Part shown: positions 1 to 56,501 of the stretch, piece by piece | Position numbering within the stretch: position 1 is the first letter of the stretch | How the letters are laid out: each line of letters starts with the position of its first letter | Assembly (NCBI GenBank): GCA_903927965.1 | Contig: CAIYPA010000393.1 | Span: 1 to 56,501, forward strand | Reading direction: 5' to 3' | DNA from: an uncultured Bacteroidia bacterium | Lineage (GTDB): Bacteria > Bacteroidota > Bacteroidia > Bacteroidales > Prolixibacteraceae | Length of the DNA: 56,501 nucleotides | Translations under genes and position numbers: made by a program | The notes under the pieces: model-generated | Seen by the model: the letters and a program-made list of their open reading frames with translations, nothing else | The model's database searches: none | Told to the model about the DNA's origin: nothing

Positions 1-682
1 CAACCCGACTGGTTACGTCTATACAAAAGAAGAACTCGAAAAATTGCGGGAACTGATCATCAAATACGACCTTTATCTGATCTCGGACGAAGTTTACAGC
101 GAATTTGTTTACGACGGCAAAATTCACCATTCGGTACTTGAACTTGATGGGATCAGCCAAAATGTCATCATGATTGATTCGGTATCCAAACGTTTCAGTG
201 CATGTGGAATCAGGATAGGATCACTGGTCTCCAAAAACAAATTGATTATCAAGTCTATAGCGAAATTGGCAATGGCTCGGTTATGCCCTCCCATGTTGGG
301 CCAGGTCGTCGCTGAAGCTGCGGTGGATTCACCACCTGAATACATGGAAGAGGTTTACAAAGAATACCTCAATCGCAGGAATTATTTCATCACTGCTTTA
401 AACGAGATTCCGGGAGTTTATTCTCCAATGCCGATGGGTGCGTTTTACTCGATGGTAAGGTTGCCTATTGATGATAGTGACAAATTCTGTCAATGGATGC
501 TCGAAGAATTTGAGCATAATAATTCCACCGTAATGATAGCACCCGCATCCGGGTTTTATTCTACCAAAGGCATCGGAAAAAATGAAGTCCGTGTTGCTTA
601 TGTGCTTAATATAGATGATCTTAAAGCGGCTGTTGAATGTCTGAAAGTTGCATTGACAGTATATCCGGGAAGAACGTCCTGA
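1..682 (+). CDS. PLP-dependent aminotransferase class I/II, C-terminal part
   Basis: The gene enters from outside the window; the reading frame starts at base 2 with the NPTG motif typical of fold-type I aspartate aminotransferase-like enzymes. The visible part has 'SDEVYSEF' (the Asp that contacts the PLP pyridine nitrogen and a nearby Tyr) and 'DSVSKRFSACGIRIG', where the Lys of SxSK should form the Schiff base with PLP. The cytosolic enzyme would transfer amino groups between an amino acid and a 2-oxo acid; the exact substrate cannot be read from this fragment. A stop at 680-682 closes it. It is followed after 62 bp by a GNAT gene on the same strand, so the two may be co-transcribed. Family assignment is firm, substrate unknown. 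Confidence 0.9.
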   Translation, partial: NPTGYVYTKEELEKLRELIIKYDLYLISDEVYSEFVYDGKIHHSVLELDGISQNVIMIDSVSKRFSACGIRIGSLVSKNKLIIKSIAKLAMARLCPPMLGQVVAEAAVDSPPEYMEEVYKEYLNRRNYFITALNEIPGVYSPMPMGAFYSMVRLPIDDSDKFCQWMLEEFEHNNSTVMIAPASGFYSTKGIGKNEVRVAYVLNIDDLKAAVECLKVALTVYPGRTS

Positions 683-744
683 TATAAATAGAAAATAAAG
701 TTGAAAAACTGGCACAACTATTAAGAGGAACAATTTCTGGATCC

Positions 745-1335
745 ATGGCAAAAGAAAATGTTGAATTGATCGAAAGGAAAGGGACAAAATGTGATAGAGA
801 ATTATTGGACCAAATCAGAATTCACCAAATTAGAACCGCTAATGATCCTCATTTTGCTGATTTCTGGAAAATCTACACCGAAAGTTTTCCGGCAAACGAA
901 AGACGCACATCAGATCAGCAGTTTGAAGTCTTTCAGAAACCTCATTATCAAATAAATACACATGTAACAGACAATCAGGTAGTCGGATTTATTGCCAGCT
1001 GGAATGATCCTGAATTTGTATTTGTCGAGCATTTTGCAATTGCCCCTGAATTTCGTAGTAAAAGATTTGGAAGTACAGTCTTACAGCAATTTATCGAAGA
1101 ATTTAAAATCCCTATTATTCTTGAGATCGAAATGCCAATTGATGAATTGACAAAGCGAAGATTGAAATTTTATGAGTTGGCAGGCTTTATAAGGAATCCC
1201 CACCAGCATTATATGCCGCCTTATCACGAAAGTAACCCACCGCTCGAAATGGAAATCCTTACCTTGCCATCTAGGATCAGTGATGAACTTTACCAAAGGT
1301 TTGCGAAGTTTCAGAAGGAGGTTGTGATGGTGTAA
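745..1335 (+). CDS. GNAT-family N-acetyltransferase
   Basis: A 196-residue protein with the layout of an acetyl-CoA-dependent GNAT fold. It has a mid-protein strand 'VVGFIASW', the core 'VEHFAIAPEFRSKRFG', which matches the family's acetyl-CoA pyrophosphate loop (V..+..R..G.G/S), and a late 'KFYELAGFIRN' segment typical of the C-terminal Y..GF motif. The substrate is not evident. The start used is the ATG at 745; a purine-rich stretch (aagagga) lies about 18 bp upstream, which is far for a ribosome binding site. The last 50 bases have a degenerate second copy near 3343-3393, on the other side of the small-gene patch. Confidence 0.8.
   Translation: MAKENVELIERKGTKCDRELLDQIRIHQIRTANDPHFADFWKIYTESFPANERRTSDQQFEVFQKPHYQINTHVTDNQVVGFIASWNDPEFVFVEHFAIAPEFRSKRFGSTVLQQFIEEFKIPIILEIEMPIDELTKRRLKFYELAGFIRNPHQHYMPPYHESNPPLEMEILTLPSRISDELYQRFAKFQKEVVMV
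1283..1332 (+). repeat. Direct repeat copy A (3' end of GNAT gene)
   Basis: The last coding bases of the GNAT gene align over about 50 bp with 3343-3393 in the same orientation. Shared blocks include 'ctttacca', 'tttgcgaagtt' and 'ggttgt.atgg', roughly four of five positions identical by eye. The two copies flank the retropepsin, antitoxin and small-RNA segment. Confidence 0.65.
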
Positions 1336-1436
1336 TCCAGTTTTAAGTTTACGTTTGCTGTTAATAACATTAGGCTAATCAAATATCCCTTCAAAAAGTA
1401 AGGTGCAAACGTGTAAACATCAAGTTTTTAAGGATA

Positions 1437-1826
1437 TTAGTGGCAATCTATTGTATTTTCTCTGGTGTCAATGCAAAACTTTGTACCTTCAAAGAAGTCA
1501 AGTCCAAGAAGCCCGTCATAGTCTGAAAAAATACCGTGAGATAAAAAGTCATAAACCTGAATTTGAAATTTTTCTTTAATTAATCCAAGCGATACAAAAC
1601 GTTCAATCTCAAAAACTTCGGTTTCAATGATTCCGTTGGCAGTTTCAATTTCAACAGTTCCAATGTTGTCTTTTAAGTCATGTCCCAACAAATACAAGGC
1701 ATTACTGTCAATAGTAGTATTTGTTGCCCCAGTGTCTAAGATCATATTCAACTCGTACTTGTTATCAATTTCAACGTGGACAAGTATTAGACCGCTTTCA
1801 GGCTCACGTTTAAACTTATAGCTCAT
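1437..1826 (-). CDS. Retropepsin-like aspartyl protease (clan AA)
   Basis: A 129-residue single-domain protein. 'MILDTGATNTTID' carries the catalytic D-T-G-A of retroviral-type proteases, and 'DGLLGLDFF' near the C-terminus is the conserved hydrophobic-hydrophobic-Gly element of the fold. Like other single-lobed retropepsins it should act as a homodimer, one Asp per chain. There is no signal peptide, so it is probably cytosolic. Its start overlaps the stop of the upstream 85-residue gene by 4 bp (1823-1826), which indicates translational coupling. The substrate is unknown; cleavage of the partner is possible but is inference. Confidence 0.8.
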   Translation of the reverse strand: MSYKFKREPESGLILVHVEIDNKYELNMILDTGATNTTIDSNALYLLGHDLKDNIGTVEIETANGIIETEVFEIERFVSLGLIKEKFQIQVYDFLSHGIFSDYDGLLGLDFFEGTKFCIDTRENTIDCH

Positions 1827-2080
1827 TTGGAAATACGGTTAAAAATGCCTGTAATTTTTCGGGTGGGTGTGAAAGTCCCGGTATAAATCAGTGTTATTTT
1901 GTCGAAATTCGAGGTTTTGTCCCTGCCGATGTAACAAACTTCTTTTTTGTCCTTACTGTGAAACAAAGGGATACCAGAAAGAACGTCAATTTTGTTGTCG
2001 TCCATAATTGGATTTCCAAGCAAGACCCATTCATTTGGGAAAAGGGCCTTAATCTCAGCAATGTTTATTAATTGTCCCAT
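1823..2080 (-). CDS. Small conserved-looking protein paired with retropepsin
   Basis: An 85-residue soluble protein with no signal peptide or membrane segment and no motif I recognise. It begins 'MGQLINIAEIKALFPNEW' and contains 'GNPIMDDNKIDVLSGIPLFH', followed by a beta-rich, Lys-rich second half. It is the first gene of a two-gene unit, overlapping the retropepsin gene by 4 bp. A TAAATTTG -7 element lies 21 bp upstream of its ATG. Gene reality rests on the overlap, the promoter match and good coding character. Function unknown; it could be a substrate, an inhibitor or a scaffold of the protease. Confidence 0.6.
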   Translation of the reverse strand: MGQLINIAEIKALFPNEWVLLGNPIMDDNKIDVLSGIPLFHSKDKKEVCYIGRDKTSNFDKITLIYTGTFTPTRKITGIFNRISK

Positions 2081-2100
2081 TTTTATATTTATTTACGGTA

Positions 2101-2108
2101 CAAATTTA
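2101..2108 (-). promoter_or_regulatory. Bacteroidota -7 promoter element for the retropepsin pair
   Basis: Read on the minus strand the bases are TAAATTTG, a full match to TAnnTTTG, placed so that transcription would start 10-15 bases before the ATG at 2080. No clear -33 TTTG was seen at 19-21 bp. Confidence 0.5.
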
Positions 2109-2152
2109 CAATTATTATTGTTAATTGTCATTTCGCAAGGCGATAGAAGCAT

Positions 2153-2365
2153 TTAGAAGGTTATTCCAAAGGAGTAAGAAGTTATAAAATCGATTCCCAA
2201 GCAGGGTGTTTTAAGTTCAAATGACTTACTCGAAATTCTGTTGATCCCACCTATGCTATCAAAATCATTATCGAAGGAAATAATGTTTTTTATCTTGAAA
2301 TTTAAATCTACCAAAATATAAGTCATTGAAAAGTTCCTCTGTCTCTTTAATGGCATCGCCTCCAA
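2153..2365 (-). pseudogene. Remnant of a PIN-domain toxin (C-terminal end only)
   Basis: This frame encodes a stretch ending a PIN (PilT N-terminal) ribonuclease: 'KNIISFDNDFDSIGGINRI' matches the usual C-terminal strand and the D-x-D-F-D metal region of VapC-like toxins. The N-terminal two-thirds, including the first catalytic Asp, are missing. The remnant overlaps in another frame the tail of the upstream antitoxin gene (2268-2555), as expected if a deletion joined the antitoxin 3' end to the toxin 3' end. The ATG assigned at 2365 is only the first available one. The product would be inactive. Confidence 0.55.
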
Positions 2366-2555
2366 TACCGAAAAGGTTCATTTTCTTGACAAAATCGTTA
2401 ATGGGTAAGCCCATTGGGTTCATAATTTGTTTGTTTTTGCGAATAGGAATCATTACCAACACATCCGAATTCAAAATCACATCTTTATCCAGTACTTCAA
2501 GTAAACGCACAGTAGCTTTGTTGTAAAACCCGTTAACTGTAATATATTGGCTCAT
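2268..2555 (-). CDS. Probable antitoxin, C-terminus altered by deletion
   Basis: A 95-residue protein beginning 'MSQYITVNGFYNKATVRLLE' with 'GLPINDFVKKMNLFGIGG' in the middle. Its size and position directly before a PIN-toxin remnant on the same strand suggest a type II antitoxin. The last 20 or so residues, rich in Lys/Phe, appear to be out-of-frame translation of former toxin sequence, because the same DNA in another frame reads as PIN C-terminus. A -7 element TATCTTTG (minus strand, 2585-2578) lies 23 bp upstream of the ATG. Antitoxin function is inferred from context; the family is not one I can name. Confidence 0.5.
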   Translation of the reverse strand: MSQYITVNGFYNKATVRLLEVLDKDVILNSDVLVMIPIRKNKQIMNPMGLPINDFVKKMNLFGIGGDAIKETEELFNDLYFGRFKFQDKKHYFLR

Positions 2556-2612
2556 AATGCAATGTAATTGTTCAATTCAAAGATACAATAATTGATTAAA
2601 GAAATCAAGAAT

Positions 2613-2684
2613 TTAATAAAAATCAAGAATTTCGAAAAGATCAAGTTTCGCTCGGGGCGACCAAATTACTTTTCTTTTAACCAT
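2613..2684 (-). pseudogene. Truncated ParE/RelE toxin (first 23 codons)
   Basis: An ATG at 2684 lies inside the 3' end of the antitoxin gene (2666-2902) and opens a 23-codon frame containing 'VIWSPRAKLDLFEILDFY'. That is a clear match to the N-terminus of ParE/RelE-type plasmid-stabilisation toxins (typically '..V.WSP.A..DL.EI.DYI'). A TAA at 2613-2615 ends it, and no continuation is visible in other frames before the next gene. The toxin (normally about 95-100 residues) has therefore lost most of its body, leaving an antitoxin without partner. The overlap with the antitoxin is the usual antitoxin-toxin junction. Confidence 0.65.
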
Positions 2685-2902
2685 TGGTCAATCTCCATTT
2701 CAACCTGTTCATTGGTAAAGCTTTCTCCATTAGCAATTTGGTTTCGTCCTTCCAAAATCTTAATGCGCTGTTCTGCAGTTGTTTGATAGATCAATGAATC
2801 AGACCTGGATTCAATTAGCGTGTTAATTGCTGTAAGAAAAGATTTATCGTCAATCCCAGCAATTCTGTGTATTAGGATATTTTTCAATTCAATGGTTGTC
2901 AT
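2666..2902 (-). CDS. Antitoxin of a ParE/RelE-type module (orphan)
   Basis: A 78-residue acidic protein. It starts 'MTTIELKNILIHRIAGIDD' and ends '..FTNEQVEMEIDQWLKEK', the C-terminal pattern (G...T.EEV..E...W..) of small addiction-module antitoxins found before ParE/RelE toxins in Bacteroidota. The toxin gene should begin inside its 3' end and does so at 2684, but is cut after 23 codons. It has a candidate promoter of its own at 2920-2953, downstream of the terminator of the small RNA. Likely role: former DNA-binding/neutralising antitoxin, now without toxin. Confidence 0.7.
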   Translation of the reverse strand: MTTIELKNILIHRIAGIDDKSFLTAINTLIESRSDSLIYQTTAEQRIKILEGRNQIANGESFTNEQVEMEIDQWLKEK

Positions 2903-2919
2903 GACTAATTCATTTGAAG

Positions 2920-2953
2920 CAAAAATACAAAATTTGAGAGTAGATTCTACAAA
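2920..2953 (-). promoter_or_regulatory. Candidate promoter of the orphan antitoxin
   Basis: Minus strand: TTTG (2953-2950), 22 bp, TATTTTTG (2927-2920). The -7 element is a full TAnnTTTG match; the spacer is slightly longer than the usual 19-21. The ATG is 18 bp downstream, and the element sits between the small-RNA terminator and the gene. Confidence 0.45.
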
Positions 2954-2964
2954 TTATTAAAATG

Positions 2965-3070
2965 AAAAAAGGGCTTTCGCCCTTTCTTGCACTACAGGAG
3001 GCCTGTAATGCCCAAGGAGTTTCCTCCAGGATAACTGCGTTTGGGAGGTCTTACAACCTAAACCGCACAC
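2965..3070 (-). ncRNA. Candidate structured small RNA (about 105 nt) with intrinsic terminator
   Basis: Minus strand. A promoter (3106-3075) predicts a start near 3068. The transcript would contain a stem CCCAA/TTGGG (3045-3041 with 3015-3011) enclosing a GGAG-GAAA-CTCC tetraloop hairpin (3027-3016), then a 10-bp hairpin GCATTACAGG/CCTGTAGTGC (3011-3002 with 2998-2989, 3-nt loop). It ends in AAAGGGC-GAAA-GCCCTTT followed by TTTTT (2985-2965), an intrinsic terminator. TGTAA (3055-3051) can alternatively pair with TTACA (3008-3004), giving a competing rod-like fold. No open reading frame fits. It does not look like tRNA, 4.5S, RNase P or tmRNA. A 6S-Flavo-type RNA is possible but not shown; the family is unassigned. 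Confidence 0.6.
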
Positions 3071-3074
3071 ATCG

Positions 3075-3106
3075 CAAAGATAAAACAGATTAATTCAAAA
3101 AGCAAA
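3075..3106 (-). promoter_or_regulatory. Bacteroidota promoter of the small RNA
   Basis: Minus strand: TTTG (3106-3103), 20-bp spacer, TATCTTTG (3082-3075). Both elements and the spacing agree with the Bacteroidota primary sigma consensus TTTG-N19-21-TAnnTTTG. No protein gene begins within 170 bp downstream. Confidence 0.65.
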
Positions 3107-3150
3107 TATTATTTATGCATCTTCGGTATGCATGGATCTATTTACATAAT

Positions 3151-3219
3151 TTTTGCGGTTGTGGCAGCACCTTGCCCGCCTTTGTTTTATTTGGTGATAG
3201 GAATTCTTGCAAACGAAAG
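3151..3219. repeat. 70-bp repeat copy 1 ('ttttgcggtt...ttgcaaacgaaaga')
   Basis: About 70 bp that align with 4245-4316 in the same orientation. Both run ttttgcggtt, a variable block, gcacctt, cc, ttggtgat, gaa, ttgcaaacga. Short open frames of 60-65 codons cross it on the plus strand but show no protein-like pattern. Confidence 0.6.
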
Positions 3220-3342
3220 AATTATAACATCTTCACCTCAATCAAAGAGCATAACAAAAATGACTTTCCAGATTTTTGGAACGATGCCCCATTATTCCAA
3301 GGGAGTTTATAAGGTATAATTGAAAATGCAATATACAATAAG

Positions 3343-3393
3343 CGATAGCTTTACCAGAGATTTGCGAAGTTCCTGAAAAAGGTTGTTATGGGC
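3343..3393 (+). repeat. Direct repeat copy B (degenerate GNAT 3' end)
   Basis: This non-coding stretch resembles the last 50 bp of the GNAT gene at 1283-1332 (shared 'ctttacca', 'tttgcgaagtt', 'aggttgt.atgg'). It is too diverged to code. It marks the right side of the first half of the small-gene patch. Confidence 0.65.
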
Positions 3394-3464
3394 TTTTATA
3401 CTAAACGGTTTTAACAAAGAATAATTATTTCCCAAATTAGCATTTGATCTTTTGTGGCATAATA

Positions 3465-3913
3465 TCAACTTTCCCGTTTTAGGCTTCTCATCTCAAATAA
3501 CTCTTCTGTGGTTATTACTTTTTTAAAACCTTTCAAAATCAATCCATTCCTGAGGACCTTGTCTCCAGACCAGATTTTTGTTTTGAAAAACATGGAAAAA
3601 GCAACGTAGGGCGTATCCTTGGGGTCAATGTCTAAAACCAATTGTTCTGCTCTTATCCAATACACTTCAGGAACATGGACTCCTGACAAAAATAAAATAG
3701 GTTTTGTTATTTTGTTTTCGATATCCTGAACCTCAGATATTGTCATTTTTGAAAGCAGGGAAATCTTCTTGAGTATTTCTTGGTTTCGGTCAATAAATAA
3801 TCAGGAGCAATAAAATCGAAAAATCCTTTTGAATTCAACAGTAAATCTGCAATCTTACTGTTTGTGTTGAGGATTGCGCTAAAAACGATATTCGCATCTA
3901 CAATAATTTTCAT
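3465..3913 (-). pseudogene. PIN-domain toxin gene with one-base frameshift
   Basis: The ATG at 3913 overlaps the antitoxin stop by 4 bp. The first frame reads 'MKIIVDANIVFSAILNTNSK', a classical PIN N-terminus with the first catalytic Asp in 'VDAN'. It runs to a stop near 3746. The second half, in the -1 frame, reads 'DPKDTPYVAFSMFFKTKIWSGDKVL', the PIN C-terminal metal-binding region (D-x-x-D, then W-[ST]-G-D). The switch lies around 3770-3776 (residues before it 'LTETKKY', after it 'KKISLLSK'). The span of 449 bp is one base short of 150 codons, so one base has been lost or missed in sequencing. An intact product would be a roughly 149-residue VapC-like endoribonuclease. Confidence 0.75.
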
Positions 3914-4113
3914 TTAATGAACCTATCTCGGTTTTTGGACCACCAATTATCATTTAGTTCATCAGCAAGCTTATCCGCATCGGCTTGGGTGGCTTTACTT
4001 TTTGATGTTATTTCAAGATATTCAAGATAGTCCATAATACCCTGAAATCCAAAGGTATCAACATCTTTAGAAATTTTTATTACGATTTGGTCACTTGTTC
4101 TTTCAATGATCAT
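3910..4113 (-). CDS. Antitoxin of the PIN module
   Basis: A 67-residue protein, 'MIIERTSDQIVIKISKDVDT...', with a beta-strand-rich start and a charged helical C-terminus ending 'WWSKNRDRFIK'. It lies directly upstream of the PIN toxin gene with an ATGA overlap, and has a strong promoter match (4162-4131). These features support a type II antitoxin that binds the PIN toxin and its own promoter. The antitoxin family is not certain. Its frame is intact although the toxin frame is broken. Confidence 0.7.
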   Translation of the reverse strand: MIIERTSDQIVIKISKDVDTFGFQGIMDYLEYLEITSKSKATQADADKLADELNDNWWSKNRDRFIK

Positions 4114-4130
4114 AACTTCAATTTTTTATT

Positions 4131-4162
4131 CAAAATTACTTAATTCCGACATGAAATACAAA
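4131..4162 (-). promoter_or_regulatory. Promoter of the PIN toxin-antitoxin module
   Basis: Minus strand: TTTG (4162-4159), 20 bp, TAATTTTG (4138-4131), an exact match in both boxes and spacing to the Bacteroidota consensus. The antitoxin ATG is 18 bp further on. Confidence 0.6.
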
Positions 4163-4183
4163 CCGTTTGGATAACTGTGTAAA

Positions 4184-4216
4184 AGTAAAGCCTTCAATTG
4201 GAGTGAAGGCTTTACT
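4184..4216 (-). terminator. Hairpin terminator after the DUF4160-DUF2442 pair
   Basis: A 13-bp perfect stem AGTAAAGCCTTCA / TGAAGGCTTTACT with a 7-nt loop, followed on the minus strand by TTTTA. A near-identical hairpin stands at 4961-4993, about the same distance behind another minus-strand gene. Confidence 0.6.
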
Positions 4217-4244
4217 AAATAATTTGGCACAACCTCAATTCTGT

Positions 4245-4316
4245 TTTTGCGGTTTTGTTTGCACCTTTACCGTTTTTGTTAGTTGGTGATGGAAATTGTT
4301 GCAAACGACTGAAAGA
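4245..4316. repeat. 70-bp repeat copy 2 with imperfect palindrome
   Basis: Second copy of the repeat at 3151-3219. This copy forms an imperfect hairpin: GTTTGCA (4257-4263) pairs perfectly with TGCAAAC (4300-4306), and inside it CC..ACC pairs with GGT..GG. The overall look resembles a recombination-site or small-element palindrome, but the integron attC core consensus is not present. Confidence 0.55.
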
Positions 4317-4340
4317 TAAAGGCTACCGAGTGGTAATCTT

Positions 4341-4583
4341 TCAAATTATCCCCTCGTGCAAATCCCAGATTGGGAAGCACATTTCGTAATCGTTCCAGAT
4401 TATATCGCCATGCTCAATCGAATATCCTTTAAACATTTGCTTATCAAGAAATTTTCTGGTCATTGGATTTTTTGCGTTATTTAAAAAACCTGAAAAATCT
4501 ATCAAACGCTCAACTCCATCGGAGAAAAGAAAATTGATTTTGTATTCTCCTACTATCTCAGCTTTATCTATTGAAATAACCAT
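4341..4583 (-). CDS. DUF2442 domain protein
   Basis: An 80-residue protein of the DUF2442 type. It has the strand pair 'VGEYKINFLFSDGVERLIDF', the central 'FKGYSIEHGDIIWNDYEMCF' (usual 'f....i..g.i.Wp...D') and a short tail. It lies 4 bp downstream of a DUF4160 gene on the same strand. DUF4160 and DUF2442 genes are commonly found paired and have been suggested to form a toxin-antitoxin-like module; that role is inference here. This is the only module in the patch in which both frames are intact. Confidence 0.75.
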   Translation of the reverse strand: MVISIDKAEIVGEYKINFLFSDGVERLIDFSGFLNNAKNPMTRKFLDKQMFKGYSIEHGDIIWNDYEMCFPIWDLHEGII

Positions 4584-4587
4584 AACC

Positions 4588-4890
4588 TTAAATTTTTCTT
4601 GTTATTTTTTCAGACGAGAACTCGATATTGTATATAAAGAAATCGATCCACTTTCTGACTATATCGTCACGATAAAGCTCAACAATCCTTTTGAATTTCT
4701 TTAAATTTTGGGCATCCAAAGGTGCTTTACCGGGAACGTCCTTGATTATTATCTCCTTAAACTTTCCATTTTCAAAGATAATTTCAGCTTTACTTTCCTT
4801 GTCCTGATATTTTCCATGAACATGAGTCGGGTCATGCTCATGGGAATAAAACAGAAAAATCAATCCGAAATATTCATATAATTTTGGCAT
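4588..4890 (-). CDS. DUF4160 domain protein
   Basis: A 100-residue protein with the DUF4160 signature: an N-terminal 'MPKLYEYFGLIFLFYSHEHDPTHVH' region containing the conserved 'H.PpHVH' His cluster, then 'AEIIFENGKFKE' strands and a helical end. It is the first gene of a two-gene unit with DUF2442, 4 bp apart. The minus-strand -7 box TATCTTTG (4914-4907) lies 17 bp upstream of the ATG. The molecular activity of the family is unknown; pairing with DUF2442 suggests a toxin-antitoxin-like unit. Confidence 0.8.
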   Translation of the reverse strand: MPKLYEYFGLIFLFYSHEHDPTHVHGKYQDKESKAEIIFENGKFKEIIIKDVPGKAPLDAQNLKKFKRIVELYRDDIVRKWIDFFIYNIEFSSEKITRKI

Positions 4891-4960
4891 AATCTTAACT
4901 TTATGGCAAAGATAAGAAATCCAAATGACTTATTTCGCCAAATTGAATTGAAATGTAAAA

Positions 4961-4993
4961 AGTAAAGCCATCACTTGGAGTGAAGGCTTTACT
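4961..4993 (-). terminator. Hairpin terminator after the FISUMP gene
   Basis: Stem AGTAAAGCCATCA / TGAAGGCTTTACT (one A-A mismatch) with loop CTTGGAG. On the minus strand it is followed by TTTTTACA. It is nearly identical to the hairpin at 4184-4216, differing at a few positions around the loop. Confidence 0.6.
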
Positions 4994-5122
4994 AAAATCG
5001 CAATTATCAATGATTCTGATATTTATCATATTGCTTACTTCAAAGTAAACTGTTGCAGCCTACCATCTTGAAAACAGCATACACCGAACGTAAAGAAACA
5101 CGTTCCGTATTTCTAAGCACAC

Positions 5123-6493
5123 TTAATCCTTAATACAACGAACGGAATGACCAGAAGCAAAACTACCGCCCCCATTTTGAACATGTAAAGAAATTTCATC
5201 TATAGTTCTTCTCCCAGCATGTTTCTCGTCATATTTTGAAGAGCTCCAAAAATCAGCATAGCTTCCTAAATCACTGAATACTCCGCCCCAATTCCGTTGT
5301 CCTGCAGGAATAGCTGTAAAACCAGTTTCATTAGTTGCACCAGCATTTGGTTTAAGCCAATGAGTATAACCGATTTCTTTAAGTTTTCCACCAGCAATAC
5401 TTTCTGTACCCAAATAATCAGTTAATGTCGTCCAATCAATATTAGTAGGTACATGCCAGCCTTGAGGTGCCAATTTCCCAGTGTTAACAGCAAACCAGTT
5501 ATACAAAGCTCCATTTACCTTCATTTGTGAAGCATCATTTTGATACCAACAATATGCTGGAGTCGCAAGTTTAGCCCATTCTGATTGATCTTTCACATTT
5601 GAAATACTCTCACCATCATTAAATTTTGTTGTTCTCAGATTCTCAACCATCCAAACTTGGTTGCCAATAGTTATTGTGTTATATATATTGCCATCAATAT
5701 CCGTAACAGTAGACCCTAATGCAGGCTTTTCTTTTATAAGATTAACCTTGTCATAGTAATCAATTTTGGGCGCAATTTCTCCAAGTATTTTCGCTCCGTC
5801 CATAAATATTATTTTATGCATGTAAATTCCCAGATTCGCCTGTGTCTGTGTCTTCTCTAACTTCATATTTACCACATTATATATAACTTTTGCTACAATT
5901 TTTCGATTGATGTTTCCATTTTGATTTTTCCGTGATGCAATGAAACTTTCTGCCTTTAGTGGATCCATCCTTAAATTAAAATCAAAGTCATTATTGTTCA
6001 ATGTTGGACTATATCTAAATGTAAAATCAGTGTAAGTAAGAGGATATTTGGTAATTAAAGTACTGTTCCATAATTCGGTAATCGGGAAGCTGCTTTTTTC
6101 TGTGTTCCATTTGCCAATAGATGCTTCACATGTATATGAATATATTTTATTAAAATCTGCTGTTTCAATTCCGGTTTTTACCTCATCTAAAATTTTGCGT
6201 GAATACTGAGGCCATCTGAATTCATCATTGCGAGAATTTTCATAATTAGTTTTATCAAAAACTTTCACAAATATATCAAACCATCGGATCTGATATTGTG
6301 GTTCTTCAATCGCATTACCAAGTATTTGATAGTTATTGGCTTTAAGAGTAAAGTAAAATCCTTCTTTACTTGTCATAATAGGCTGACTATATGATTGATT
6401 ACATGCCATTATAATGATAAAACCAATTGAAAGTTTCATCCAAAAATTATAATAAAATAAAGCAGTTTTTGCTGTGCAATAATTTTGTTCCAT
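5123..6493 (-). CDS. FISUMP-domain surface protein
   Basis: A 456-residue protein. The C-terminal half is a Fibrobacter succinogenes major paralogous (FISUMP) domain: 'TVTDIDGNIYNTITIGNQVWM', 'ENLRTTKFNDGE', 'ALYNWFAV', 'GWHVPTNIDWTTL', 'GFTAIPAGQRNWGG', 'ADFWSSS' and 'GHSVRCIKD' appear in order. The N-terminal half (about residues 40-260) is a beta-rich region I do not recognise. The N-terminus has 18 unusual residues and then 'MKLSIGFIIIMACNQSYS', which looks like a signal or lipoprotein peptide, so the ATG at 6439 is the likelier start. Probably an envelope protein with a carbohydrate- or adhesion-related C-lectin-like fold; function unproven. Confidence 0.75.
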   Translation of the reverse strand: MEQNYCTAKTALFYYNFWMKLSIGFIIIMACNQSYSQPIMTSKEGFYFTLKANNYQILGNAIEEPQYQIRWFDIFVKVFDKTNYENSRNDEFRWPQYSRKILDEVKTGIETADFNKIYSYTCEASIGKWNTEKSSFPITELWNSTLITKYPLTYTDFTFRYSPTLNNNDFDFNLRMDPLKAESFIASRKNQNGNINRKIVAKVIYNVVNMKLEKTQTQANLGIYMHKIIFMDGAKILGEIAPKIDYYDKVNLIKEKPALGSTVTDIDGNIYNTITIGNQVWMVENLRTTKFNDGESISNVKDQSEWAKLATPAYCWYQNDASQMKVNGALYNWFAVNTGKLAPQGWHVPTNIDWTTLTDYLGTESIAGGKLKEIGYTHWLKPNAGATNETGFTAIPAGQRNWGGVFSDLGSYADFWSSSKYDEKHAGRRTIDEISLHVQNGGGSFASGHSVRCIKD

Positions 6494-6611
6494 TGTATTT
6501 ATATTTAAATTTTCAACGTAGTAAGTCGTTACAATTACATCCTATTTTTTTCGAATCTGGTTTTTTAAGTCTTCCTTTATTATTGATAATCAGATAACTA
6601 AAACTAGTTGT

Positions 6612-7031
6612 TTATAATTTATGAAGTTGGTTTACCCTAGTCTGTTTTGCTAATAAAACCTCATAAACAAAGTCGCTTATCTTTTTATCATCCATACCTT
6701 CAACTTGAAAGATCAACGATGCAGCTCCGTTAGATGATATTGAAATAATGTGTTTCCGGGTAAACCAAAATACTGCAAAAAAAATTAAGGTAGGTACCAA
6801 CCCCATTGGCGCTTGATAATATGCACTGCCTAAGGCACAAATCGCAGTAAGAATAATAAATATAATATTGCTTTTGTATTTTATCGTAATAGAGCTAATG
6901 TCTTCAAGAAAAATACAAATAAAAAAAGATTGGCCCCATACACTATCAGTCATCTGAATACGGTGATTTGTCAAAATGATTTTTTCGTCATCTGATGTGA
7001 TAATTTTTGCCTCATTCGGTAAAAGTGTCAT
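6612..7031 (-). CDS. Small membrane protein with PH-like N-terminus
   Basis: A 139-residue protein. Residues 1-50 ('ITSDDEKIILTNHRIQM', 'DISSITIKY') resemble the start of bacterial PH-like domains, in which a strand '..LTN.RI' is followed by a conserved 'i..I..i'. Two adjacent membrane helices follow at about 54-92, then a soluble tail 'IFQVEGMDDKKISDFVYEV' with the PH-type closing helix. No partner gene is evident; it precedes the FISUMP gene by 118 bp. Function unknown. Confidence 0.55.
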   Translation of the reverse strand: MTLLPNEAKIITSDDEKIILTNHRIQMTDSVWGQSFFICIFLEDISSITIKYKSNIIFIILTAICALGSAYYQAPMGLVPTLIFFAVFWFTRKHIISISSNGAASLIFQVEGMDDKKISDFVYEVLLAKQTRVNQLHKL

Positions 7032-7292
7032 AATTTAAAGGTTTTTAATGTTGCGCTTACTCTATTCGGTTTTCAGCATCCCCGCTCATTGCTACTAATT
7101 TTTTATCAAGAATATTAATTTTTTCTATGTAATGAACATCAGAAAAATGCCTTCCGTAGTGTGTGACCTTTTATAATCATCAACGTTCCTTTATGGAAGA
7201 AAAATTACCAATTAAAATTCAATGTCGTTTAGTTAAGAAATTTTCGGTTATGAAAATTTTGTCAAAAAAAACAGCGTGAACAATTGCTATTA

Positions 7293-7406
7293 CTCGTATC
7301 TGAGGGAGTCGAAGCCCTGTGCACAAGGTAAAGCAACGCTCACGCTTTACGTGAGCGTTTGCTAAACTTCCCTGTGCACTCAAATTTCGACTTTTCAGAT
7401 ACAGGA
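7293..7406. repeat. Long imperfect palindrome (about 113 bp)
   Basis: The two arms (7293-7344 and 7350-7406) are imperfect reverse complements. They share GTATCTGA, AGTCGAA, GTGCAC and AGCAACGCTCACG in the same order, around a 5-nt centre (cttta). The inner 10 bp (aacgctcacg/cgtgagcgtt) are perfect. It lies in the 546-bp gene-free gap between the membrane-protein gene and rimO. It could be a miniature mobile element or encode a hairpin RNA. Nothing else was recognised in this gap. Confidence 0.7.
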
Positions 7407-7577
7407 TTATCAGCTAAACGCTATATTTTATATTTTTTTGAAACTACTGTTGATGCTATTTACATAGGCAATCTTTTAAATTGATGAAATTTTTGTTTGT
7501 ATTATGGCAAATGTATGAATAATAAAATTTAATCCTTGCAATTTTCAAAAGTTATTTAGGCAATCAAATCACGAAAT

Positions 7578-8873
7578 CTATAAGACAATATCCCCATACA
7601 AATCAAAATCTTCAGACCCGGTAATCTTAACCTGATAATAATTGCCAATTTTTAATTTTGTATTTGCTGAAATCAGCACTTCCCCATCAACTTCGGGTGA
7701 ATCGAATTCGGTGCGGCCAATGAAATAATCGCCTTCCAAACGGTCAATCACAACTTTAAGGGTTTGGCCTATCTTGGCAGCATTGATCTCGGCGGAAATT
7801 TGCTGTTGGATTGCCATTATTTCATCGGCACGGGCTTGCTTCACTTCCACCGGAATTGAATCTTCATATTTTTCACCCGCATAGGTATCTTCTTCGTGGG
7901 AATATGGAAAAACACCCAATCTTTCGAAACGCATTTCACGAACAAAAGATTTCAGTTCTTCAAAGTCTTCATCCGTCTCACCAGGATGTCCAACCAACAT
8001 GGTAGTCCTTAGATGAATACCTGGAACCTCAGCCCTTATCCGCCGGATCAATTCGATCGTTTCAGCCTTTGTCGTATTGCGCCTCATCAATTTCAGGACA
8101 CTGTCGCTGCAATGTTGCAAAGCAATATCAAGATATCTGGCCACATTTGGCTTTTCCTTCATCACATCGAGCAATTCATAAGGAAAATTGGCAGGATACG
8201 CATAATGAAGTTTTACCCATTCAATTCCTTCGATATCCGATAGTTTAGCTACCAGTTCGGCCAATTTACTTTTTTTGTAAAGGTCAATGCCATAGAAGGA
8301 TAGATCCTGGGCTATAACCAACAGTTCTTTGACCCCTTTTGATGCCAATCCTTGAGCTTCTGTAATCAAATCCTCCATCGGAACCGAAACATGTGCGCCT
8401 GTCATTCGCGGGATTGCACAATAAGAACAGGTCCTGTTGCAACCTTCCGAAATTTTCAAATAAGCATAATGGGAAGGGGTAGTCAGATAACGTTGGCGGG
8501 ACAATGATAATTTATAATCGGCTTTCAAATCCTCTACCATCTTCCTGACCTGAAATTTGCCATAAAAACCATCCACCTCAGGTATTTCCGCTATTAGCTC
8601 ATCTTTATAACGTTCAGTCAAACAGCCAAATACAAATATCTTGTCTATCAGTCCCTGATTTTTAGCATCGGCATACTCCAATATGGTGTTTACCGATTCC
8701 TCTTTTGCATCCAGGATAAAGCCACAAGTATTGATGGCAACAATCCGTGCATCAGAATCATCCGAGTCGTGTGTCACTTCATAGCCATTGGCTTTCATCT
8801 GGGCCAAAAAAAGTTCAGAATCGACAAGGTTTTTGGAACATCCCAAAGTGACAACATTAATTTTCTTTTTCAT
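7578..8873 (-). CDS. rimO: Ribosomal protein S12 methylthiotransferase RimO
   Basis: A 431-residue radical-SAM enzyme that adds a methylthio group to the conserved aspartate of ribosomal protein S12. The N-terminal UPF0004 domain begins 'INVVTLGCSKNLVDSE', with a cluster-binding Cys at residue 12 and two more in 'NTCGF' and 'FGCLTERY'. The radical-SAM cluster motif is 'CNRTCSYCAIPR' (CxxxCxxC), and a TRAM domain closes the protein ('GQTLKVVIDR..' onward). Length and order fit RimO rather than MiaB. It follows ftsY on the same strand after a terminator and a 271-bp spacer, so it is probably transcribed separately. Confidence 0.95.
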   Translation of the reverse strand: MKKKINVVTLGCSKNLVDSELFLAQMKANGYEVTHDSDDSDARIVAINTCGFILDAKEESVNTILEYADAKNQGLIDKIFVFGCLTERYKDELIAEIPEVDGFYGKFQVRKMVEDLKADYKLSLSRQRYLTTPSHYAYLKISEGCNRTCSYCAIPRMTGAHVSVPMEDLITEAQGLASKGVKELLVIAQDLSFYGIDLYKKSKLAELVAKLSDIEGIEWVKLHYAYPANFPYELLDVMKEKPNVARYLDIALQHCSDSVLKLMRRNTTKAETIELIRRIRAEVPGIHLRTTMLVGHPGETDEDFEELKSFVREMRFERLGVFPYSHEEDTYAGEKYEDSIPVEVKQARADEIMAIQQQISAEINAAKIGQTLKVVIDRLEGDYFIGRTEFDSPEVDGEVLISANTKLKIGNYYQVKITGSEDFDLYGDIVL

Positions 8874-8998
8874 AATATAAAAAATTTCAAAAGATTAATT
8901 AATTGCCCATCCTTTTCATTCAAGTTCACTAATTATTGGAATACATTCAAATATGTAATACGTTAAATATTAAGAAATTGCATCAAATCCCCCCTGCC

Positions 8999-9016
8999 CC
9001 CCATTAGGAAATGGGG
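8999..9016. repeat. Intergenic hairpin ccccatt/aatgggg
   Basis: A 7-bp perfect stem with a 4-nt loop in the rimO-ftsY spacer, preceded by a C-rich run. The T-tract expected of a terminator is lacking. Nothing else is evident between 8874 and 9090. Confidence 0.35.
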
Positions 9017-9090
9017 AGTTCTTCAAACTTAATTTGCTTCCTTTATAATGTATTCATGAATAACGTGACCCAGAGGGATAAGCAGTATCC

Positions 9091-9121
9091 TATAAAACAA
9101 AAGGATGCACTTTGGCATCCT
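9091..9121 (-). terminator. Intrinsic terminator of ftsY
   Basis: On the minus strand, stem AGGATGC/GCATCCT (9121-9115 with 9108-9102, 6-nt loop) is followed by TTTTGTTTTATA. It lies 24 bp past the ftsY stop. Confidence 0.75.
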
Positions 9122-9144
9122 GAAATTATGTAATGCGTTAATAT

Positions 9145-10092
9145 TCAATTAAATAACGAATCTACGAACTCGTTGCGGTTAAAAATCTGCAAATCTTCCA
9201 AACCTTCACCGACCCCAATGTATTTGACAGGAATCTTAAACTGATCGGAGATTCCAATCACAACGCCACCTTTAGCAGTTCCATCCAATTTCGTAAGAGC
9301 CAGGGCTGTTACTTCGGTGGCCAGGGTAAATTGTTTGGCCTGTTCAAAGGCATTCTGACCTGTTGAACCATCGAGAACGAGTAACACTTCGTCGGGAGCA
9401 GAAAGATAGACCTTTTGCATCACTTTCTTGATTTTGGAAAGTTCATTCATCAGGTTAATCTTATTGTGAAGACGACCCGCTGTGTCGATAATCACCACAT
9501 CGGCTCCCATCGCTTTTGCCGATTGCAGGGTATCAAAAGCCACTGAAGCAGGATCGGATCCCATGTTCTGACGGACAAGCGGAACCCCTACCCTATCGGC
9601 CCAGATCTGCAACTGATCGATTGCCGCAGCCCTGAAAGTATCGGAAGCACCCAGAACTACTTTTTTACCGGCAGCTTTAAATTGATGGGCAAGTTTGCCA
9701 ATCGTGGTCGTTTTACCAACGCCGTTAACACCAACAACCATAATCACATAAGGTTGGCCGATTGGGGAAAGGTCAAAATCGGATACATCTGTTGAGTTAT
9801 TCTCAGCGAGTAAGGCAACAATTTCTTCCTTCAGGATTCGGTTCAATTCAGATGTACCAATGTATTTATCGGCAGCAACCCTTCTTTCGATCCTGTCAAT
9901 AATCTTTAAAGTGGTTTTAACCCCAACATCGGAGGATATCAGGATCTCTTCAAGATTATCGAGTACATCTTCATCAACGGTGGCCTTCCCGATTATTGCC
10001 CTTGAAATCTTCTTAAAAACACTCTCTTTGGTTTTTTCAAGTCCTTTGTTCAGGCTCTCTTTCTTCGATTTGGTAAAACTGAAAATTCCCAT
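9145..10092 (-). CDS. ftsY: Signal recognition particle receptor FtsY
   Basis: A 315-residue SRP GTPase that docks the SRP-ribosome complex at the inner membrane. The NG domain is complete: helical N domain (residues 15-95), G1 'GVNGVGKTTTIGKLA', 'DTFRAAAIDQL', G3 'DTAGRLHN', 'TKLDGTAKGG', and the closing '..IGVGEGLEDLQIFN'. The acidic A domain of enterobacterial FtsY is absent; the short N-terminus is Lys-rich, as in other Bacteroidota. It lies downstream of the L28-L33-DUF4295 genes on the same strand, separated by a hairpin terminator at 10132-10169. Confidence 0.96.
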   Translation of the reverse strand: MGIFSFTKSKKESLNKGLEKTKESVFKKISRAIIGKATVDEDVLDNLEEILISSDVGVKTTLKIIDRIERRVAADKYIGTSELNRILKEEIVALLAENNSTDVSDFDLSPIGQPYVIMVVGVNGVGKTTTIGKLAHQFKAAGKKVVLGASDTFRAAAIDQLQIWADRVGVPLVRQNMGSDPASVAFDTLQSAKAMGADVVIIDTAGRLHNKINLMNELSKIKKVMQKVYLSAPDEVLLVLDGSTGQNAFEQAKQFTLATEVTALALTKLDGTAKGGVVIGISDQFKIPVKYIGVGEGLEDLQIFNRNEFVDSLFN

Positions 10093-10131
10093 AAAATGAC
10101 CGGAATAAAAAAATCGACTAATTATACATAC

Positions 10132-10169
10132 AAAAAAAGAGAGCTCTCACCACTTACGATGAAAGCTCT
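10132..10169 (-). terminator. Terminator between DUF4295 gene and ftsY
   Basis: On the minus strand, AGAGCTTTCA and TGAGAGCTCT pair over 10 bp (one G-T) and are followed by TTTTTTT (10138-10132). It probably ends most transcription of the ribosomal-protein operon before ftsY. Confidence 0.65.
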
Positions 10170-10189
10170 TCTCCTACAAAAGATGTAAA

Positions 10190-10345
10190 TTATTTACTTT
10201 TAAAATAATCATTTACCAGATCGTTGGGAATTACTTCCTCGACGAATTTGTACGCACCGGTTTTCTCAGACTTAACCATCTTAATTACTTTGGAATAAGT
10301 TTTACCGGCTCCCTTTTGAAGTGATGCTACTACTTTCTTTGCCAT
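10190..10345 (-). CDS. DUF4295 family protein
   Basis: A 51-residue basic protein, 'MAKKVVASLQKGAGKTYSKV' followed by 'IKMVKSEKTGAYKFVEE' and ending 'VNDYFKSK'. It matches the DUF4295 family, which is found almost only in Bacteroidota, directly after rpmG. The ATG lies 8 bp after the L33 stop. Location in the ribosomal-protein operon and the Lys-rich composition suggest a ribosome-associated role, which is inference. Confidence 0.9.
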   Translation of the reverse strand: MAKKVVASLQKGAGKTYSKVIKMVKSEKTGAYKFVEEVIPNDLVNDYFKSK

Positions 10346-10353
10346 GGTTCAAT

Positions 10354-10536
10354 TTATTTAATTTCCCGGTGAACGGTTACACGTTTCAGAATTGGATTGA
10401 ATTTTTTCAGTTCCAGGCGTGCCGGTGTATTCTTCCGGTTCTTTTTGGTCACATAGCGGGAAGTTCCGGGTTGCCCGCTTGCTTTGTGTTCTGTACACTC
10501 CAAAATGACCTGTACTCTGTTACCCTTTTTTGCCAT
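10354..10536 (-). CDS. rpmG: 50S ribosomal protein L33
   Basis: A 60-residue L33 with the characteristic '[18 protein letters not shown]', '[22 protein letters not shown]' order. It is a component of the large ribosomal subunit near the E site. The zinc-binding CxxC pairs of some L33 forms are absent (only one Cys), so this is the Cys-minus type. It lies 13 bp after rpmB in one operon with the DUF4295 gene. Confidence 0.95.
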
Positions 10537-10549
10537 TGCTCAGTAGCTA

Positions 10550-10792
10550 TTAAATGGTTTCTAAATAACCCTTGGCTTTTGCTTCCTTGATCGAAGCAGC
10601 CAATCCGTTTTTGTTAATCGTCCTCAACCCTGCGGCTGTAACGTTTAATTTGATCCACCTGTCCTCCTCAGGAAGGTAAAATCTCTTGGTGAAAATGTTC
10701 ACCATAAATTTCCTATTGGTCCTACGTTTTGAGTGGGAAACATTGTTCCCAAACATCACCTTTTTACCCGTTATCTGACAAACTCTCGACAT
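10550..10792 (-). CDS. rpmB: 50S ribosomal protein L28
   Basis: An 80-residue L28, '[21 protein letters not shown]', then '[20 protein letters not shown]' and '[14 protein letters not shown]'. It is the first gene of the operon rpmB-rpmG-DUF4295. A minus-strand TTACTTTG near 10840 resembles the -7 consensus with one mismatch. The 278 bp between rpmB and the divergent CPBP gene hold no other gene that I can see. Confidence 0.95.
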
Positions 10793-11071
10793 TTTGAGTA
10801 TATTTTTACTTTCGTCCTACATTTTTCAAACAGTTCGCAAAGTAAAGCCTTTTTGTTTAATTAATCAAGCACTTGTACTCTTTTTTGTTGATAGTTGCAT
10901 CTATTTATCAACAATTATATAAACAATTATATTACAGTACATTACTGCTATTTCCATATTATTGTCATTAACAAAAACAGGTGACAGCCGACAAATTTCA
11001 ACATATTTTCTGAAATCAGGCCTACAATTCAACTCTTTCATTAATTTTGATAGCTCATAAAACGGAGAATT

Positions 11072-11914
11072 TTGAAAAACAATACAAATAAATATTACCC
11101 CACTTTCTGGCAGGCAGCGAATCTGATCGTTCTATACATCTTTATACAGACAGTAATCGATTTTCCGCTGGCCATTTACGATTACAACCATGGGACCGAT
11201 TGGTTGTATCAACCCTGGATCAAAGCACCTGTTTTCATCGGTTCAACTTTACTGATCCTTTACCTCGGTTACCACTTTTCGGGATTGTCATTTAAAGATG
11301 TGTTTTCTTTCATAAGTTTTAATGTACTCCTGATACCTGCAATGATCGTTGCTTTTGGCGGATTGGAGTATTTCCTGAACGAAATCAATATCCGGTTTGA
11401 AAAGGTACTCCCACCGCCAGCTTGGTTTATGGAATTGTTCTCAAGGCTTTTTGATTCTGATCTGGGCGTTTGGGGCGGAATACTGCGGATCGTGATCATC
11501 GCCCCAATCGTTGAAGAATTGATTTTCAGGGGAGTGATCATGTCGGGATTTTCACGGGTTTACCATCCTGTTTTTGCCATATTCTTTTCAGCACTGTTAT
11601 TTGCGCTTTTTCACCTCAATCCATGGCAGTTTCCGGCAACTTTTGCACTTGGACTGATCCTTGGCTGGATAAGGATACGCACAGGCTCAGTTCTGGCTTG
11701 TATTGCCGGCCATGCCATCCACAATGGATTGGTGTTTTTATCGGTCACTTATTACCTTGAACTGAAGGACCTTCCAATCATGCAACCAGGAGTTACCCGA
11801 AACTACCTGATCAACATCGTGCTAATGATTTTCGGGATTGTGTTGGTTTGGCTGGTAACCAGAGCGAAATACAAGATCGTGAAAGCAACCCTAAAGGCCC
11901 AAAAATTCAGCTGA
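11072..11914 (+). CDS. CPBP family intramembrane glutamic endopeptidase
   Basis: A 280-residue polytopic membrane protein (about eight hydrophobic helices). The Abi/CAAX-protease core is at about 145-225: 'EELIFRG' (the catalytic EExxxR), 'FALFHLNPW' (FxxxH) and 'IAGHAIHNG' (HxxxN). It would cleave membrane or prenylated-like substrates within the bilayer; none is known in Bacteroidota for this branch. The start is a TTG at 11072 with GGAG six bases upstream; no in-frame ATG gives a better N-terminus. It reads toward the tRNA gene. Confidence 0.85.
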   Translation: MKNNTNKYYPTFWQAANLIVLYIFIQTVIDFPLAIYDYNHGTDWLYQPWIKAPVFIGSTLLILYLGYHFSGLSFKDVFSFISFNVLLIPAMIVAFGGLEYFLNEINIRFEKVLPPPAWFMELFSRLFDSDLGVWGGILRIVIIAPIVEELIFRGVIMSGFSRVYHPVFAIFFSALLFALFHLNPWQFPATFALGLILGWIRIRTGSVLACIAGHAIHNGLVFLSVTYYLELKDLPIMQPGVTRNYLINIVLMIFGIVLVWLVTRAKYKIVKATLKAQKFS

Positions 11915-11953
11915 CATTTTAAACGAAAGGACTCGTGGTTTGATAAAAAAAGC

Positions 11954-11961
11954 TAAATTTG
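11954..11961 (+). promoter_or_regulatory. -7 element for tRNA-Pro
   Basis: TAAATTTG, a full TAnnTTTG match, 18 bp before the mature tRNA 5' end. No TTTG box was seen at the usual distance. Confidence 0.5.
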
Positions 11962-11979
11962 CAGCCGTTGAGACAACAA

Positions 11980-12053
11980 CGGGGTGTAGCGCAGCTTGGT
12001 AGCGCGCGTCGTTCGGGACGACGAGGTCGTCGGTTCAAATCCGGCTACCCCGA
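11980..12053 (+). tRNA. tRNA-Pro (anticodon CGG)
   Basis: A 74-nt cloverleaf with acceptor CGGGGTG/TACCCCG (one G-T pair), D arm with 'agcttggtagc', anticodon stem CGTCG/CGACG, 7-nt loop TTCGGGA with anticodon CGG, and T arm 'ggttcaaatcc'. The discriminator base is A, and CCA is not encoded. Confidence 0.93.
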
Positions 12054-12087
12054 CAGATTAAAAGACCTGAAATACAGCAGGTTACAG

Positions 12088-12116
12088 AGCCTTCCAGATG
12101 ATGGGAGGCTTTTTTA
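12088..12116 (+). terminator. Terminator of tRNA-Pro
   Basis: Stem AGCCTTCC/GGGAGGCT (one T-G pair) with a 7-nt loop, followed by TTTTTT. Confidence 0.75.
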
Positions 12117-12230
12117 TTTAAAACCGGTTTGCTAATCTACAAACATTAAAAGGGCAAATGGACAATTTTGACTTTGTTGACTATTCGTATCAACATTTAT
12201 AAGATCAAATCAGATAAAGCATATAAATTG

Positions 12231-12264
12231 AAAAAGGATGAAACCAAGCGGCATCATCCTTTTT
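12231..12264. terminator. Bidirectional hairpin terminator
   Basis: An 11-bp perfect stem AAAAAGGATGA/TCATCCTTTTT with a 12-nt loop. It gives a T-run on either strand, so it can end the TonB-receptor transcript (minus) and anything leaving the tRNA (plus). The next 27 bases are telomere-like (cctaa repeats, 12268-12294). Confidence 0.65.
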
Positions 12265-12267
12265 ACT

Positions 12268-12294
12268 AAACCTAACCTAACCTAAACCTAACCT
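12268..12294. repeat. Short cctaa tandem run
   Basis: Four to five tandem units of cctaa/cctaaa. Their role is unknown; nothing links them to a gene. Confidence 0.5.
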
Positions 12295-12437
12295 GTGCAA
12301 ACGTATCTATTTAATTTGTATTTTGCAAGGGTTTTGAGAGAAAAATGAAAAAAAAATCAAAATATTTTTTACGCATTAAAATATCCACATTTTAATGGTT
12401 TTTATTTTCAATTTAACCTTGATTTTGTATTAACCCA

Positions 12438-14828
12438 TCAAAACTCCACCTTTATCGTTGCCACAGGTATAATTCCAATGCTTTTGGAGGTCGATTCGAC
12501 TATTTTGCCCGATTGGTAGGCAAATTTCATTCGGTAAATGTTCTTCCGGTTGGTCAGGTTTTGGATATCAGCCATAAATATCCAGGCTCTTTTAGTTTTA
12601 TTCACACGGTAGCTCAAACCAGCATCAAACCGTTGATAGGTGGGCAACCTTTCACCATAGGTTTCATAGACATCGTAAACAACCCTTTTATTTTTTAGGC
12701 TTAACACTTGATCTACAGGAGTATAGCGAAAACCGCCCCTTATAAGTGTTTTAAGGTTAAAACCAATTGTATTTTGCCGGTCCTTGCCAACCGCAAATTC
12801 TTTACCACCAGTCAGGTTATAGATAAAACTGTTGTTGTAATAGGTATTGTACCAATTTCCATCAGGGGCTTTGTATTTTGAATCAAATATTGAAGCAGTA
12901 AGCAGAAAATAATAATTGTGCGTGAAATCCTTTTCAAGGGTAAATTCGATCCCCTTGTTAAGCCCTTTTCCATTGTTTACCAAAACCATATCGGGCAGAC
13001 CATAGGAAGAATTCAAAATCGAATATTGGCTACTAAGACTTGTCGATACCGGCACTTTTGAAAGGGCTTGAACATAGGCTTCAAGTCCCAGGTGCCAATC
13101 TGAACCAAATTGTTTGTTATAACCTAATGTAAAATGCAGTGCCTTGATTGTCTTTAAATTGCTGTTTGCCTCAGAACGATGGGTATTGTCGATCTTTATC
13201 TTGTAATTGTAGATCGAAAGCGGTTCAATACGCGAATGAAATCCGCTTCCAAAGCTAATTTGCTGATTGAATGGCAAATAGAGAACAACTCCTATGCGCG
13301 GCTCCAAAATCAGTTCTTTGGTAATCCCCGAATGGAGAATATGCATTCCGGTATTGATTTCGATTGGAGCATTGGCCTTGAATTTCCATTGTGCAGAATA
13401 ACTGTTGTGCCAACCGTTGGTTCTGGTATTTAAAAGTGTATCATAGACACCAGCAGATACAAGCCTTTCTGCAAAAAGATCGGCTTTCAGATTGTTATGG
13501 CTGATCCCCAACCTGATGGAGTGGTGAGAATTGAATTTATGGTTCAGTACCATCGAAAACCTCAATGCAGGTGTTTTGAACGTTTCGTTGTAGGTCACAG
13601 TTTTGTTGAAAAGAGTATCGATCACATCGTTTGTGAACCCTTCATTCTGGTAACTGAATCCCAATGTTGTGCGCAAATAAGTTTTGGAATCCGGTAAAAT
13701 CCACAAGTGCTTCATCCCGGCAACGCCTAAAAAATGGGTTTCAAGGTACTCGTCCTTATCTGCTCCGTTTTTGATCTGTGCAACATCGGTAGAGGCCAGG
13801 TCACCCACTTTACTTGCACCACCAATTGTAAAAAAGTCAAAAGTACCCGATTTCTTCGTTTTAAAAGTGGTTTTTACTACCCAATCCGTAGAACGAGGAA
13901 TGATACCCAAAGTTTCAGGATCGATAACGCCATAACTTGTTAAAAAACTGAAATTGGCATACCTGAAATTGGCATACCATGAATCGCCCGATTTCTTATT
14001 GAAAGGCCCTTCAGCAGAAGCTTCTGCGCCTACAACACTAAGTCCCAATGAATATTCATGTTTCGATGCATTGCCCGTCCGCAAATTCAGGTCCATAACT
14101 CCCGAATAGGCATTACCATACTCAGCAGGGAAAGCACCTGTAAAAAAGTCGAACCCTGACAATGCATTGGTTGTGATCATTGAATAGGCACCACCTGATG
14201 CCCCCTGGCCGCTTGACAGATGGTTTGGATTGGGGATTTCAATCCCCTCCAACCGCCAGAGTAAACCTCGTGGTGAATTGCCCCTAATGACAATTTCATT
14301 CTTGTCGTCCCCATTTCCAGCAGCTACACCCGGAAAATTGGTAACCATCCGTGAGGCATCAAAATACCCACCAGCATAACGTGCAGCATCCTGACTCCGC
14401 AAGGTGCGGACACTCACGGAGGCCATTGTATTGAGGGCACGGCCTGTTTTCCCACGAACCTCCACCTCTCCTGTTTGTTGCGGAGTTTCTGAAAGGGTGC
14501 AGACAAGTACAGTCTCTTTACCGGAACCGACCTGAATATCCTTAATTGTTTGCGTGTTATATCCCAAGAATGATACGGTCAAAGTATGCCTTCCGGGAGG
14601 CAAAAAAATATGAAACCTGCCCATAGAATCGGTGGAACAGCCATTGAACTTAGCGAATGATGTAACAATTACATTAGCTCCAGGCAAAGGGATATGGCTC
14701 TCGGCATCGATTACCGTCCCGGAAAGCTTCTGGTTATTGACCTGTGCAACAAGATGTTCAATGCCTGAATATAAAAACAGGTGGAAGAAAAGGAGAAATT
14801 GAAATATTTTAAATTTAGCTTTGAACAT
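12438..14828 (-). CDS. TonB-dependent receptor with CarboxypepD_reg-like domain
   Basis: A 796-residue outer-membrane receptor. It has a signal peptide (first 29 or so residues), then a CarboxypepD_reg-like domain ('LSGTVIDAESHIPLPGANVI' to about residue 115), a plug domain with 'NEIVIRGNSPRGLLWRLEG' and 'PNPNHLSSGQGASGGAYS', and a long beta-barrel ending in '..IGIIPVATIKVEF' with a terminal Phe. It should import a ligand with TonB-ExbBD energy. It starts 15 bp past the GH16 stop, so it belongs to the susCD-GH16 unit, and is a second, non-SusC-type receptor. The substrate may be a product of the GH16 enzyme (inference). Confidence 0.88.
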   Translation of the reverse strand: MFKAKFKIFQFLLFFHLFLYSGIEHLVAQVNNQKLSGTVIDAESHIPLPGANVIVTSFAKFNGCSTDSMGRFHIFLPPGRHTLTVSFLGYNTQTIKDIQVGSGKETVLVCTLSETPQQTGEVEVRGKTGRALNTMASVSVRTLRSQDAARYAGGYFDASRMVTNFPGVAAGNGDDKNEIVIRGNSPRGLLWRLEGIEIPNPNHLSSGQGASGGAYSMITTNALSGFDFFTGAFPAEYGNAYSGVMDLNLRTGNASKHEYSLGLSVVGAEASAEGPFNKKSGDSWYANFRYANFSFLTSYGVIDPETLGIIPRSTDWVVKTTFKTKKSGTFDFFTIGGASKVGDLASTDVAQIKNGADKDEYLETHFLGVAGMKHLWILPDSKTYLRTTLGFSYQNEGFTNDVIDTLFNKTVTYNETFKTPALRFSMVLNHKFNSHHSIRLGISHNNLKADLFAERLVSAGVYDTLLNTRTNGWHNSYSAQWKFKANAPIEINTGMHILHSGITKELILEPRIGVVLYLPFNQQISFGSGFHSRIEPLSIYNYKIKIDNTHRSEANSNLKTIKALHFTLGYNKQFGSDWHLGLEAYVQALSKVPVSTSLSSQYSILNSSYGLPDMVLVNNGKGLNKGIEFTLEKDFTHNYYFLLTASIFDSKYKAPDGNWYNTYYNNSFIYNLTGGKEFAVGKDRQNTIGFNLKTLIRGGFRYTPVDQVLSLKNKRVVYDVYETYGERLPTYQRFDAGLSYRVNKTKRAWIFMADIQNLTNRKNIYRMKFAYQSGKIVESTSKSIGIIPVATIKVEF

Positions 14829-14842
14829 TAACAGGCGATCAA

Positions 14843-15723
14843 TTAATTCAACTGATAAACCCTCACATAATCAACTTCATACTTAATTGGGTATTTGGCA
14901 CGGGCAGGGTCTCCCCCGTTCCCACCAATCGCAAGGTTCAGCAGCAAATATTGGGGTTTTGTAAAAGGGTTGCTGCCATCCGAATTGATCGTTTCGGAAA
15001 GCATGGTGGTATTTAACAATTCATCATCAAGATAAAGCTTAATAAATTCAGGTGTCCAGTCCATTCGCCAGACATGGAATTTCTTGCTCCACTTTGGATC
15101 AGATGTCCGGAATTTTGTAAATGGAATCCTTTCAGTGTGCCATTTTGCCACATTCCGTTTTTCGGTTCCCCAGGCCACATTTGCCAAAATCGTTGGAAGA
15201 CCCTTGACACGATAAAATTCCATAATGTCGATCTCTCCATTCGAAGGCCAGGGATGGGTTGAACCCAATGTCCAGATGGCAGGCCACGAACCCATGGTTG
15301 TGTCGATACGCGCCCTGATTTCGAACCGACCATACAACCATGTGTGCAGGTCTTGTGTATTGATGCTTGCCGAAGAATACTCCGCAAATTCACGGTTGGT
15401 TTTCCAACCTTGCTATCCTTTTGATAGTTTGGATTTGCTTTTCGTTCCCGTTTCCCATCGATGACCAACACTCCTTTTTTACATTTGGCATTGGTTTCCT
15501 GATACCATTGCAATTCTTCATTACGGACAAAGCCTTTTTCAAAGGTCCAATTTTTAGGATCGGGTTTACCTTTTTTTGAAAACTCTTCAGACCACACCAA
15601 TTTCATTCCCGGGATTTTAGCTGGAAGTTTGGAACCATGTGAAAATTTACCAGCAGATTGGGCAAATATGGATTGGGCAAAGGCAAGCAGAATTAGTTGC
15701 AGGAAGACAAGTTTCATATTCAT
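14843..15723 (-). pseudogene. GH16 family endo-beta-glucanase, frameshifted
   Basis: The 5' frame (15723 to about 15405) encodes a signal peptide and 'KLVWSEEFSKKGKPDPKNW', 'WYQETNAKCKKGVLVIDGKRE', the start of a glycoside hydrolase 16 domain. After 'KDSKV' the correct reading continues one frame over as 'WKTNREFAEYSSASINTQD', 'YGRFEIRARIDTTMGSWPAI', 'GEIDIMEF' (catalytic E-x-D-x-x-E) and 'YLLLNLAIGGNGGDPA', to a stop at 14843. The shift lies at about 15400-15412, and the total of 881 bp is one base short of 294 codons. An intact enzyme would be a secreted beta-1,3- or mixed-linkage glucanase (laminarinase-like). Either the gene is dead or one base was missed. Confidence 0.85.
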
Positions 15724-15851
15724 CGATTCAGTTTATTAATTGTTCGGATATTTAATAGAATTTGTAAAATTAAAAGAAAAATTATAAACCTGTAAGAAAT
15801 ACAAGTCCCTAATGGGACTTTTCAATGATAAGTTGACAACTTTCTACCAAT

Positions 15852-15885
15852 AAAAAAACGGCTGCCCCAAAAGATGAAGCAGCCG
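15852..15885 (-). terminator. Terminator or attenuator after susD-like gene
   Basis: On the minus strand, CGGCTGC/GCAGCCG (7 bp, 13-nt loop) followed by TTTTTTTA, 23 bp beyond the SusD-like stop. It probably lowers expression of the downstream GH16 and TonB genes relative to susCD. Confidence 0.75.
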
Positions 15886-15907
15886 CCAAATTGATTAAGA
15901 TTACAAA

Positions 15908-17731
15908 TTAATAACCCGTATTTTGTTTTAAAACACCTGGCTCAAGATCCATCTGAGTTTGAGGAACAGGCTGATATTTATCTTTAGGCGTATCGAATGT
16001 TGCGCCTTTCATTACGTCTGGCCTTGTCCTTAGATCAGCAGTGGCAAACGCTTCAAGAGTAGCTTTCATGCTGCCCGGAGTAGCGATATCCCAACGTCTC
16101 AGGTCAAAGAAACGCATACCTTCAGTTGCAAATTCAAGACGTTGTTCCCACTGAACTGCTTTCATTGCTGCAGCTTTATCAGCAAAAGATGTATATGTCC
16201 CAATCTTGTAATTGGCAGCAGGTTTTGTAAAGTCAACATATTGTTTCCAGGTGTCACCTGTATTGATTTCCTGTGGCAATTTATAGATACTAACCTTTCC
16301 CATCACCACTTCGTTACCAGCCCTGGTACGGATCATATTGACATATTTCAATGCGGTTGGAAGGTCACCCTCATTGGCAGCGACTTCAGCCCTCCACAAC
16401 AGGATATGGCCATAACGCAGGTAACGGAAGTTGTTGGCATTGATACCTGTCTGCCATCCGCTGGTTGTTGACAAAGTATTGCGTTCTGATTTGTAGAAGA
16501 AAGTTTTCTCAACCGTTACATAAGGTCCGCCCCATGATTGGTCACGGATCCAGTCCATACCGCGCATGATACCCCAATCCATATATGGAAGTCCGCGACG
16601 GCCCATAGTAAAGTCAATGCGTGGATCCAGAAGGTCAGTTGCAGGTTCAAAATATCCAGATGTTATAACTTTTCCCGTTGCATCCTTAATATCATCAGAA
16701 GGAATCCTCTGGTCATTCTTTAAATCCGTAGCATTGAATGTATCGAACAATGGTAAACCATTGGTGTCAACTTTAAAAGCATTAGCAAGGTTCTGTGTTG
16801 GCTGGTGGAAACCGCAGCACATACCCAATTCAGGGGCATAAGGGGCATTTAATCCAATACCCATTTCACCATTCAGTGATTCGTTGATGTCGTTGACATT
16901 CCTTTGGATTTCAAAAATACCTTCTACGTTGTTATTTTGAGCAATCCGGAAGTTGTCAAAGAACTTTGGTGCAAGCTGAAATTGGCCACTGGCAATAATT
17001 TCGTCAAGCAATGGTTTTGCTGAAGCATAATCGAGTACTTGGAGATAAGCCCTGGCGGCTAGAGCTTTCGCAGCCCATTTGGTTGCACGCCCAACCTGTG
17101 ATTGTTTTGCAGGAAGATTGGCGGCGGCAAATGTAAGGTCATCCTCGATGAATTTGAGCACCACACCGGCGGCATTGTCGTTTGAAATTGTATTGGCAAC
17201 GTCAATCTTATCTTCAGGGATAAGGGGGATTTTGTCACCGAAAACCAACCAGGATTCAAAATAATACAAACCTCTGAGGAAACGGGCTTCAGCCTTAAAT
17301 TCAGTTGCTGTAGCCGCCGGGAGGGATGTTGTTTTTGCAATTACATTCAAAACAATGTTGCAACGGTTAACACCCATACCAATATTCAACAACCATTTAT
17401 CAGCAGGATAATTGTTTGTTGTCGAAACTTCCCAACGTTCGATTTCGTTGATTGGGATCTGGTCACCAATATATGAACCCTTTGCTGCATCATCGGATGC
17501 TACGGAACCATAGGTCCAGTTGGTGATGGAAGCACCCCAGGAAACAGCCCACAAGGCCGATCCTTTGACCATACTGTATGCTCCGGTCAACAATGCGCTA
17601 ACCCCCTTTTCGCTGTAAAACACATCTTCGGAAGTCGATCCAAGTGGCTTTTTATCAAGGAATGAATCGGCGCAAGAATAAGATATGGCCAATAAAAAGC
17701 AGGTAGCCACTATAATTGATAGTTTTTTCAT
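15908..17731 (-). CDS. SusD/RagB family nutrient-uptake lipoprotein
   Basis: A 607-residue surface lipoprotein. The N-terminus 'MKKLSIIVATCFLLAISYSC' has a lipidation Cys at 20, then 'DSFLDKKPLGSTSEDVFYSE', the usual SusD start. TPR-like helices follow ('EARFLRGLYYFESWLVFGDKI', 'AKALAARAYLQVLDYASAKPLLDEI'), and the C-terminus has 'QWEQRLEFATEGMRFFDLRRW', the SusD C-terminal signature. It binds a glycan at the cell surface and acts as the lid of the SusC pore. It lies 40 bp after the susC-like gene. The GH16 downstream suggests a beta-glucan, which is inference. Confidence 0.95.
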   Translation of the reverse strand: MKKLSIIVATCFLLAISYSCADSFLDKKPLGSTSEDVFYSEKGVSALLTGAYSMVKGSALWAVSWGASITNWTYGSVASDDAAKGSYIGDQIPINEIERWEVSTTNNYPADKWLLNIGMGVNRCNIVLNVIAKTTSLPAATATEFKAEARFLRGLYYFESWLVFGDKIPLIPEDKIDVANTISNDNAAGVVLKFIEDDLTFAAANLPAKQSQVGRATKWAAKALAARAYLQVLDYASAKPLLDEIIASGQFQLAPKFFDNFRIAQNNNVEGIFEIQRNVNDINESLNGEMGIGLNAPYAPELGMCCGFHQPTQNLANAFKVDTNGLPLFDTFNATDLKNDQRIPSDDIKDATGKVITSGYFEPATDLLDPRIDFTMGRRGLPYMDWGIMRGMDWIRDQSWGGPYVTVEKTFFYKSERNTLSTTSGWQTGINANNFRYLRYGHILLWRAEVAANEGDLPTALKYVNMIRTRAGNEVVMGKVSIYKLPQEINTGDTWKQYVDFTKPAANYKIGTYTSFADKAAAMKAVQWEQRLEFATEGMRFFDLRRWDIATPGSMKATLEAFATADLRTRPDVMKGATFDTPKDKYQPVPQTQMDLEPGVLKQNTGY

Positions 17732-17771
17732 ATCATTCTTTTGTTTTTAAATTTATACTCTTCATAATCAA

Positions 17772-20700
17772 TTACAGACCAAGTGTCAATCCAACTGTAA
17801 TCTGACGTGGTGTTGGCCATGAACCCTGGTCAACACCCATATTCATACCTGATGAATCAAGTTCAGGATCGAGGCCCTTGTATTTGGTAAGGGTAAACAA
17901 GTTGGTAGCCTGAAGATAGACACGGAGGCTTTTCATTTTTAATTTATTAAGGGTGTTCTGAGGAACAGTGTAACCCAACCTCAAAGTTTTCATCCTAAGA
18001 TAAGAGCCGTCCTCAATAAAGGCTGTGGAAGCTTCCTGTGAATGGGCTGCACCATCAAGCATAGGCAATCTTGCAGTTGTGTTGGTTGGAGTCCATGAAT
18101 TGTAAAGGGCATCCTTGCTCAAACCACCGACAAACTGTCCATAGTCGATCCAACGGCTGACATAGTTGATCATGTCGTTGCCATAACTTCCATAAAAGAA
18201 CATGGTCAGATCGAAGTTGTTGTATCCCAGATCAATGTTCAAACCACCTGTGAATTTAGGATGAGGATCGCCAATAAACGTACGGTCTTTGTCCATTGTG
18301 ATTTTGCCATCACCATCCAAATCCCTGTATTTAAAGTGGCCTACAGTTGTATAGGAATCAAATTTAGGGGCAGCAGCAGCTTCGGCAGCAGTCTGGATAA
18401 TCCCATCAGCGATCAAACCATAGAACATCGGATATGCCTGGGCTGTTGTGGCACGGGTATATTCAACCTGACGGAGTGAATAACCTACAACTTCTTTCAA
18501 ATTGTTTGAAAGCGATACAACTTCGTTTTTATAATGAGACCATGTTGCATTCACAGCATAGGTAAATTTACCATCCATTAAAGTGTTATGATAACCCAAT
18601 TCAACATCAACACCGTTGTTTTTCATTTTGCCAATGTTTACATAAGGAGGTTGGGCTGTACCCATTACTTGTGGTACGCTCAATCTGTAAAGCATGTCGG
18701 AAGTATTGCGTTGCCATACATCAACTGCTAAAGTGAGTTTTTTGTCCAACATGGTGGCATTGATACCAAAATTTTTGGTTTCGGTGGTCTCCCAGGCTAC
18801 GTCGGGGTTACCTTTTGTTGAAGGCTCAAATCCTGCAACAGCAGAACCGGTTGTCCCATTCAAATTGTAAGCAGCGGTATAACCGTTGGTTCCAAACGTG
18901 GAATACATGTTGTATTCCCCGATCTGGTCATTACCCGATTTTCCCCAACCGGCCCTAACCTTTAACATGTCCAACCAGCCTTTTGTGCCGGACATAAAGC
19001 TTTCCTTGCTGACTTCCCATGCGCCAGAGGCTGCCGGGAAAATACCATAACGATTGGCTGCACCAAACCTGGAAGAACCGTCACGGCGTGCTGTAGCTTC
19101 AAGGAAATATTTTCCCATCAGGTCATAATTGGCACGTCCGAACTGGGAAAACAAAGCCCAGCTTGATCCGGTACCACTATTGATTTTATTGATCTCCCCG
19201 GAATTAAGCTGCATATAATCAGGAGCCAAGGAAAAGTATTGGCTACGGCCGGCAGACATTTCCTGATAAGTGCTCTCAACAGCTTCTGTTCCAAGGACCA
19301 CATTAATTTTGTGGTTTTCGCCAATTTGTTTGTTGAAATTGACAGTGTTTGACCAGTTCCATAACATTGAATAGTTCGAGTCAACTGTCAAACCTGCTAC
19401 AAAGTTAGGTTCTGCATTTTCAACGGTAGGGATCGTATAGGATTTGGCATTCCACTGACCTACGTTGTATCCGAATAAAGTCTTAAATGTCAAACCCTTC
19501 ATGATGGTTGCTTCAGCGAAAACATTTCCAAGTGCGCGGAACCATTTCCCATCGTTGTTTTTGGCATGGTCCAACATCGCAACAGGGTTGGCAGCATTTC
19601 CGGTACCCGGAGCTTTTGTTCCAGCAAAATTGCCCATGATGTCATACACAGGAACAATTGGTTGCATACGATAGGCCATCGAAATAGCGTTACCTTCGCC
19701 GTTGTTTCCAAAGTCACCTTTTTGGTTGATGTAAATAGCCTGAAGGGATTGACCAACTTTAAGCCATGTACTAAATTTGGTCTCAGCATTGACACGGAAA
19801 TTGTACCTTTTGAAACCAGTATTGATCAGGAATCCCTGTTCATCCAAATAATTACCGGATAATGAGTAGGTTGATTTTTTACCCCCACCTGAAACAGACA
19901 GGTCGTATTCCTGAACAACCCCAGTACGGTAGATTTCATCATACCAGTTCGTACCCAGTTTATTGGCTTTAAAAATCTGGTAATCGGGATATTTATATTT
20001 TGCAGGATCCACGCCAGAACTTCCAGCCGCAGCACCTGCTGGTAATACATAATCCGGTATCGTTGGTGTAATTCCACTACCATATTGCTGGGAATTAGGG
20101 GCATTGCCCAGGTTTTTAGCCTGTAACCATACAGCCTGGCCATATTCAGGAGTTGTCAACATGTCGTAACTGTTTGTGGCCTGAGAAAATCCTGTCCTAA
20201 CAGATAATGTAATACTTGGTTCCTGGTTTTCACGTCCGTGTTTGGTTGTAATCAAAATTACACCGTTTGCTGCGCGGCTACCATAAATAGCTGCCGAAGA
20301 AGCATCCTTAAGGATAGACATCGACTCGATGTCGTTAGGGTTAACATTGTTACCCGGACCTACAGGAACACCATCAATAACATACAAAGGATTTGGATCA
20401 CCAATTGTACCGATACCATGGATACGGATCGTTGCCTCACCACCAGGAACGTTACTGGAAGTAACAGTAATACCTGAAACCTGCCCCTGCATACGGCTTA
20501 CAACACTTGTTGCAGAGGATGTTTTCAATTGTTTGTCAGAAATCGTTGAAATTGAACCGGTTACCTCTTCTTTTTTACGTGTGCCATAACCAACAACCAC
20601 AACTTCCTCAACACCAACAGTTTCAGTTTTCATCACTGCATCGATTACATTGCCCTGTCCGATGGCTATCTCTTGCGATACCATCCCGATAAACGAGAAT

Positions 20701-20951
20701 GCAAGGGATTTTCCAGATGCAGGTACTGAAAGACTGTATTTTCCATCAATATCTGTAATGGTACCAGTGGTGGTCCCTTTTACAACAACAGAGACACCGG
20801 GAACTGAAGCACCGCTCTCATCCGTAACTTTACCTGAAATTGACTTTTGTGCAAAAGCCATTCCGGTCGTCAATACCATTAGAAGAACCAGAGAGAGTAA
20901 TGTTCTGGTCCATTTTCCTTTTGGCAGAAAAATCAGATTTTTTTGTTTCAT
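17772..20951 (-). CDS. SusC/RagA family TonB-linked outer-membrane transporter
   Basis: A 1059-residue outer-membrane transporter for oligosaccharides. Signal peptide (1-34), CarboxypepD_reg-like domain ('KSISGKVTDESGASVPGVSV' to about residue 110), TonB-box-like 'VEEVVVVGYGTRKKEEVTGS', plug ('NVPGGEATIRIHGIGTIGDP', 'PLYVIDGVPVGPG', 'GSRAANGVILITTK') and a 22-strand barrel ending 'PRQITVGLTLGL'. It is the first gene of the locus susC-susD-GH16-TonB receptor. The upstream region has a good promoter match (21271-21241), implying a 5' leader of about 280 nt. No regulator (hybrid two-component, ECF sigma or AraC) is linked in the window. Confidence 0.96.
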   Translation of the reverse strand: MKQKNLIFLPKGKWTRTLLSLVLLMVLTTGMAFAQKSISGKVTDESGASVPGVSVVVKGTTTGTITDIDGKYSLSVPASGKSLAFSFIGMVSQEIAIGQGNVIDAVMKTETVGVEEVVVVGYGTRKKEEVTGSISTISDKQLKTSSATSVVSRMQGQVSGITVTSSNVPGGEATIRIHGIGTIGDPNPLYVIDGVPVGPGNNVNPNDIESMSILKDASSAAIYGSRAANGVILITTKHGRENQEPSITLSVRTGFSQATNSYDMLTTPEYGQAVWLQAKNLGNAPNSQQYGSGITPTIPDYVLPAGAAAGSSGVDPAKYKYPDYQIFKANKLGTNWYDEIYRTGVVQEYDLSVSGGGKKSTYSLSGNYLDEQGFLINTGFKRYNFRVNAETKFSTWLKVGQSLQAIYINQKGDFGNNGEGNAISMAYRMQPIVPVYDIMGNFAGTKAPGTGNAANPVAMLDHAKNNDGKWFRALGNVFAEATIMKGLTFKTLFGYNVGQWNAKSYTIPTVENAEPNFVAGLTVDSNYSMLWNWSNTVNFNKQIGENHKINVVLGTEAVESTYQEMSAGRSQYFSLAPDYMQLNSGEINKINSGTGSSWALFSQFGRANYDLMGKYFLEATARRDGSSRFGAANRYGIFPAASGAWEVSKESFMSGTKGWLDMLKVRAGWGKSGNDQIGEYNMYSTFGTNGYTAAYNLNGTTGSAVAGFEPSTKGNPDVAWETTETKNFGINATMLDKKLTLAVDVWQRNTSDMLYRLSVPQVMGTAQPPYVNIGKMKNNGVDVELGYHNTLMDGKFTYAVNATWSHYKNEVVSLSNNLKEVVGYSLRQVEYTRATTAQAYPMFYGLIADGIIQTAAEAAAAPKFDSYTTVGHFKYRDLDGDGKITMDKDRTFIGDPHPKFTGGLNIDLGYNNFDLTMFFYGSYGNDMINYVSRWIDYGQFVGGLSKDALYNSWTPTNTTARLPMLDGAAHSQEASTAFIEDGSYLRMKTLRLGYTVPQNTLNKLKMKSLRVYLQATNLFTLTKYKGLDPELDSSGMNMGVDQGSWPTPRQITVGLTLGL

Positions 20952-21240
20952 AAATACATAACATTAAAATTAGTAAATAATTATAAAAGAACGCGTTATT
21001 AAGTTATTGTGCGATAATTAATTAACAAAACCGAGAATTACAGAATATACTGATTAAGGTATTTTAATCAGTAGGGTGAGGGCTTTATCCGAAATTTTTT
21101 AACAATTAAGATCATTTATTAAGCTAATTTTTATGATTAATAAATCATTAAATTTAAGATTCAAAATGATAACTATTCCTAACCAATTGTTTACATAGTT
21201 AAAAGACACAATTAATTGGACAATCATTTAATTCTCGTGG

Positions 21241-21271
21241 CAAACATAGAGATAAGAAAAATCAAATCAAA
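21241..21271 (-). promoter_or_regulatory. Promoter of the susC-like operon
   Basis: Minus strand: TTTG (21271-21268), 19-bp spacer, TATGTTTG (21248-21241), an exact consensus match. It predicts a leader of about 280 nt before the susC-like ATG at 20951. The rest of the 679-bp gap (20952-21630) is AT-rich and holds no recognisable gene, apart from a small hairpin (aggcctgg/ccagaggcct) at 21559-21583 before the divergent lipoprotein gene. Confidence 0.65.
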
Positions 21272-21630
21272 GGATAATTTTGGTTATTTTTTACAATTTT
21301 TTAACCTTAAAATACAATTTGAATAGTTCAACGGTAAATTGATCAAATTCCAAAAACCTTCCTCCTATTGCACCGCTTAGAAATAAATGGCCAAAATTAA
21401 AAAGTGCATTTTACTTTTAAGTTGTAACATAAATATTTAAGCTATTATTGCATTTTGACATTCATGTAAAAAATAATAATTCTAAAAGTTTAATATAATC
21501 TGCAATATATTTTCAATTAATAAATCCTAAAAGTTTATATGATTTATATCAAACATCAAGGCCTGGCAATTAACCAGAGGCCTCTTAAAACATTTTCATT
21601 ATCTTCGGCCCAAAATTTAAATTAAACGCT

Positions 21631-22662
21631 ATGGCTTTGTCATTGAGCAAATATTCGATGGTTATTTTGATATCGGTTTCACTAATTGGAGCCACCGCAT
21701 GTCAAAATAGTGGTTTAAATATAGTTACAGTAACTGGTGAAATACCTGTTTCCAGGATGGGGGTGACACTGCCAAATGAACATGTGCTGGTGGATCCAGT
21801 TTCAATTGATTCAGTAGGCCTGTACCATTATGACAGGGATTCAGTAATTGCAAAGGTTTTGCCCTATTTTGAAGAGCTGAAACCTTTCAAGGTTGCCACA
21901 TTCGTGGACGGGACACCTGAATTTATGGGCCGGGATCCGCAATTGCTTGCAGAACTTTCACGTAGGACGGGGATAAACATCCTTACCAATACTGGATGGA
22001 TCGCATCTGATGATGAAAAACACCTTCCCAAAGAGATCAAAGATATGAGTGCAGAAGAGATCGCAGCAGTCTGGATCAACGAGGCAAAAAATGGGATCGG
22101 AAATACAGGAATCAAACCTGGTTTTATAAAAATCGGACTTAATAAAGTAATTTTGTCGGAAACCGATAAAAAACTTGTTGCAGCAGCGTGCCTAACCCAT
22201 TTGGAGACAGGTCTTACGATTATGTCGTTTACCGGGCCTGCCGACGCCGCCAATGAACAAATAAAAATCCTGAAAAAGTATGGCGTTGATCCTTCGGCTT
22301 TTATATGGTCACATGCCATGGAAGAGGCCGTAAGCAAAAAAATCCTTGCAATTTCACTGATGGGTGCCTGGATCTTATTAGATGGGATCCAAAGTGAGAT
22401 GATGCCTCAGATTGAGATCGAAAAATTATTGATAAATTTAAAATCCACGCGACAACTTAACCGCATATTGCTCTCGCACGATGCTGGTTGGTATCAGCCC
22501 GGAAAACCCAACAGGAAAATATTCCGTCCCTACTCTGATCTTTTCACTTCCTTTTCGTTGCTTTTATTGAGTGAAGGATTTACCCGTGAAGAACTTGACC
22601 AGATGACCATTAAAAATCCTGCAGAAGCCTTTGCAGTAAGGGTAAGGAAGATTAAAAAATAG
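21631..22662 (+). CDS. Phosphotriesterase-family lipoprotein with altered metal site
   Basis: A 343-residue member of the phosphotriesterase/amidohydrolase family, with a lipoprotein signal (Cys24 in 'GATAC'). 'TVTGEIPVSRMGVTLPNEHVLVD' matches the family start, where the metal-binding HxH is normally 'PHEHV'; here the first His is Asn49. The carboxylated Lys position is kept ('GIKPGFIKIG', Lys168), as are His228 ('WSHAM') and Asp284 ('LSHDAGWY'). The His of the usual 'SHTGP' is Phe200 ('SFTGP'). With two of six ligands changed, a normal binuclear hydrolase centre is unlikely. It is divergent from the glycan-uptake locus. It may be a binding protein or a dead paralogue. Confidence 0.8.
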   Translation: MALSLSKYSMVILISVSLIGATACQNSGLNIVTVTGEIPVSRMGVTLPNEHVLVDPVSIDSVGLYHYDRDSVIAKVLPYFEELKPFKVATFVDGTPEFMGRDPQLLAELSRRTGINILTNTGWIASDDEKHLPKEIKDMSAEEIAAVWINEAKNGIGNTGIKPGFIKIGLNKVILSETDKKLVAAACLTHLETGLTIMSFTGPADAANEQIKILKKYGVDPSAFIWSHAMEEAVSKKILAISLMGAWILLDGIQSEMMPQIEIEKLLINLKSTRQLNRILLSHDAGWYQPGKPNRKIFRPYSDLFTSFSLLLLSEGFTREELDQMTIKNPAEAFAVRVRKIKK

Positions 22663-22699
22663 CGTGGGGCTTGGGGCATAGAGCTTGGGGCTTTTGGGG
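22663..22699. repeat. Degenerate g-rich short tandem array
   Basis: Units of about 7 bp (ggggctt / ggggcat / agagctt) start right after the stop of the lipoprotein gene. The same type is found at 50827-50880. Confidence 0.6.
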
Positions 22700-22786
22700 A
22701 AACAGGAGACTGAAGAACGGAAACCACTTAATTATTTAATATCATGATATCTAAATACTGGTATTATTTTGTTTCCAATTCCTGCT

Positions 22787-25720
22787 TTATCGTCGCGGGT
22801 CACCTTTAACGGGAAGCTTGGCCAATTTCTCAACTTCAAGGGAAGGATGCCCAAATTCGGAAACCACTTTTCCAAGGATCAGGTAAACGCCATGGCCGGA
22901 AAATGGCCAGCTTTTCAAACAAGGCGGAAAATGGACGGTCTCGAAAAACTCACCGGAAAGATCAAGGAAACTTCCGAAATTCATGATCTCTTTCCTTGAA
23001 GTGCTCACATATTTAATGGTGACCAGAAGTCCCACCATGCGGACCGATTTGCCGACATATCGTGACAGGTCGTTGGCCATCACTTCGCCACGAAAATTGG
23101 TCTGCAACAAATCGAACCAGCTCATTGTCACCGGAAATCCTAGCAATTCAATCTCATCGTAAGCAGCCTCGACACGTGTTTGCTCCATCTTTGGCAGTTC
23201 CCATTTTTTTGAGGGAATGTCAAACAGGCTGTTCGGAATATTTTGCTTGCTCTTGCTCAACATCATATGGGCTTCCCACAACAGGTGCATCTTGGGTTTA
23301 CCGGTAAACCGCAACGCCCCCAACCGGATCAACAATACCAGTTGTTCGATCCCGATGGCTACCCGGTGCAAAAGGTCTTCGAGCGACTGAAACTCGCCAC
23401 CTCGTTTCCGTTCAGCAACCAACTGATGTTGGAAATTATTTTCAAGATTGGCCACAAGGTTAAAACCCAGATAGATGCTATCACCATCAATTGTTGTTGC
23501 TTCGAGACTTTTGTTGATACAAGGAAGTTCTATCAGTCCCCCGCACCGCCGTGCTTCGTTCACATAAACCCAGGTACGGTAGAACCCGCCAAAATTGTTG
23601 ATGACCGCCACCATAAATTCTTTGGGGTAATGGGCTTTGAGGTACAGGCTCTGAAAACTCTCGACAGCGTACGAAGCCGAATGGGCCTTGGAAAACGAGT
23701 ACCCGGCAAAACTCTCGATCTGCCGCCAAACCTCGTTTGCAGTTTCATCGGGACGGCCCAATGTCCTGCAATTTTCAAAAAAACGGTCAATAATGCGTTG
23801 GAATTCAGCCTTTGACCGGAACTTTCCGCTCATCGCACGTCGCAATACATCGGCATCGGCCAGATCGAGACCTGCAAAATGATGGCACACCTTGAGCACA
23901 TCCTCCTGAAAAACCATCACACCATAAGTCTCCTCCAACTGTTCTTTCATCACAGGATGGAGATAGGTGAAACTCCCGGGATGGTGGAACCGGTTGATGT
24001 ATTCCCGCATCATCCCACTCTTGGCAACCCCTGGGCGTATGATCGAACTGGCCGCTACCAGCGAGATGTAATTGTCGCAGTGGAGTTTTTTGAGCAAACC
24101 GCGCATGGCGGGGCTCTCGATGTAAAAACAGCCAATCGTCTCCCCAATTTTTAATTGGTGCTTCACCTGTGGGTCGTTCTTGAATTCCGGCACCCTGTGA
24201 ATATCGACCACCACCTTCCTGTTCCGTTTGATGATTTCGACGCTGTCGTTGATGTGGCCGATACCCCGCTGGCTCAGGATGTCAAGCTTTTCAAATCCAA
24301 TATCTTCTGCCACATACATATCCCATTGGGTGGTCTGGAAACCTTTTGGAGGCATATCAAGTGCCGTATAACAGGTAATGGGTTCTTCAGAAATGAGTAC
24401 CCCACCCGCATGGATGGAACGCAGGTTTGGAAAATCCTGCATCAGTGCCCCCACCGCGAAAATTTGTTTGTACAGCTCGCTCCCTTCTACATCGGCGGCA
24501 GGGTCTTCTGCCAGCATGTCGATCTCACCTTTCGGCAGCCCATACACTTTTCCAAGTTCGCGCACAATCGACTTTCCCTGAAAGGTATTCATCGCGCCAA
24601 GCAAAGCCGTGTATTTCGTTCCGTACCGTTTGAAAATGTATTCATGGATCTCGTCACGATCGCGCCACGAAAAATCGAGGTCAAAATCGGGGGGCGACGA
24701 CCTTTTGGGATTGAGGAAACGTTCAAAATAGAGGTTGAGCTCGATGGGATCGACATCGGTGATTTTCAAACAATAAGCCACGATGGAATTGGCTCCTGAA
24801 CCGCGCCCCACGTGATAAAAGCCACGGCTCATCGAATAGTTGATGATGTCGCGGCTGATCAGGAAATAGGCCGAAAAACCCAGGTTGTCGATGATTTCAA
24901 GTTCGTGCTTCACACGTTTCAGAGATTCCTGGTCGTTGCCATAGCGGTATTTCCAGCCATCGAGTGCCAGTTTTTCAAGCAGCAGTTTATCATCGTAACG
25001 GCTTCCGGTAAAGCACATCTTGTTCTTGATGGTCGTGAAATCGAACGTGATGGAACAATCTTCGATCAGTTTTTTTGTCGTACCAAGAATTTCGGGGAAA
25101 TCGGCAAACTCGACCAACAGGTCATCGAATGTGCGGAACATATCCGACCCGCTCCCCATCTGTTCCGGTACGACCTTGCTCAATAAGGTGTTGTGGTCAA
25201 TGGCCCGCAGGTGTTTGTGCAGAATGAAGTCATGTTTACCTGAAAATGTAACAGGTTGAAATACAATCAATTTCTTGAAGTATTTTTTGGTAACGGTATA
25301 ACGGAGCCTGTTGATGTCCTGTGGCTGTACACCGATAAACTCATTGTCGTGCAGGTCTTTGATCCCTTTATCGCCGAAAGGGTAAATGACATAAACCTGA
25401 TTGAAACGTTCCGGCACCTCGGGGAAAGGCATTTTCTTGATCAGATGAAGGCTCAGGAATTCGTTCAGTTCGCGGAAACCTTCGTTGTTACGGGCAATAG
25501 CGGTGTAGAGGTGACGGTCGCCATTCCTGAAATCAACTCCCGCAATGGGTTTGATTCCCTGTTTCTGGGCCTCTTTCACAAAATCGATGATCCCCGTCGT
25601 GTTGTTGATATCGGCCATTACAACCACCGGAAGGTGATTTTTGATCGCCTCCTGCAACAATGTTTCAGGTTTCATTGTCCCGTAACGCAGACTATAATAG
25701 GAATGACATGAGAATAACAT
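22787..25720 (-). CDS. dnaE2: DnaE2-like error-prone DNA polymerase III alpha subunit
   Basis: A 977-residue C-family polymerase, about 200 residues shorter than replicative DnaE. The N-terminal PHP domain is recognisable ('LFSCHSYYSLRYG', 'MADINNTTGIIDFVKEAQ', 'GIKPIAGVDF') but lacks the usual HxH and TDH metal ligands. The palm has 'GRGSGANSIVAYCLKITDVDP' and 'SSPPDFDLDFSWRDRDEIHE' with catalytic Asps 345, 347 and 349. A later 'SFAGYSFSKAHSASYA' and a helix-hairpin-helix/OB end close it. The tau-binding tail is missing. Downstream on the same strand from dinB, with a LexA-like gene beyond, it fits a translesion-synthesis role. The start codon is immediately preceded by an 8-bp repeat array. 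Confidence 0.85.
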   Translation of the reverse strand: MLFSCHSYYSLRYGTMKPETLLQEAIKNHLPVVVMADINNTTGIIDFVKEAQKQGIKPIAGVDFRNGDRHLYTAIARNNEGFRELNEFLSLHLIKKMPFPEVPERFNQVYVIYPFGDKGIKDLHDNEFIGVQPQDINRLRYTVTKKYFKKLIVFQPVTFSGKHDFILHKHLRAIDHNTLLSKVVPEQMGSGSDMFRTFDDLLVEFADFPEILGTTKKLIEDCSITFDFTTIKNKMCFTGSRYDDKLLLEKLALDGWKYRYGNDQESLKRVKHELEIIDNLGFSAYFLISRDIINYSMSRGFYHVGRGSGANSIVAYCLKITDVDPIELNLYFERFLNPKRSSPPDFDLDFSWRDRDEIHEYIFKRYGTKYTALLGAMNTFQGKSIVRELGKVYGLPKGEIDMLAEDPAADVEGSELYKQIFAVGALMQDFPNLRSIHAGGVLISEEPITCYTALDMPPKGFQTTQWDMYVAEDIGFEKLDILSQRGIGHINDSVEIIKRNRKVVVDIHRVPEFKNDPQVKHQLKIGETIGCFYIESPAMRGLLKKLHCDNYISLVAASSIIRPGVAKSGMMREYINRFHHPGSFTYLHPVMKEQLEETYGVMVFQEDVLKVCHHFAGLDLADADVLRRAMSGKFRSKAEFQRIIDRFFENCRTLGRPDETANEVWRQIESFAGYSFSKAHSASYAVESFQSLYLKAHYPKEFMVAVINNFGGFYRTWVYVNEARRCGGLIELPCINKSLEATTIDGDSIYLGFNLVANLENNFQHQLVAERKRGGEFQSLEDLLHRVAIGIEQLVLLIRLGALRFTGKPKMHLLWEAHMMLSKSKQNIPNSLFDIPSKKWELPKMEQTRVEAAYDEIELLGFPVTMSWFDLLQTNFRGEVMANDLSRYVGKSVRMVGLLVTIKYVSTSRKEIMNFGSFLDLSGEFFETVHFPPCLKSWPFSGHGVYLILGKVVSEFGHPSLEVEKLAKLPVKGDPRR

Positions 25721-25723
25721 ACT

Positions 25724-25865
25724 AAGAATTAAGGAATGAAAGAATGAAAGAATTAAGGAATGAAAGAATGAAAGAATGAAAGAATGAAAGAATTAAGGAA
25801 TTAAGAATTAAGGAATTAAGGAATTAAGAATTAAGTAATTAAGTAATTAATAAATTAAAGAATAA
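25724..25865. repeat. 8-bp tandem array (gaatgaaa / gaattaag)
   Basis: About 16 degenerate units of gaatgaaa, gaattaag and taattaag in one orientation. The array starts three bases upstream of the dnaE2 start codon, where its leader or promoter should lie. Reverse-complement units recur at 26213-26254. Confidence 0.85.
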
Positions 25866-25937
25866 TTTGCATTGCCATTGTATTCTATTGCTTACATTTA
25901 TCATATTGTATATCAAATATATACACTTTTTGTCTCA

Positions 25938-25974
25938 GGTTACCGGTTGCTGAGCGAAGTCGAAGCACCGGTTC
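25938..25974 (-). repeat. Dispersed repeat 'accggtgcttcg(g/a)ct(c/t)cgctcagca'
   Basis: The reverse complement reads gaaccggtgcttcgacttcgctcagcaaccgg in short blocks; the same core recurs at 30838-30915 and 50898-50920. It sits in the 536-bp dnaE2-dinB gap, between the two arms of 8-bp repeats. The open frame crossing the gap (25885-26199) has no protein-like features. Confidence 0.6.
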
Positions 25975-26212
25975 TAATGCTCCGTGGCCCACGCTCCATG
26001 CTTTTACCGGCCTTTGCTTTGCGGCGCATGGAACATCTAATCTTTTAACGACTTTCTGATTGCGCCTTTTGTCAATTGGGTACGCTTTTTCTACCAATAT
26101 TCTGCACCTCTGGTGCTTTTTGTCTGTATCAGGATCAAATTTTGAATTCCATAAAGTTGATTTATTCAAAAGGGAATCATCGGTCTTCTTTATTGCCAAT
26201 GATTTCTTAATT

Positions 26213-26254
26213 CTTTCATTTTTTAATTCCTTAATTCTTTCATTTTTTAATTCC
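26213..26254. repeat. Inverted arm of the 8-bp array
   Basis: Units cttaattc / tttcattt are the reverse complement of the array at 25724-25865. It ends at the dinB stop codon (26257). Together the two arms could form a very long imperfect hairpin. Confidence 0.7.
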
Positions 26255-26256
26255 CC

Positions 26257-27501
26257 TCAATGCCACCCCCGTTTGATCACAAGCTTACCATCCGGGATCT
26301 GTAGCGGGATCGTTTTCAACTCTTCGATGGTTTTGCGGGCTGCCAATCCCGAAGCACGGAAAATCGCCGAAGACCCAAACCGTTTTCGGATCCCATCCAT
26401 GCTCCGGTAAAGGTTGATGCGCTCGGCTGTATCTTCAAAGAGGTCGAGCTGCTGTGTACCGTTCACCAAATGACTGAACCTGACGCCGATCAGCCTGATC
26501 AACATGCGCCGCTGATAAAGCTTCCGGAAAAGATCGATGGCCAGTCCAAGGAGCGTATGATCGAACTGCGTATAAGGGATCCGTTGCTGTTGGCTGAAGG
26601 TGTCGAAGTTGGAATATTTGATTTTTACCGTCACACACGAAGTCATCTTTTCCTGCTTCCTGAGTTGAAAGGCCAGCTTTTCGGTCATGCTCACAATCAA
26701 CTGCTCAAGGAAAAACACATCGGTGGTATCCTGCTCAAATGTGCGTTCGGTACTCATCGACTTTTGTTCGGAGTAGGGTTTTACCGGTGTATTGTCGATC
26801 CCATGTGCCTTTTTCCAGATCATCATCCCGTTATCGCCAAGCACCTGTTGCATCATCTCGCCGGGGATCTCTGCAAGCGAATGGATCGTTTCGATCCCCA
26901 TCGAGCGGAGCAGATAATAGGTCTTGGGGCCGATCATCGGGATTTTACGGATCGAGAGCGGATCGAGGAATGGCTGTACCCTCGCTTGCGGCACCTCTTT
27001 CTCCCCATTGGGTTTCGCTTCGCCGGTTGCAATTTTTGAGACCGTCTTGTTTACCGACAGTCCGAACGAAATGGGAAGTCCACTCTCCTTCATAATGGTG
27101 TGGCGCAATTCGTGAGCCCATTTCATACACCCGAAAAAACGGTCCATCCCCGTAATGTCGAGGTAATGTTCATCAATTGAAGCCTTTTCATAAACAGGGG
27201 CCCGCTCTGCAATGATCTGTGTGACAGTATCTGACAAACGGCTGTAGCTCTCCATGTCGCCACGGATCAGCACAGACTCGGGACAAAGGCGCCGTGCCAG
27301 CTTCATGGGCATTCCCGAGCGGACCCCAAACAGCCGCGTTTCGTAACTGCAACTGGCCACCACGCCACGGTCGGAAGTGCCACCAATAATTACCGGCATC
27401 CCGATCAGTTTGCTGTTGTGCAGCCGTTCGACCGAGACAAAAAAAGTGTCGAGATCGTAGTGAACGACTGTCTTGTTTGATATTTGGCTGATCTCCTGCA
27501 T
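26257..27501 (-). CDS. dinB: Y-family DNA polymerase IV (DinB)
   Basis: A 414-residue translesion polymerase. Palm motifs are 'VVHYDLDTFFVSVE' (catalytic Asp16) and 'KASIDEHYLDITG' (the SIDE acidic pair). 'FGLSVNKTVSKIATGEAKPNG' is the conserved thumb-proximal segment, and the little-finger domain fills about 240-355. 'QQLDLF' near residue 360 is a canonical beta-clamp-binding motif, and roughly 50 residues follow it. The gene lies between the DnaE2-like gene (same strand, downstream) and the LexA-like regulator (divergent). Clamp binding plus context argue for damage-induced mutagenic synthesis, as in ImuB-DnaE2 sets, but here the Y-polymerase keeps its catalytic residues. Confidence 0.93.
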   Translation of the reverse strand: MQEISQISNKTVVHYDLDTFFVSVERLHNSKLIGMPVIIGGTSDRGVVASCSYETRLFGVRSGMPMKLARRLCPESVLIRGDMESYSRLSDTVTQIIAERAPVYEKASIDEHYLDITGMDRFFGCMKWAHELRHTIMKESGLPISFGLSVNKTVSKIATGEAKPNGEKEVPQARVQPFLDPLSIRKIPMIGPKTYYLLRSMGIETIHSLAEIPGEMMQQVLGDNGMMIWKKAHGIDNTPVKPYSEQKSMSTERTFEQDTTDVFFLEQLIVSMTEKLAFQLRKQEKMTSCVTVKIKYSNFDTFSQQQRIPYTQFDHTLLGLAIDLFRKLYQRRMLIRLIGVRFSHLVNGTQQLDLFEDTAERINLYRSMDGIRKRFGSSAIFRASGLAARKTIEELKTIPLQIPDGKLVIKRGWH

Positions 27502-27532
27502 AATTAAAGTTTTTATTTTTTTTCGGGAAATT

Positions 27533-27562
27533 TTTGTTTCTCAGGAAAATGTATTATTTTTG
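27533..27562 (+). promoter_or_regulatory. Promoter reading away from dinB
   Basis: TTTG (27533-27536), 18 bp, TATTTTTG (27555-27562). It may once have driven the LexA-like gene before the transposase element was inserted. 'atcattattt' occurs twice just downstream (about 27563 and 27597), a possible operator pair for the S24 repressor (speculative). Confidence 0.45.
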
Positions 27563-27618
27563 ATCATTATTTAATCATTTATCCGGTTATAATATAATCA
27601 TTATTTTAGAAGATTGAT

Positions 27619-27762
27619 ATGATGGCAAGAAAAAAGTTTGAGATTTCACCCTTCTGGCAGCATCCTGCAGGCGACTCCCACTGGGGTAAGTCCTCTGGTC
27701 CTCCATCCTCTGGTCTGCCGGTCAGCTATCCTCCGGTCCGCTATCCTTTGTCCTCCGGTTGA
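27619..27762 (+). other. Short open frame running into the REP element
   Basis: A 47-codon frame, 'MMARKKFEISPFWQHPAGDS' and on, begins 57 bp after a good promoter match and ends inside the REP sequence. The first 22 codons look protein-like, the rest is low-complexity repeat. It could be the 5' end of a gene cut off by the insertion, or chance. I do not recognise it. Confidence 0.25.
27694..27759. repeat. Degenerate 7-8 bp array (cctccggt / cctctggt)
   Basis: About nine units such as cctctggt, cctccat, cctccggt, ccgctat run up to and into the left REP of the transposase element. Confidence 0.6.
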
Positions 27763-27888
27763 AACCGAAGGTTATTATTAGTCAACTCTTACAGAGTTGT
27801 GATGAAATTTGCTAATATTAAATCTCAGTATATTGACAGGCAACTCCGTAGGAGTTTTCCGTAAATAACCCTCGGTTTCAACCGGGGG
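27752..27888. repeat. Left REP pair (BIME) of the RAYT element
   Basis: Two oppositely oriented palindromic units. The first has cctccggttgaaaccg and hairpin caactct-tac-agagttg (27783-27799). The second has aactcc-gta-ggagtt (27842-27856) and 'aaataaccctcggtttcaac'. The same architecture is repeated at 28381-28517 on the other side of the transposase gene. Confidence 0.8.
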
Positions 27889-27918
27889 CATAAACAAAAT
27901 CAAAAAATAAATCATATC

Positions 27919-28365
27919 ATGAACAGCTACCGACAAATACTTTATCACATCGTATTTTGCACCTACAACAGGGAAAATACGATTCCCCCAGAGCAGCAAG
28001 AAGGTCTGTATAAATACATTTGGGGAATAATTACCAACAGAAATGGCGTAGTGTACCAAATAAATGGAATGGAGAACCATATCCATATTTTATCCGACCT
28101 ACATCCTACTGTAGCACTTGCCGATTTTATCAAGGAGATCAAAACAGCATCCAATCTTTGGATGAAACAAACAGGCAAATATCCTGAATTTGTTCACTGG
28201 TCCGAAGGCTATTGTGCCCTGACCTACACCTATAGGGATAAAGCGATGATCGTAAACTATATAAAAAACCAGAAAAAGCATCACAGACATGTCGCTTTTG
28301 AAGATGAATATAGGGACTTGCTCGAAGAAAATGGGGTGGAATTTGACGAGCAATATATTTTTTGA
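27919..28365 (+). CDS. REP-associated tyrosine transposase (IS200-like, RAYT)
   Basis: A 148-residue HUH-type transposase of the Y1_Tnp fold. It has 'YRQILYHIVFCTYNRE' at the N-terminus, the HUH metal motif 'NHIHIL' (His54 and His56) and a candidate catalytic Tyr114 in 'VNYIKNQKKHH', with the C-terminal 'EENGVEFDEQYIF' typical of this Bacteroidota group. It is flanked on both sides by inverted pairs of REP-like palindromes, as expected of a RAYT that excises or copies single-stranded REP DNA. It sits between dinB and the LexA-like gene and is likely a later arrival. All key residues are present, so it may be active. Confidence 0.88.
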   Translation: MNSYRQILYHIVFCTYNRENTIPPEQQEGLYKYIWGIITNRNGVVYQINGMENHIHILSDLHPTVALADFIKEIKTASNLWMKQTGKYPEFVHWSEGYCALTYTYRDKAMIVNYIKNQKKHHRHVAFEDEYRDLLEENGVEFDEQYIF

Positions 28366-28380
28366 TCTCATTGGTAAACG

Positions 28381-28517
28381 CCTCCGGTTAAAACCAGAGG
28401 TTATTATTGGGCAACTCTTACAGAGTTGCTTGTCAATAACATGCAATATGTCTGTAATACGATTGATCACAACTCTGTAAGAGTTGCCTTTAAATAACCC
28501 TCGGTTTCAACCGGGGG
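28381..28517. repeat. Right REP pair (BIME) of the RAYT element
   Basis: It contains cctccggttaaaacc with hairpin caactct-tac-agagttg (28412-28428), then the exact reverse complement caactct-gta-agagttg (28470-28486) and 'aaataaccctcggtttcaac'. It ends 33 bp before the LexA-like start codon, so it forms most of that gene's leader. Confidence 0.8.
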
Positions 28518-28549
28518 CAAAAACAAAAACAAAAACAAAATCAAATAAC

Positions 28550-29371
28550 ATGTACTTCAACTCCAACATCAGATTAATGCGGAAACGTCGCGGACGGACG
28601 CAGGACGAAGTGGCTTCCTCGCTGAACATGAAGCGCCCCACGCTGAGCGGCTACGAAAATGGGGTGGCGCAACCCGGTGTGCAACAATTGATTGCCTATT
28701 CGGAATATTTCGGGATTTCGATCGATACGCTGGTTAAGGTTGACCTGTCGAAACTCAGGGAGAGCGAATTGCGGCAGCTCGAAAGCGGTTTCGACGTGTT
28801 TGTAAAAGGGAGCAAGCTGCGGATACTCACCACGACGGTCGATCGTGCGAACAACGAGAACATCGAACTGGTACCGGAAAAGGCGAAGGCCGGTTATACA
28901 CGTGGCTTTGCCGATCCCGAATTTGTGAGCGAACTCCCTGTATTTCAACTCCCTTTTCTCTCGCCAGAACGGAAATACCGCACCTTCCAGATCAGCGGCG
29001 ATTCGATGCTCCCCATTCCCGATGGGGCCTGGGTAACCGGTGAGTTTGTCCAGGACTGGAACACCCTGAAAAATGGGGAAGCCTGTATTGTACTGACATT
29101 GGATGAAGGGATCGTCTTTAAGGTCCTGGAAAACAGGATCGCGAAGGAGGGGAAAATTGGGCTGGTTTCGCTCAACGCCATTTATCAACCCTATGAGCTT
29201 TCAGTGGTCGAAGTCCGCGAAATCTGGCGGTTTGTCCATTACATCAGCGATGAGTTGCCATCCGGCGAAGTTTCATCGGCCGATCTTGCCAGTTCGCTGA
29301 ACCAGCTCAGGCAGGATGTGGCATTGATCAAGGAGAGGATTGTGGTGAATCCTACGAATTCTTCCAGTTAA
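28550..29371 (+). CDS. LexA-like XRE-S24 autocleaving repressor
   Basis: A 273-residue regulator. Residues 5-62 are an XRE/Cro-type helix-turn-helix ('RRGRTQDEVASSLNMKRPTL'). Residues 105-235 are a peptidase S24 domain with cleavage site Ala114-Gly115 ('KAKAGYTRG'), catalytic Ser152 ('SGDSMLP') and Lys191 ('IVFKVL'). Family knowledge: RecA-type signals trigger self-cleavage and derepression. The ATG at 28550 is preferred, since the longer frame starts inside the REP repeat. It is divergent from dinB, which it plausibly controls, together with dnaE2 (inference). The 3' end overlaps the convergent TSUP gene by 20 bp. Confidence 0.85.
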   Translation: MYFNSNIRLMRKRRGRTQDEVASSLNMKRPTLSGYENGVAQPGVQQLIAYSEYFGISIDTLVKVDLSKLRESELRQLESGFDVFVKGSKLRILTTTVDRANNENIELVPEKAKAGYTRGFADPEFVSELPVFQLPFLSPERKYRTFQISGDSMLPIPDGAWVTGEFVQDWNTLKNGEACIVLTLDEGIVFKVLENRIAKEGKIGLVSLNAIYQPYELSVVEVREIWRFVHYISDELPSGEVSSADLASSLNQLRQDVALIKERIVVNPTNSSS

Positions 29372-30134
29372 TGATCATCATCACCACCCCCAATATCATA
29401 TACACTGCACCCATCAACCGCGAGAGGGAGCGTTCGCTGATTTTGCTCGCAAACCTGGCACAATAAATCCCGGTGAGGATTGCACTGAAAGCGAGCGCAA
29501 TTCCGGTCAACAGGTTCACGTTGCCCAACGAGGCATGGCCAATCACCCCCGACAGTGCGGTGAGCGACATGATCAAAATTGAGGTCCCAAGGGCTTTGTG
29601 CATGGGAAACCGGTTCACAAACAAAAGGATCAACAAGATATTTGTACCTCCACCTGCCCCGATAAAGCCTGTCATAAAACCACTTATACCGGCAAGTAAA
29701 ATGGAGAGGAGAAGCCGCCATATGGGAGACTTATTTTCGGAAAGATCAAATGGGTCAACAGGATTTTTATCGCGCTTGATCCCTGTACGCCAAATAATTA
29801 ATGCAAGAACGACCAACATAAAGGAGAAACCGGAATCGAGCCCCCGTTCAGGGATCTTGTCCGAAAATCGGGCACCGATCTGCGCCATGAACACTGAGGA
29901 TGCCGCTACCCATGCTGCAGACTTTATGGCAATATTGTCGTTTTTGAAATAGGTCCTTGAAATCACCAGGGAGGTCAGCACATCGACCACCAGACTGGTG
30001 CCAATTGCTTCGTGGATAGGGAATTTGAAAAAAATTGTGATGAGCGGAACGACCACCATGACTCCTGATGCACCGGTAAAACCCGTCACCATACCTGAAA
30101 AACAGCCAATCAGAATGATCAGAAAAATCTCCAT
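29352..30134 (-). CDS. Sulfite exporter TauE/SafE family (TSUP) permease
   Basis: A 260-residue inner-membrane protein with about eight helices in two related halves. Each half starts with the family motif: 'FSGMVTGFTGASGVMVVVPL' and 'GISGFMTGFIGAGGGTNILL'. 'HEAIGTSLVVDVLTSLV' and 'HKALGTSILIMSLTALSG' are the paired second motifs. TSUP proteins move sulfur- or carbon-containing organic anions; the substrate here is unknown. It is divergent from a nitroreductase gene and overlaps the LexA-like gene end to end by 20 bp. Confidence 0.88.
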   Translation of the reverse strand: MEIFLIILIGCFSGMVTGFTGASGVMVVVPLITIFFKFPIHEAIGTSLVVDVLTSLVISRTYFKNDNIAIKSAAWVAASSVFMAQIGARFSDKIPERGLDSGFSFMLVVLALIIWRTGIKRDKNPVDPFDLSENKSPIWRLLLSILLAGISGFMTGFIGAGGGTNILLILLFVNRFPMHKALGTSILIMSLTALSGVIGHASLGNVNLLTGIALAFSAILTGIYCARFASKISERSLSRLMGAVYMILGVVMMIINWKNS

Positions 30135-30264
30135 TCAGTTAGTTAAACCGTTGATTAATTTTTATTTCGGCCACAAAAATAACAAATAGTGGTGGGTTTT
30201 AAAAGTTAGGTTTAATTTTGTTGCTTTGTTAAAGTTGAAATAACAATCACTTAAAATAATTGAG

Positions 30265-30837
30265 ATGGATTTAAATGATTTGGTTAGGAACAACCGCAGT
30301 TACAGAAGGTTTGACGAACGACATGCTATTGGTCGTGACACATTGGTTGATCTGGTCGGATTGGCCAGATATGCCGCCTCGGGAAGAAATGCGCAACCTT
30401 TAAAATATTTTTTAAGTTGTGACCCGGTCCTGAACGGTCAGATTTTTCCGACCCTGGCCTGGGCCGGCTATTTAAAAGAGTGGCCGGGTCCAAAAGAAGG
30501 CGAACGTCCTTCTGCCTATATTGTTGTTTTACTCGACAGGACCATTTCCGACAATTTTCTTTGCGACGATGGGATTGCCATGCAAAATATCCTGTTGGGT
30601 GCAGTTGAAAAAGGACTGGGTGGATGCATCATCAGGTCGATCAATAAACCAAGGCTTACCACTATTCTCCAACTTCCGGTTCATCTGGATATCATTGATG
30701 TTGTTGCATTGGGAAAACCGGTCGAAAATGTGGTCATTACCGATGTTGGGGAGGATGGCGATATAAAATACTACCGTGATGAAAACGGGGTACACTTTGT
30801 TCCGAAGCGATCGTTGGATGAATTGATCATAAAATAG
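30265..30837 (+). CDS. Nitroreductase-family FMN oxidoreductase
   Basis: A 190-residue flavoprotein. It starts with 'LVRNNRSYRRFDERHAI' (FMN phosphate-binding RxxR), then 'ARYAASGRNAQPLKYFLSCD' (the SxxNxQP motif), 'GIAMQNILLGAVEKGLGGCI' and the C-terminal 'VALGKPVENV'. These enzymes use NAD(P)H to reduce nitro compounds, quinones or flavins; the substrate is not predictable. A TAATTTTG -7 box lies at 30213-30220. A dispersed 'tgcttcggctccgctcagca' repeat begins right at the stop codon. Confidence 0.88.
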   Translation: MDLNDLVRNNRSYRRFDERHAIGRDTLVDLVGLARYAASGRNAQPLKYFLSCDPVLNGQIFPTLAWAGYLKEWPGPKEGERPSAYIVVLLDRTISDNFLCDDGIAMQNILLGAVEKGLGGCIIRSINKPRLTTILQLPVHLDIIDVVALGKPVENVVITDVGEDGDIKYYRDENGVHFVPKRSLDELIIK

Positions 30838-30915
30838 TGCTTCGGCTCCGCTCAGCAACTGTAGAATGGAGAAGGGAATCTGAGACCGGTGCTTCGGCTC
30901 CGCTCAGCATCCGGT
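30838..30915 (+). repeat. Two copies of the dispersed 'gcttcggctccgctcagca' repeat
   Basis: Copy A 30838-30860 and copy B 30885-30915 (accggtgcttcggctccgct..catccggt). They share the core with 25938-25974 (minus) and 50898-50920. Confidence 0.7.
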
Positions 30916-31018
30916 AACAGGATATTAAAATATTATTCTGCAATAATGTTGAATGGAAACCGAAGACATATTGACAAATCAAGTAGGATTACTGTTTCAG
31001 CACGATCAAACCACTGCA

Positions 31019-31056
31019 AGTTGCCAGCCGCCAGTCGCCAGTTGCCAACAGCCAGC
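31019..31056. repeat. gccagtt/gccagcc heptamer array
   Basis: Five to six degenerate 7-bp units (gccagcc, gccagtc, gccagtt, gccaaca) end at the 3' end of msrA. The longer array of the same type is at 50935-51039. Confidence 0.75.
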
Positions 31057-31058
31057 CT

Positions 31059-31697
31059 CTATCTTCCCTTCAGCCTGTCCGCAAAAATCTTTTTGAATTT
31101 GTCCACTTTCGGGGTAATCACAATTCGGCAATATCCTTGATTTGGATTGTTCCTGTAGTATTCCTGGTGATAATCCTCTGCAGGATAGAATTTTTCAAAT
31201 TTAGTGACCTCTGTTACAATCGGGTTGTTCCAGATTTTCTCCTTTTCAAGTTTGGCTTTGTAAGCCAGTGCCTCCTGTTTTTGTTCCTCATCCATGTAAA
31301 AAATGGCCGAGCGGTATTGTGTTCCACTATCCGCACCCTGCCGGTTAAGGGTTGTAGGGTCGTGTGTCATCCAGAAAACTTCAAGAAGTTCTGCATAAGT
31401 GACTTGCCCCGGATCGTAAGTGATCTGTGTACATTCGGCATGGCCCGTTCTTCCGGTACAAACCTGGTCGTAAGTAGGATTGGCCACATTCCCTCCGGAA
31501 TATCCGGAAACTACGCTTTTGACCCCTTTCAACTCACTGAACATCGCCTCGGTACACCAAAAACACCCTCCAGCGAAAACTGCGGTTTTTGTATTCTCAA
31601 CTTTCATTTCATTGGTTTTAATTTGAATTGACGAACTTTTTACCACCCATGGAAGAATCGTAAAAAAACCTAAAATAAACAATTTATACCTCTTCAT
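31059..31697 (-). CDS. msrA: Peptide methionine-S-sulfoxide reductase MsrA, exported
   Basis: A 212-residue MsrA. 'AVFAGGCFWCTEAMFSELKG' contains the catalytic GCFWC; 'VVSGYSGGNVANPTYDQV', 'TGHAECTQITYDP', 'LLEVFWMTHDPTTLNRQG', 'QYRSAIFY' and 'PAEDYHQEYY' are the other conserved blocks. An N-terminal hydrophobic stretch ('YKLFILGFFTILPWVVKSSS') looks like a signal peptide or anchor, so repair of oxidised Met probably takes place in the periplasm. No MsrB domain is fused. It is followed by a short repeat array instead of a gene. Confidence 0.94.
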   Translation of the reverse strand: MKRYKLFILGFFTILPWVVKSSSIQIKTNEMKVENTKTAVFAGGCFWCTEAMFSELKGVKSVVSGYSGGNVANPTYDQVCTGRTGHAECTQITYDPGQVTYAELLEVFWMTHDPTTLNRQGADSGTQYRSAIFYMDEEQKQEALAYKAKLEKEKIWNNPIVTEVTKFEKFYPAEDYHQEYYRNNPNQGYCRIVITPKVDKFKKIFADRLKGR

Positions 31698-31913
31698 TTG
31701 TTATTATCTTTATTTAATTGTTTACGGACTTGTCTGTAATAAGGTTTCTGTTTAAATAATTTTTGAAATTAAAAAATATTGGTTAGTTTAGGAGCATTTA
31801 ACATTCAGTTCTTTAAATTCGACCGCCAGAGGAGTAAACTCTGGTGTTTCGGGAATAATTTATTCTGCTTATGGCTTTGAATATGATTGGGTTTAATTTT
31901 TTAAGTTTTGGCT

Positions 31914-32897
31914 ATGATCTATAAATATTTAATCTTGAAATTTTTCAAACAATTGAAAGATTGGTATTTTAAAAGGAATACCTTCAGTTTCAAAAATCAC
32001 TGGAAATGCATTGTTCTGGTTCCGTTTATCTTGTTCCTCCTTTTTTTTAATGAATGCAAGAAAGATGCGATCAGTTTGACTCCTCTAAATTTAGATGTCG
32101 TATTTTTTGGACACAAGGGTGGGGGCAGCAATTCATACAACAACAACTATATCGAAAATACACTTCCATCTGTTCAGGATGGATTAAAATCGATGAATGG
32201 TGTTGAAGTTGATGTACAAATGAGCCTTGATGGGACGCTTTGGATGTTTCACCATGCTGATATTGGGGAAATGAGTTGCCTTTCCAACTATCATCATAGC
32301 TTGATCCTTTTAAAAGACACTGAAATAGAGAAAATCCAGGTCTGTAGCGGAACAAAGCAATCGAGAATCTATAAGCTCAAGGAGTTGGTCGATTACTGGA
32401 ACAGCAAAAATGAAGGTTTTGCAATTTCAATGCATATCAAGCAGGATTTCCCCACTGATACACTTAACCACCCATTGATTGGGGGTGAACTTGCTTACCT
32501 TATGAAAGTTGCAGATAAACTGGCACTCCTTTTCCCATCGATACAAAATCTGGACCATATCTTTGTTGAGGTATTTAACAGAACTTTCTGCACCAAGATT
32601 CACGCCACAATACCCAAAATTAAAGTTCTCTTGTTGAAGGCAGTCTCTTTCCCTCAACAGGTAGATGGTGCGGTAAATGGAGGTTACGATGGGATCAGTA
32701 GCAGTTTTGATTCTGTATTAATCTCAGCATCTGAGGTCAAAAGTGCGCGGGATAAAGGTTTTAAAGTGCTGTTGTGGACACCCGATACCAAAGCTGAAAT
32801 CATTCAGGCTTATAGCCTGAAACCAAATCACATCCAGACTGACAACATGTACGGGGCAATCATTTGTGAACCGTATTATAATTCTGTAGGTAACTAA
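31914..32897 (+). CDS. GDPD-family protein, paralogue 1
   Basis: About 327 residues with a glycerophosphodiester phosphodiesterase-like TIM barrel. 'VVFFGHKGGG' matches the opening HR/HK motif, 'YIENTLPSVQDGL' the ENT motif, 'GVEVDVQMSLDGTLWMFHHAD' the E-x-D metal pair and catalytic His, and 'VLLWTPDTKAEI..HIQTDNM' the C-terminal W-T-x-D and TD motifs. An N-terminal membrane segment followed by a Cys ('LFFNECKK') suggests envelope anchoring. It would hydrolyse glycerophosphodiesters or related phosphodiesters. The ATG at 31914 is preferred over a TTG two codons earlier. A second full copy follows at once. Confidence 0.8.
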   Translation: MIYKYLILKFFKQLKDWYFKRNTFSFKNHWKCIVLVPFILFLLFFNECKKDAISLTPLNLDVVFFGHKGGGSNSYNNNYIENTLPSVQDGLKSMNGVEVDVQMSLDGTLWMFHHADIGEMSCLSNYHHSLILLKDTEIEKIQVCSGTKQSRIYKLKELVDYWNSKNEGFAISMHIKQDFPTDTLNHPLIGGELAYLMKVADKLALLFPSIQNLDHIFVEVFNRTFCTKIHATIPKIKVLLLKAVSFPQQVDGAVNGGYDGISSSFDSVLISASEVKSARDKGFKVLLWTPDTKAEIIQAYSLKPNHIQTDNMYGAIICEPYYNSVGN

Positions 32898-32944
32898 AAA
32901 GGCTTTAATAACAATTAAATGAACAGAAAACAATTATTAATTTT

Positions 32945-33925
32945 ATGAATTACAATACTTTAATATTGAGTATATTGCATAAACGGAATTCCAAAAATGG
33001 ATTCGTTATTCCTTTTTATTCAAGAAGATTTTCTCCCCAAATATTATTTTTTATTGGATTGACATGCCTTTTGAATTTAACGCAGTGCAAAAAAACGGCT
33101 ATAATCGTTACCCCACTTAATTTGGATGTCATCTTTTTCGGACACAAGGGTGGGGGTAACAATTCGTACAACCCCAGTTTTATCGAAAATACGCTTCCAT
33201 CTGTTCAGGATGGTTTAAAGTCAATGAATGGCGTAGAAGTGGATGTACAGATGAGCCTGGATGGGACCCTTTGGTTGTTTCACCACGCTGATATTGGGGA
33301 AATGAGTTGCCTTACCAATTATCACCACAGCCTTATCACTTTAAAAGATACAGAAATAGAAAAAATACAGCTCTGTAGCGGAACAAAGCAATCGCGAATT
33401 TACAAGCTTAAAGAGTTGGTCGATTACTGGAATAGTTCCCCAACAGGATTTCCAATTTCAATGCATATCAAGCTTGACCAGACTCAAGATACACTTAACC
33501 ATCCTTTGGTTGGGGGCGAACTTGCTTACCTTTTGAAACTTGCTGATAATCTCAAGATTGTTTATGCAACAATGAATCACCAGGATCAGCTCTTCTGTGA
33601 GGTGTTTGACTCTGCCTTTCGCAATAAGATCCATGCGACAATACCTGGATTAAAAGTTTGCTTGCTTAAGGAAGTACCTTTTCCCCAACAGGTTGACGAT
33701 GCGATCAGCGGTGGTTATGATGGGGTCAGCAGCGGTTTTGACAGTGCCTTAATATCGGCAGCAGAAGTCAAAAGGGCACATGATAATGGCTTAGTTGTTC
33801 AATTGTGGACGCCTGATACCAAAGCTGAAATCATTCAGGCTTATTTATTGAAGCCTACTCATATCCAAACAGACAATATGTATGGGGCAATTATTTGCGA
33901 ACCATACTATAATGCTTCAAAATAA
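32945..33925 (+). CDS. GDPD-family protein, paralogue 2
   Basis: A 326-residue tandem duplicate of the preceding gene, with long identical stretches ('ENTLPSVQDGLKSMNGVEVD', 'SGTKQSRIYKLKELVDYW', 'LWTPDTKAEIIQAY') but a different N-terminal anchor. The same GDPD motifs are present: 'FFGHKGGG', 'IENT', 'VEVDV', 'FHHAD' and 'QTDNM'. It starts 47 bp after copy 1. High similarity points to recent duplication; sequence differences cluster in the N-terminus and around residues 175-215. Confidence 0.8.
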   Translation: MNYNTLILSILHKRNSKNGFVIPFYSRRFSPQILFFIGLTCLLNLTQCKKTAIIVTPLNLDVIFFGHKGGGNNSYNPSFIENTLPSVQDGLKSMNGVEVDVQMSLDGTLWLFHHADIGEMSCLTNYHHSLITLKDTEIEKIQLCSGTKQSRIYKLKELVDYWNSSPTGFPISMHIKLDQTQDTLNHPLVGGELAYLLKLADNLKIVYATMNHQDQLFCEVFDSAFRNKIHATIPGLKVCLLKEVPFPQQVDDAISGGYDGVSSGFDSALISAAEVKRAHDNGLVVQLWTPDTKAEIIQAYLLKPTHIQTDNMYGAIICEPYYNASK

Positions 33926-33926
33926 C

Positions 33927-34365
33927 ATGTCACTCAATCATCGTTTTGGCTTAATAAATTTCGCTAATAGGGTACAGAAAAAAAGATTTGAAAATTTGGG
34001 AGACCAAAATACTGTCCCTCCGAGGGACCAATTTGTTTTGGTTCGCCTCAGAATTCCCCAAATCGGTGTTCTTCTATTCGCTTTTGTGCTATTGATTTTA
34101 GCCATGCGCTGCAAGAAGGATTCTGCCATAACTCCAATAACAGCAAAGGCAGATGTCACTTGCATTGGGCTATGATGGTGTAAGTTGAAGCATTTATGAA
34201 TCGACCCTTGCTTTAGATGAAGTTAAAAGGGCACATACCAATGGTTTGATTGTTCACCTATGGACATGCGATACAAATGCAGTATTGATTAAAGCCTATG
34301 CACTGAAACCCGATTTTATTCAAACTGACAATCTGGATGCGATCAATGTTGTTGTATATAATTGA
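33927..34365 (+). pseudogene. GDPD-family paralogue 3, internally deleted
   Basis: The ATG at 33927 overlaps the end of copy 2 by proximity only. It encodes an N-terminal anchor like the other copies ('LLFAFVLLILAMRCKKDSAI') and stops at 34175. Directly after, in another frame, '..GYDGVS', a stop, and then 'STLALDEVKRAHTNGLIVHL', 'WTCDTNAVLIKAYALKPDFI' and 'QTDNLDAI' give the C-terminal sixth of the same family, ending at 34363-34365. The whole metal-binding barrel (about 200 residues) has been deleted. It is a dead third member of the tandem family. Confidence 0.8.
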
Positions 34366-34414
34366 CATACAAGTATTTGATTAGTTTATTAATTGCTTAA
34401 TATTTAGAATAAAC

Positions 34415-34480
34415 ATGAAATTTTGCGACAATTGCGGAAATCAGCTCCAACCAAATATTCGTTTTTGTGCAATTTTATGA
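34415..34480 (+). pseudogene. Zinc-ribbon remnant (21 codons)
   Basis: A plus-strand frame 'MKFCDNCGNQLQPNIRFCAI' followed by a stop. It is the N-terminal zinc ribbon (CxxC..., third Cys kept, fourth lost) seen in the neighbouring minus-strand genes ('MKFCPQCGKEL...FC..CG'). It is probably the stub of a deleted paralogue in inverted orientation. Confidence 0.55.
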
Positions 34481-35380
34481 ATTTTTTATCTGCATCACCC
34501 TGTGATGTATGCTTGACAGGTAGTTGGTCATTGTAACATATCTGTTGGCGGCGGGTGCAACATACACTTTTCCTGTGCCGGTAAATGTGTTCACAATCCC
34601 TTCGCCGGAAAGCAATGTTCCAAATATACCTTTACTTGCTTTGGCAACCGATAACTGAACCGAAGATTGTCTGGCAACTGCAAATGAACCATCGACCACC
34701 AACTTGGAGTTGACCAACTCAATGATTTCTAAAGGGCCGTTGGAATAAATGACCACTTTTCCATAACCTGAAACTTTAGTCTGGAAGAACCCTTCTCCTG
34801 AAAATAGTGCGGAAATTGCTTTATTGGTGAAGGATCCAATTTCGACATTCATTTCAGAAGCAAAATAGGCACCTTTGTCAAGTATCCATTCATCCCCTTT
34901 AAGCTCCAAAATTGTAAAGTCGCCAAATGCGGGTTCCAACCACACGGTACCGGTTCCACGGATAACAGGTTTTACAGCATGTTCTTTGGTCACCATGGAT
35001 TTGAGAAAACCACCTGCTGATGGAAGGTTTGCTTCAAGTACGAGGTTACCTTGCATGTAATACATCCCTCCCGACTCGTATCGCAGTGCCGAATTGTCCA
35101 ACTCTGCCTTCACAAATTTAAGCATCTCTTTCTCGACTACCTCAAACTTCAAACTGCCATAATGCGTTTGTGGTTGAGGTGCTGACTGGTAAACCGGTGG
35201 CGGAGCAACCGGTCTGGGTGGTTGGGGCGGTAGATAGGCTGAGTGGTCAACCAACGGAGATTGATAAGGTTGCGATGCTGGTGGCTGGTTTGAGCCCACC
35301 ATCGGATTTCTTGTGCCACATTCGTGGCAAAAAGCGGCGCTTTCTTTCATCTGGCTACCACAATTGCTGCAAAATGCCAT
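34475..35380 (-). CDS. Zinc-ribbon AIM24 family protein
   Basis: A 301-residue protein. Residues 1-26 form a zinc ribbon ('FCSNCGSQMKESAAFCHECG', four Cys). Residues 27-75 are a Pro/Gln-rich linker. About 80-295 are an AIM24-like beta-helix domain with repeated 'LVLEANLPSAGG', 'RGTGTVWLEPAFGD', 'FFQTKVSGYGKVVIYSNGPL', 'GTLLSGEGIVNTFTGTGKVY'. Bacterial AIM24 proteins have no settled function. It is one of three adjacent minus-strand genes with the same kind of N-terminal zinc ribbon. Confidence 0.82.
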   Translation of the reverse strand: MAFCSNCGSQMKESAAFCHECGTRNPMVGSNQPPASQPYQSPLVDHSAYLPPQPPRPVAPPPVYQSAPQPQTHYGSLKFEVVEKEMLKFVKAELDNSALRYESGGMYYMQGNLVLEANLPSAGGFLKSMVTKEHAVKPVIRGTGTVWLEPAFGDFTILELKGDEWILDKGAYFASEMNVEIGSFTNKAISALFSGEGFFQTKVSGYGKVVIYSNGPLEIIELVNSKLVVDGSFAVARQSSVQLSVAKASKGIFGTLLSGEGIVNTFTGTGKVYVAPAANRYVTMTNYLSSIHHRVMQIKNS

Positions 35381-35421
35381 GACTAATGTTTTAGGTTTTA
35401 ATGTAAAATGTCTATTTTATC

Positions 35422-36261
35422 TTAAATTTCATAACCTTCAATATTCAGTAATCCAACTCCCTGAGTATTTTTTGACCAGGTTGATGGCTGCGAATCCTGA
35501 ATATAATAAATTCCCGGATCGAGGCGAACCTGGGGTTCGATCACCCATTTCCCATTGGTTGCGCCATCGGTACCTGCTTTTCCCTTTGCGGGATATGTGC
35601 CGATTACCATCCCACCGTCTCCGGTAATCGTTATGGAACCAACATTTGCAGTGCCTTTGCTATCATTGTAATGATCTGTGGTGATTTTTAATACAATAGA
35701 CGATCTCTTAATTATAAGTCTGGTGGCTCCATCAGGATTTTTGTCAATAAAATTATCTTTAGCCACTTGCAATGAGCCTTGCTTTTCAGCCTCAACGCTT
35801 TTAGGATTTACTGTAAATACAAAAACGAATTTCTTATCGGTACCACTGATTTGAGTATTGTCAGTCGATGGCTGAACTGCTTTGGTATTATTCTCAAGTG
35901 TTGCAACAGCAGCTTTTTCAATTGGTTGGTCCTTAAAAAGCTGGGTATAGGTTAGCCAACCACCAATCCCTAACACGGCTAGGCAAATGAATACAATCAA
36001 TAAGGATCGCAAAACATTGCTTTTGCCTGATGAATCAGATGTTGGGGTTGGTGAATTTTGTGGCCTGGTAATTGCTGACCCGCTATTCGTTACAACCGGA
36101 GAGATAAAACGAGGTGGTTCAACCGTAGGAGAAGTTATTTGAGGAATGACAAGTTGCGGGTTTACAGGCTGATCATCCATCGTTAATGTATCAAAGCCAC
36201 ATTCCATGCAAAAACGGTCTCCGGGAACCAACTCTTTCCCACATTGAGGACAAAATTTCAT
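35422..36261 (-). CDS. Zinc-ribbon single-pass membrane protein
   Basis: A 279-residue protein: zinc ribbon 'KFCPQCGKELVPGDRFCMEC' (1-22), a Pro/Ser-rich linker, one membrane helix ('LRSLLIVFICLAVLGIGGWL', about 85-105), and an extracytoplasmic beta-rich domain ending 'GIYYIQDSQPSTWSKNTQGV'. I do not recognise the C-terminal domain; the later part ('ITGDGGMVIGTYPA', 'VRLDPGIYYIQD') reads like a small jelly-roll. Between the AIM24 and Yip1 zinc-ribbon genes, same strand, likely one operon. Confidence 0.7.
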   Translation of the reverse strand: MKFCPQCGKELVPGDRFCMECGFDTLTMDDQPVNPQLVIPQITSPTVEPPRFISPVVTNSGSAITRPQNSPTPTSDSSGKSNVLRSLLIVFICLAVLGIGGWLTYTQLFKDQPIEKAAVATLENNTKAVQPSTDNTQISGTDKKFVFVFTVNPKSVEAEKQGSLQVAKDNFIDKNPDGATRLIIKRSSIVLKITTDHYNDSKGTANVGSITITGDGGMVIGTYPAKGKAGTDGATNGKWVIEPQVRLDPGIYYIQDSQPSTWSKNTQGVGLLNIEGYEI

Positions 36262-36320
36262 AGTTTTAATTTTAGATATTGTTTAGTTAATTCAATATTG
36301 AATACCTCATTTATAATAAA

Positions 36321-37142
36321 TTACATGCCCATTATGGCACGGCTTGCAAATAAAAGCCCAAAAATCGACAGTATAATAAAAGATATCACAAAAGAGATCA
36401 ACAGGACACAAATAAGGGTCACTATCACATACCCCGCTACCATGTTGGGAGGTGTCCGTTTAATGACAGGAAGTCCGGTTATCAATAAATAGATGGCATA
36501 AAGACTTGCAAGGTACGACAGCCAACGGGTTCCGTCAAACAGCAAAAAGATACCCGCCAGCCACTGTGCAGTTGTCGAATAGACCGCCAACTGTAACGAC
36601 CTGCCAAAATTCTTTTCGGAACCAAAAGAACCTGCAAGGATATCTACTAACCAAGCAAATAAATAAACACCAATGACAGAAGAGATCAACTGTGTAAATG
36701 CTTGAATCAAACCAGCCGGAATATTTCTGAAGGATGTACCCATCTGGTCAACACCTATAAAACCGTAAGCAAGGAATGTTGAGATTGCAGGGATTAAAGT
36801 TAAAACAAGTGTATATCCAAAAATGAGGTTCCCAACATTCGGTTTCTCTTTGCCAATGACCAACCATTCCTGCTTAGGGTTCGACATAATTCCGATGGCA
36901 CGTTGAATAAGACTGTTAATATTGAAACCTGTATTAACATCTGACTGAGGATAAGTACTTGGTTGATAGTTGACAGACTGCTGGGTCTGATATTCTGGTG
37001 GCGCTGCGGGTGTCGGAGGGGGCGTATAAACCTGTGCCGATTGTATAATTTCATTATGTGGGGTTGCAACCCGAAACCCACAGGAAGGGCAGAATTTGCT
37101 GCCTTCTTTTAACTCTTTCCCGCATTGAGGACAAAATTTCAT
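36321..37142 (-). CDS. Zinc-ribbon Yip1-domain membrane protein
   Basis: A 273-residue protein: zinc ribbon 'KFCPQCGKELKEGSKFCPSC' at 1-22, a Pro/Gln-rich linker to about 80, and then a five-helix Yip1-type membrane domain starting 'RAIGIMSNPKQEWLVIGKEK' and including 'LVDILAGSFGSEKNFGRSLQ' and 'GTRWLSYLASLYAIYLLITG'. Bacterial Yip1 proteins are of unknown role. It is upstream of two other zinc-ribbon genes on the same strand. Confidence 0.82.
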   Translation of the reverse strand: MKFCPQCGKELKEGSKFCPSCGFRVATPHNEIIQSAQVYTPPPTPAAPPEYQTQQSVNYQPSTYPQSDVNTGFNINSLIQRAIGIMSNPKQEWLVIGKEKPNVGNLIFGYTLVLTLIPAISTFLAYGFIGVDQMGTSFRNIPAGLIQAFTQLISSVIGVYLFAWLVDILAGSFGSEKNFGRSLQLAVYSTTAQWLAGIFLLFDGTRWLSYLASLYAIYLLITGLPVIKRTPPNMVAGYVIVTLICVLLISFVISFIILSIFGLLFASRAIMGM

Positions 37143-37249
37143 GGGATAAAATCTTAGGTGAATAATCTGGTTTAATTAACATCTTAAGAGCAAAAATAAT
37201 TAAATAAAACGCAAAAATTCAAGGATGGCCCATAATTTTTAGCCGGTTT

Positions 37250-37705
37250 TTACATCTTTAGTAGAAAACCATTGATCATTTTTTCAAATGCGTCTTTGAT
37301 CTCCTGAGTTGTCCTGGCGACTCCGCTGGTCATTGTTGGGTTGCCTGACTTTGGGACATATAAAAATGAAGGAATCCCACTGATCCCAAAAACAGCCGAA
37401 AGTTCGCGTTCCTGATCCGTATTGACCTTATAGACAACTATTTTCCCTTTGTATTTCATAGCCAGCTCCTCCAATGCAGGTGAAGCCATCCTGCATGGTC
37501 CACACCAATCGGCATAAAAATCGACAATACAAGGCAGCTTGCCTTCATAGGTCCAGACCTTGGGATTTTTTTCATAATCCATAATCAGTTCCTTGAATTG
37601 TGCAGTGGTTATTTTCACAACTTCCCCTTCAGTTGCCTTTACCGATTGTGGAGCAGCACCAAAAAATATCAGGAAAAAACTAACAATCAATATCTTGTAT
37701 CCCAT
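37250..37705 (-). CDS. Exported thioredoxin-family protein
   Basis: A 151-residue thioredoxin fold with a signal peptide ('ILIVSFFLIFFGAAPQSVKA'). 'CIVDFYADWCGPCRMASPAL' holds the CGPC redox pair, 'VYKVNTDQERELSAVFGI' and 'SGIPSFLYVPKSGNP' (cis-Pro) complete the fold. It probably reduces disulfides in the periplasm. It is 108 bp upstream of the zinc-ribbon genes on the same strand. Confidence 0.9.
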   Translation of the reverse strand: MGYKILIVSFFLIFFGAAPQSVKATEGEVVKITTAQFKELIMDYEKNPKVWTYEGKLPCIVDFYADWCGPCRMASPALEELAMKYKGKIVVYKVNTDQERELSAVFGISGIPSFLYVPKSGNPTMTSGVARTTQEIKDAFEKMINGFLLKM

Positions 37706-37850
37706 TATGCATATCTTTTGTTTTTCTGTTTAAAAACTATTACAAACATATATACTTTTTGACATAGATTTTGATGTCCTGGAAAATTGCTGTTCTTAAC
37801 TTTAAAATAATTTCGAACTTTTAAATACGCTAATTCATGGCACAATTTCC

Positions 37851-37858
37851 TACATTTG
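37851..37858 (+). promoter_or_regulatory. -7 element for corA
   Basis: TACATTTG matches TAnnTTTG, 62 bp before the ATG. No -33 TTTG was found. Confidence 0.4.
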
Positions 37859-37920
37859 CATCAACAAAAGAAAAATAACAGCCTGTATAATCAGTTATCC
37901 CTTAACTTAGTGATCAGCTA

Positions 37921-39015
37921 ATGAGTCGCAAAAAGAAACTTAAAAAATTGGACCTTCGTAAATTCGTTTCCAAAACAGCCAAAAGGGGAAGTATCCCGGG
38001 AACCGTAGAGTACATAGGTCAACCCAGGGTTGGGGATGTAAAAATCGATGTTCTGGAATTCGACGAATTGATGTGGAAAGAGTACAATTCAATTCCCATC
38101 GCGGAACTTAAAGATTATCTAAACCATCCTGGCGTAAAATGGATCCAGGTTACCGGAGTGCACAATCCTGAAATATTGAGTGATATTGGAAAAGTCCTGA
38201 ATGTCATATCCCTTGATCTTGAGGATATTGCAAATACAACGCAACGTCCGCGAATTGAAGAGAGGGACGACTACATATTTCTTATTTTCAAAGTATTACA
38301 ACTTGATCCTGAAAGTAGGGAAGTGAATATCGAGCAAATCAGTCTTATTTTGGGTGATGGTTTTGTTGTATCCTTTCATGAAACTACACCTAAAATCCTT
38401 GAGACTTTACAAAACCGGATCAGGGCCGGTAAGGGCCGTGTAAGAAGGATGAAAAGCGATTACCTGGTTTTCGCAATAACCGATATCATTATAGACCAAT
38501 ATTTTACTTTACTAGAAGACATTGGTGAAACACTTGAAGATACCGAAGAGGAACTGATCGTTTCACCTGGACAGGCAAGTCAGGAGGCGATCTACAAGCT
38601 CAAAAGAAGGCTGGGGTATATCAAAAAAACGATTTGGCCCGCTCGTGACGTCTTGAATTCGCTACATCTTTCTGACCATATCCTTCTCAACCCGGGCTCA
38701 AAAATCTATTTCAGGAACATTTACGACCATACCATCCAGATCATTGAATCGCTCGAAAGCTTGCGCGACCTCACATCGGGGATGATGGACCTTTATCTCT
38801 CTACTGTAAGTTTCAAGATGAACGAGATCATGAAAGTGCTGACCATCTTCTCGACCATTTTTATCCCCCTCACCTTTTTTGCCGGAGTTTATGGGATGAA
38901 TTTCAAAAATTTGCCTGAATTGGGTTGGTATTACGGATATTATCTATTTTGGGGGGTAATGATCGTGATCATTTTGGTGATGCTGGCGTGGTTCAGGCGT
39001 AAGAAATGGTTGTGA
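37921..39015 (+). CDS. corA: CorA family magnesium/cobalt transporter
   Basis: A 364-residue pentameric divalent-cation channel. A long cytoplasmic alpha/beta and helical domain (1-300) includes 'VTGVHNPEILSDIGKVLNVI' and 'LEDIANTTQRPRIEERDDYI'. Two C-terminal membrane helices follow, the first ending in the selectivity motif 'YGMNF' near residue 327, then 'PELGWYYGYYLFWG' and a basic tail. No operon partner; the next gene starts 69 bp later with its own -7 element. Confidence 0.95.
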   Translation: MSRKKKLKKLDLRKFVSKTAKRGSIPGTVEYIGQPRVGDVKIDVLEFDELMWKEYNSIPIAELKDYLNHPGVKWIQVTGVHNPEILSDIGKVLNVISLDLEDIANTTQRPRIEERDDYIFLIFKVLQLDPESREVNIEQISLILGDGFVVSFHETTPKILETLQNRIRAGKGRVRRMKSDYLVFAITDIIIDQYFTLLEDIGETLEDTEEELIVSPGQASQEAIYKLKRRLGYIKKTIWPARDVLNSLHLSDHILLNPGSKIYFRNIYDHTIQIIESLESLRDLTSGMMDLYLSTVSFKMNEIMKVLTIFSTIFIPLTFFAGVYGMNFKNLPELGWYYGYYLFWGVMIVIILVMLAWFRRKKWL

Positions 39016-39052
39016 GCCTCAAATGTTACCCACCGAATTGGCAACTAATCGC

Positions 39053-39060
39053 TATCTTTG
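39053..39060 (+). promoter_or_regulatory. -7 element for the oxidoreductase gene
   Basis: TATCTTTG, full TAnnTTTG match, 24 bp before the ATG at 39085. Confidence 0.45.
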
Positions 39061-39084
39061 AACATTCAATTAAAATAATTTACC

Positions 39085-40143
39085 ATGAGTAAGCCTATTG
39101 TTACAGCTATTGCCTCCTTTGGAATGTCGGGTGTTGTTTTTCAGGGACCCTCTTTAAAAGTTTTGCCACAACAGTTTAAGATTCATAAGATCCTCGAACG
39201 GACAAAAAACATATCCGCCGAAAGGTATCCCGAAGCCACGATTGTCAGGTCATATAATGAAATCTTGAACGATCCGGAAGTGGAGCTTGTTTTGGTCAAT
39301 ACGCCCGATTACCTCCATTTCGACATGGCCAAACAAGCGATAGAAGCCGGGAAGAATATCGTTGTTGAAAAGCCTTTCACAAAAACAAGCGATGATGCAC
39401 GTGAACTGATCGCTCTTGCCCGGAAGCACAATGTTTTGATGACGGTTTATCAAAGCCGCAGGTTGGACAATGGGTTTTTGACCGTGAAAAAAATTGTTGA
39501 AGAGAAATTATTGGGCAGGATTGTGGAATACGAAGCCCATTATGACCGATACCGCAATTATATACAGGAAGGTTCCTGGAAGGAGGATGGTGATGAACGG
39601 ACAGGTGTTTTATTCAACCTTGGCTCACACATTGTCGATCAGACACTTATGTTGTTTGGGATACCAACGGCTGTTACAGCCCATCTTAATGTATTGCGTA
39701 CTGGTGGACGGACAACTGACAATTTTGATATCAGGTTGCATTACGACAAGTTCAATGCATTTTTGCGCAGCTCCTACCTTGTGCGCGAATTGGGTCCACA
39801 ATATATTGTCAACGGAACGGAAGGTTCGTTCAGGAAGATGGGAACCGATCCACAGGAGGAATTGCTTAAAATCCACCATTTGCCCAATGAGCCAGGTTGG
39901 GGCACCGATGCACCAAACGATTGGGGCGTACTCAATACCACGGTTGGCGGTTTACATTTTGTTGGAAAGGTGGAAACGATCCCCGGCAATTATGGCAATT
40001 TCTTTGTCGAACTTTACAAGACCATTCGCGAAGGTAAGGAACTGATGGTCAAACAGGAACAAGCATTGACAACGATCAGGATTCTCGAAGCCTGTCTTGA
40101 GAGCAACAGATTAAAAAAGACAATTGAATTTTCTTCTGAATAA
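39085..40143 (+). CDS. Gfo/Idh/MocA family NAD(P)-dependent oxidoreductase
   Basis: A 352-residue dehydrogenase. The Rossmann half has 'VTAIASFGMSGVVFQGPSL', 'VELVLVNTPDYLHFDMAKQA' and 'AGKNIVVEKPFTKT' with the signature EKP. The C-terminal half has 'GRIVEYEAHYDRYRN' and 'DERTGVLFNLGSHIVDQTLM', the usual dimer beta-sheet and the catalytic-region G.l.D.G.H/Hl.D pattern. The dinucleotide-binding glycine loop reads G-x-S-G, a relaxed form. Members oxidise or reduce sugars and cyclitols; the substrate is unknown. It stands alone. Confidence 0.9.
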   Translation: MSKPIVTAIASFGMSGVVFQGPSLKVLPQQFKIHKILERTKNISAERYPEATIVRSYNEILNDPEVELVLVNTPDYLHFDMAKQAIEAGKNIVVEKPFTKTSDDARELIALARKHNVLMTVYQSRRLDNGFLTVKKIVEEKLLGRIVEYEAHYDRYRNYIQEGSWKEDGDERTGVLFNLGSHIVDQTLMLFGIPTAVTAHLNVLRTGGRTTDNFDIRLHYDKFNAFLRSSYLVRELGPQYIVNGTEGSFRKMGTDPQEELLKIHHLPNEPGWGTDAPNDWGVLNTTVGGLHFVGKVETIPGNYGNFFVELYKTIREGKELMVKQEQALTTIRILEACLESNRLKKTIEFSSE

Positions 40144-40189
40144 AATTACTTTAATAATTTTCTGTTGATTTTGATAATAGATAAATTGG

Positions 40190-43105
40190 ATGCCTTTAAG
40201 CTGGAATGAAATAAAAGACCGTGCCTTAAATTTCGCCAAAGAATGGGCTGACGCTTCAAGCGAAGAGGCGGATGCTAAACCATTTTTGGTTGAGTTCTTT
40301 AATGTGTTTGGGATTAGCCGGAAGCGTGTTTCGACCTTTGAACACAAGGTTAAAAAACTTGACGACAAGGAGGGCTATATCGACCTGCTTTGGAAAGGGA
40401 TGATTCTGATCGAAATGAAAAGCAGGGGCAAAAATCTTGAAAAAGCCTACCAACAGGCTATTGACTATACTTATGGGCTTAAACAGCACGAATTGCCGAA
40501 ATATATCCTAATTTGCGATTTTGAAAACTTAAGGCTTTACGACCTTGATGAGGGTACAAATATTGAATTCAAGCTTAGGGATCTGATACATCATGTTCAT
40601 CATTTCGCCTATATCTTAGGTTATCAGAAAAATATTTACAAAGAGCAAGACCCAGCAAACATAAAAGCTGCTGAGTCAATGGGCAAGCTTCACGACAGGC
40701 TGAAAGAAATTGGTTATACCGGTCATCCATTGGAGGTTTACTTAGTCCGTATCCTGTTTTTAATGTTTGCTGAAGACACTACCATTTTCAACAGGCAACA
40801 ATTTCAGGACTATTTGGAACAACGGACCAGCCTAGACGGCAGCGACCTTGCTTCGAAATTGCAGGAACTCTTTCAGGTACTCAATACCCCCAAAGAAAAG
40901 CGCTTTAAAAATCTTGATGAACAACTTGCCGACTTTCCTTATGTAAATGGGAAATTATTTGAAGAAAACCTGCCGACGGCAAGTTTTGATTCAAAAATGA
41001 GGCAGACCTTGTTGGATTGTTGTTATATCGACTGGAGTAAAATATCGCCTGCCATCTTCGGCTCTATGTTTCAAAGCGTGATGAACCCAAAGGAACGCCG
41101 GAACCTGGGTGCCCATTACACAAGTGAGACCAACATTTTAAAATTGATCAAGCCTCTTTTCCTCGACGAACTTTGGAAGGAATTTGAAATGATCAAAGAC
41201 AATAAAAATAAGCTTCCCGGATTTCACAAAAAGTTAAGCTCACTAAAATTCCTTGATCCTGCCTGCGGATGTGGCAATTTCCTTGTGATCACCTATCGTG
41301 AATTACGATTACTTGAATTGGAAATTCTAAGGAATACCTACAAAGGTGGACAACAAGTTATTGACATTAATGAAATTATTTGGCTTGATGTGGAAATGAT
41401 GTATGGTATTGAATATGAGGAATTTCCAGCGAGAATTGCCGAAGTTGCCATGTGGCTGGTTGACCATCAGATGAATATGTTGATCAGCAATGAGTTTGGA
41501 CAATATTTTGCCCGTTTGCCTTTGAAAAAAGCTGCCAATATCGTACATGGAAATGCTTTGCAATTGGATTGGAATTCATTGATAAAAAATCAACAGTTCA
41601 AGATCGAATCGAATGAAACGACCATAACATTGAATGAGCCTCAAACTGAATATACAATTGTCAATATTAGGACCAAACATCTTACCATAATTGACGAAAG
41701 GATTCCTTCGATTGAGAAAATTCAGATAAACAGAACTTTCGATTACATTTTGGGTAATCCCCCATTTGTTGGAAAAAGTCTCCAAAGTAATGAGCAAAAG
41801 GCAGATATGCAAAAAATATTTGCTGCTGTTAATGGTGCAGGTGTTTTGGATTATGTTACAGCATGGTACGTCAAAGCTTCACAATTGATTCAAAACACAC
41901 AAACCAAGGTTGCTTTTGTTTCTACAAATTCGATTTCACAAGGTGAACAAGTTGGGATTTTGTGGAATTTACTCTTCAATCAATACCATATAAAAATACA
42001 TTTTGCACACAGGACTTTTAGTTGGAGGAATGAAGCAAAAGGAAATGCGGCTGTTCATGTTGTCATCATTGGATTTGCAAGTTATGACATCAGCGACAAG
42101 CGGATTTTTGAATATGAAGAGATTAAAGGTGAGCCACATGGAATCAAAGTGAAAAATATTAACCCTTATTTGCTCGAAGGTAGAGATGACTTTGTCGTTA
42201 AAAGGAGAAATCCAATTTGTAGTGTCTCCGAAATGATTAAAGGTAGCATGCCAAATGATGGAGGACATTTTCTGTTTTCAAAAGCTGAAAAAGATGAATT
42301 TGTTAAACTGGAACCCAATTCCACCAAATATTTTAGGTTATTTATTGGTGGCTATGAGTTTCTTAATAACGTTGAGCGTTGGTGTTTATGGTTAAAAGGT
42401 GCAAATCCAACCGAATTAAGGACTCTTCCTTCGGTGCTGGAAAGAATTGAAAAAGTAAGGAAACATCGATTGGAAAGTGATAGGCTTGTAACTCAGAAAG
42501 ATGCATCCACACCGATGTTATTTGGTGAGAACCGTCAAACTGACTCTGATTATTTGGCCTTACCGGAGGTATCATCGGAAAATAGAAACTATGTTCCTGT
42601 TGGATATGTGGAAAGATCAACCATTGCAAGTAACAAAATTTATATGGTTCCAAACGCTTCATTCTATAGTTTTGGCATTCTTAGCTCTTGTATGCACAAT
42701 TCATGGATAAGACAAATTTCTGGTAGGATGAAAAGTGATTTATCCTATTCTAACGGTATTGTTTACAACAACTTTCCATGGCCTGAGAACCCCTCAGAAA
42801 AACAAATAGCGACTATAGAAGATAAAGCAAGAATGGTATTAGAGGCAAGAGCCGAATATTCAACAAGTTCATTGTCTGATTTATATGTCCCATTAACAAT
42901 GCCTGATACCTTGTTAAAAGCACATAACGAGTTGGACAAAGCAGTTGACCTGGCTTACAGGCCACAACCCTTTACAAGCGAAGCAAACAGAATGGTGTTT
43001 TTATTTGATCTGTACGAAAAATATACGGCAGACCTTTTTACGAAAGAGAAACCTAAAAAGGCAAAAAAGAAAGATTCAGAAAAAGATTTAACTTGGGAAG
43101 ATTAA
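40190..43105 (+). CDS. Single-chain type IIL-like restriction-modification enzyme (MmeI-like)
   Basis: A 971-residue protein combining cleavage, methylation and recognition. The N-terminal nuclease has Asp65 and 'EMK' (Glu75, Lys77) in 'GYIDLLWKGMILIEMKSRG', a PD-(D/E)XK pattern. A helical spacer (100-300) follows, then 'GAHYTSETNI'. The methyltransferase has SAM motif 'FLDPACGCGNF' (354-364) and catalytic 'GNPPF' (522-526), the N6-adenine type. The target-recognition region (about 620-850) contains 'GSMPNDGGHFL' and 'KIYMVPNAS'. Such enzymes methylate only one strand and need no partner; none is present. The middle section is visibly more AT-rich than the ends. Confidence 0.87.
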   Translation: MPLSWNEIKDRALNFAKEWADASSEEADAKPFLVEFFNVFGISRKRVSTFEHKVKKLDDKEGYIDLLWKGMILIEMKSRGKNLEKAYQQAIDYTYGLKQHELPKYILICDFENLRLYDLDEGTNIEFKLRDLIHHVHHFAYILGYQKNIYKEQDPANIKAAESMGKLHDRLKEIGYTGHPLEVYLVRILFLMFAEDTTIFNRQQFQDYLEQRTSLDGSDLASKLQELFQVLNTPKEKRFKNLDEQLADFPYVNGKLFEENLPTASFDSKMRQTLLDCCYIDWSKISPAIFGSMFQSVMNPKERRNLGAHYTSETNILKLIKPLFLDELWKEFEMIKDNKNKLPGFHKKLSSLKFLDPACGCGNFLVITYRELRLLELEILRNTYKGGQQVIDINEIIWLDVEMMYGIEYEEFPARIAEVAMWLVDHQMNMLISNEFGQYFARLPLKKAANIVHGNALQLDWNSLIKNQQFKIESNETTITLNEPQTEYTIVNIRTKHLTIIDERIPSIEKIQINRTFDYILGNPPFVGKSLQSNEQKADMQKIFAAVNGAGVLDYVTAWYVKASQLIQNTQTKVAFVSTNSISQGEQVGILWNLLFNQYHIKIHFAHRTFSWRNEAKGNAAVHVVIIGFASYDISDKRIFEYEEIKGEPHGIKVKNINPYLLEGRDDFVVKRRNPICSVSEMIKGSMPNDGGHFLFSKAEKDEFVKLEPNSTKYFRLFIGGYEFLNNVERWCLWLKGANPTELRTLPSVLERIEKVRKHRLESDRLVTQKDASTPMLFGENRQTDSDYLALPEVSSENRNYVPVGYVERSTIASNKIYMVPNASFYSFGILSSCMHNSWIRQISGRMKSDLSYSNGIVYNNFPWPENPSEKQIATIEDKARMVLEARAEYSTSSLSDLYVPLTMPDTLLKAHNELDKAVDLAYRPQPFTSEANRMVFLFDLYEKYTADLFTKEKPKKAKKKDSEKDLTWED

Positions 43106-43176
43106 CGAAGTGCAGATGAAATAATTAATGAATTAAGAGCAGATCGTGTTAATAGTAAGGAAATTGAACCGTTCGA

Positions 43177-43228
43177 TTAATCACAAAAACAAATCCGGGA
43201 TAACTCCTGGATTTGTTTTTGTGATTAA
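43177..43228. terminator. Bidirectional terminator between RM gene and ettA
   Basis: A 20-bp perfect inverted repeat (43177-43196 with 43209-43228, 12-nt loop), with TTTGTTTTTGTG on one side and the same on the other strand. It separates the convergent genes. Confidence 0.88.
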
Positions 43229-43247
43229 TACTGTATTAAAATCTGAT

Positions 43248-44933
43248 TTACTCTCCCAACTTCTTATACCTGATCCGATGCGGCGTGCTGTCGCCCAACC
43301 GCTTCTTCTTGTTTTCTTCGTATTCTGAGTAACTCCCTTCAAAGTAATAAACCTGCGAATTGCCTTCAAATGCGAGGATATGGGTCGCGACACGGTCAAG
43401 AAACCAGCGGTCGTGCGAGATCACCACGGCACATCCGGCAAAACTATCGAGACCTTCTTCTAAAGCACGGAGCGTATTAACATCAATATCGTTTGTTGGC
43501 TCATCAAGCAGCAATACGTTCGCCTCTGATTTTAATGTCAATGCAAGATGGAGCCGGTTCTTTTCGCCACCTGAAAGCACGCCACATTTTTTCTCCTGGT
43601 CGGCCCCGCTGAAATTGAAGCGCGAAACATAGGCACGGGCATTGAGCATCCTGCCACCAACCATCACCTCATCCGTTCCACCAGAAAGTACCTGATAAAC
43701 GGTTTTGTCGTTCACGATTGCCTCATGGCCCTGATCGGCATAACCGATTTTCACAGTTTCACCAACGGAGAAACTCCCGGAATCTATCTTTTCCAAACCA
43801 AGGATCATCCTGAATAAAGTAGTTTTACCAGCACCATTCGGTCCGATTACACCCACGATACCGTTAGGCGGCAAAACAAATTCAAGATTTTCGAACAGCA
43901 ACCTGTCCCCAAAAGCTTTTGAGACACCATGTGCTTCGATCACTTTATCGCCCAGTCGTGGGCCATTTGGAATAAAGAGTTCAAGCTTATCTTCTTTCTG
44001 TTTGACATCTTCATTTAACAACTTTTCATAAGCACCCAACCTCGCTTTCGATTTGGCCTGACGTGCCTTTGGACTCATCTTGACCCATTCTAGCTCACGC
44101 TCCAAGGTTTTGCGACGTTTTGAAATTCCCTTTTCTTCCATCTCCAAACGCTTGGACTTTTGTTCCAGCCAGCTTGAATAATTTCCTTTCCATGGAATTC
44201 CTTCCCCACGGTCGAGTTCAAGGATCCAACCAGCCACATTGTCAAGGAAATAACGGTCGTGGGTAATGCAAATGACCGTTCCTTTGTATTGTTGTAAATG
44301 AAGCTCTAACCACTCCACTGATTCTGCATCAAGGTGGTTTGTCGGTTCATCGAGCAACAGGATATCGGGTTGTTTCAACAATAACCGGCACAAGGCAACA
44401 CGGCGGCGCTCACCACCCGATAATACTTTGACCGATGTATCACCATCAGGACAACGAAGTGCATCCATGGCCCTTTCAAGTTTGTTGTTGAGGTTCCATG
44501 CATCGGTTGCATCAATTTTTTCCTGAAGCAAAGCCTGCCTGTCCATCAGTTTGTCCATCACATCTGGGTTTTCATAAACCTCTGGCAAACCAAATTTCAG
44601 GTTGATCTCCTCATATTCATCCAGAATGTCCACAATCTCCTGCGCCCCTTCCTGGACAATTCCCATTACAGTTTTTGATTCGTCAAGCAGGGGTTCCTGA
44701 GAAAGGTGTCCCACCGTATATCCGGGCGAAAAAGCAAGTTCCCCGTTGAAATCCTTTTCAAGTCCTGCAATAATTTTTAGCAAAGTGGATTTGCCCGATC
44801 CGTTCAAACCAATGATACCGATTTTTGCACCAAGATAGAACGAAAGTGAAATATCCTTAATAACCTGTTTCTGAGGTGGATATGTTTTGCTTACCTTGTA
44901 CATTGAAAATATAATCTGCCGATCTTCTGCCAT
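43248..44933 (-). CDS. ettA: Energy-dependent translational throttle protein EttA (ABC-F)
   Basis: A 561-residue soluble ABC-F ATPase that acts at the ribosomal E site and ties translation to the ATP/ADP ratio. The first ABC domain has Walker A 'GLNGSGKSTLLKII', signature 'LSGGERRRVALCRLL' and Walker B 'ILLLDEPTNHLD'. The second has 'GPNGAGKTTLFRMI', 'LSGGEKNRLHLALTL', 'VLLLDEPTNDID'. The arm and linker ('EWVKMSPKARQAKSKARL') fit EttA. The ATG at 44933 ('MAEDRQIIFSMYKVSKTYPP') is chosen since the longer frame adds residues not seen in the family and overlaps the divergent promoter. Confidence 0.94.
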   Translation of the reverse strand: MAEDRQIIFSMYKVSKTYPPQKQVIKDISLSFYLGAKIGIIGLNGSGKSTLLKIIAGLEKDFNGELAFSPGYTVGHLSQEPLLDESKTVMGIVQEGAQEIVDILDEYEEINLKFGLPEVYENPDVMDKLMDRQALLQEKIDATDAWNLNNKLERAMDALRCPDGDTSVKVLSGGERRRVALCRLLLKQPDILLLDEPTNHLDAESVEWLELHLQQYKGTVICITHDRYFLDNVAGWILELDRGEGIPWKGNYSSWLEQKSKRLEMEEKGISKRRKTLERELEWVKMSPKARQAKSKARLGAYEKLLNEDVKQKEDKLELFIPNGPRLGDKVIEAHGVSKAFGDRLLFENLEFVLPPNGIVGVIGPNGAGKTTLFRMILGLEKIDSGSFSVGETVKIGYADQGHEAIVNDKTVYQVLSGGTDEVMVGGRMLNARAYVSRFNFSGADQEKKCGVLSGGEKNRLHLALTLKSEANVLLLDEPTNDIDVNTLRALEEGLDSFAGCAVVISHDRWFLDRVATHILAFEGNSQVYYFEGSYSEYEENKKKRLGDSTPHRIRYKKLGE

Positions 44934-44987
44934 GGATTTTAATTTTTGTTTGAGCCTCAAAATTCGTATTTTTAAGCGGAAATACAA

Positions 44988-44995
44988 TAATTTTG
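44988..44995 (+). promoter_or_regulatory. -7 element upstream of the anchored protein gene
   Basis: TAATTTTG matches TAnnTTTG, 29 bp before the ATG at 45025. Confidence 0.45.
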
Positions 44996-45024
44996 TTGCA
45001 CGAATATCAAAATCAATTATCCAG

Positions 45025-45405
45025 ATGAAAAAATATGCAGTTTATTTTAGTTTAGCAGTAGTCTTGCTGATCGGTTCAACGATTTACTGGAAATATTCCT
45101 TTACCTACAGTGAAGGGTATCGTGCAGGTTTGCTTCAGAAAGTGTCGCTAAAAGGGACCATCTTCAAAACCTATGAAGGCGAAATGATCCTTAGCAGTAT
45201 CCAAAGCAATACCAATGTTGCATTGGCTTCCGAAAAATTCTTTTTCTCTGTGATTAACAAGGATGTGGCCCTTCAGCTCGAAAAAATGCAAGGCGGAAGC
45301 GTGGTAGTCCACTACTGTCAAAAAAACGGTACTCTTCCCTGGAGGGGCGAAAGTACATATCTTGTTGACAGTGTAAAGGTTAATAATAATTTGAGGGGGT
45401 ATTAA
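45025..45405 (+). CDS. Membrane-anchored small protein, conserved type
   Basis: A 126-residue protein: 'MKKYAVYFSLAVVLLIGSTI' is an N-terminal membrane anchor or signal, followed by 'YSEGYRAGLLQKVSLKGTIF', 'KTYEGEMIL' and a beta-rich domain with 'VVVHYCQKNGTLPWRGESTY'. Similar small proteins are widespread in Bacteroidota but have no known function. The start at 45025 is chosen because the longer frame (from 44887) overlaps ettA and its promoter. The GH31 gene starts 10 bp after its stop, so the two are probably co-transcribed. Confidence 0.72.
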   Translation: MKKYAVYFSLAVVLLIGSTIYWKYSFTYSEGYRAGLLQKVSLKGTIFKTYEGEMILSSIQSNTNVALASEKFFFSVINKDVALQLEKMQGGSVVVHYCQKNGTLPWRGESTYLVDSVKVNNNLRGY

Positions 45406-45415
45406 TACAACAAAC

Positions 45416-47818
45416 ATGGAATTATTAAAATTGAAGAATAGCATAAAAGCTTTATTATTTATCTCTTATTTACTTTCCTGCTCATTTGTATCTCCGGCAT
45501 CCGTTATATCGGTTTTGAAGGATAAAGATGGTGTGACGTTTACATTGGATAAAGGCTTGATGAAGGTCAAAATCTGCACCGAAAATGTAGTTGAGGTCAG
45601 GTACACGATATTTTCAACTTTCCCGGCAAAGGAATCATTGGTGGTCAACAATAGATGGATTACAACGACTAAATTTTCTCTCACCGAATCACTGGTAGAG
45701 ATCGTAATTTCGACCGCTAAGCTGAAAGTTGTAATTAGCAAGGCCAATCAATCAATTACTTACACTGATCTTAAGAATAAAGTAATCCTTTCTGAAGCCA
45801 GGGAAAATGGAAAAAAAATGGAAGAGGCCACAATTGCAGGGATCAAAACATGCAACTGTGCGACACTTTTCAATTCGCCGGCTGACGAAGCCCTTTATGG
45901 ATTGGGTTGCCACCCTGAAGATACGCTGTCAATCAATTACAAAGGTCGCAACCAATCGATGGCCATCAAATATATGACTGGGGCGATTCCGGTGCTTTTA
46001 TCCAATAAAGGTTATGGATTGTTGTGGGACAACTACTCAGCATCTGAATTCTATGGTGCCGAAGCATCCAATTCCCAATATAAGTATGTTTCTGAAAGTG
46101 GGTTATTGGTGGATTACTATTTCATTTACGGGCCTGAATTTGATCAGGTGATTGCCTCGTACAGGAATGCCACAGGAGCAGCACCCATGTTTGGCAAATG
46201 GGCTTTTGGATTGTTCCAATCGCAGGACAGGTACAAAAGCCAGGCAGAAGTTTTATCGGTAAAGGACAAATACAGAAATGGTAAGATACCGGTTGATTGC
46301 ATTGTTCAGGATTGGTTTTACTGGGAACCCAATGTGATCGGATCGCACCTTCTGTGGCCAGAAAGGTATCCTGATCCAAAGAAGATGGTGGATGAATTGC
46401 ACAAGGCCAACTTTCATGCCATGATTTCGATCTGGCCGGTTTTTGCCAAAGGGACGAAGAACTACAACGAAATGGCAGGAGCGGGTAACCTCACGGATAT
46501 CCTGTGGGACAATGTCATGACCCATACATTTGACAATTACTATGACGCACACAGCGAGAAGGCTCGCAATATGTATTGGAAGCAAGCCAAAGACAGCCTG
46601 ATTGCACCTCATGGTTGGGATGCCTGGTGGGTTGATCAATGTGAGCCAGATAACGGTTCGTTGCTCGATGCGAGAAGACAAAGCAATTTTGCGATTGGAA
46701 AAGGGATTGACTATTTCAATACTTATTCTTTGATGCATTCCGAAGGATTGTACACGAACTGGAGAAAAGATGTCCCCGGCAAAAGGGCATTTTTTCTGAT
46801 AAGGCAGTCTTTTGCCGGAGCCCAAAGAAATGCCGCAACGCTTTGGTCATCGGATATTACATGTACGTGGAAAGCTTTTAAAAGTCAGGTGCCACAAGGT
46901 ATAAATGCCTGTGCTTCAGGGATTCCTTACTGGACTTCGGATATTGGCGGATACCATTACAACTGGACGGCTGCAGATTGGTCTAAGCCGGTCTTCAAGG
47001 AATTGTTTACCCGTTGGTTTCAGTTTGGGACGTTTTCCCCCATTTTCAGGATTCATGGAAAAGGCGAAAGGGCTTTATTTTCTGATAACTGGGACCAAAA
47101 AACGAAGGAAATTTTATTGAATTACGACAATTTAAGGTACAGGCTTTTGCCTTATATCTATTCACTTTCGTGGAAAGTGACCAACGAAGGTTATACGATC
47201 ATGAGGTCTTTGGCATTCGATTTCAGGAATGATATGAGGATAAATTCGATCCCCGATCAGTATATGTTTGGTCCTGCTTTTCTTGTTAGTCCTGTCACCC
47301 ATCAGATGTATAGCCCCGAAAAAAATATCCCAACTGAAAAAACACAGAAAGTTTATCTGCCTGAATCGACTACCTGGTATGATTTCTGGACAGGAAAAAC
47401 CTTATTAGGTGGCCAAACCATTGTATCACAAGCACCAATCGAAACGATCCCATTGTACATCAAGGCGGGTTCGATTGTTCCAATGGGCCCATTTCTACAA
47501 TACGCCACTGAGAAACCAGCCGAAACAATCGAACTTAGAATTTATCGTGGGGCCAATGGCGTTTTTGAATTGTATGAAGATGAGAATGACAATTATAATT
47601 ACGAAAATGGGAAATATGCCACAATCGGATTCACCTGGAACGATAAAGAAGGCAGTTTGACAATCGGTTCAAGGAAAGGATCTTTTGAGGGAATGTTAAA
47701 TGAACGAACCTTTAATATTGTCTTGGTTAAGCCTGGAATAGGTACAGGTGTTGGGATAGAATCTAAAATTGACAAAACTGTTCATTATTCTGGACAATCA
47801 ATCAAAGTCAAAATTTAA
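45416..47818 (+). CDS. Glycoside hydrolase family 31 (alpha-xylosidase/alpha-glucosidase type)
   Basis: An 800-residue secreted enzyme (signal peptide 1-27). An N-terminal beta-sandwich is followed by the TIM barrel: 'KWAFGLFQSQDRYKSQAEVL', 'PVDCIVQDWFYW', nucleophile Asp407 in 'WDAWWVDQCEPD', 'FAGAQRNAATLWSSDITCTW' with acid/base Asp480, and 'RWFQFGTFSPIFRIHG', then C-terminal beta-sheets. The 'WWVDQCEP' form is closest to the alpha-xylosidase-like branch, but alpha-glucosidase activity cannot be excluded. It is not next to the SusCD locus. A hairpin terminator follows at 47880-47911. Confidence 0.93.
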   Translation: MELLKLKNSIKALLFISYLLSCSFVSPASVISVLKDKDGVTFTLDKGLMKVKICTENVVEVRYTIFSTFPAKESLVVNNRWITTTKFSLTESLVEIVISTAKLKVVISKANQSITYTDLKNKVILSEARENGKKMEEATIAGIKTCNCATLFNSPADEALYGLGCHPEDTLSINYKGRNQSMAIKYMTGAIPVLLSNKGYGLLWDNYSASEFYGAEASNSQYKYVSESGLLVDYYFIYGPEFDQVIASYRNATGAAPMFGKWAFGLFQSQDRYKSQAEVLSVKDKYRNGKIPVDCIVQDWFYWEPNVIGSHLLWPERYPDPKKMVDELHKANFHAMISIWPVFAKGTKNYNEMAGAGNLTDILWDNVMTHTFDNYYDAHSEKARNMYWKQAKDSLIAPHGWDAWWVDQCEPDNGSLLDARRQSNFAIGKGIDYFNTYSLMHSEGLYTNWRKDVPGKRAFFLIRQSFAGAQRNAATLWSSDITCTWKAFKSQVPQGINACASGIPYWTSDIGGYHYNWTAADWSKPVFKELFTRWFQFGTFSPIFRIHGKGERALFSDNWDQKTKEILLNYDNLRYRLLPYIYSLSWKVTNEGYTIMRSLAFDFRNDMRINSIPDQYMFGPAFLVSPVTHQMYSPEKNIPTEKTQKVYLPESTTWYDFWTGKTLLGGQTIVSQAPIETIPLYIKAGSIVPMGPFLQYATEKPAETIELRIYRGANGVFELYEDENDNYNYENGKYATIGFTWNDKEGSLTIGSRKGSFEGMLNERTFNIVLVKPGIGTGVGIESKIDKTVHYSGQSIKVKI

Positions 47819-47879
47819 ACAAACCTAAAATAAAGATTGTCAAAAAAAGATGATTTAATTTGCACATTGATAGTTAGAT

Positions 47880-47911
47880 GAAATGCCATGGCTTGATATC
47901 CATGGCATTTC
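47880..47911 (+). terminator. Hairpin terminator after GH31 gene
   Basis: A 12-bp perfect stem GAAATGCCATGG/CCATGGCATTTC with an 8-nt loop, followed by AATTTAATT, a weak T-run. Confidence 0.6.
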
Positions 47912-47983
47912 AATTTAATTATATTCCCTAATAGTGAAACTTTTTCACCGCTAAAGCGTTAATTAGAAAAAATTAAGTTAATT

Positions 47984-49087
47984 ATGGAATTGTCAAAATT
48001 ATTCTCAAAATACGAATTAGGGCCAAATGAGCTGAAAAACCGGATTGTAATGGCTCCAATGACACGGTCAAGGGCTATCGGTAACATCCCCAATGACCTG
48101 ATGGCCACTTATTACGGTCAGCGTGCTGGAGCAGGACTTATTGTAACAGAAGGAACGTCACCTTCTCCCAATGGCTTGGGTTACTGCAGGATACCTGGAT
48201 TATACAACCAATCACAAGTTGAAGGCTGGAAAAAAGTTACTGAAGCGGTTCATTTGAAGGGAGGTAAGATTTTTGTTCAACTGATGCATACCGGAAGAAT
48301 AGGACATGTGATCAATTTGCCGGAAGGTGCTGAGATATTGGCCCCTTCAGCTGTTAAGGCGTCTGGACAGGTTTGGACAGATACTGCCGGGATGCAGGAT
48401 TATCCGGTACCAAGGGCAATGACATTCAGTGAGATAAAGGCAGTAATTGGTGAATTTGAACTTTCTGCAAATCTTGCAATTGAGGCAGGTTTTGACGGAG
48501 TAGAGTTACATGCAGCCAATGGATACCTGTTGGAACAGTTTATCTCCCCTGTAAGCAACCAACGTACCGATGAATATGGTGGCAGCTTTGAAAACCGTTG
48601 CCGTTTTGTTTTGGAATTGGTCGATGTTGTAAGCAAAGCAATTGGCAGCGAAAAGACCGGGATCAGGTTATCTCCTTTTGGAGTGGCAAGCGATATGCCC
48701 CATTATCCAGAAATCGAAGAAACTTATACCTATCTTGCAGAACAGATCAATTCAAAGGGTATTGTCTATATCCATCTGGTCGATCATAGCGCTATGGGAG
48801 CACCCGAAGTCCCATTCAGCATTAAAAGAACGATCCATGAAAAATTTTCCAATACAATGATCCTCACTGGTGGTTATAACCCTGAATCTGCCGAAAAAGA
48901 CCTATTGAGCGGATTTACCGATCTGGTTGGCTTTGGGCGGCAGTTTATCAACAACCCTGATCTACCCTCTCGGTTCAGGAACAGTTGGCCTTTGTCAACC
49001 TTTATGGACACTGATACATTTTATTCCCCTGACGATAAAGGTTATACTGATTATCCAATATATATGGTATATAATAGATTAACATAA
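47984..49087 (+). CDS. Old yellow enzyme family ene-reductase
   Basis: A 367-residue FMN-dependent TIM-barrel oxidoreductase. 'NRIVMAPMTRSRAIGNIPND' is the family start, 'GKIFVQLMHTGRIGH' binds FMN and substrate, 'AGFDGVELHAANGYLLEQFI' with 'NQRTDEYGGSFENRCRFVLE' is the core, and 'VGFGRQFINNPDLPSRFRN' the C-terminal phosphate site. The usual 'H-N' or 'H-H' substrate pair reads His-Ala-Ala-Asn. It reduces activated C=C bonds (N-ethylmaleimide reductase type) with NAD(P)H. It has its own strong terminator. Confidence 0.92.
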   Translation: MELSKLFSKYELGPNELKNRIVMAPMTRSRAIGNIPNDLMATYYGQRAGAGLIVTEGTSPSPNGLGYCRIPGLYNQSQVEGWKKVTEAVHLKGGKIFVQLMHTGRIGHVINLPEGAEILAPSAVKASGQVWTDTAGMQDYPVPRAMTFSEIKAVIGEFELSANLAIEAGFDGVELHAANGYLLEQFISPVSNQRTDEYGGSFENRCRFVLELVDVVSKAIGSEKTGIRLSPFGVASDMPHYPEIEETYTYLAEQINSKGIVYIHLVDHSAMGAPEVPFSIKRTIHEKFSNTMILTGGYNPESAEKDLLSGFTDLVGFGRQFINNPDLPSRFRNSWPLSTFMDTDTFYSPDDKGYTDYPIYMVYNRLT

Positions 49088-49126
49088 ATATATGGAAATA
49101 TTTAGAAATATTTATTGATCCAATTT

Positions 49127-49160
49127 AAAAACGTTCCTCCTTTTCGGGGAACGTTTTTTT
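49127..49160 (+). terminator. Intrinsic terminator of the ene-reductase gene
   Basis: Stem AAAAACGTTCC/GGAACGTTTTT with a 10-nt loop, then TTTTT; a textbook terminator 40 bp after the stop. Confidence 0.9.
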
Positions 49161-49198
49161 TGAATTATAATATACAACATTTCGTTTTAAACCATTGT

Positions 49199-49276
49199 AT
49201 ATCATTGTACTTCAACATATTTCAATGTATTTCATTGTATTTCAACTTATATCCTTATATTTCAATATATTACAAA
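49199..49276. repeat. 10-bp period AT-rich tandem array
   Basis: About eight units of a 10-mer such as tatttcaatg, tatttcattg, tacttcaaca, tatatcctta. The period of ten equals one helical turn. It lies upstream of the yicC promoter. Confidence 0.75.
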
Positions 49277-49331
49277 TTGCCATATCATTAATCATATCCT
49301 TCTTCAATCCCATGATTTCAAATTAAAAAGT

Positions 49332-49339
49332 TAAATTTG
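49332..49339 (+). promoter_or_regulatory. -7 element for yicC-gmk
   Basis: TAAATTTG, full match to TAnnTTTG, 15 bp before the ATG at 49355. Confidence 0.5.
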
Positions 49340-49354
49340 TCCAAAATTTAGGAT

Positions 49355-50230
49355 ATGATCAGATCGATGACAGGTTATGGGAAGGCTGAATGTGAATTGT
49401 CCCAAAAGAAAATCACCATTGAGTTAAAGGCTTTAAATAGCAAACAACTCGATGTAAATACAAGGATTCCTGGTATTTACAGGGAAAAGGAGATCGAGAT
49501 CCGGCGGGAAATATCCGATCTGATGATCCGTGGGAAAGTTGATTTCAGCCTTTATACCGAATCTTTGGGGGTCGATTCAAACAGTGTGATCAATAGCTCA
49601 GTCGTTAAAAGTTATTTCAATCAACTTTCAGCCATCAGTACCGAATTGGAAATCCCTGTTAACGAAAGGACCTTGCAAATGATTATGCAATTGCCAGATG
49701 TTGTGAAGACAAACCGCGAAGAGCTTGACGAGAATGAATGGAAAACGATCCTTGAAACCATTCGGGTAGCTATTAAATCTTTGGACAATTTCAGGCTTCA
49801 GGAAGGGTTGTCTTTGTATAACGACATCATTTTCAATCTAAATGTGATTACTTCTTTGCTCGATCAGGTGCAGCAATACGAGCTGGAGCGGATCACAAAA
49901 GTCAAGGAGCGGATCCTTGACGCATTAAAAGATCTCTCTTCGCCCGATGCAGTTGACCACAACCGCCTTGAACAGGAAATGATTTTTTATCTCGAAAAAC
50001 TTGATTTTAACGAAGAAAAAGTCCGATTGTTAAATCATTGTACCTATTTTCTTGAAACCATCAATTTAGATGAACCGGTAGGCAAAAAGCTGGGATTTAT
50101 TGCACAAGAGATTGGCCGTGAGATCAATACCCTGGGTTCCAAGGCCAACCATACCGAAATCCAAAAATTGGTGATCGGAATGAAAGATGCCTTGGAAAAG
50201 ATTAAGGAACAGTTGCTGAACGCGTTATGA
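49355..50230 (+). CDS. yicC: YicC/YloC family endoribonuclease
   Basis: A 291-residue protein. 'MIRSMTGYGKAE' is the invariant YicC start; 'ELKALNSKQLDVNTRIPG' and 'RREISDLMIRGKVDFSLY' follow, and the C-terminus 'VGKKLGFIAQEIGREINTLG' with 'KIKEQLLNAL' is equally typical. The family cuts RNA endonucleolytically. Its stop overlaps the gmk start by 4 bp, an arrangement common across bacteria. Confidence 0.94.
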   Translation: MIRSMTGYGKAECELSQKKITIELKALNSKQLDVNTRIPGIYREKEIEIRREISDLMIRGKVDFSLYTESLGVDSNSVINSSVVKSYFNQLSAISTELEIPVNERTLQMIMQLPDVVKTNREELDENEWKTILETIRVAIKSLDNFRLQEGLSLYNDIIFNLNVITSLLDQVQQYELERITKVKERILDALKDLSSPDAVDHNRLEQEMIFYLEKLDFNEEKVRLLNHCTYFLETINLDEPVGKKLGFIAQEIGREINTLGSKANHTEIQKLVIGMKDALEKIKEQLLNAL

Positions 50231-50805
50231 AAGAAGGCAAGCTGGTCATTTTTTCTGCGCCCTCGGGAGCCGGGAAAACAACAATCGTAAAACATTTGCT
50301 TTCACGTGGCTTGAATTTTGGCTTTTCGATTTCGGCTACGACAAGGAAACCACGTGGTGAAGAGATTGATGGCAAAGATTACTACTTTCTTACAAATGAA
50401 GAGTTCAAAAAAAGAATCGACAAAAATGAGTTTCTTGAATGGGAAGAGGTGTATCCCGGGTGCCTTTATGGAACTCTAAGGAGTGAGGTTGACCGCATTT
50501 GTAAAAAAGGTCAAAATATCCTTTTCGATGTTGATGTTGAAGGTGGAAGCAATATCAAAAAACATTATGGAAATAGGGCACTTGCTGTTTTTGTGCAGCC
50601 GCCATCTATTGAAGAGCTGGAAAACAGGTTGATAACCAGATCAACAGACAATAAGGAAATGATCATTAAACGGGTTGAAAAAGCCAGGTACGAATTGGGT
50701 TATTCCGCATTATTTGATCTGATTATCGTTAACGACCAACTTGAAGATGCTTTCAGGGAGGCGGAAGAAAAAATCCGAGCGTTTATCGGGGAAGGAGCGA
50801 ACTAA
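50227..50805 (+). CDS. gmk: Guanylate kinase
   Basis: A 192-residue enzyme phosphorylating GMP to GDP. It has the P-loop 'SAPSGAGKTTIVKH', the GMP-binding 'SISATTRKPRGEEIDGKDYY' and 'LEWEEVYPGCLYGTL', and 'NILFDVDVEGGSNIK'. The length is normal. It is translationally coupled to yicC (ATGA overlap). A long set of repeat arrays follows in the 288-bp gap before nadD. Confidence 0.96.
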   Translation: MKEGKLVIFSAPSGAGKTTIVKHLLSRGLNFGFSISATTRKPRGEEIDGKDYYFLTNEEFKKRIDKNEFLEWEEVYPGCLYGTLRSEVDRICKKGQNILFDVDVEGGSNIKKHYGNRALAVFVQPPSIEELENRLITRSTDNKEMIIKRVEKARYELGYSALFDLIIVNDQLEDAFREAEEKIRAFIGEGAN

Positions 50806-50826
50806 GAAACTGGTCCAGAAGCAGGG

Positions 50827-50880
50827 AGCGTGGGGCATAGGGCAAGGGGCGTGGGGCAAGGGGCGTGGGGCAAGGGGCAT
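50827..50880. repeat. ggggcat/ggggcgt heptamer array
   Basis: About seven degenerate 7-bp units (ggggcat, agggcaa, ggggcgt). Same kind as 22663-22699. Confidence 0.8.
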
Positions 50881-50897
50881 ATGGAACGGAGAACAGG

Positions 50898-50920
50898 ACT
50901 TCGGCTCCGTCAGCCACCGG
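50898..50920 (+). repeat. Dispersed 'acttcggctccgtcagccaccgg' repeat
   Basis: Fourth copy of the repeat seen at 25938-25974 and 30838-30915, here between two heptamer arrays. Confidence 0.6.
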
Positions 50921-50934
50921 AAAAAGCCAGATGC

Positions 50935-51039
50935 CAGTCGCCAGTTGCCAGCTGTGTTAGCCAGCCGCCAGTTGCCAGCCGCCAGAAGCCAGTAGCCAAT
51001 TGCCATTCGCCAGTTGCCAGCCGCCAGTCGCCAGCCGCC
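50935..51039. repeat. gccagtt/gccagcc heptamer array (about 15 units)
   Basis: Degenerate 7-bp units gccagtc, gccagtt, gccagcc, gccagaa, gccagta, gccaatt. The same family as 31019-31056. It fills most of the gmk-nadD gap, with no gene. Confidence 0.85.
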
Positions 51040-51093
51040 TAAGTAAAAATATTCATATTCTTAATAGTCAATAACTTAATTGATTTTGCCACC

Positions 51094-51672
51094 ATGAGGA
51101 TTGCTATATTTTCCGGATCATTCAATCCTGTTCACAACGGGCATCTTGCTATTGCACATGAGGTTATTGCGCAAGGAGCTGCTGACGAATTGTGGTTTCT
51201 CGTTTCTCCACGGAACCCACTCAAACTTGACACGGATCTTTGGCCGGAAGAAGACCGCCTAATGATGGTAAAACTTGCCATTGAAAACGTGCCAGGAATG
51301 GTTGTCAGCGACTTCGAATTTAATTTACCACGACCTTCTTACACTATTAATACACTGAATAGGCTAAAAGAACGATTTCCCCAACACCAGTTTTTATTGT
51401 TGATCGGGGGGGACAATCTCTCTATTTTTCACAAATGGCTCGATTACCAAAAAATCATTACGGAGTTTGGTCTTATTGTTTATCCTCGTCCAGGTTTCCC
51501 GATTGAAAACTTCCTTTTGAATCCCAACATTACCATAGTCTCTGCACCCCTGATCGATATTTCTGCCTCATTCATCCGAAAAAAAATTACTGCGGGTGAA
51601 GCAATTGCTGCTTTTGTTCCTTTTAAAGTCGATTCGTATATTCATGAAAATTTGAATATCTTTAAACTTTAA
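51094..51672 (+). CDS. nadD: Nicotinate-mononucleotide adenylyltransferase
   Basis: A 192-residue nucleotidyltransferase of NAD synthesis. 'IAIFSGSFNPVHNGHLAIA' contains the HxGH adenylyl-transfer motif ('HNGH'), 'LLLIGGDNLSIFHKW' is the substrate-binding segment, and 'LIDISASFIRKKI' is the C-terminal ISxTxxR-like motif. It lies 18 bp before a cheW gene on the same strand, so it may share a transcript with the chemosensory cluster. Confidence 0.95.
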   Translation: MRIAIFSGSFNPVHNGHLAIAHEVIAQGAADELWFLVSPRNPLKLDTDLWPEEDRLMMVKLAIENVPGMVVSDFEFNLPRPSYTINTLNRLKERFPQHQFLLLIGGDNLSIFHKWLDYQKIITEFGLIVYPRPGFPIENFLLNPNITIVSAPLIDISASFIRKKITAGEAIAAFVPFKVDSYIHENLNIFKL

Positions 51673-51690
51673 AACTATCAGGCTGCTTTT

Positions 51691-52152
51691 ATGACTAGCA
51701 ATTATTTATGTTTTTCCGTCGATCAGATTCAAATTGGCATTCCTTTAAATTTTATAGATCGGGTTATCAGTGCTGTAGCAATAAATTACTTACCCAATTC
51801 GCCACAAATTGTTCATGGGTTGTTTGACTATTATGGTCAGTTTGTACCGGTGATCAGCCTACGATATCGTCTTAACCTTCGTGAAATGGCAATTACTCCT
51901 GATCAGATTTTTGTCATTGTAGATACTTCAGTGCGAAAATTGGCCCTTGTTGCCGATTCTGTTGAGGGTGTAAAGTCGTTGTTAAAAAGTGATTTGATAG
52001 ATCCCCAGAACCTCAACAAAGGGATAGAGGCAACAAGTGTATATTCAACAGGCAATGGCATACTTTTAATCTATGATGCTGAGACTTTTTTATCTGGGGA
52101 AGATGAAATTCTGTTTGAGAATGTAATGAATCTAAGTCCAAAAGCAGAGTAA
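51691..52152 (+). CDS. CheW-type scaffold protein 1 (WspB-like)
   Basis: A 153-residue CheW domain: 'NYLCFSVDQIQIGIPLNFID' (subdomain 1), 'QIVHGLFDYYGQFVPVISLR' (the GxxxxxGxxxPVxxL core) and 'KLALVADSVEGVKSL'. It couples a methyl-accepting receptor to a CheA kinase. It is the first chemosensory gene, followed after 3 bp by a CheR. In Wsp pathways one of two CheW proteins precedes CheR, which this matches. Confidence 0.9.
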   Translation: MTSNYLCFSVDQIQIGIPLNFIDRVISAVAINYLPNSPQIVHGLFDYYGQFVPVISLRYRLNLREMAITPDQIFVIVDTSVRKLALVADSVEGVKSLLKSDLIDPQNLNKGIEATSVYSTGNGILLIYDAETFLSGEDEILFENVMNLSPKAE

Positions 52153-52155
52153 TTT

Positions 52156-53625
52156 ATGAGCAAGGAAAGAGTAATGAACAATATAAGTGCCAGTGTTGCT
52201 GAACTTCTGGGACTTAACTTTCCCCGAAAACGATGGGACGATCTGGAACGTGGCATTCTTGGGGCTGCAAAAGAACTGTGTTTGCCAGAATCCATCGAAG
52301 GAATGGCCGTTTGGTTGGAAGGGGGAGACTTTCTTCCCGATCAATTGAACATACTCACAAATTATCTCACAGTTGGGGAAACCTATTTTTTCAGGGATTT
52401 ACAAGCACTAGACATATTCCAAACCCAACTCATTCCAGAGATAATTGCAGAGCGATTTGGGAAAGACCATCATATAAATATTTGGAGTGCAGGATGTTGC
52501 ACAGGAGAAGAACCCTATTCACTTGCAATTCTTCTGCTTGAAAGGATTCCGGACATCCAGAAATGGAAAATTTCAATTTTGGCAACAGATATCAATCCCC
52601 GTTATCTGGATAAGGCCCGAAACGGGATTTACAGCAATTGGTCTTTCAGGGAGACTCCGGCAAATTTGCGTGAAAAATACTTCAGAAAAGTAGGGAACAA
52701 TTGGCTAATATCTGAAAAAGTCCGCGAGATGGTGGTTTTTCAACAGCTTAACCTGGTTGAAGATTCTTATCCATCCCATCAAAGCCATACCACCAACATG
52801 GATTTTATTTTTTGCAGGAACGTGTTGATGTACTTCTCAAGTGAATTGATCACACTTGTGAGCAGGAGATTTTTGGATGCACTTAAACCACAGGGATGGT
52901 TAATAACAAGTGCTGTTGAGCTGAACGATTTACTTTTTTCCAGCTTTACAAAAGTAAATTTTGGCAAAGCTATATTCTATAGGAAGACAAATCAAAAATT
53001 GTTAAATTACCGATTGGATAATCTGCCTGACGAGAGTGCGTCATCCTCAAGAAGGTTACCTGATCAATCGAAAAAGTATGTGAAAGCTGTTGCAGCTAAG
53101 CCTGCTATTTATGCTCATCATCGACCATCCGCACAAGCTCCTGAGTTCTCATCGATGGATATGGCAGAACGGTTATTTCGTGGAGGAGACTATGCCGAAT
53201 GTGCTGACACTTGTAATAAAGAGTTGTTAATCAATAATAACCAACCACTATTGTGGATATTGCTGATCAAATCATATGCAAATATGGGGCAACTTGATAA
53301 TGCATTGGACAGTTGCAGCCAATTGATAACATTGGATAGCTTTAATTCAGAAGCTTATTATCTGATGGCTACTGTTTTAATCGAAAAACAGGAATTGTCT
53401 GACGCAGTGGCTGTCCTACAGAAGGGAATCTATATCAATCATGATCATCTGATGTCCCATTTCATCATGTCAAATTTGCTTGATCGCTTATCTGACAAAT
53501 CGGGTGCCGCAATACATAGGAAGAATGTAAAACGAATATTGTCTGGCTTTGATGGGAACCATATTTTGGATGAGGCTGAAGGGTTGACGGTAAGAAGGAT
53601 GATTGAGTTGGTCAATTTTGGATAA
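52156..53625 (+). CDS. CheR methyltransferase with C-terminal TPRs (WspC-like)
   Basis: A 489-residue protein. The CheR N- and C-domains fill 1-270: 'LTVGETYFFRDLQALDIF', SAM motif 'SAGCCTGEEPYSLA', 'ILATDINPRYLDKARNG', 'MDFIFCRNVLMYFS'. After a linker (280-330), TPR-like repeats occupy about 330-460 ('AERLFRGGDYAECADTCNKE', 'QLDNALDSCSQLITLDSFNS', 'AYYLMATVLIEKQELSDAVA'). It methylates receptor glutamates using SAM. The TPR extension is a feature of WspC and other non-flagellar chemosensory methyltransferases. Confidence 0.93.
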   Translation: MSKERVMNNISASVAELLGLNFPRKRWDDLERGILGAAKELCLPESIEGMAVWLEGGDFLPDQLNILTNYLTVGETYFFRDLQALDIFQTQLIPEIIAERFGKDHHINIWSAGCCTGEEPYSLAILLLERIPDIQKWKISILATDINPRYLDKARNGIYSNWSFRETPANLREKYFRKVGNNWLISEKVREMVVFQQLNLVEDSYPSHQSHTTNMDFIFCRNVLMYFSSELITLVSRRFLDALKPQGWLITSAVELNDLLFSSFTKVNFGKAIFYRKTNQKLLNYRLDNLPDESASSSRRLPDQSKKYVKAVAAKPAIYAHHRPSAQAPEFSSMDMAERLFRGGDYAECADTCNKELLINNNQPLLWILLIKSYANMGQLDNALDSCSQLITLDSFNSEAYYLMATVLIEKQELSDAVAVLQKGIYINHDHLMSHFIMSNLLDRLSDKSGAAIHRKNVKRILSGFDGNHILDEAEGLTVRRMIELVNFG

Positions 53626-53635
53626 ATCAAAACAA

Positions 53636-54157
53636 ATGAGGACAAACGAAGATATATTGCAGGAAAGGGCCAGAAAAATTTCTGGTAAACTGGGAGAAAA
53701 TCAGGAAGTTCCAGTTGACGAAATGACTTTGGTGGAATTTAATCTTATTTCCGGGCATTATGCCATCGAGGAGAGTTTTGTTCTTGAAGTTTTATTGTTG
53801 AAGGAGTTGACACCAATTCCTGGAGTCCCTGCTTTCGTAGCAGGAATCATAAACCTAAGGGGGAAAATCATTTCTGTAGTCAATCTTAAACTTTTTCTTG
53901 GGATACCAGGTAAGGGGATTACAGATATGAACCGTATCATTGTGTTGAAAAATGATCTGATGGAGTTCGGAATTCTTGCGGATTCGATTCTTGGCACAAA
54001 AACAATACAATTGTCGAAGCTTTTACCCGCACCGATCACGGTTCAGGCTGTGGCAGCCGGGTATGTAAAAGGAATTTCCTCCGAAGGGTTAATCGTGCTA
54101 GACGGTTTTAAGATCCTGGCTGCAAAATCCATTGTTGTCAATCAGAAACTAAAATAA
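53636..54157 (+). CDS. CheW-type scaffold protein 2 (WspD-like)
   Basis: A 173-residue CheW with a 45-residue N-terminal extension ('MRTNEDILQERARKISGKLG'), as in WspD. The CheW core is 'LVEFNLISGHYAIEESFVLE', 'FVAGIINLRGKIISVVNLKL' and 'LMEFGILADSILGTK'. The ATG at 53636, 10 bp after the cheR stop, is used; the longer frame needs a TTG inside cheR. The extension begins like those of WspD that help hold the CheR. Second CheW of the cluster. Confidence 0.9.
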   Translation: MRTNEDILQERARKISGKLGENQEVPVDEMTLVEFNLISGHYAIEESFVLEVLLLKELTPIPGVPAFVAGIINLRGKIISVVNLKLFLGIPGKGITDMNRIIVLKNDLMEFGILADSILGTKTIQLSKLLPAPITVQAVAAGYVKGISSEGLIVLDGFKILAAKSIVVNQKLK

Positions 54158-54183
54158 TTAATCAAAATAGAAAGGAGAAACCT

Positions 54184-55677
54184 ATGTTGTCATTTACAAA
54201 ATTCAGCACACGTGCAAAACTCTATATTGGGTTTGGGATCATCATTATGGCCATTGTTGTAAATAATATCCTATCTTATCAAAGCCTGACTTTAATTCAT
54301 GAATCAGAGGGTAATTTGCTAAAACTGATGGGTATTGCAAGAAATCTGACCCAGCTTCGTTCGGATGAAAACCGGCTAAGCGGGTTGACCCTTGAGATTA
54401 TAATTAACAAAGACCTGAAAGATCGTGCATTGACCATTGAGGAATTAAAAGATGGGGTTAAATCTGTAGAAGCCAGGACTTCAGAGATCAATAAAAGTTT
54501 GGAACTTTTCCCTTCTGAAATGAAGATGTTTCAGGAAGTTACTACCAATATAGCATCCCTGAGAAGAATCAGGCAGTTGCAGCTTGATTTTATCGCCTCA
54601 GGGAAAATTGACCAGGCGATGGAGCTTTATATAAAGGAACAGGATGCCCTATTTATAAAAGTTCGGGCAGGGATCCTTGAAATAGAGCAGGAATTGGACC
54701 AGCTTGTAGTTGCAATTGAGAAAACCAACGAATCTGATGTTCATAGAATTACAATAAATTTTATTATCTCATGGAGCATTGTGGTGGTCATTTGTTTGCT
54801 TCTTATTTTGTGGCTCCGCGGTATGTTGGCACGTATATTTAAAGAGATAAATGAAGGAATAAGCATACTTCGAACCATCGCATCAGAAATCCAGACGACC
54901 GTAACCGAAGTTTCAACAGGTGCAACCGAAACGTCCACAGCTGTTGCGGAAACTACTGTTACAATTGAAGAAATACGGCAAATAGCGCTATTGGCAACCC
55001 AAAAAGCCCAGTCAGTTCTCGAAAGTTCACACCGTGCCTCCGATGCGGCGGAGAATGGCAAAGAGGCGGTTCAACATACAATTGAAGGTATGGGCCGTAT
55101 CAACGAGCAAATGAAGATGATTTCCGGTAGTGTTGGTAAATTATCGGAGCTAAGCCGTTCAATAGGTGAAATCACTTCATCGGTAAATGATATTGCGGAC
55201 CAATCAAACCTTTTGGCTGTAAATGCAGCTATCGAAGCAGCCAGGGCAGGTGAACAAGGTCGTGGGTTCACTGTAGTGGCGCAGGAGATCCGAAGTTTGG
55301 CGGAACAATCAAAAAAAGCGACATCTCAGGTGAAGGAAATCCTAAACGAGATCCATAAGGGGATGAACCTTGCAGTCATTGCAACTGAACAAGGGATAAA
55401 AGCTGTTGATAACGGCAGTCTTCTGGCACTTCAAAGTAGCGAAATGATCGATATCCTTTCTGATACTGTTAATGAAACAGCACAGGCCGTAATTCAGATT
55501 TCAGCCTCAAGTCAACAGCAAATGGCGGGTATGGAACAAATCGTGCCTGCAATGGAAAATATAAAACTGGCAAGCGAGCAAAATGTGAACGGAACACGCC
55601 AGGCACAAAATACCGCGCATATTTTGAGCGATCTGGGACATAAATTTAACGATATTATCGAAAAATATAAATTTTAA
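54184..55677 (+). CDS. Methyl-accepting chemotaxis protein without HAMP (WspA-like)
   Basis: A 497-residue receptor: membrane helix 1 (about 13-31), a roughly 160-residue helical periplasmic sensor (four-helix-bundle type), helix 2 (191-211), then almost directly the signalling coiled coil. The hairpin tip is intact ('NDIADQSNLLAVNAAIEAAR', 'GEQGRGFTVVAQEIRSLAEQ'). Only about 28 residues separate the membrane from the coiled coil, too few for a HAMP domain. No C-terminal CheR-tether pentapeptide. It precedes cheA by 4 bp. Confidence 0.92.
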   Translation: MLSFTKFSTRAKLYIGFGIIIMAIVVNNILSYQSLTLIHESEGNLLKLMGIARNLTQLRSDENRLSGLTLEIIINKDLKDRALTIEELKDGVKSVEARTSEINKSLELFPSEMKMFQEVTTNIASLRRIRQLQLDFIASGKIDQAMELYIKEQDALFIKVRAGILEIEQELDQLVVAIEKTNESDVHRITINFIISWSIVVVICLLLILWLRGMLARIFKEINEGISILRTIASEIQTTVTEVSTGATETSTAVAETTVTIEEIRQIALLATQKAQSVLESSHRASDAAENGKEAVQHTIEGMGRINEQMKMISGSVGKLSELSRSIGEITSSVNDIADQSNLLAVNAAIEAARAGEQGRGFTVVAQEIRSLAEQSKKATSQVKEILNEIHKGMNLAVIATEQGIKAVDNGSLLALQSSEMIDILSDTVNETAQAVIQISASSQQQMAGMEQIVPAMENIKLASEQNVNGTRQAQNTAHILSDLGHKFNDIIEKYKF

Positions 55678-55681
55678 GATA

Positions 55682-56501
55682 GTGGCTAAATCGCAGGAAG
55701 ATTTTTTTCGTGAATTACTGGCCGATTTTAAGATTGAAGCTGCTGAACATCAGGAGGCGATAGTCAAAGGTATGCTCGATCTCGAAAAACAACCCTCGCA
55801 AGTCGAATATCGGATGATTGTTGAAACTACGTTCAGGGAACTTCACAGTCTTAAAGGAGCTGCCAGGGCCGTGAACCAGAATGAAATAGAGAAGCTTTGT
55901 CAGTCGATGGAGGGTGTATTTCACCAGCTTAAAGATGGCAAAGCCTCCCTTACACCTCCTCTGTTCGAGTTGCTGTTCCAAGGGGTCGATGTTTTGAATG
56001 GGATGTTATCGGTAAATTACCCTGAACAAAAAACCAACTTTGGCGGGAATTTAGCTCAGTTGTTAAAAGCAATTGATAATCAATTACATGCAAGTGAAAT
56101 AGCACAACCGCCATTTGTTGTGATTCCACCAGTTACGATCCAGGTTGAACCTGTGGCTCCTGTGGAGACCGAAACTCACCAGGCTTCTCCCAATGCAACT
56201 TTAAATGAACCTATCACTGTTGAACAACGTTTACATAAGGAAACTGTCCGTGTTTCAACTTCAAAATTGAACCGGTTGCTAATACAAACCGAGGAGTTTA
56301 TCACCGCCAAGGCTACATTATCTTATTTGATCCATGAAATCCAACGGATAAATACGCCAGCACTACAGTTTTTACAACGCGATTTGGACCGGTTTGGCAA
56401 TTCAATGGGCAGGATGGTCGATGAATTGTTGTTTGATGTAAAGAGCACGTTGCTATTCCCTTTTTCATCCCTTACCGATATTGTCCCTAAAATTGTCCGC
56501 G
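55682..56501 (+). CDS. CheA-type histidine kinase, N-terminal part (WspE-like)
   Basis: The gene starts with GTG at 55682, 4 bp after the receptor stop, and runs past the window end (273 codons seen). The N-terminal Hpt domain has the phospho-accepting His55 in 'RELHSLKGAARAVN'. A Pro/Glu-rich linker (about 150-180) follows, then 'ETVRVSTSKLNRLLIQTEEF', the CheA dimerisation helix start. The ATP-binding, CheW-like and possible receiver domains lie outside. It would phosphorylate a response regulator; a fused receiver, as in WspE, would be expected downstream if the parallel holds. Confidence 0.9.
   Translation, partial: MAKSQEDFFRELLADFKIEAAEHQEAIVKGMLDLEKQPSQVEYRMIVETTFRELHSLKGAARAVNQNEIEKLCQSMEGVFHQLKDGKASLTPPLFELLFQGVDVLNGMLSVNYPEQKTNFGGNLAQLLKAIDNQLHASEIAQPPFVVIPPVTIQVEPVAPVETETHQASPNATLNEPITVEQRLHKETVRVSTSKLNRLLIQTEEFITAKATLSYLIHEIQRINTPALQFLQRDLDRFGNSMGRMVDELLFDVKSTLLFPFSSLTDIVPKIVR

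What the first reader, a model, noticed from the sequence alone, without database searches (positions are those of the whole stretch)
2965..3106. Candidate new structured small RNA with its own promoter and terminator
On the minus strand a full Bacteroidota promoter (TTTG-N20-TATCTTTG) is followed by about 105 nt that fold into a CCCAA/TTGGG stem with an inner GGAG-GAAA-CTCC tetraloop, a 10-bp hairpin and a strong intrinsic terminator. TGTAA and TTACA segments allow an alternative long-range pairing. The next gene has a promoter of its own after the terminator, so this looks like a stand-alone RNA and not a leader. It is not tRNA, tmRNA, 4.5S or RNase P; a 6S-Flavo-like RNA is one possibility.
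Basis: partly seen in the sequence, partly recalled or inferred. Interest (0 to 1): 0.75.

Follow-up and report, generated by a model that had tools for sequence, protein, structure and literature searches.

The report
RNA antidote beside phage-head toxins
A short structured RNA, with its own start and stop signals, sits where related phage toxin genes carry a protein antidote gene, so it is probably an RNA antidote; the copy in this window seems to have outlived its toxin gene.

Summary
The RNA gene is real: promoter, about 105 nt with four hairpins, terminator (fold z = -4.55), no Rfam match. A second copy in the same genome and copies at two distinct phage loci keep promoter, core and terminator, with compensatory changes. 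All three other loci have it tail-to-tail with a gene ending in a CdiA_C-like nuclease domain, fused to a MuF-type head protein in the two phage loci. In the window 14 codons of that gene remain. Published MuF toxins carry a small immunity-protein gene next to them. Among 83 long-tailed MuF genes, 8 of 8 CdiA_C ones lack an adjacent convergent ORF, against 12 of 75 others; 7 of 8 carry a promoter-terminator unit there, against 1 of 75. A second RNA family in the slot covaries strongly. A third set repeats the missing-ORF result but not the strict promoter-terminator one. One CdiA_C-like gene elsewhere has no such slot. Best reading: RNA immunity to phage-borne nuclease toxins, the window copy an orphan. 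Transcription and inhibition are inferred, not shown.

The parts
3075..3106 (-). promoter of the RNA gene: TTTG - N20 - TATCTTTG
   Evidence: the -7 box TATnTTTG is in all four copies; the upstream TTTG is kept in L006, CTTG in C345, not clear in L005 (by eye)
2965..3070 (-). the RNA (here called R1)
   Evidence: fold z -4.55; second genome copy 88% identical; covariance model R1 matches 2965-3073
3037..3070 (-). helix P1 with inner hairpin P1b; four pairs of P1 kept in 4 of 4 copies, P1b with compensatory changes
3010..3032 (-). invariant core AUCCUGGAGGAAACUCCUUGGGC including hairpin P2 (GGAG-GAAA-CUCC)
   Evidence: identical in 4 of 4 copies
2989..3011 (-). hairpin P3, 10 bp, two pairs with changes on both sides
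2965..2988 (-). intrinsic terminator GGGC-GAAA-GCCC + T6
   Evidence: kept in 4 of 4 copies
2924..2965 (+). remnant of the toxin gene's 3' end: KNTKFESRFYKLLK and stop, ending next to the terminator
   Evidence: 7 of 14 residues identical to the C345 and L008 toxin ends; best score (34, next 24) of 2273 stop-ending 14-residue peptides of the window
2666..2902 (-). 78-aa gene next to the RNA, looks like a toxin-antitoxin antitoxin by eye; not part of the system, marks the edge of the toxin remnant
   Evidence: no Pfam match

Best explanation
The RNA is a noncoding immunity factor (RNA antitoxin) for a phage-borne nuclease toxin. In temperate-type Bacteroidota phages the MuF head protein can carry a toxin domain at its end; a lysogen must be protected from it. 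For the CdiA_C-like nuclease class the slot that normally holds a small convergent immunity-protein gene holds instead a short RNA gene with its own promoter and terminator. I propose that the constantly made RNA folds into a substrate look-alike and binds the nuclease domain directly, blocking its active site. The window copy is an orphan: its toxin gene is lost except for 14 codons, and the RNA may still protect against incoming toxin or against the intact toxin encoded at C345 of the same genome. Shown: RNA genes with conserved structure, their linkage to this toxin class, absence of the usual protein gene, the remnant. Inferred: transcription, inhibition, direct binding, substrate mimicry, that the toxin is an RNase.
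For: R1 in four distinct loci with conserved promoter, core, terminator and covariation. In 3 of 3 loci with the toxin it abuts the toxin's stop codon, overlap 0-1 nt; the fourth, the window, has a toxin remnant at the same place. Toxin domain: CdiA_C, 24.6-24.8 bits against a cut-off of 26.6; MuF part: head morphogenesis PHROGs. Slot: 41 of 48 long-tailed MuF genes of set 1 have a convergent ORF within 60 nt, 5 of 14 short ones. CdiA_C ones lack it 8 of 8, others 12 of 75, p 3e-6; promoter plus terminator there 7 of 8 against 1 of 75, and 3 of 2490 random places. Two of the 8 (L038, L034) were found through the RNA itself; without them, and counting L121/L123/L124 once, 4 of 4 against 12 of 75 (p about 0.001, my arithmetic). 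Set 3: profile-positive genes lack the ORF 6 of 6 (4 of 4 above 90 bits) against 4 of 16. An unrelated second family, R2, in the slot of related toxins: 14 of 24 pairs with changes on both sides, 0 of 500 shuffles. In Porphyromonas phage005b and Bacteroides phage Versailles the convergent genes after MuF include an ADP-ribosylglycohydrolase, and PMC11699363 (abstract and passages) shows such neighbours to be immunity proteins.
Against: No experiment, no transcript. R1 rests on four sequences. CdiA_C scores mostly lie below Pfam's cut-off; only L196 exceeds it (27.4). In set 3 the strict promoter-terminator test does not separate the classes (2 of 6 against 3 of 16), and units occur with non-CdiA_C tails too: L187 (LPD3), L206 (ART), L213 and L226 (Gln_amidase plus another domain). 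L110's candidate RNA runs in the toxin's direction. The set-3 profile also gives 19 bits to L106 and L109, Gln_amidase toxins with an ORF, more than to L211 and L219. G048 has a CdiA_C-like MuF-type gene whose end overlaps the next co-directional ORF, with no room for an RNA. Ten long-tailed genes of sets 1 and 2 that are not CdiA_C have neither ORF nor full unit except L042 and L093, judged by eye. Fold of the toxin domain inconclusive. The loci are related, so p values are optimistic.
Confidence: 0.65

Rival explanations
1. Antisense control (type I-like): the RNA, or its read-through, pairs with the 3' end of the convergent toxin mRNA and blocks or destabilises it, rather than binding the toxin protein.
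For: Convergent, tail-to-tail arrangement in 7 of 8 CdiA_C loci; an mRNA reading past the toxin's stop would contain the complement of the RNA (direct reading).
Against: The RNA as bounded by its terminator overlaps the toxin gene by 0-1 nt. A 23-nt core is identical between copies whose toxins are 58-66% identical, and the helices covary, which pairing to a neighbour does not need. L110's unit is co-directional. The orphan copy keeps core and promoter, although it could still pair in trans.
Confidence: 0.15
2. A phage structural or packaging RNA, or a general phage small RNA, that merely lies near the head genes.
For: Two of four R1 loci lie in head gene clusters.
Against: Among 86 MuF-region sources R1 is found above 20 bits only in the three with this toxin, two of them the same sequence, and in none of 56 further loci (best 13.8 bits). 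The C345 pair is beside a glycoside-hydrolase-like gene (by eye) and the window copy beside non-phage genes.
Confidence: 0.06
3. A very small immunity protein is encoded in the same interval and the RNA features are secondary.
For: On the toxin strand one frame is open through the RNA interval in all four copies; in the window and C345 it could start at an ATG overlapping the toxin's stop (direct reading).
Against: The frame has no ATG at that place in L005 and L008 (direct reading), it would run through the complement of promoter and terminator, and on the RNA strand no frame is open in all four. The pattern of change follows base pairs.
Confidence: 0.06
4. The RNA is a decoy that the nuclease cuts, protecting cellular RNAs by competition, instead of a tight inhibitor.
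For: One candidate RNA (L110) contains a tRNA T-arm-like element, UUGGGUUCAAAUCCCAA, stacked on a longer stem; tRNases with a related domain name are known (PMC9086364, passages).
Against: R1, R2 and R3 show no such T-arm by eye; ARAGORN finds no tRNA in the 8 loci searched.
Confidence: 0.08

Closest known systems
MuF polymorphic toxins with immunity proteins (Jamet 2017, PMC5576092; Bxa with Bsi and BAH, PMC11699363; passages read)
   Same: MuF head protein with a variable C-terminal toxin domain and a protective gene next to it; here the slot is convergent
   Different: the slot holds a noncoding RNA gene; both papers describe small ORFs or proteins as immunity in the passages seen
Type III toxin-antitoxin systems (ToxIN, CptIN, AvcID; from memory and listing)
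   Same: an RNA would neutralise a protein toxin directly
   Different: there the antitoxin RNA is recalled to lie upstream in the toxin's operon, often as repeats; here it has its own convergent promoter, no repeats, another toxin domain, and the toxin rides on a virion protein
CDI toxin CdiA_C / CdiI systems with orphan immunity genes (PMC9086364, passages)
   Same: related toxin domain name in Pfam; orphan immunity genes are a known pattern
   Different: CDI immunity is a protein; delivery by CdiA
6S-Flavo RNA
   Same: Bacteroidota small RNA of similar size (recalled)
   Different: no covariance match; linked to toxins

Membership tests
6S / 6S-Flavo RNA | match to the Rfam covariance model | tested here: not met
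   not listed at gathering score or at E <= 10
MuF polymorphic toxin systems | MuF-type head protein N-terminus | tested here: met
   L005 and L008 proteins match head morphogenesis and minor head PHROGs; next to SPP1-type portal genes. Not met for the C345 toxin-only ORF
MuF polymorphic toxin systems | adjacent small immunity ORF | tested here: not met
   no convergent ORF of 60 aa or more within 60 nt in 8 of 8 CdiA_C loci
CdiA_C domain (PF18451) | score above Pfam's cut-off of 26.6 bits | tested here: inconclusive
   24.7, 24.6, 24.8 for the three R1-linked toxins; 27.4 for R2-linked L196
CdiA_C domain (PF18451) | PD-(D/E)XK nuclease fold | tested here: inconclusive
Type III toxin-antitoxin | RNA antitoxin upstream in the toxin operon, tandem repeats | tested here: not met
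   convergent and downstream; no repeats found
Type III toxin-antitoxin | RNA binds and inhibits the toxin protein | not testable with these tools
   needs experiment
Type I toxin-antitoxin | RNA complementary to the toxin mRNA | tested here: inconclusive
   0-1 nt overlap with the gene; overlap with a possible 3' UTR cannot be judged

The most novel reading that the evidence does not exclude
A class of polymorphic toxins, nucleases carried on phage head proteins, uses noncoding RNAs of several unrelated families instead of immunity proteins; the RNAs mimic the toxin's RNA substrate, travel with the toxin tip as a cassette, and survive in bacterial chromosomes as orphan RNA immunity genes.
Probability: 0.45. 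Interest if true: 0.92.

Novelty: new variant of a known kind. Interest (0 to 1): 0.83.

Why it matters
Immunity to polymorphic toxins is described as protein-based in the passages I read. If RNAs fill this role for a nuclease class, annotation pipelines that look for small ORFs miss the immunity genes, type III-like inhibition would extend to virion-delivered toxins, and orphan small RNAs in bacterial genomes gain a testable function. Six full-text searches listed no paper whose title or abstract start describes RNA immunity to a polymorphic toxin; subscription papers and preprints are largely not held.

Tried and rejected
6S RNA, tRNA, tmRNA: no match. Weak R1 hits in other genomes (22.9-27.5 bits; G060, G014, G078, G093, G170, G207, and a third place in G000): sequences of 7 of 7 were printed and look like terminators only. 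Two-mismatch core matches in four relatives lie in what read as protein-coding sequence. Pattern scan of genome contigs: 0; toxin scan of genome contigs: 0 relatives; toxin in phages and plasmids: none; R1 DNA in phages and plasmids: none. Toxin relatives of L110 in 296 genomes: none, without a positive control. The small YFGS-type protein upstream of the L008 RNA was considered as immunity and dropped: relatives lie near many MuF genes of all toxin kinds and not near the C345 or L005 copies. Structure: first model poor (pLDDT 46.3) and its Foldseek hits meaningless; second model gave no hit at E <= 0.001 and nothing decisive by VIA; CDI toxins are not among the rows shown, which excludes nothing. 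PDB by sequence: no convincing hit. First alignment of the two genome copies was made with one copy reversed and is void; redone.

Rows dropped before counts. Set 1 (85 loci: 80 and 5 phages): 12 without a stop before the contig end, 10 with the same last 150 nt, 1 with under 300 nt downstream; 62 kept, 48 with a tail of 100 aa or more. Set 2: 66 new of 80 loci; 16 duplicates, 7 without stop, 3 short; 40 kept, 34 long. L034 was added by hand as the 83rd. Set 3: 52 new of 80 loci, L201 left out by me because its contig ends at the gene, 27 dropped, 24 kept, 22 long. Pfam was run on all of sets 1 and 2 but on 10 of the 22 of set 3 (the nine no-ORF genes other than L231, and L227); the rest of set 3 was judged by a local profile only.

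Full report
What is there. On the minus strand of the window, 3106-2965, there is a Bacteroidota-type promoter, an RNA of about 105 nt and an intrinsic terminator. It folds far better than shuffled sequence (z -4.55) and matches no Rfam family. Its own genome (G000, 7.6 Mb, 584 contigs) holds a second copy, contig C345:14333-14478, 88% identical; 60 relatives hold none at E <= 0.001. A covariance model (R1, built from four copies) gives 120.2 and 122.9 bits to the two copies, and nothing above 27.5 bits in 100 relatives and 295 other genomes of the phylum. The core pattern found further copies in IMG/VR: L005, and L006 and L008, which are identical over 744 bases. The four distinct copies share the -7 box, the 23-nt core and the terminator, while P1b and P3 vary with compensation: 96.0% of cells paired, 5 pairs changed on both sides, 1 of 500 shuffles as high. 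No frame of the RNA strand is open in all four.

Its partner. In C345 the RNA's 3' end abuts the stop of a convergent 246-aa ORF; in L005 and L008 it abuts convergent genes of 543 and 552 aa. All three end in the same domain (58 and 66% identical to L008), which Pfam calls CdiA_C at 24.6-24.8 bits, just under its cut-off; the two long ones begin with a phage head-morphogenesis protein and follow an SPP1-type portal gene. A scan of viral contigs with the toxin domain returned three loci, all of them these same phage loci, and a covariance search confirms R1 next to each (with L032 and L033 represented by L038 and L039). So each full-length relative of this toxin that I found has the RNA. Two more distant relatives turned up in genomes (G048, G096): in G048 the gene's end overlaps a co-directional ORF and no RNA fits there; G096 was not analysed further.

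The window copy. Beyond the terminator the plus strand reads KNTKFESRFYKLLK-stop, at exactly the toxin's place; it matches the C345 and L008 toxin ends at 7 of 14 residues and scores 34, against 24 for the next best of 2273 stop-ending peptides in the window. The toxin gene is gone; the RNA, core identical, remains. Orphan immunity genes are known in CDI systems (PMC9086364, passages).

The slot. Papers on MuF toxins report a small immunity ORF beside the toxin (PMC5576092 and PMC11699363; passages). I tested this on MuF relatives. In set 1, 41 of 48 genes with tails of 100 aa or more have a convergent ORF of 60 aa or more within 60 nt of the stop, against 5 of 14 with short tails. Adding set 2 and L034, the Pfam-CdiA_C genes are L038, L034, L110, L121, L123, L124, L135 and L177: 8 of 8 lack the ORF, against 12 of 75 others (p 3e-6), and 7 of 8 have a convergent TAnnTTTG box plus terminator there, against 1 of 75 and 3 of 2490 random places. 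L038 and L034 were found through the RNA, and L121, L123 and L124 are close relatives; with both corrections it is 4 of 4 against 12 of 75. In set 3, with a profile built from the earlier toxins, 6 of 6 positives (4 of 4 above 90 bits) lack the ORF against 4 of 16, and 6 of 6 have the promoter box against 4 of 16; but the box-plus-terminator test gives 2 of 6 against 3 of 16 and so does not repeat. The profile is not clean: it also gives 19 bits to two Gln_amidase toxins that do have an ORF.

More RNAs. The units are not all R1: R1 is not found in sets 2 and 3 (best 13.8 bits). L121, L123, L124, L196 and L224/L231 share another RNA, R2, with the core CCGAUUAAGUUCG; on the RNAalifold structure of the same alignment 14 of 24 pairs change on both sides and 0 of 500 shuffles reach this (the structure was derived from this alignment, which favours it, but slides of 1-3 columns give at most 3 such pairs). 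L211 and L219 share a third, L213 and L226 a fourth beside a different tail. L110 has a co-directional unit with a T-arm-like element. Folding z scores of four single candidates: L110 -6.91, L093 -5.48, L042 -3.91, L121 -1.52. Gathering-level Rfam searches of 11 loci gave only a distant tRNA.

Mechanism. The most economical reading is that these RNAs are the immunity factors, and since the convergent arrangement leaves at most 1 nt of overlap with the toxin gene while an internal core is fixed, that they act on the toxin protein. That the toxin cuts RNA rests on the Pfam name, a D..[DE]xK pattern and the recalled and cited biology of CDI nucleases (some are tRNases); the fold search did not settle it. 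Binding as a substrate look-alike is inference.

Limits. No transcript or phenotype; small families; related loci; most CdiA_C scores under the curated cut-off; units next to some non-CdiA_C tails (L187, L206, L213, L226) and non-CdiA_C genes with neither ORF nor unit.

Noticed in passing
L110:5625-5763: Co-directional promoter-RNA-terminator unit after a CdiA_C-type MuF toxin, with a tRNA T-arm-like hairpin; ARAGORN does not call it a tRNA.
   Followed up: partly
L042, minus strand just past stop 1164: Short RNA-like unit (about 70 nt) with a stretch GATTCT..GGATTCGAC that reminds me of the 5' part of tmRNA (recalled, by eye).
   Followed up: no
L213 and L226, past stops 4466 and 2914: A further shared RNA-like unit beside Gln_amidase tails that carry an extra C-terminal domain.
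   Followed up: partly
window 2625-5000, minus strand: A run of small genes that look like toxin-antitoxin remnants, including a ParE-like fragment after 2666 (by eye).
   Followed up: no
L008:1258-1518 and relatives in most MuF loci: A small 'YFGS' protein gene is common in the convergent block after MuF genes of many toxin kinds; function unknown.
   Followed up: partly
L053, L079: ADP-ribosyltransferase MuF toxins without a convergent ORF within 60 nt.
   Followed up: no
L003:7233-7514: Upstream of the C345 toxin-only ORF lies a frame with an internal repeat; whether the toxin ORF has its own start or a lost N-terminus is unclear.
   Followed up: no
L188 and L182, MuF genes: Weak intein and homing-endonuclease-like Pfam matches inside the MuF gene.
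   Followed up: no
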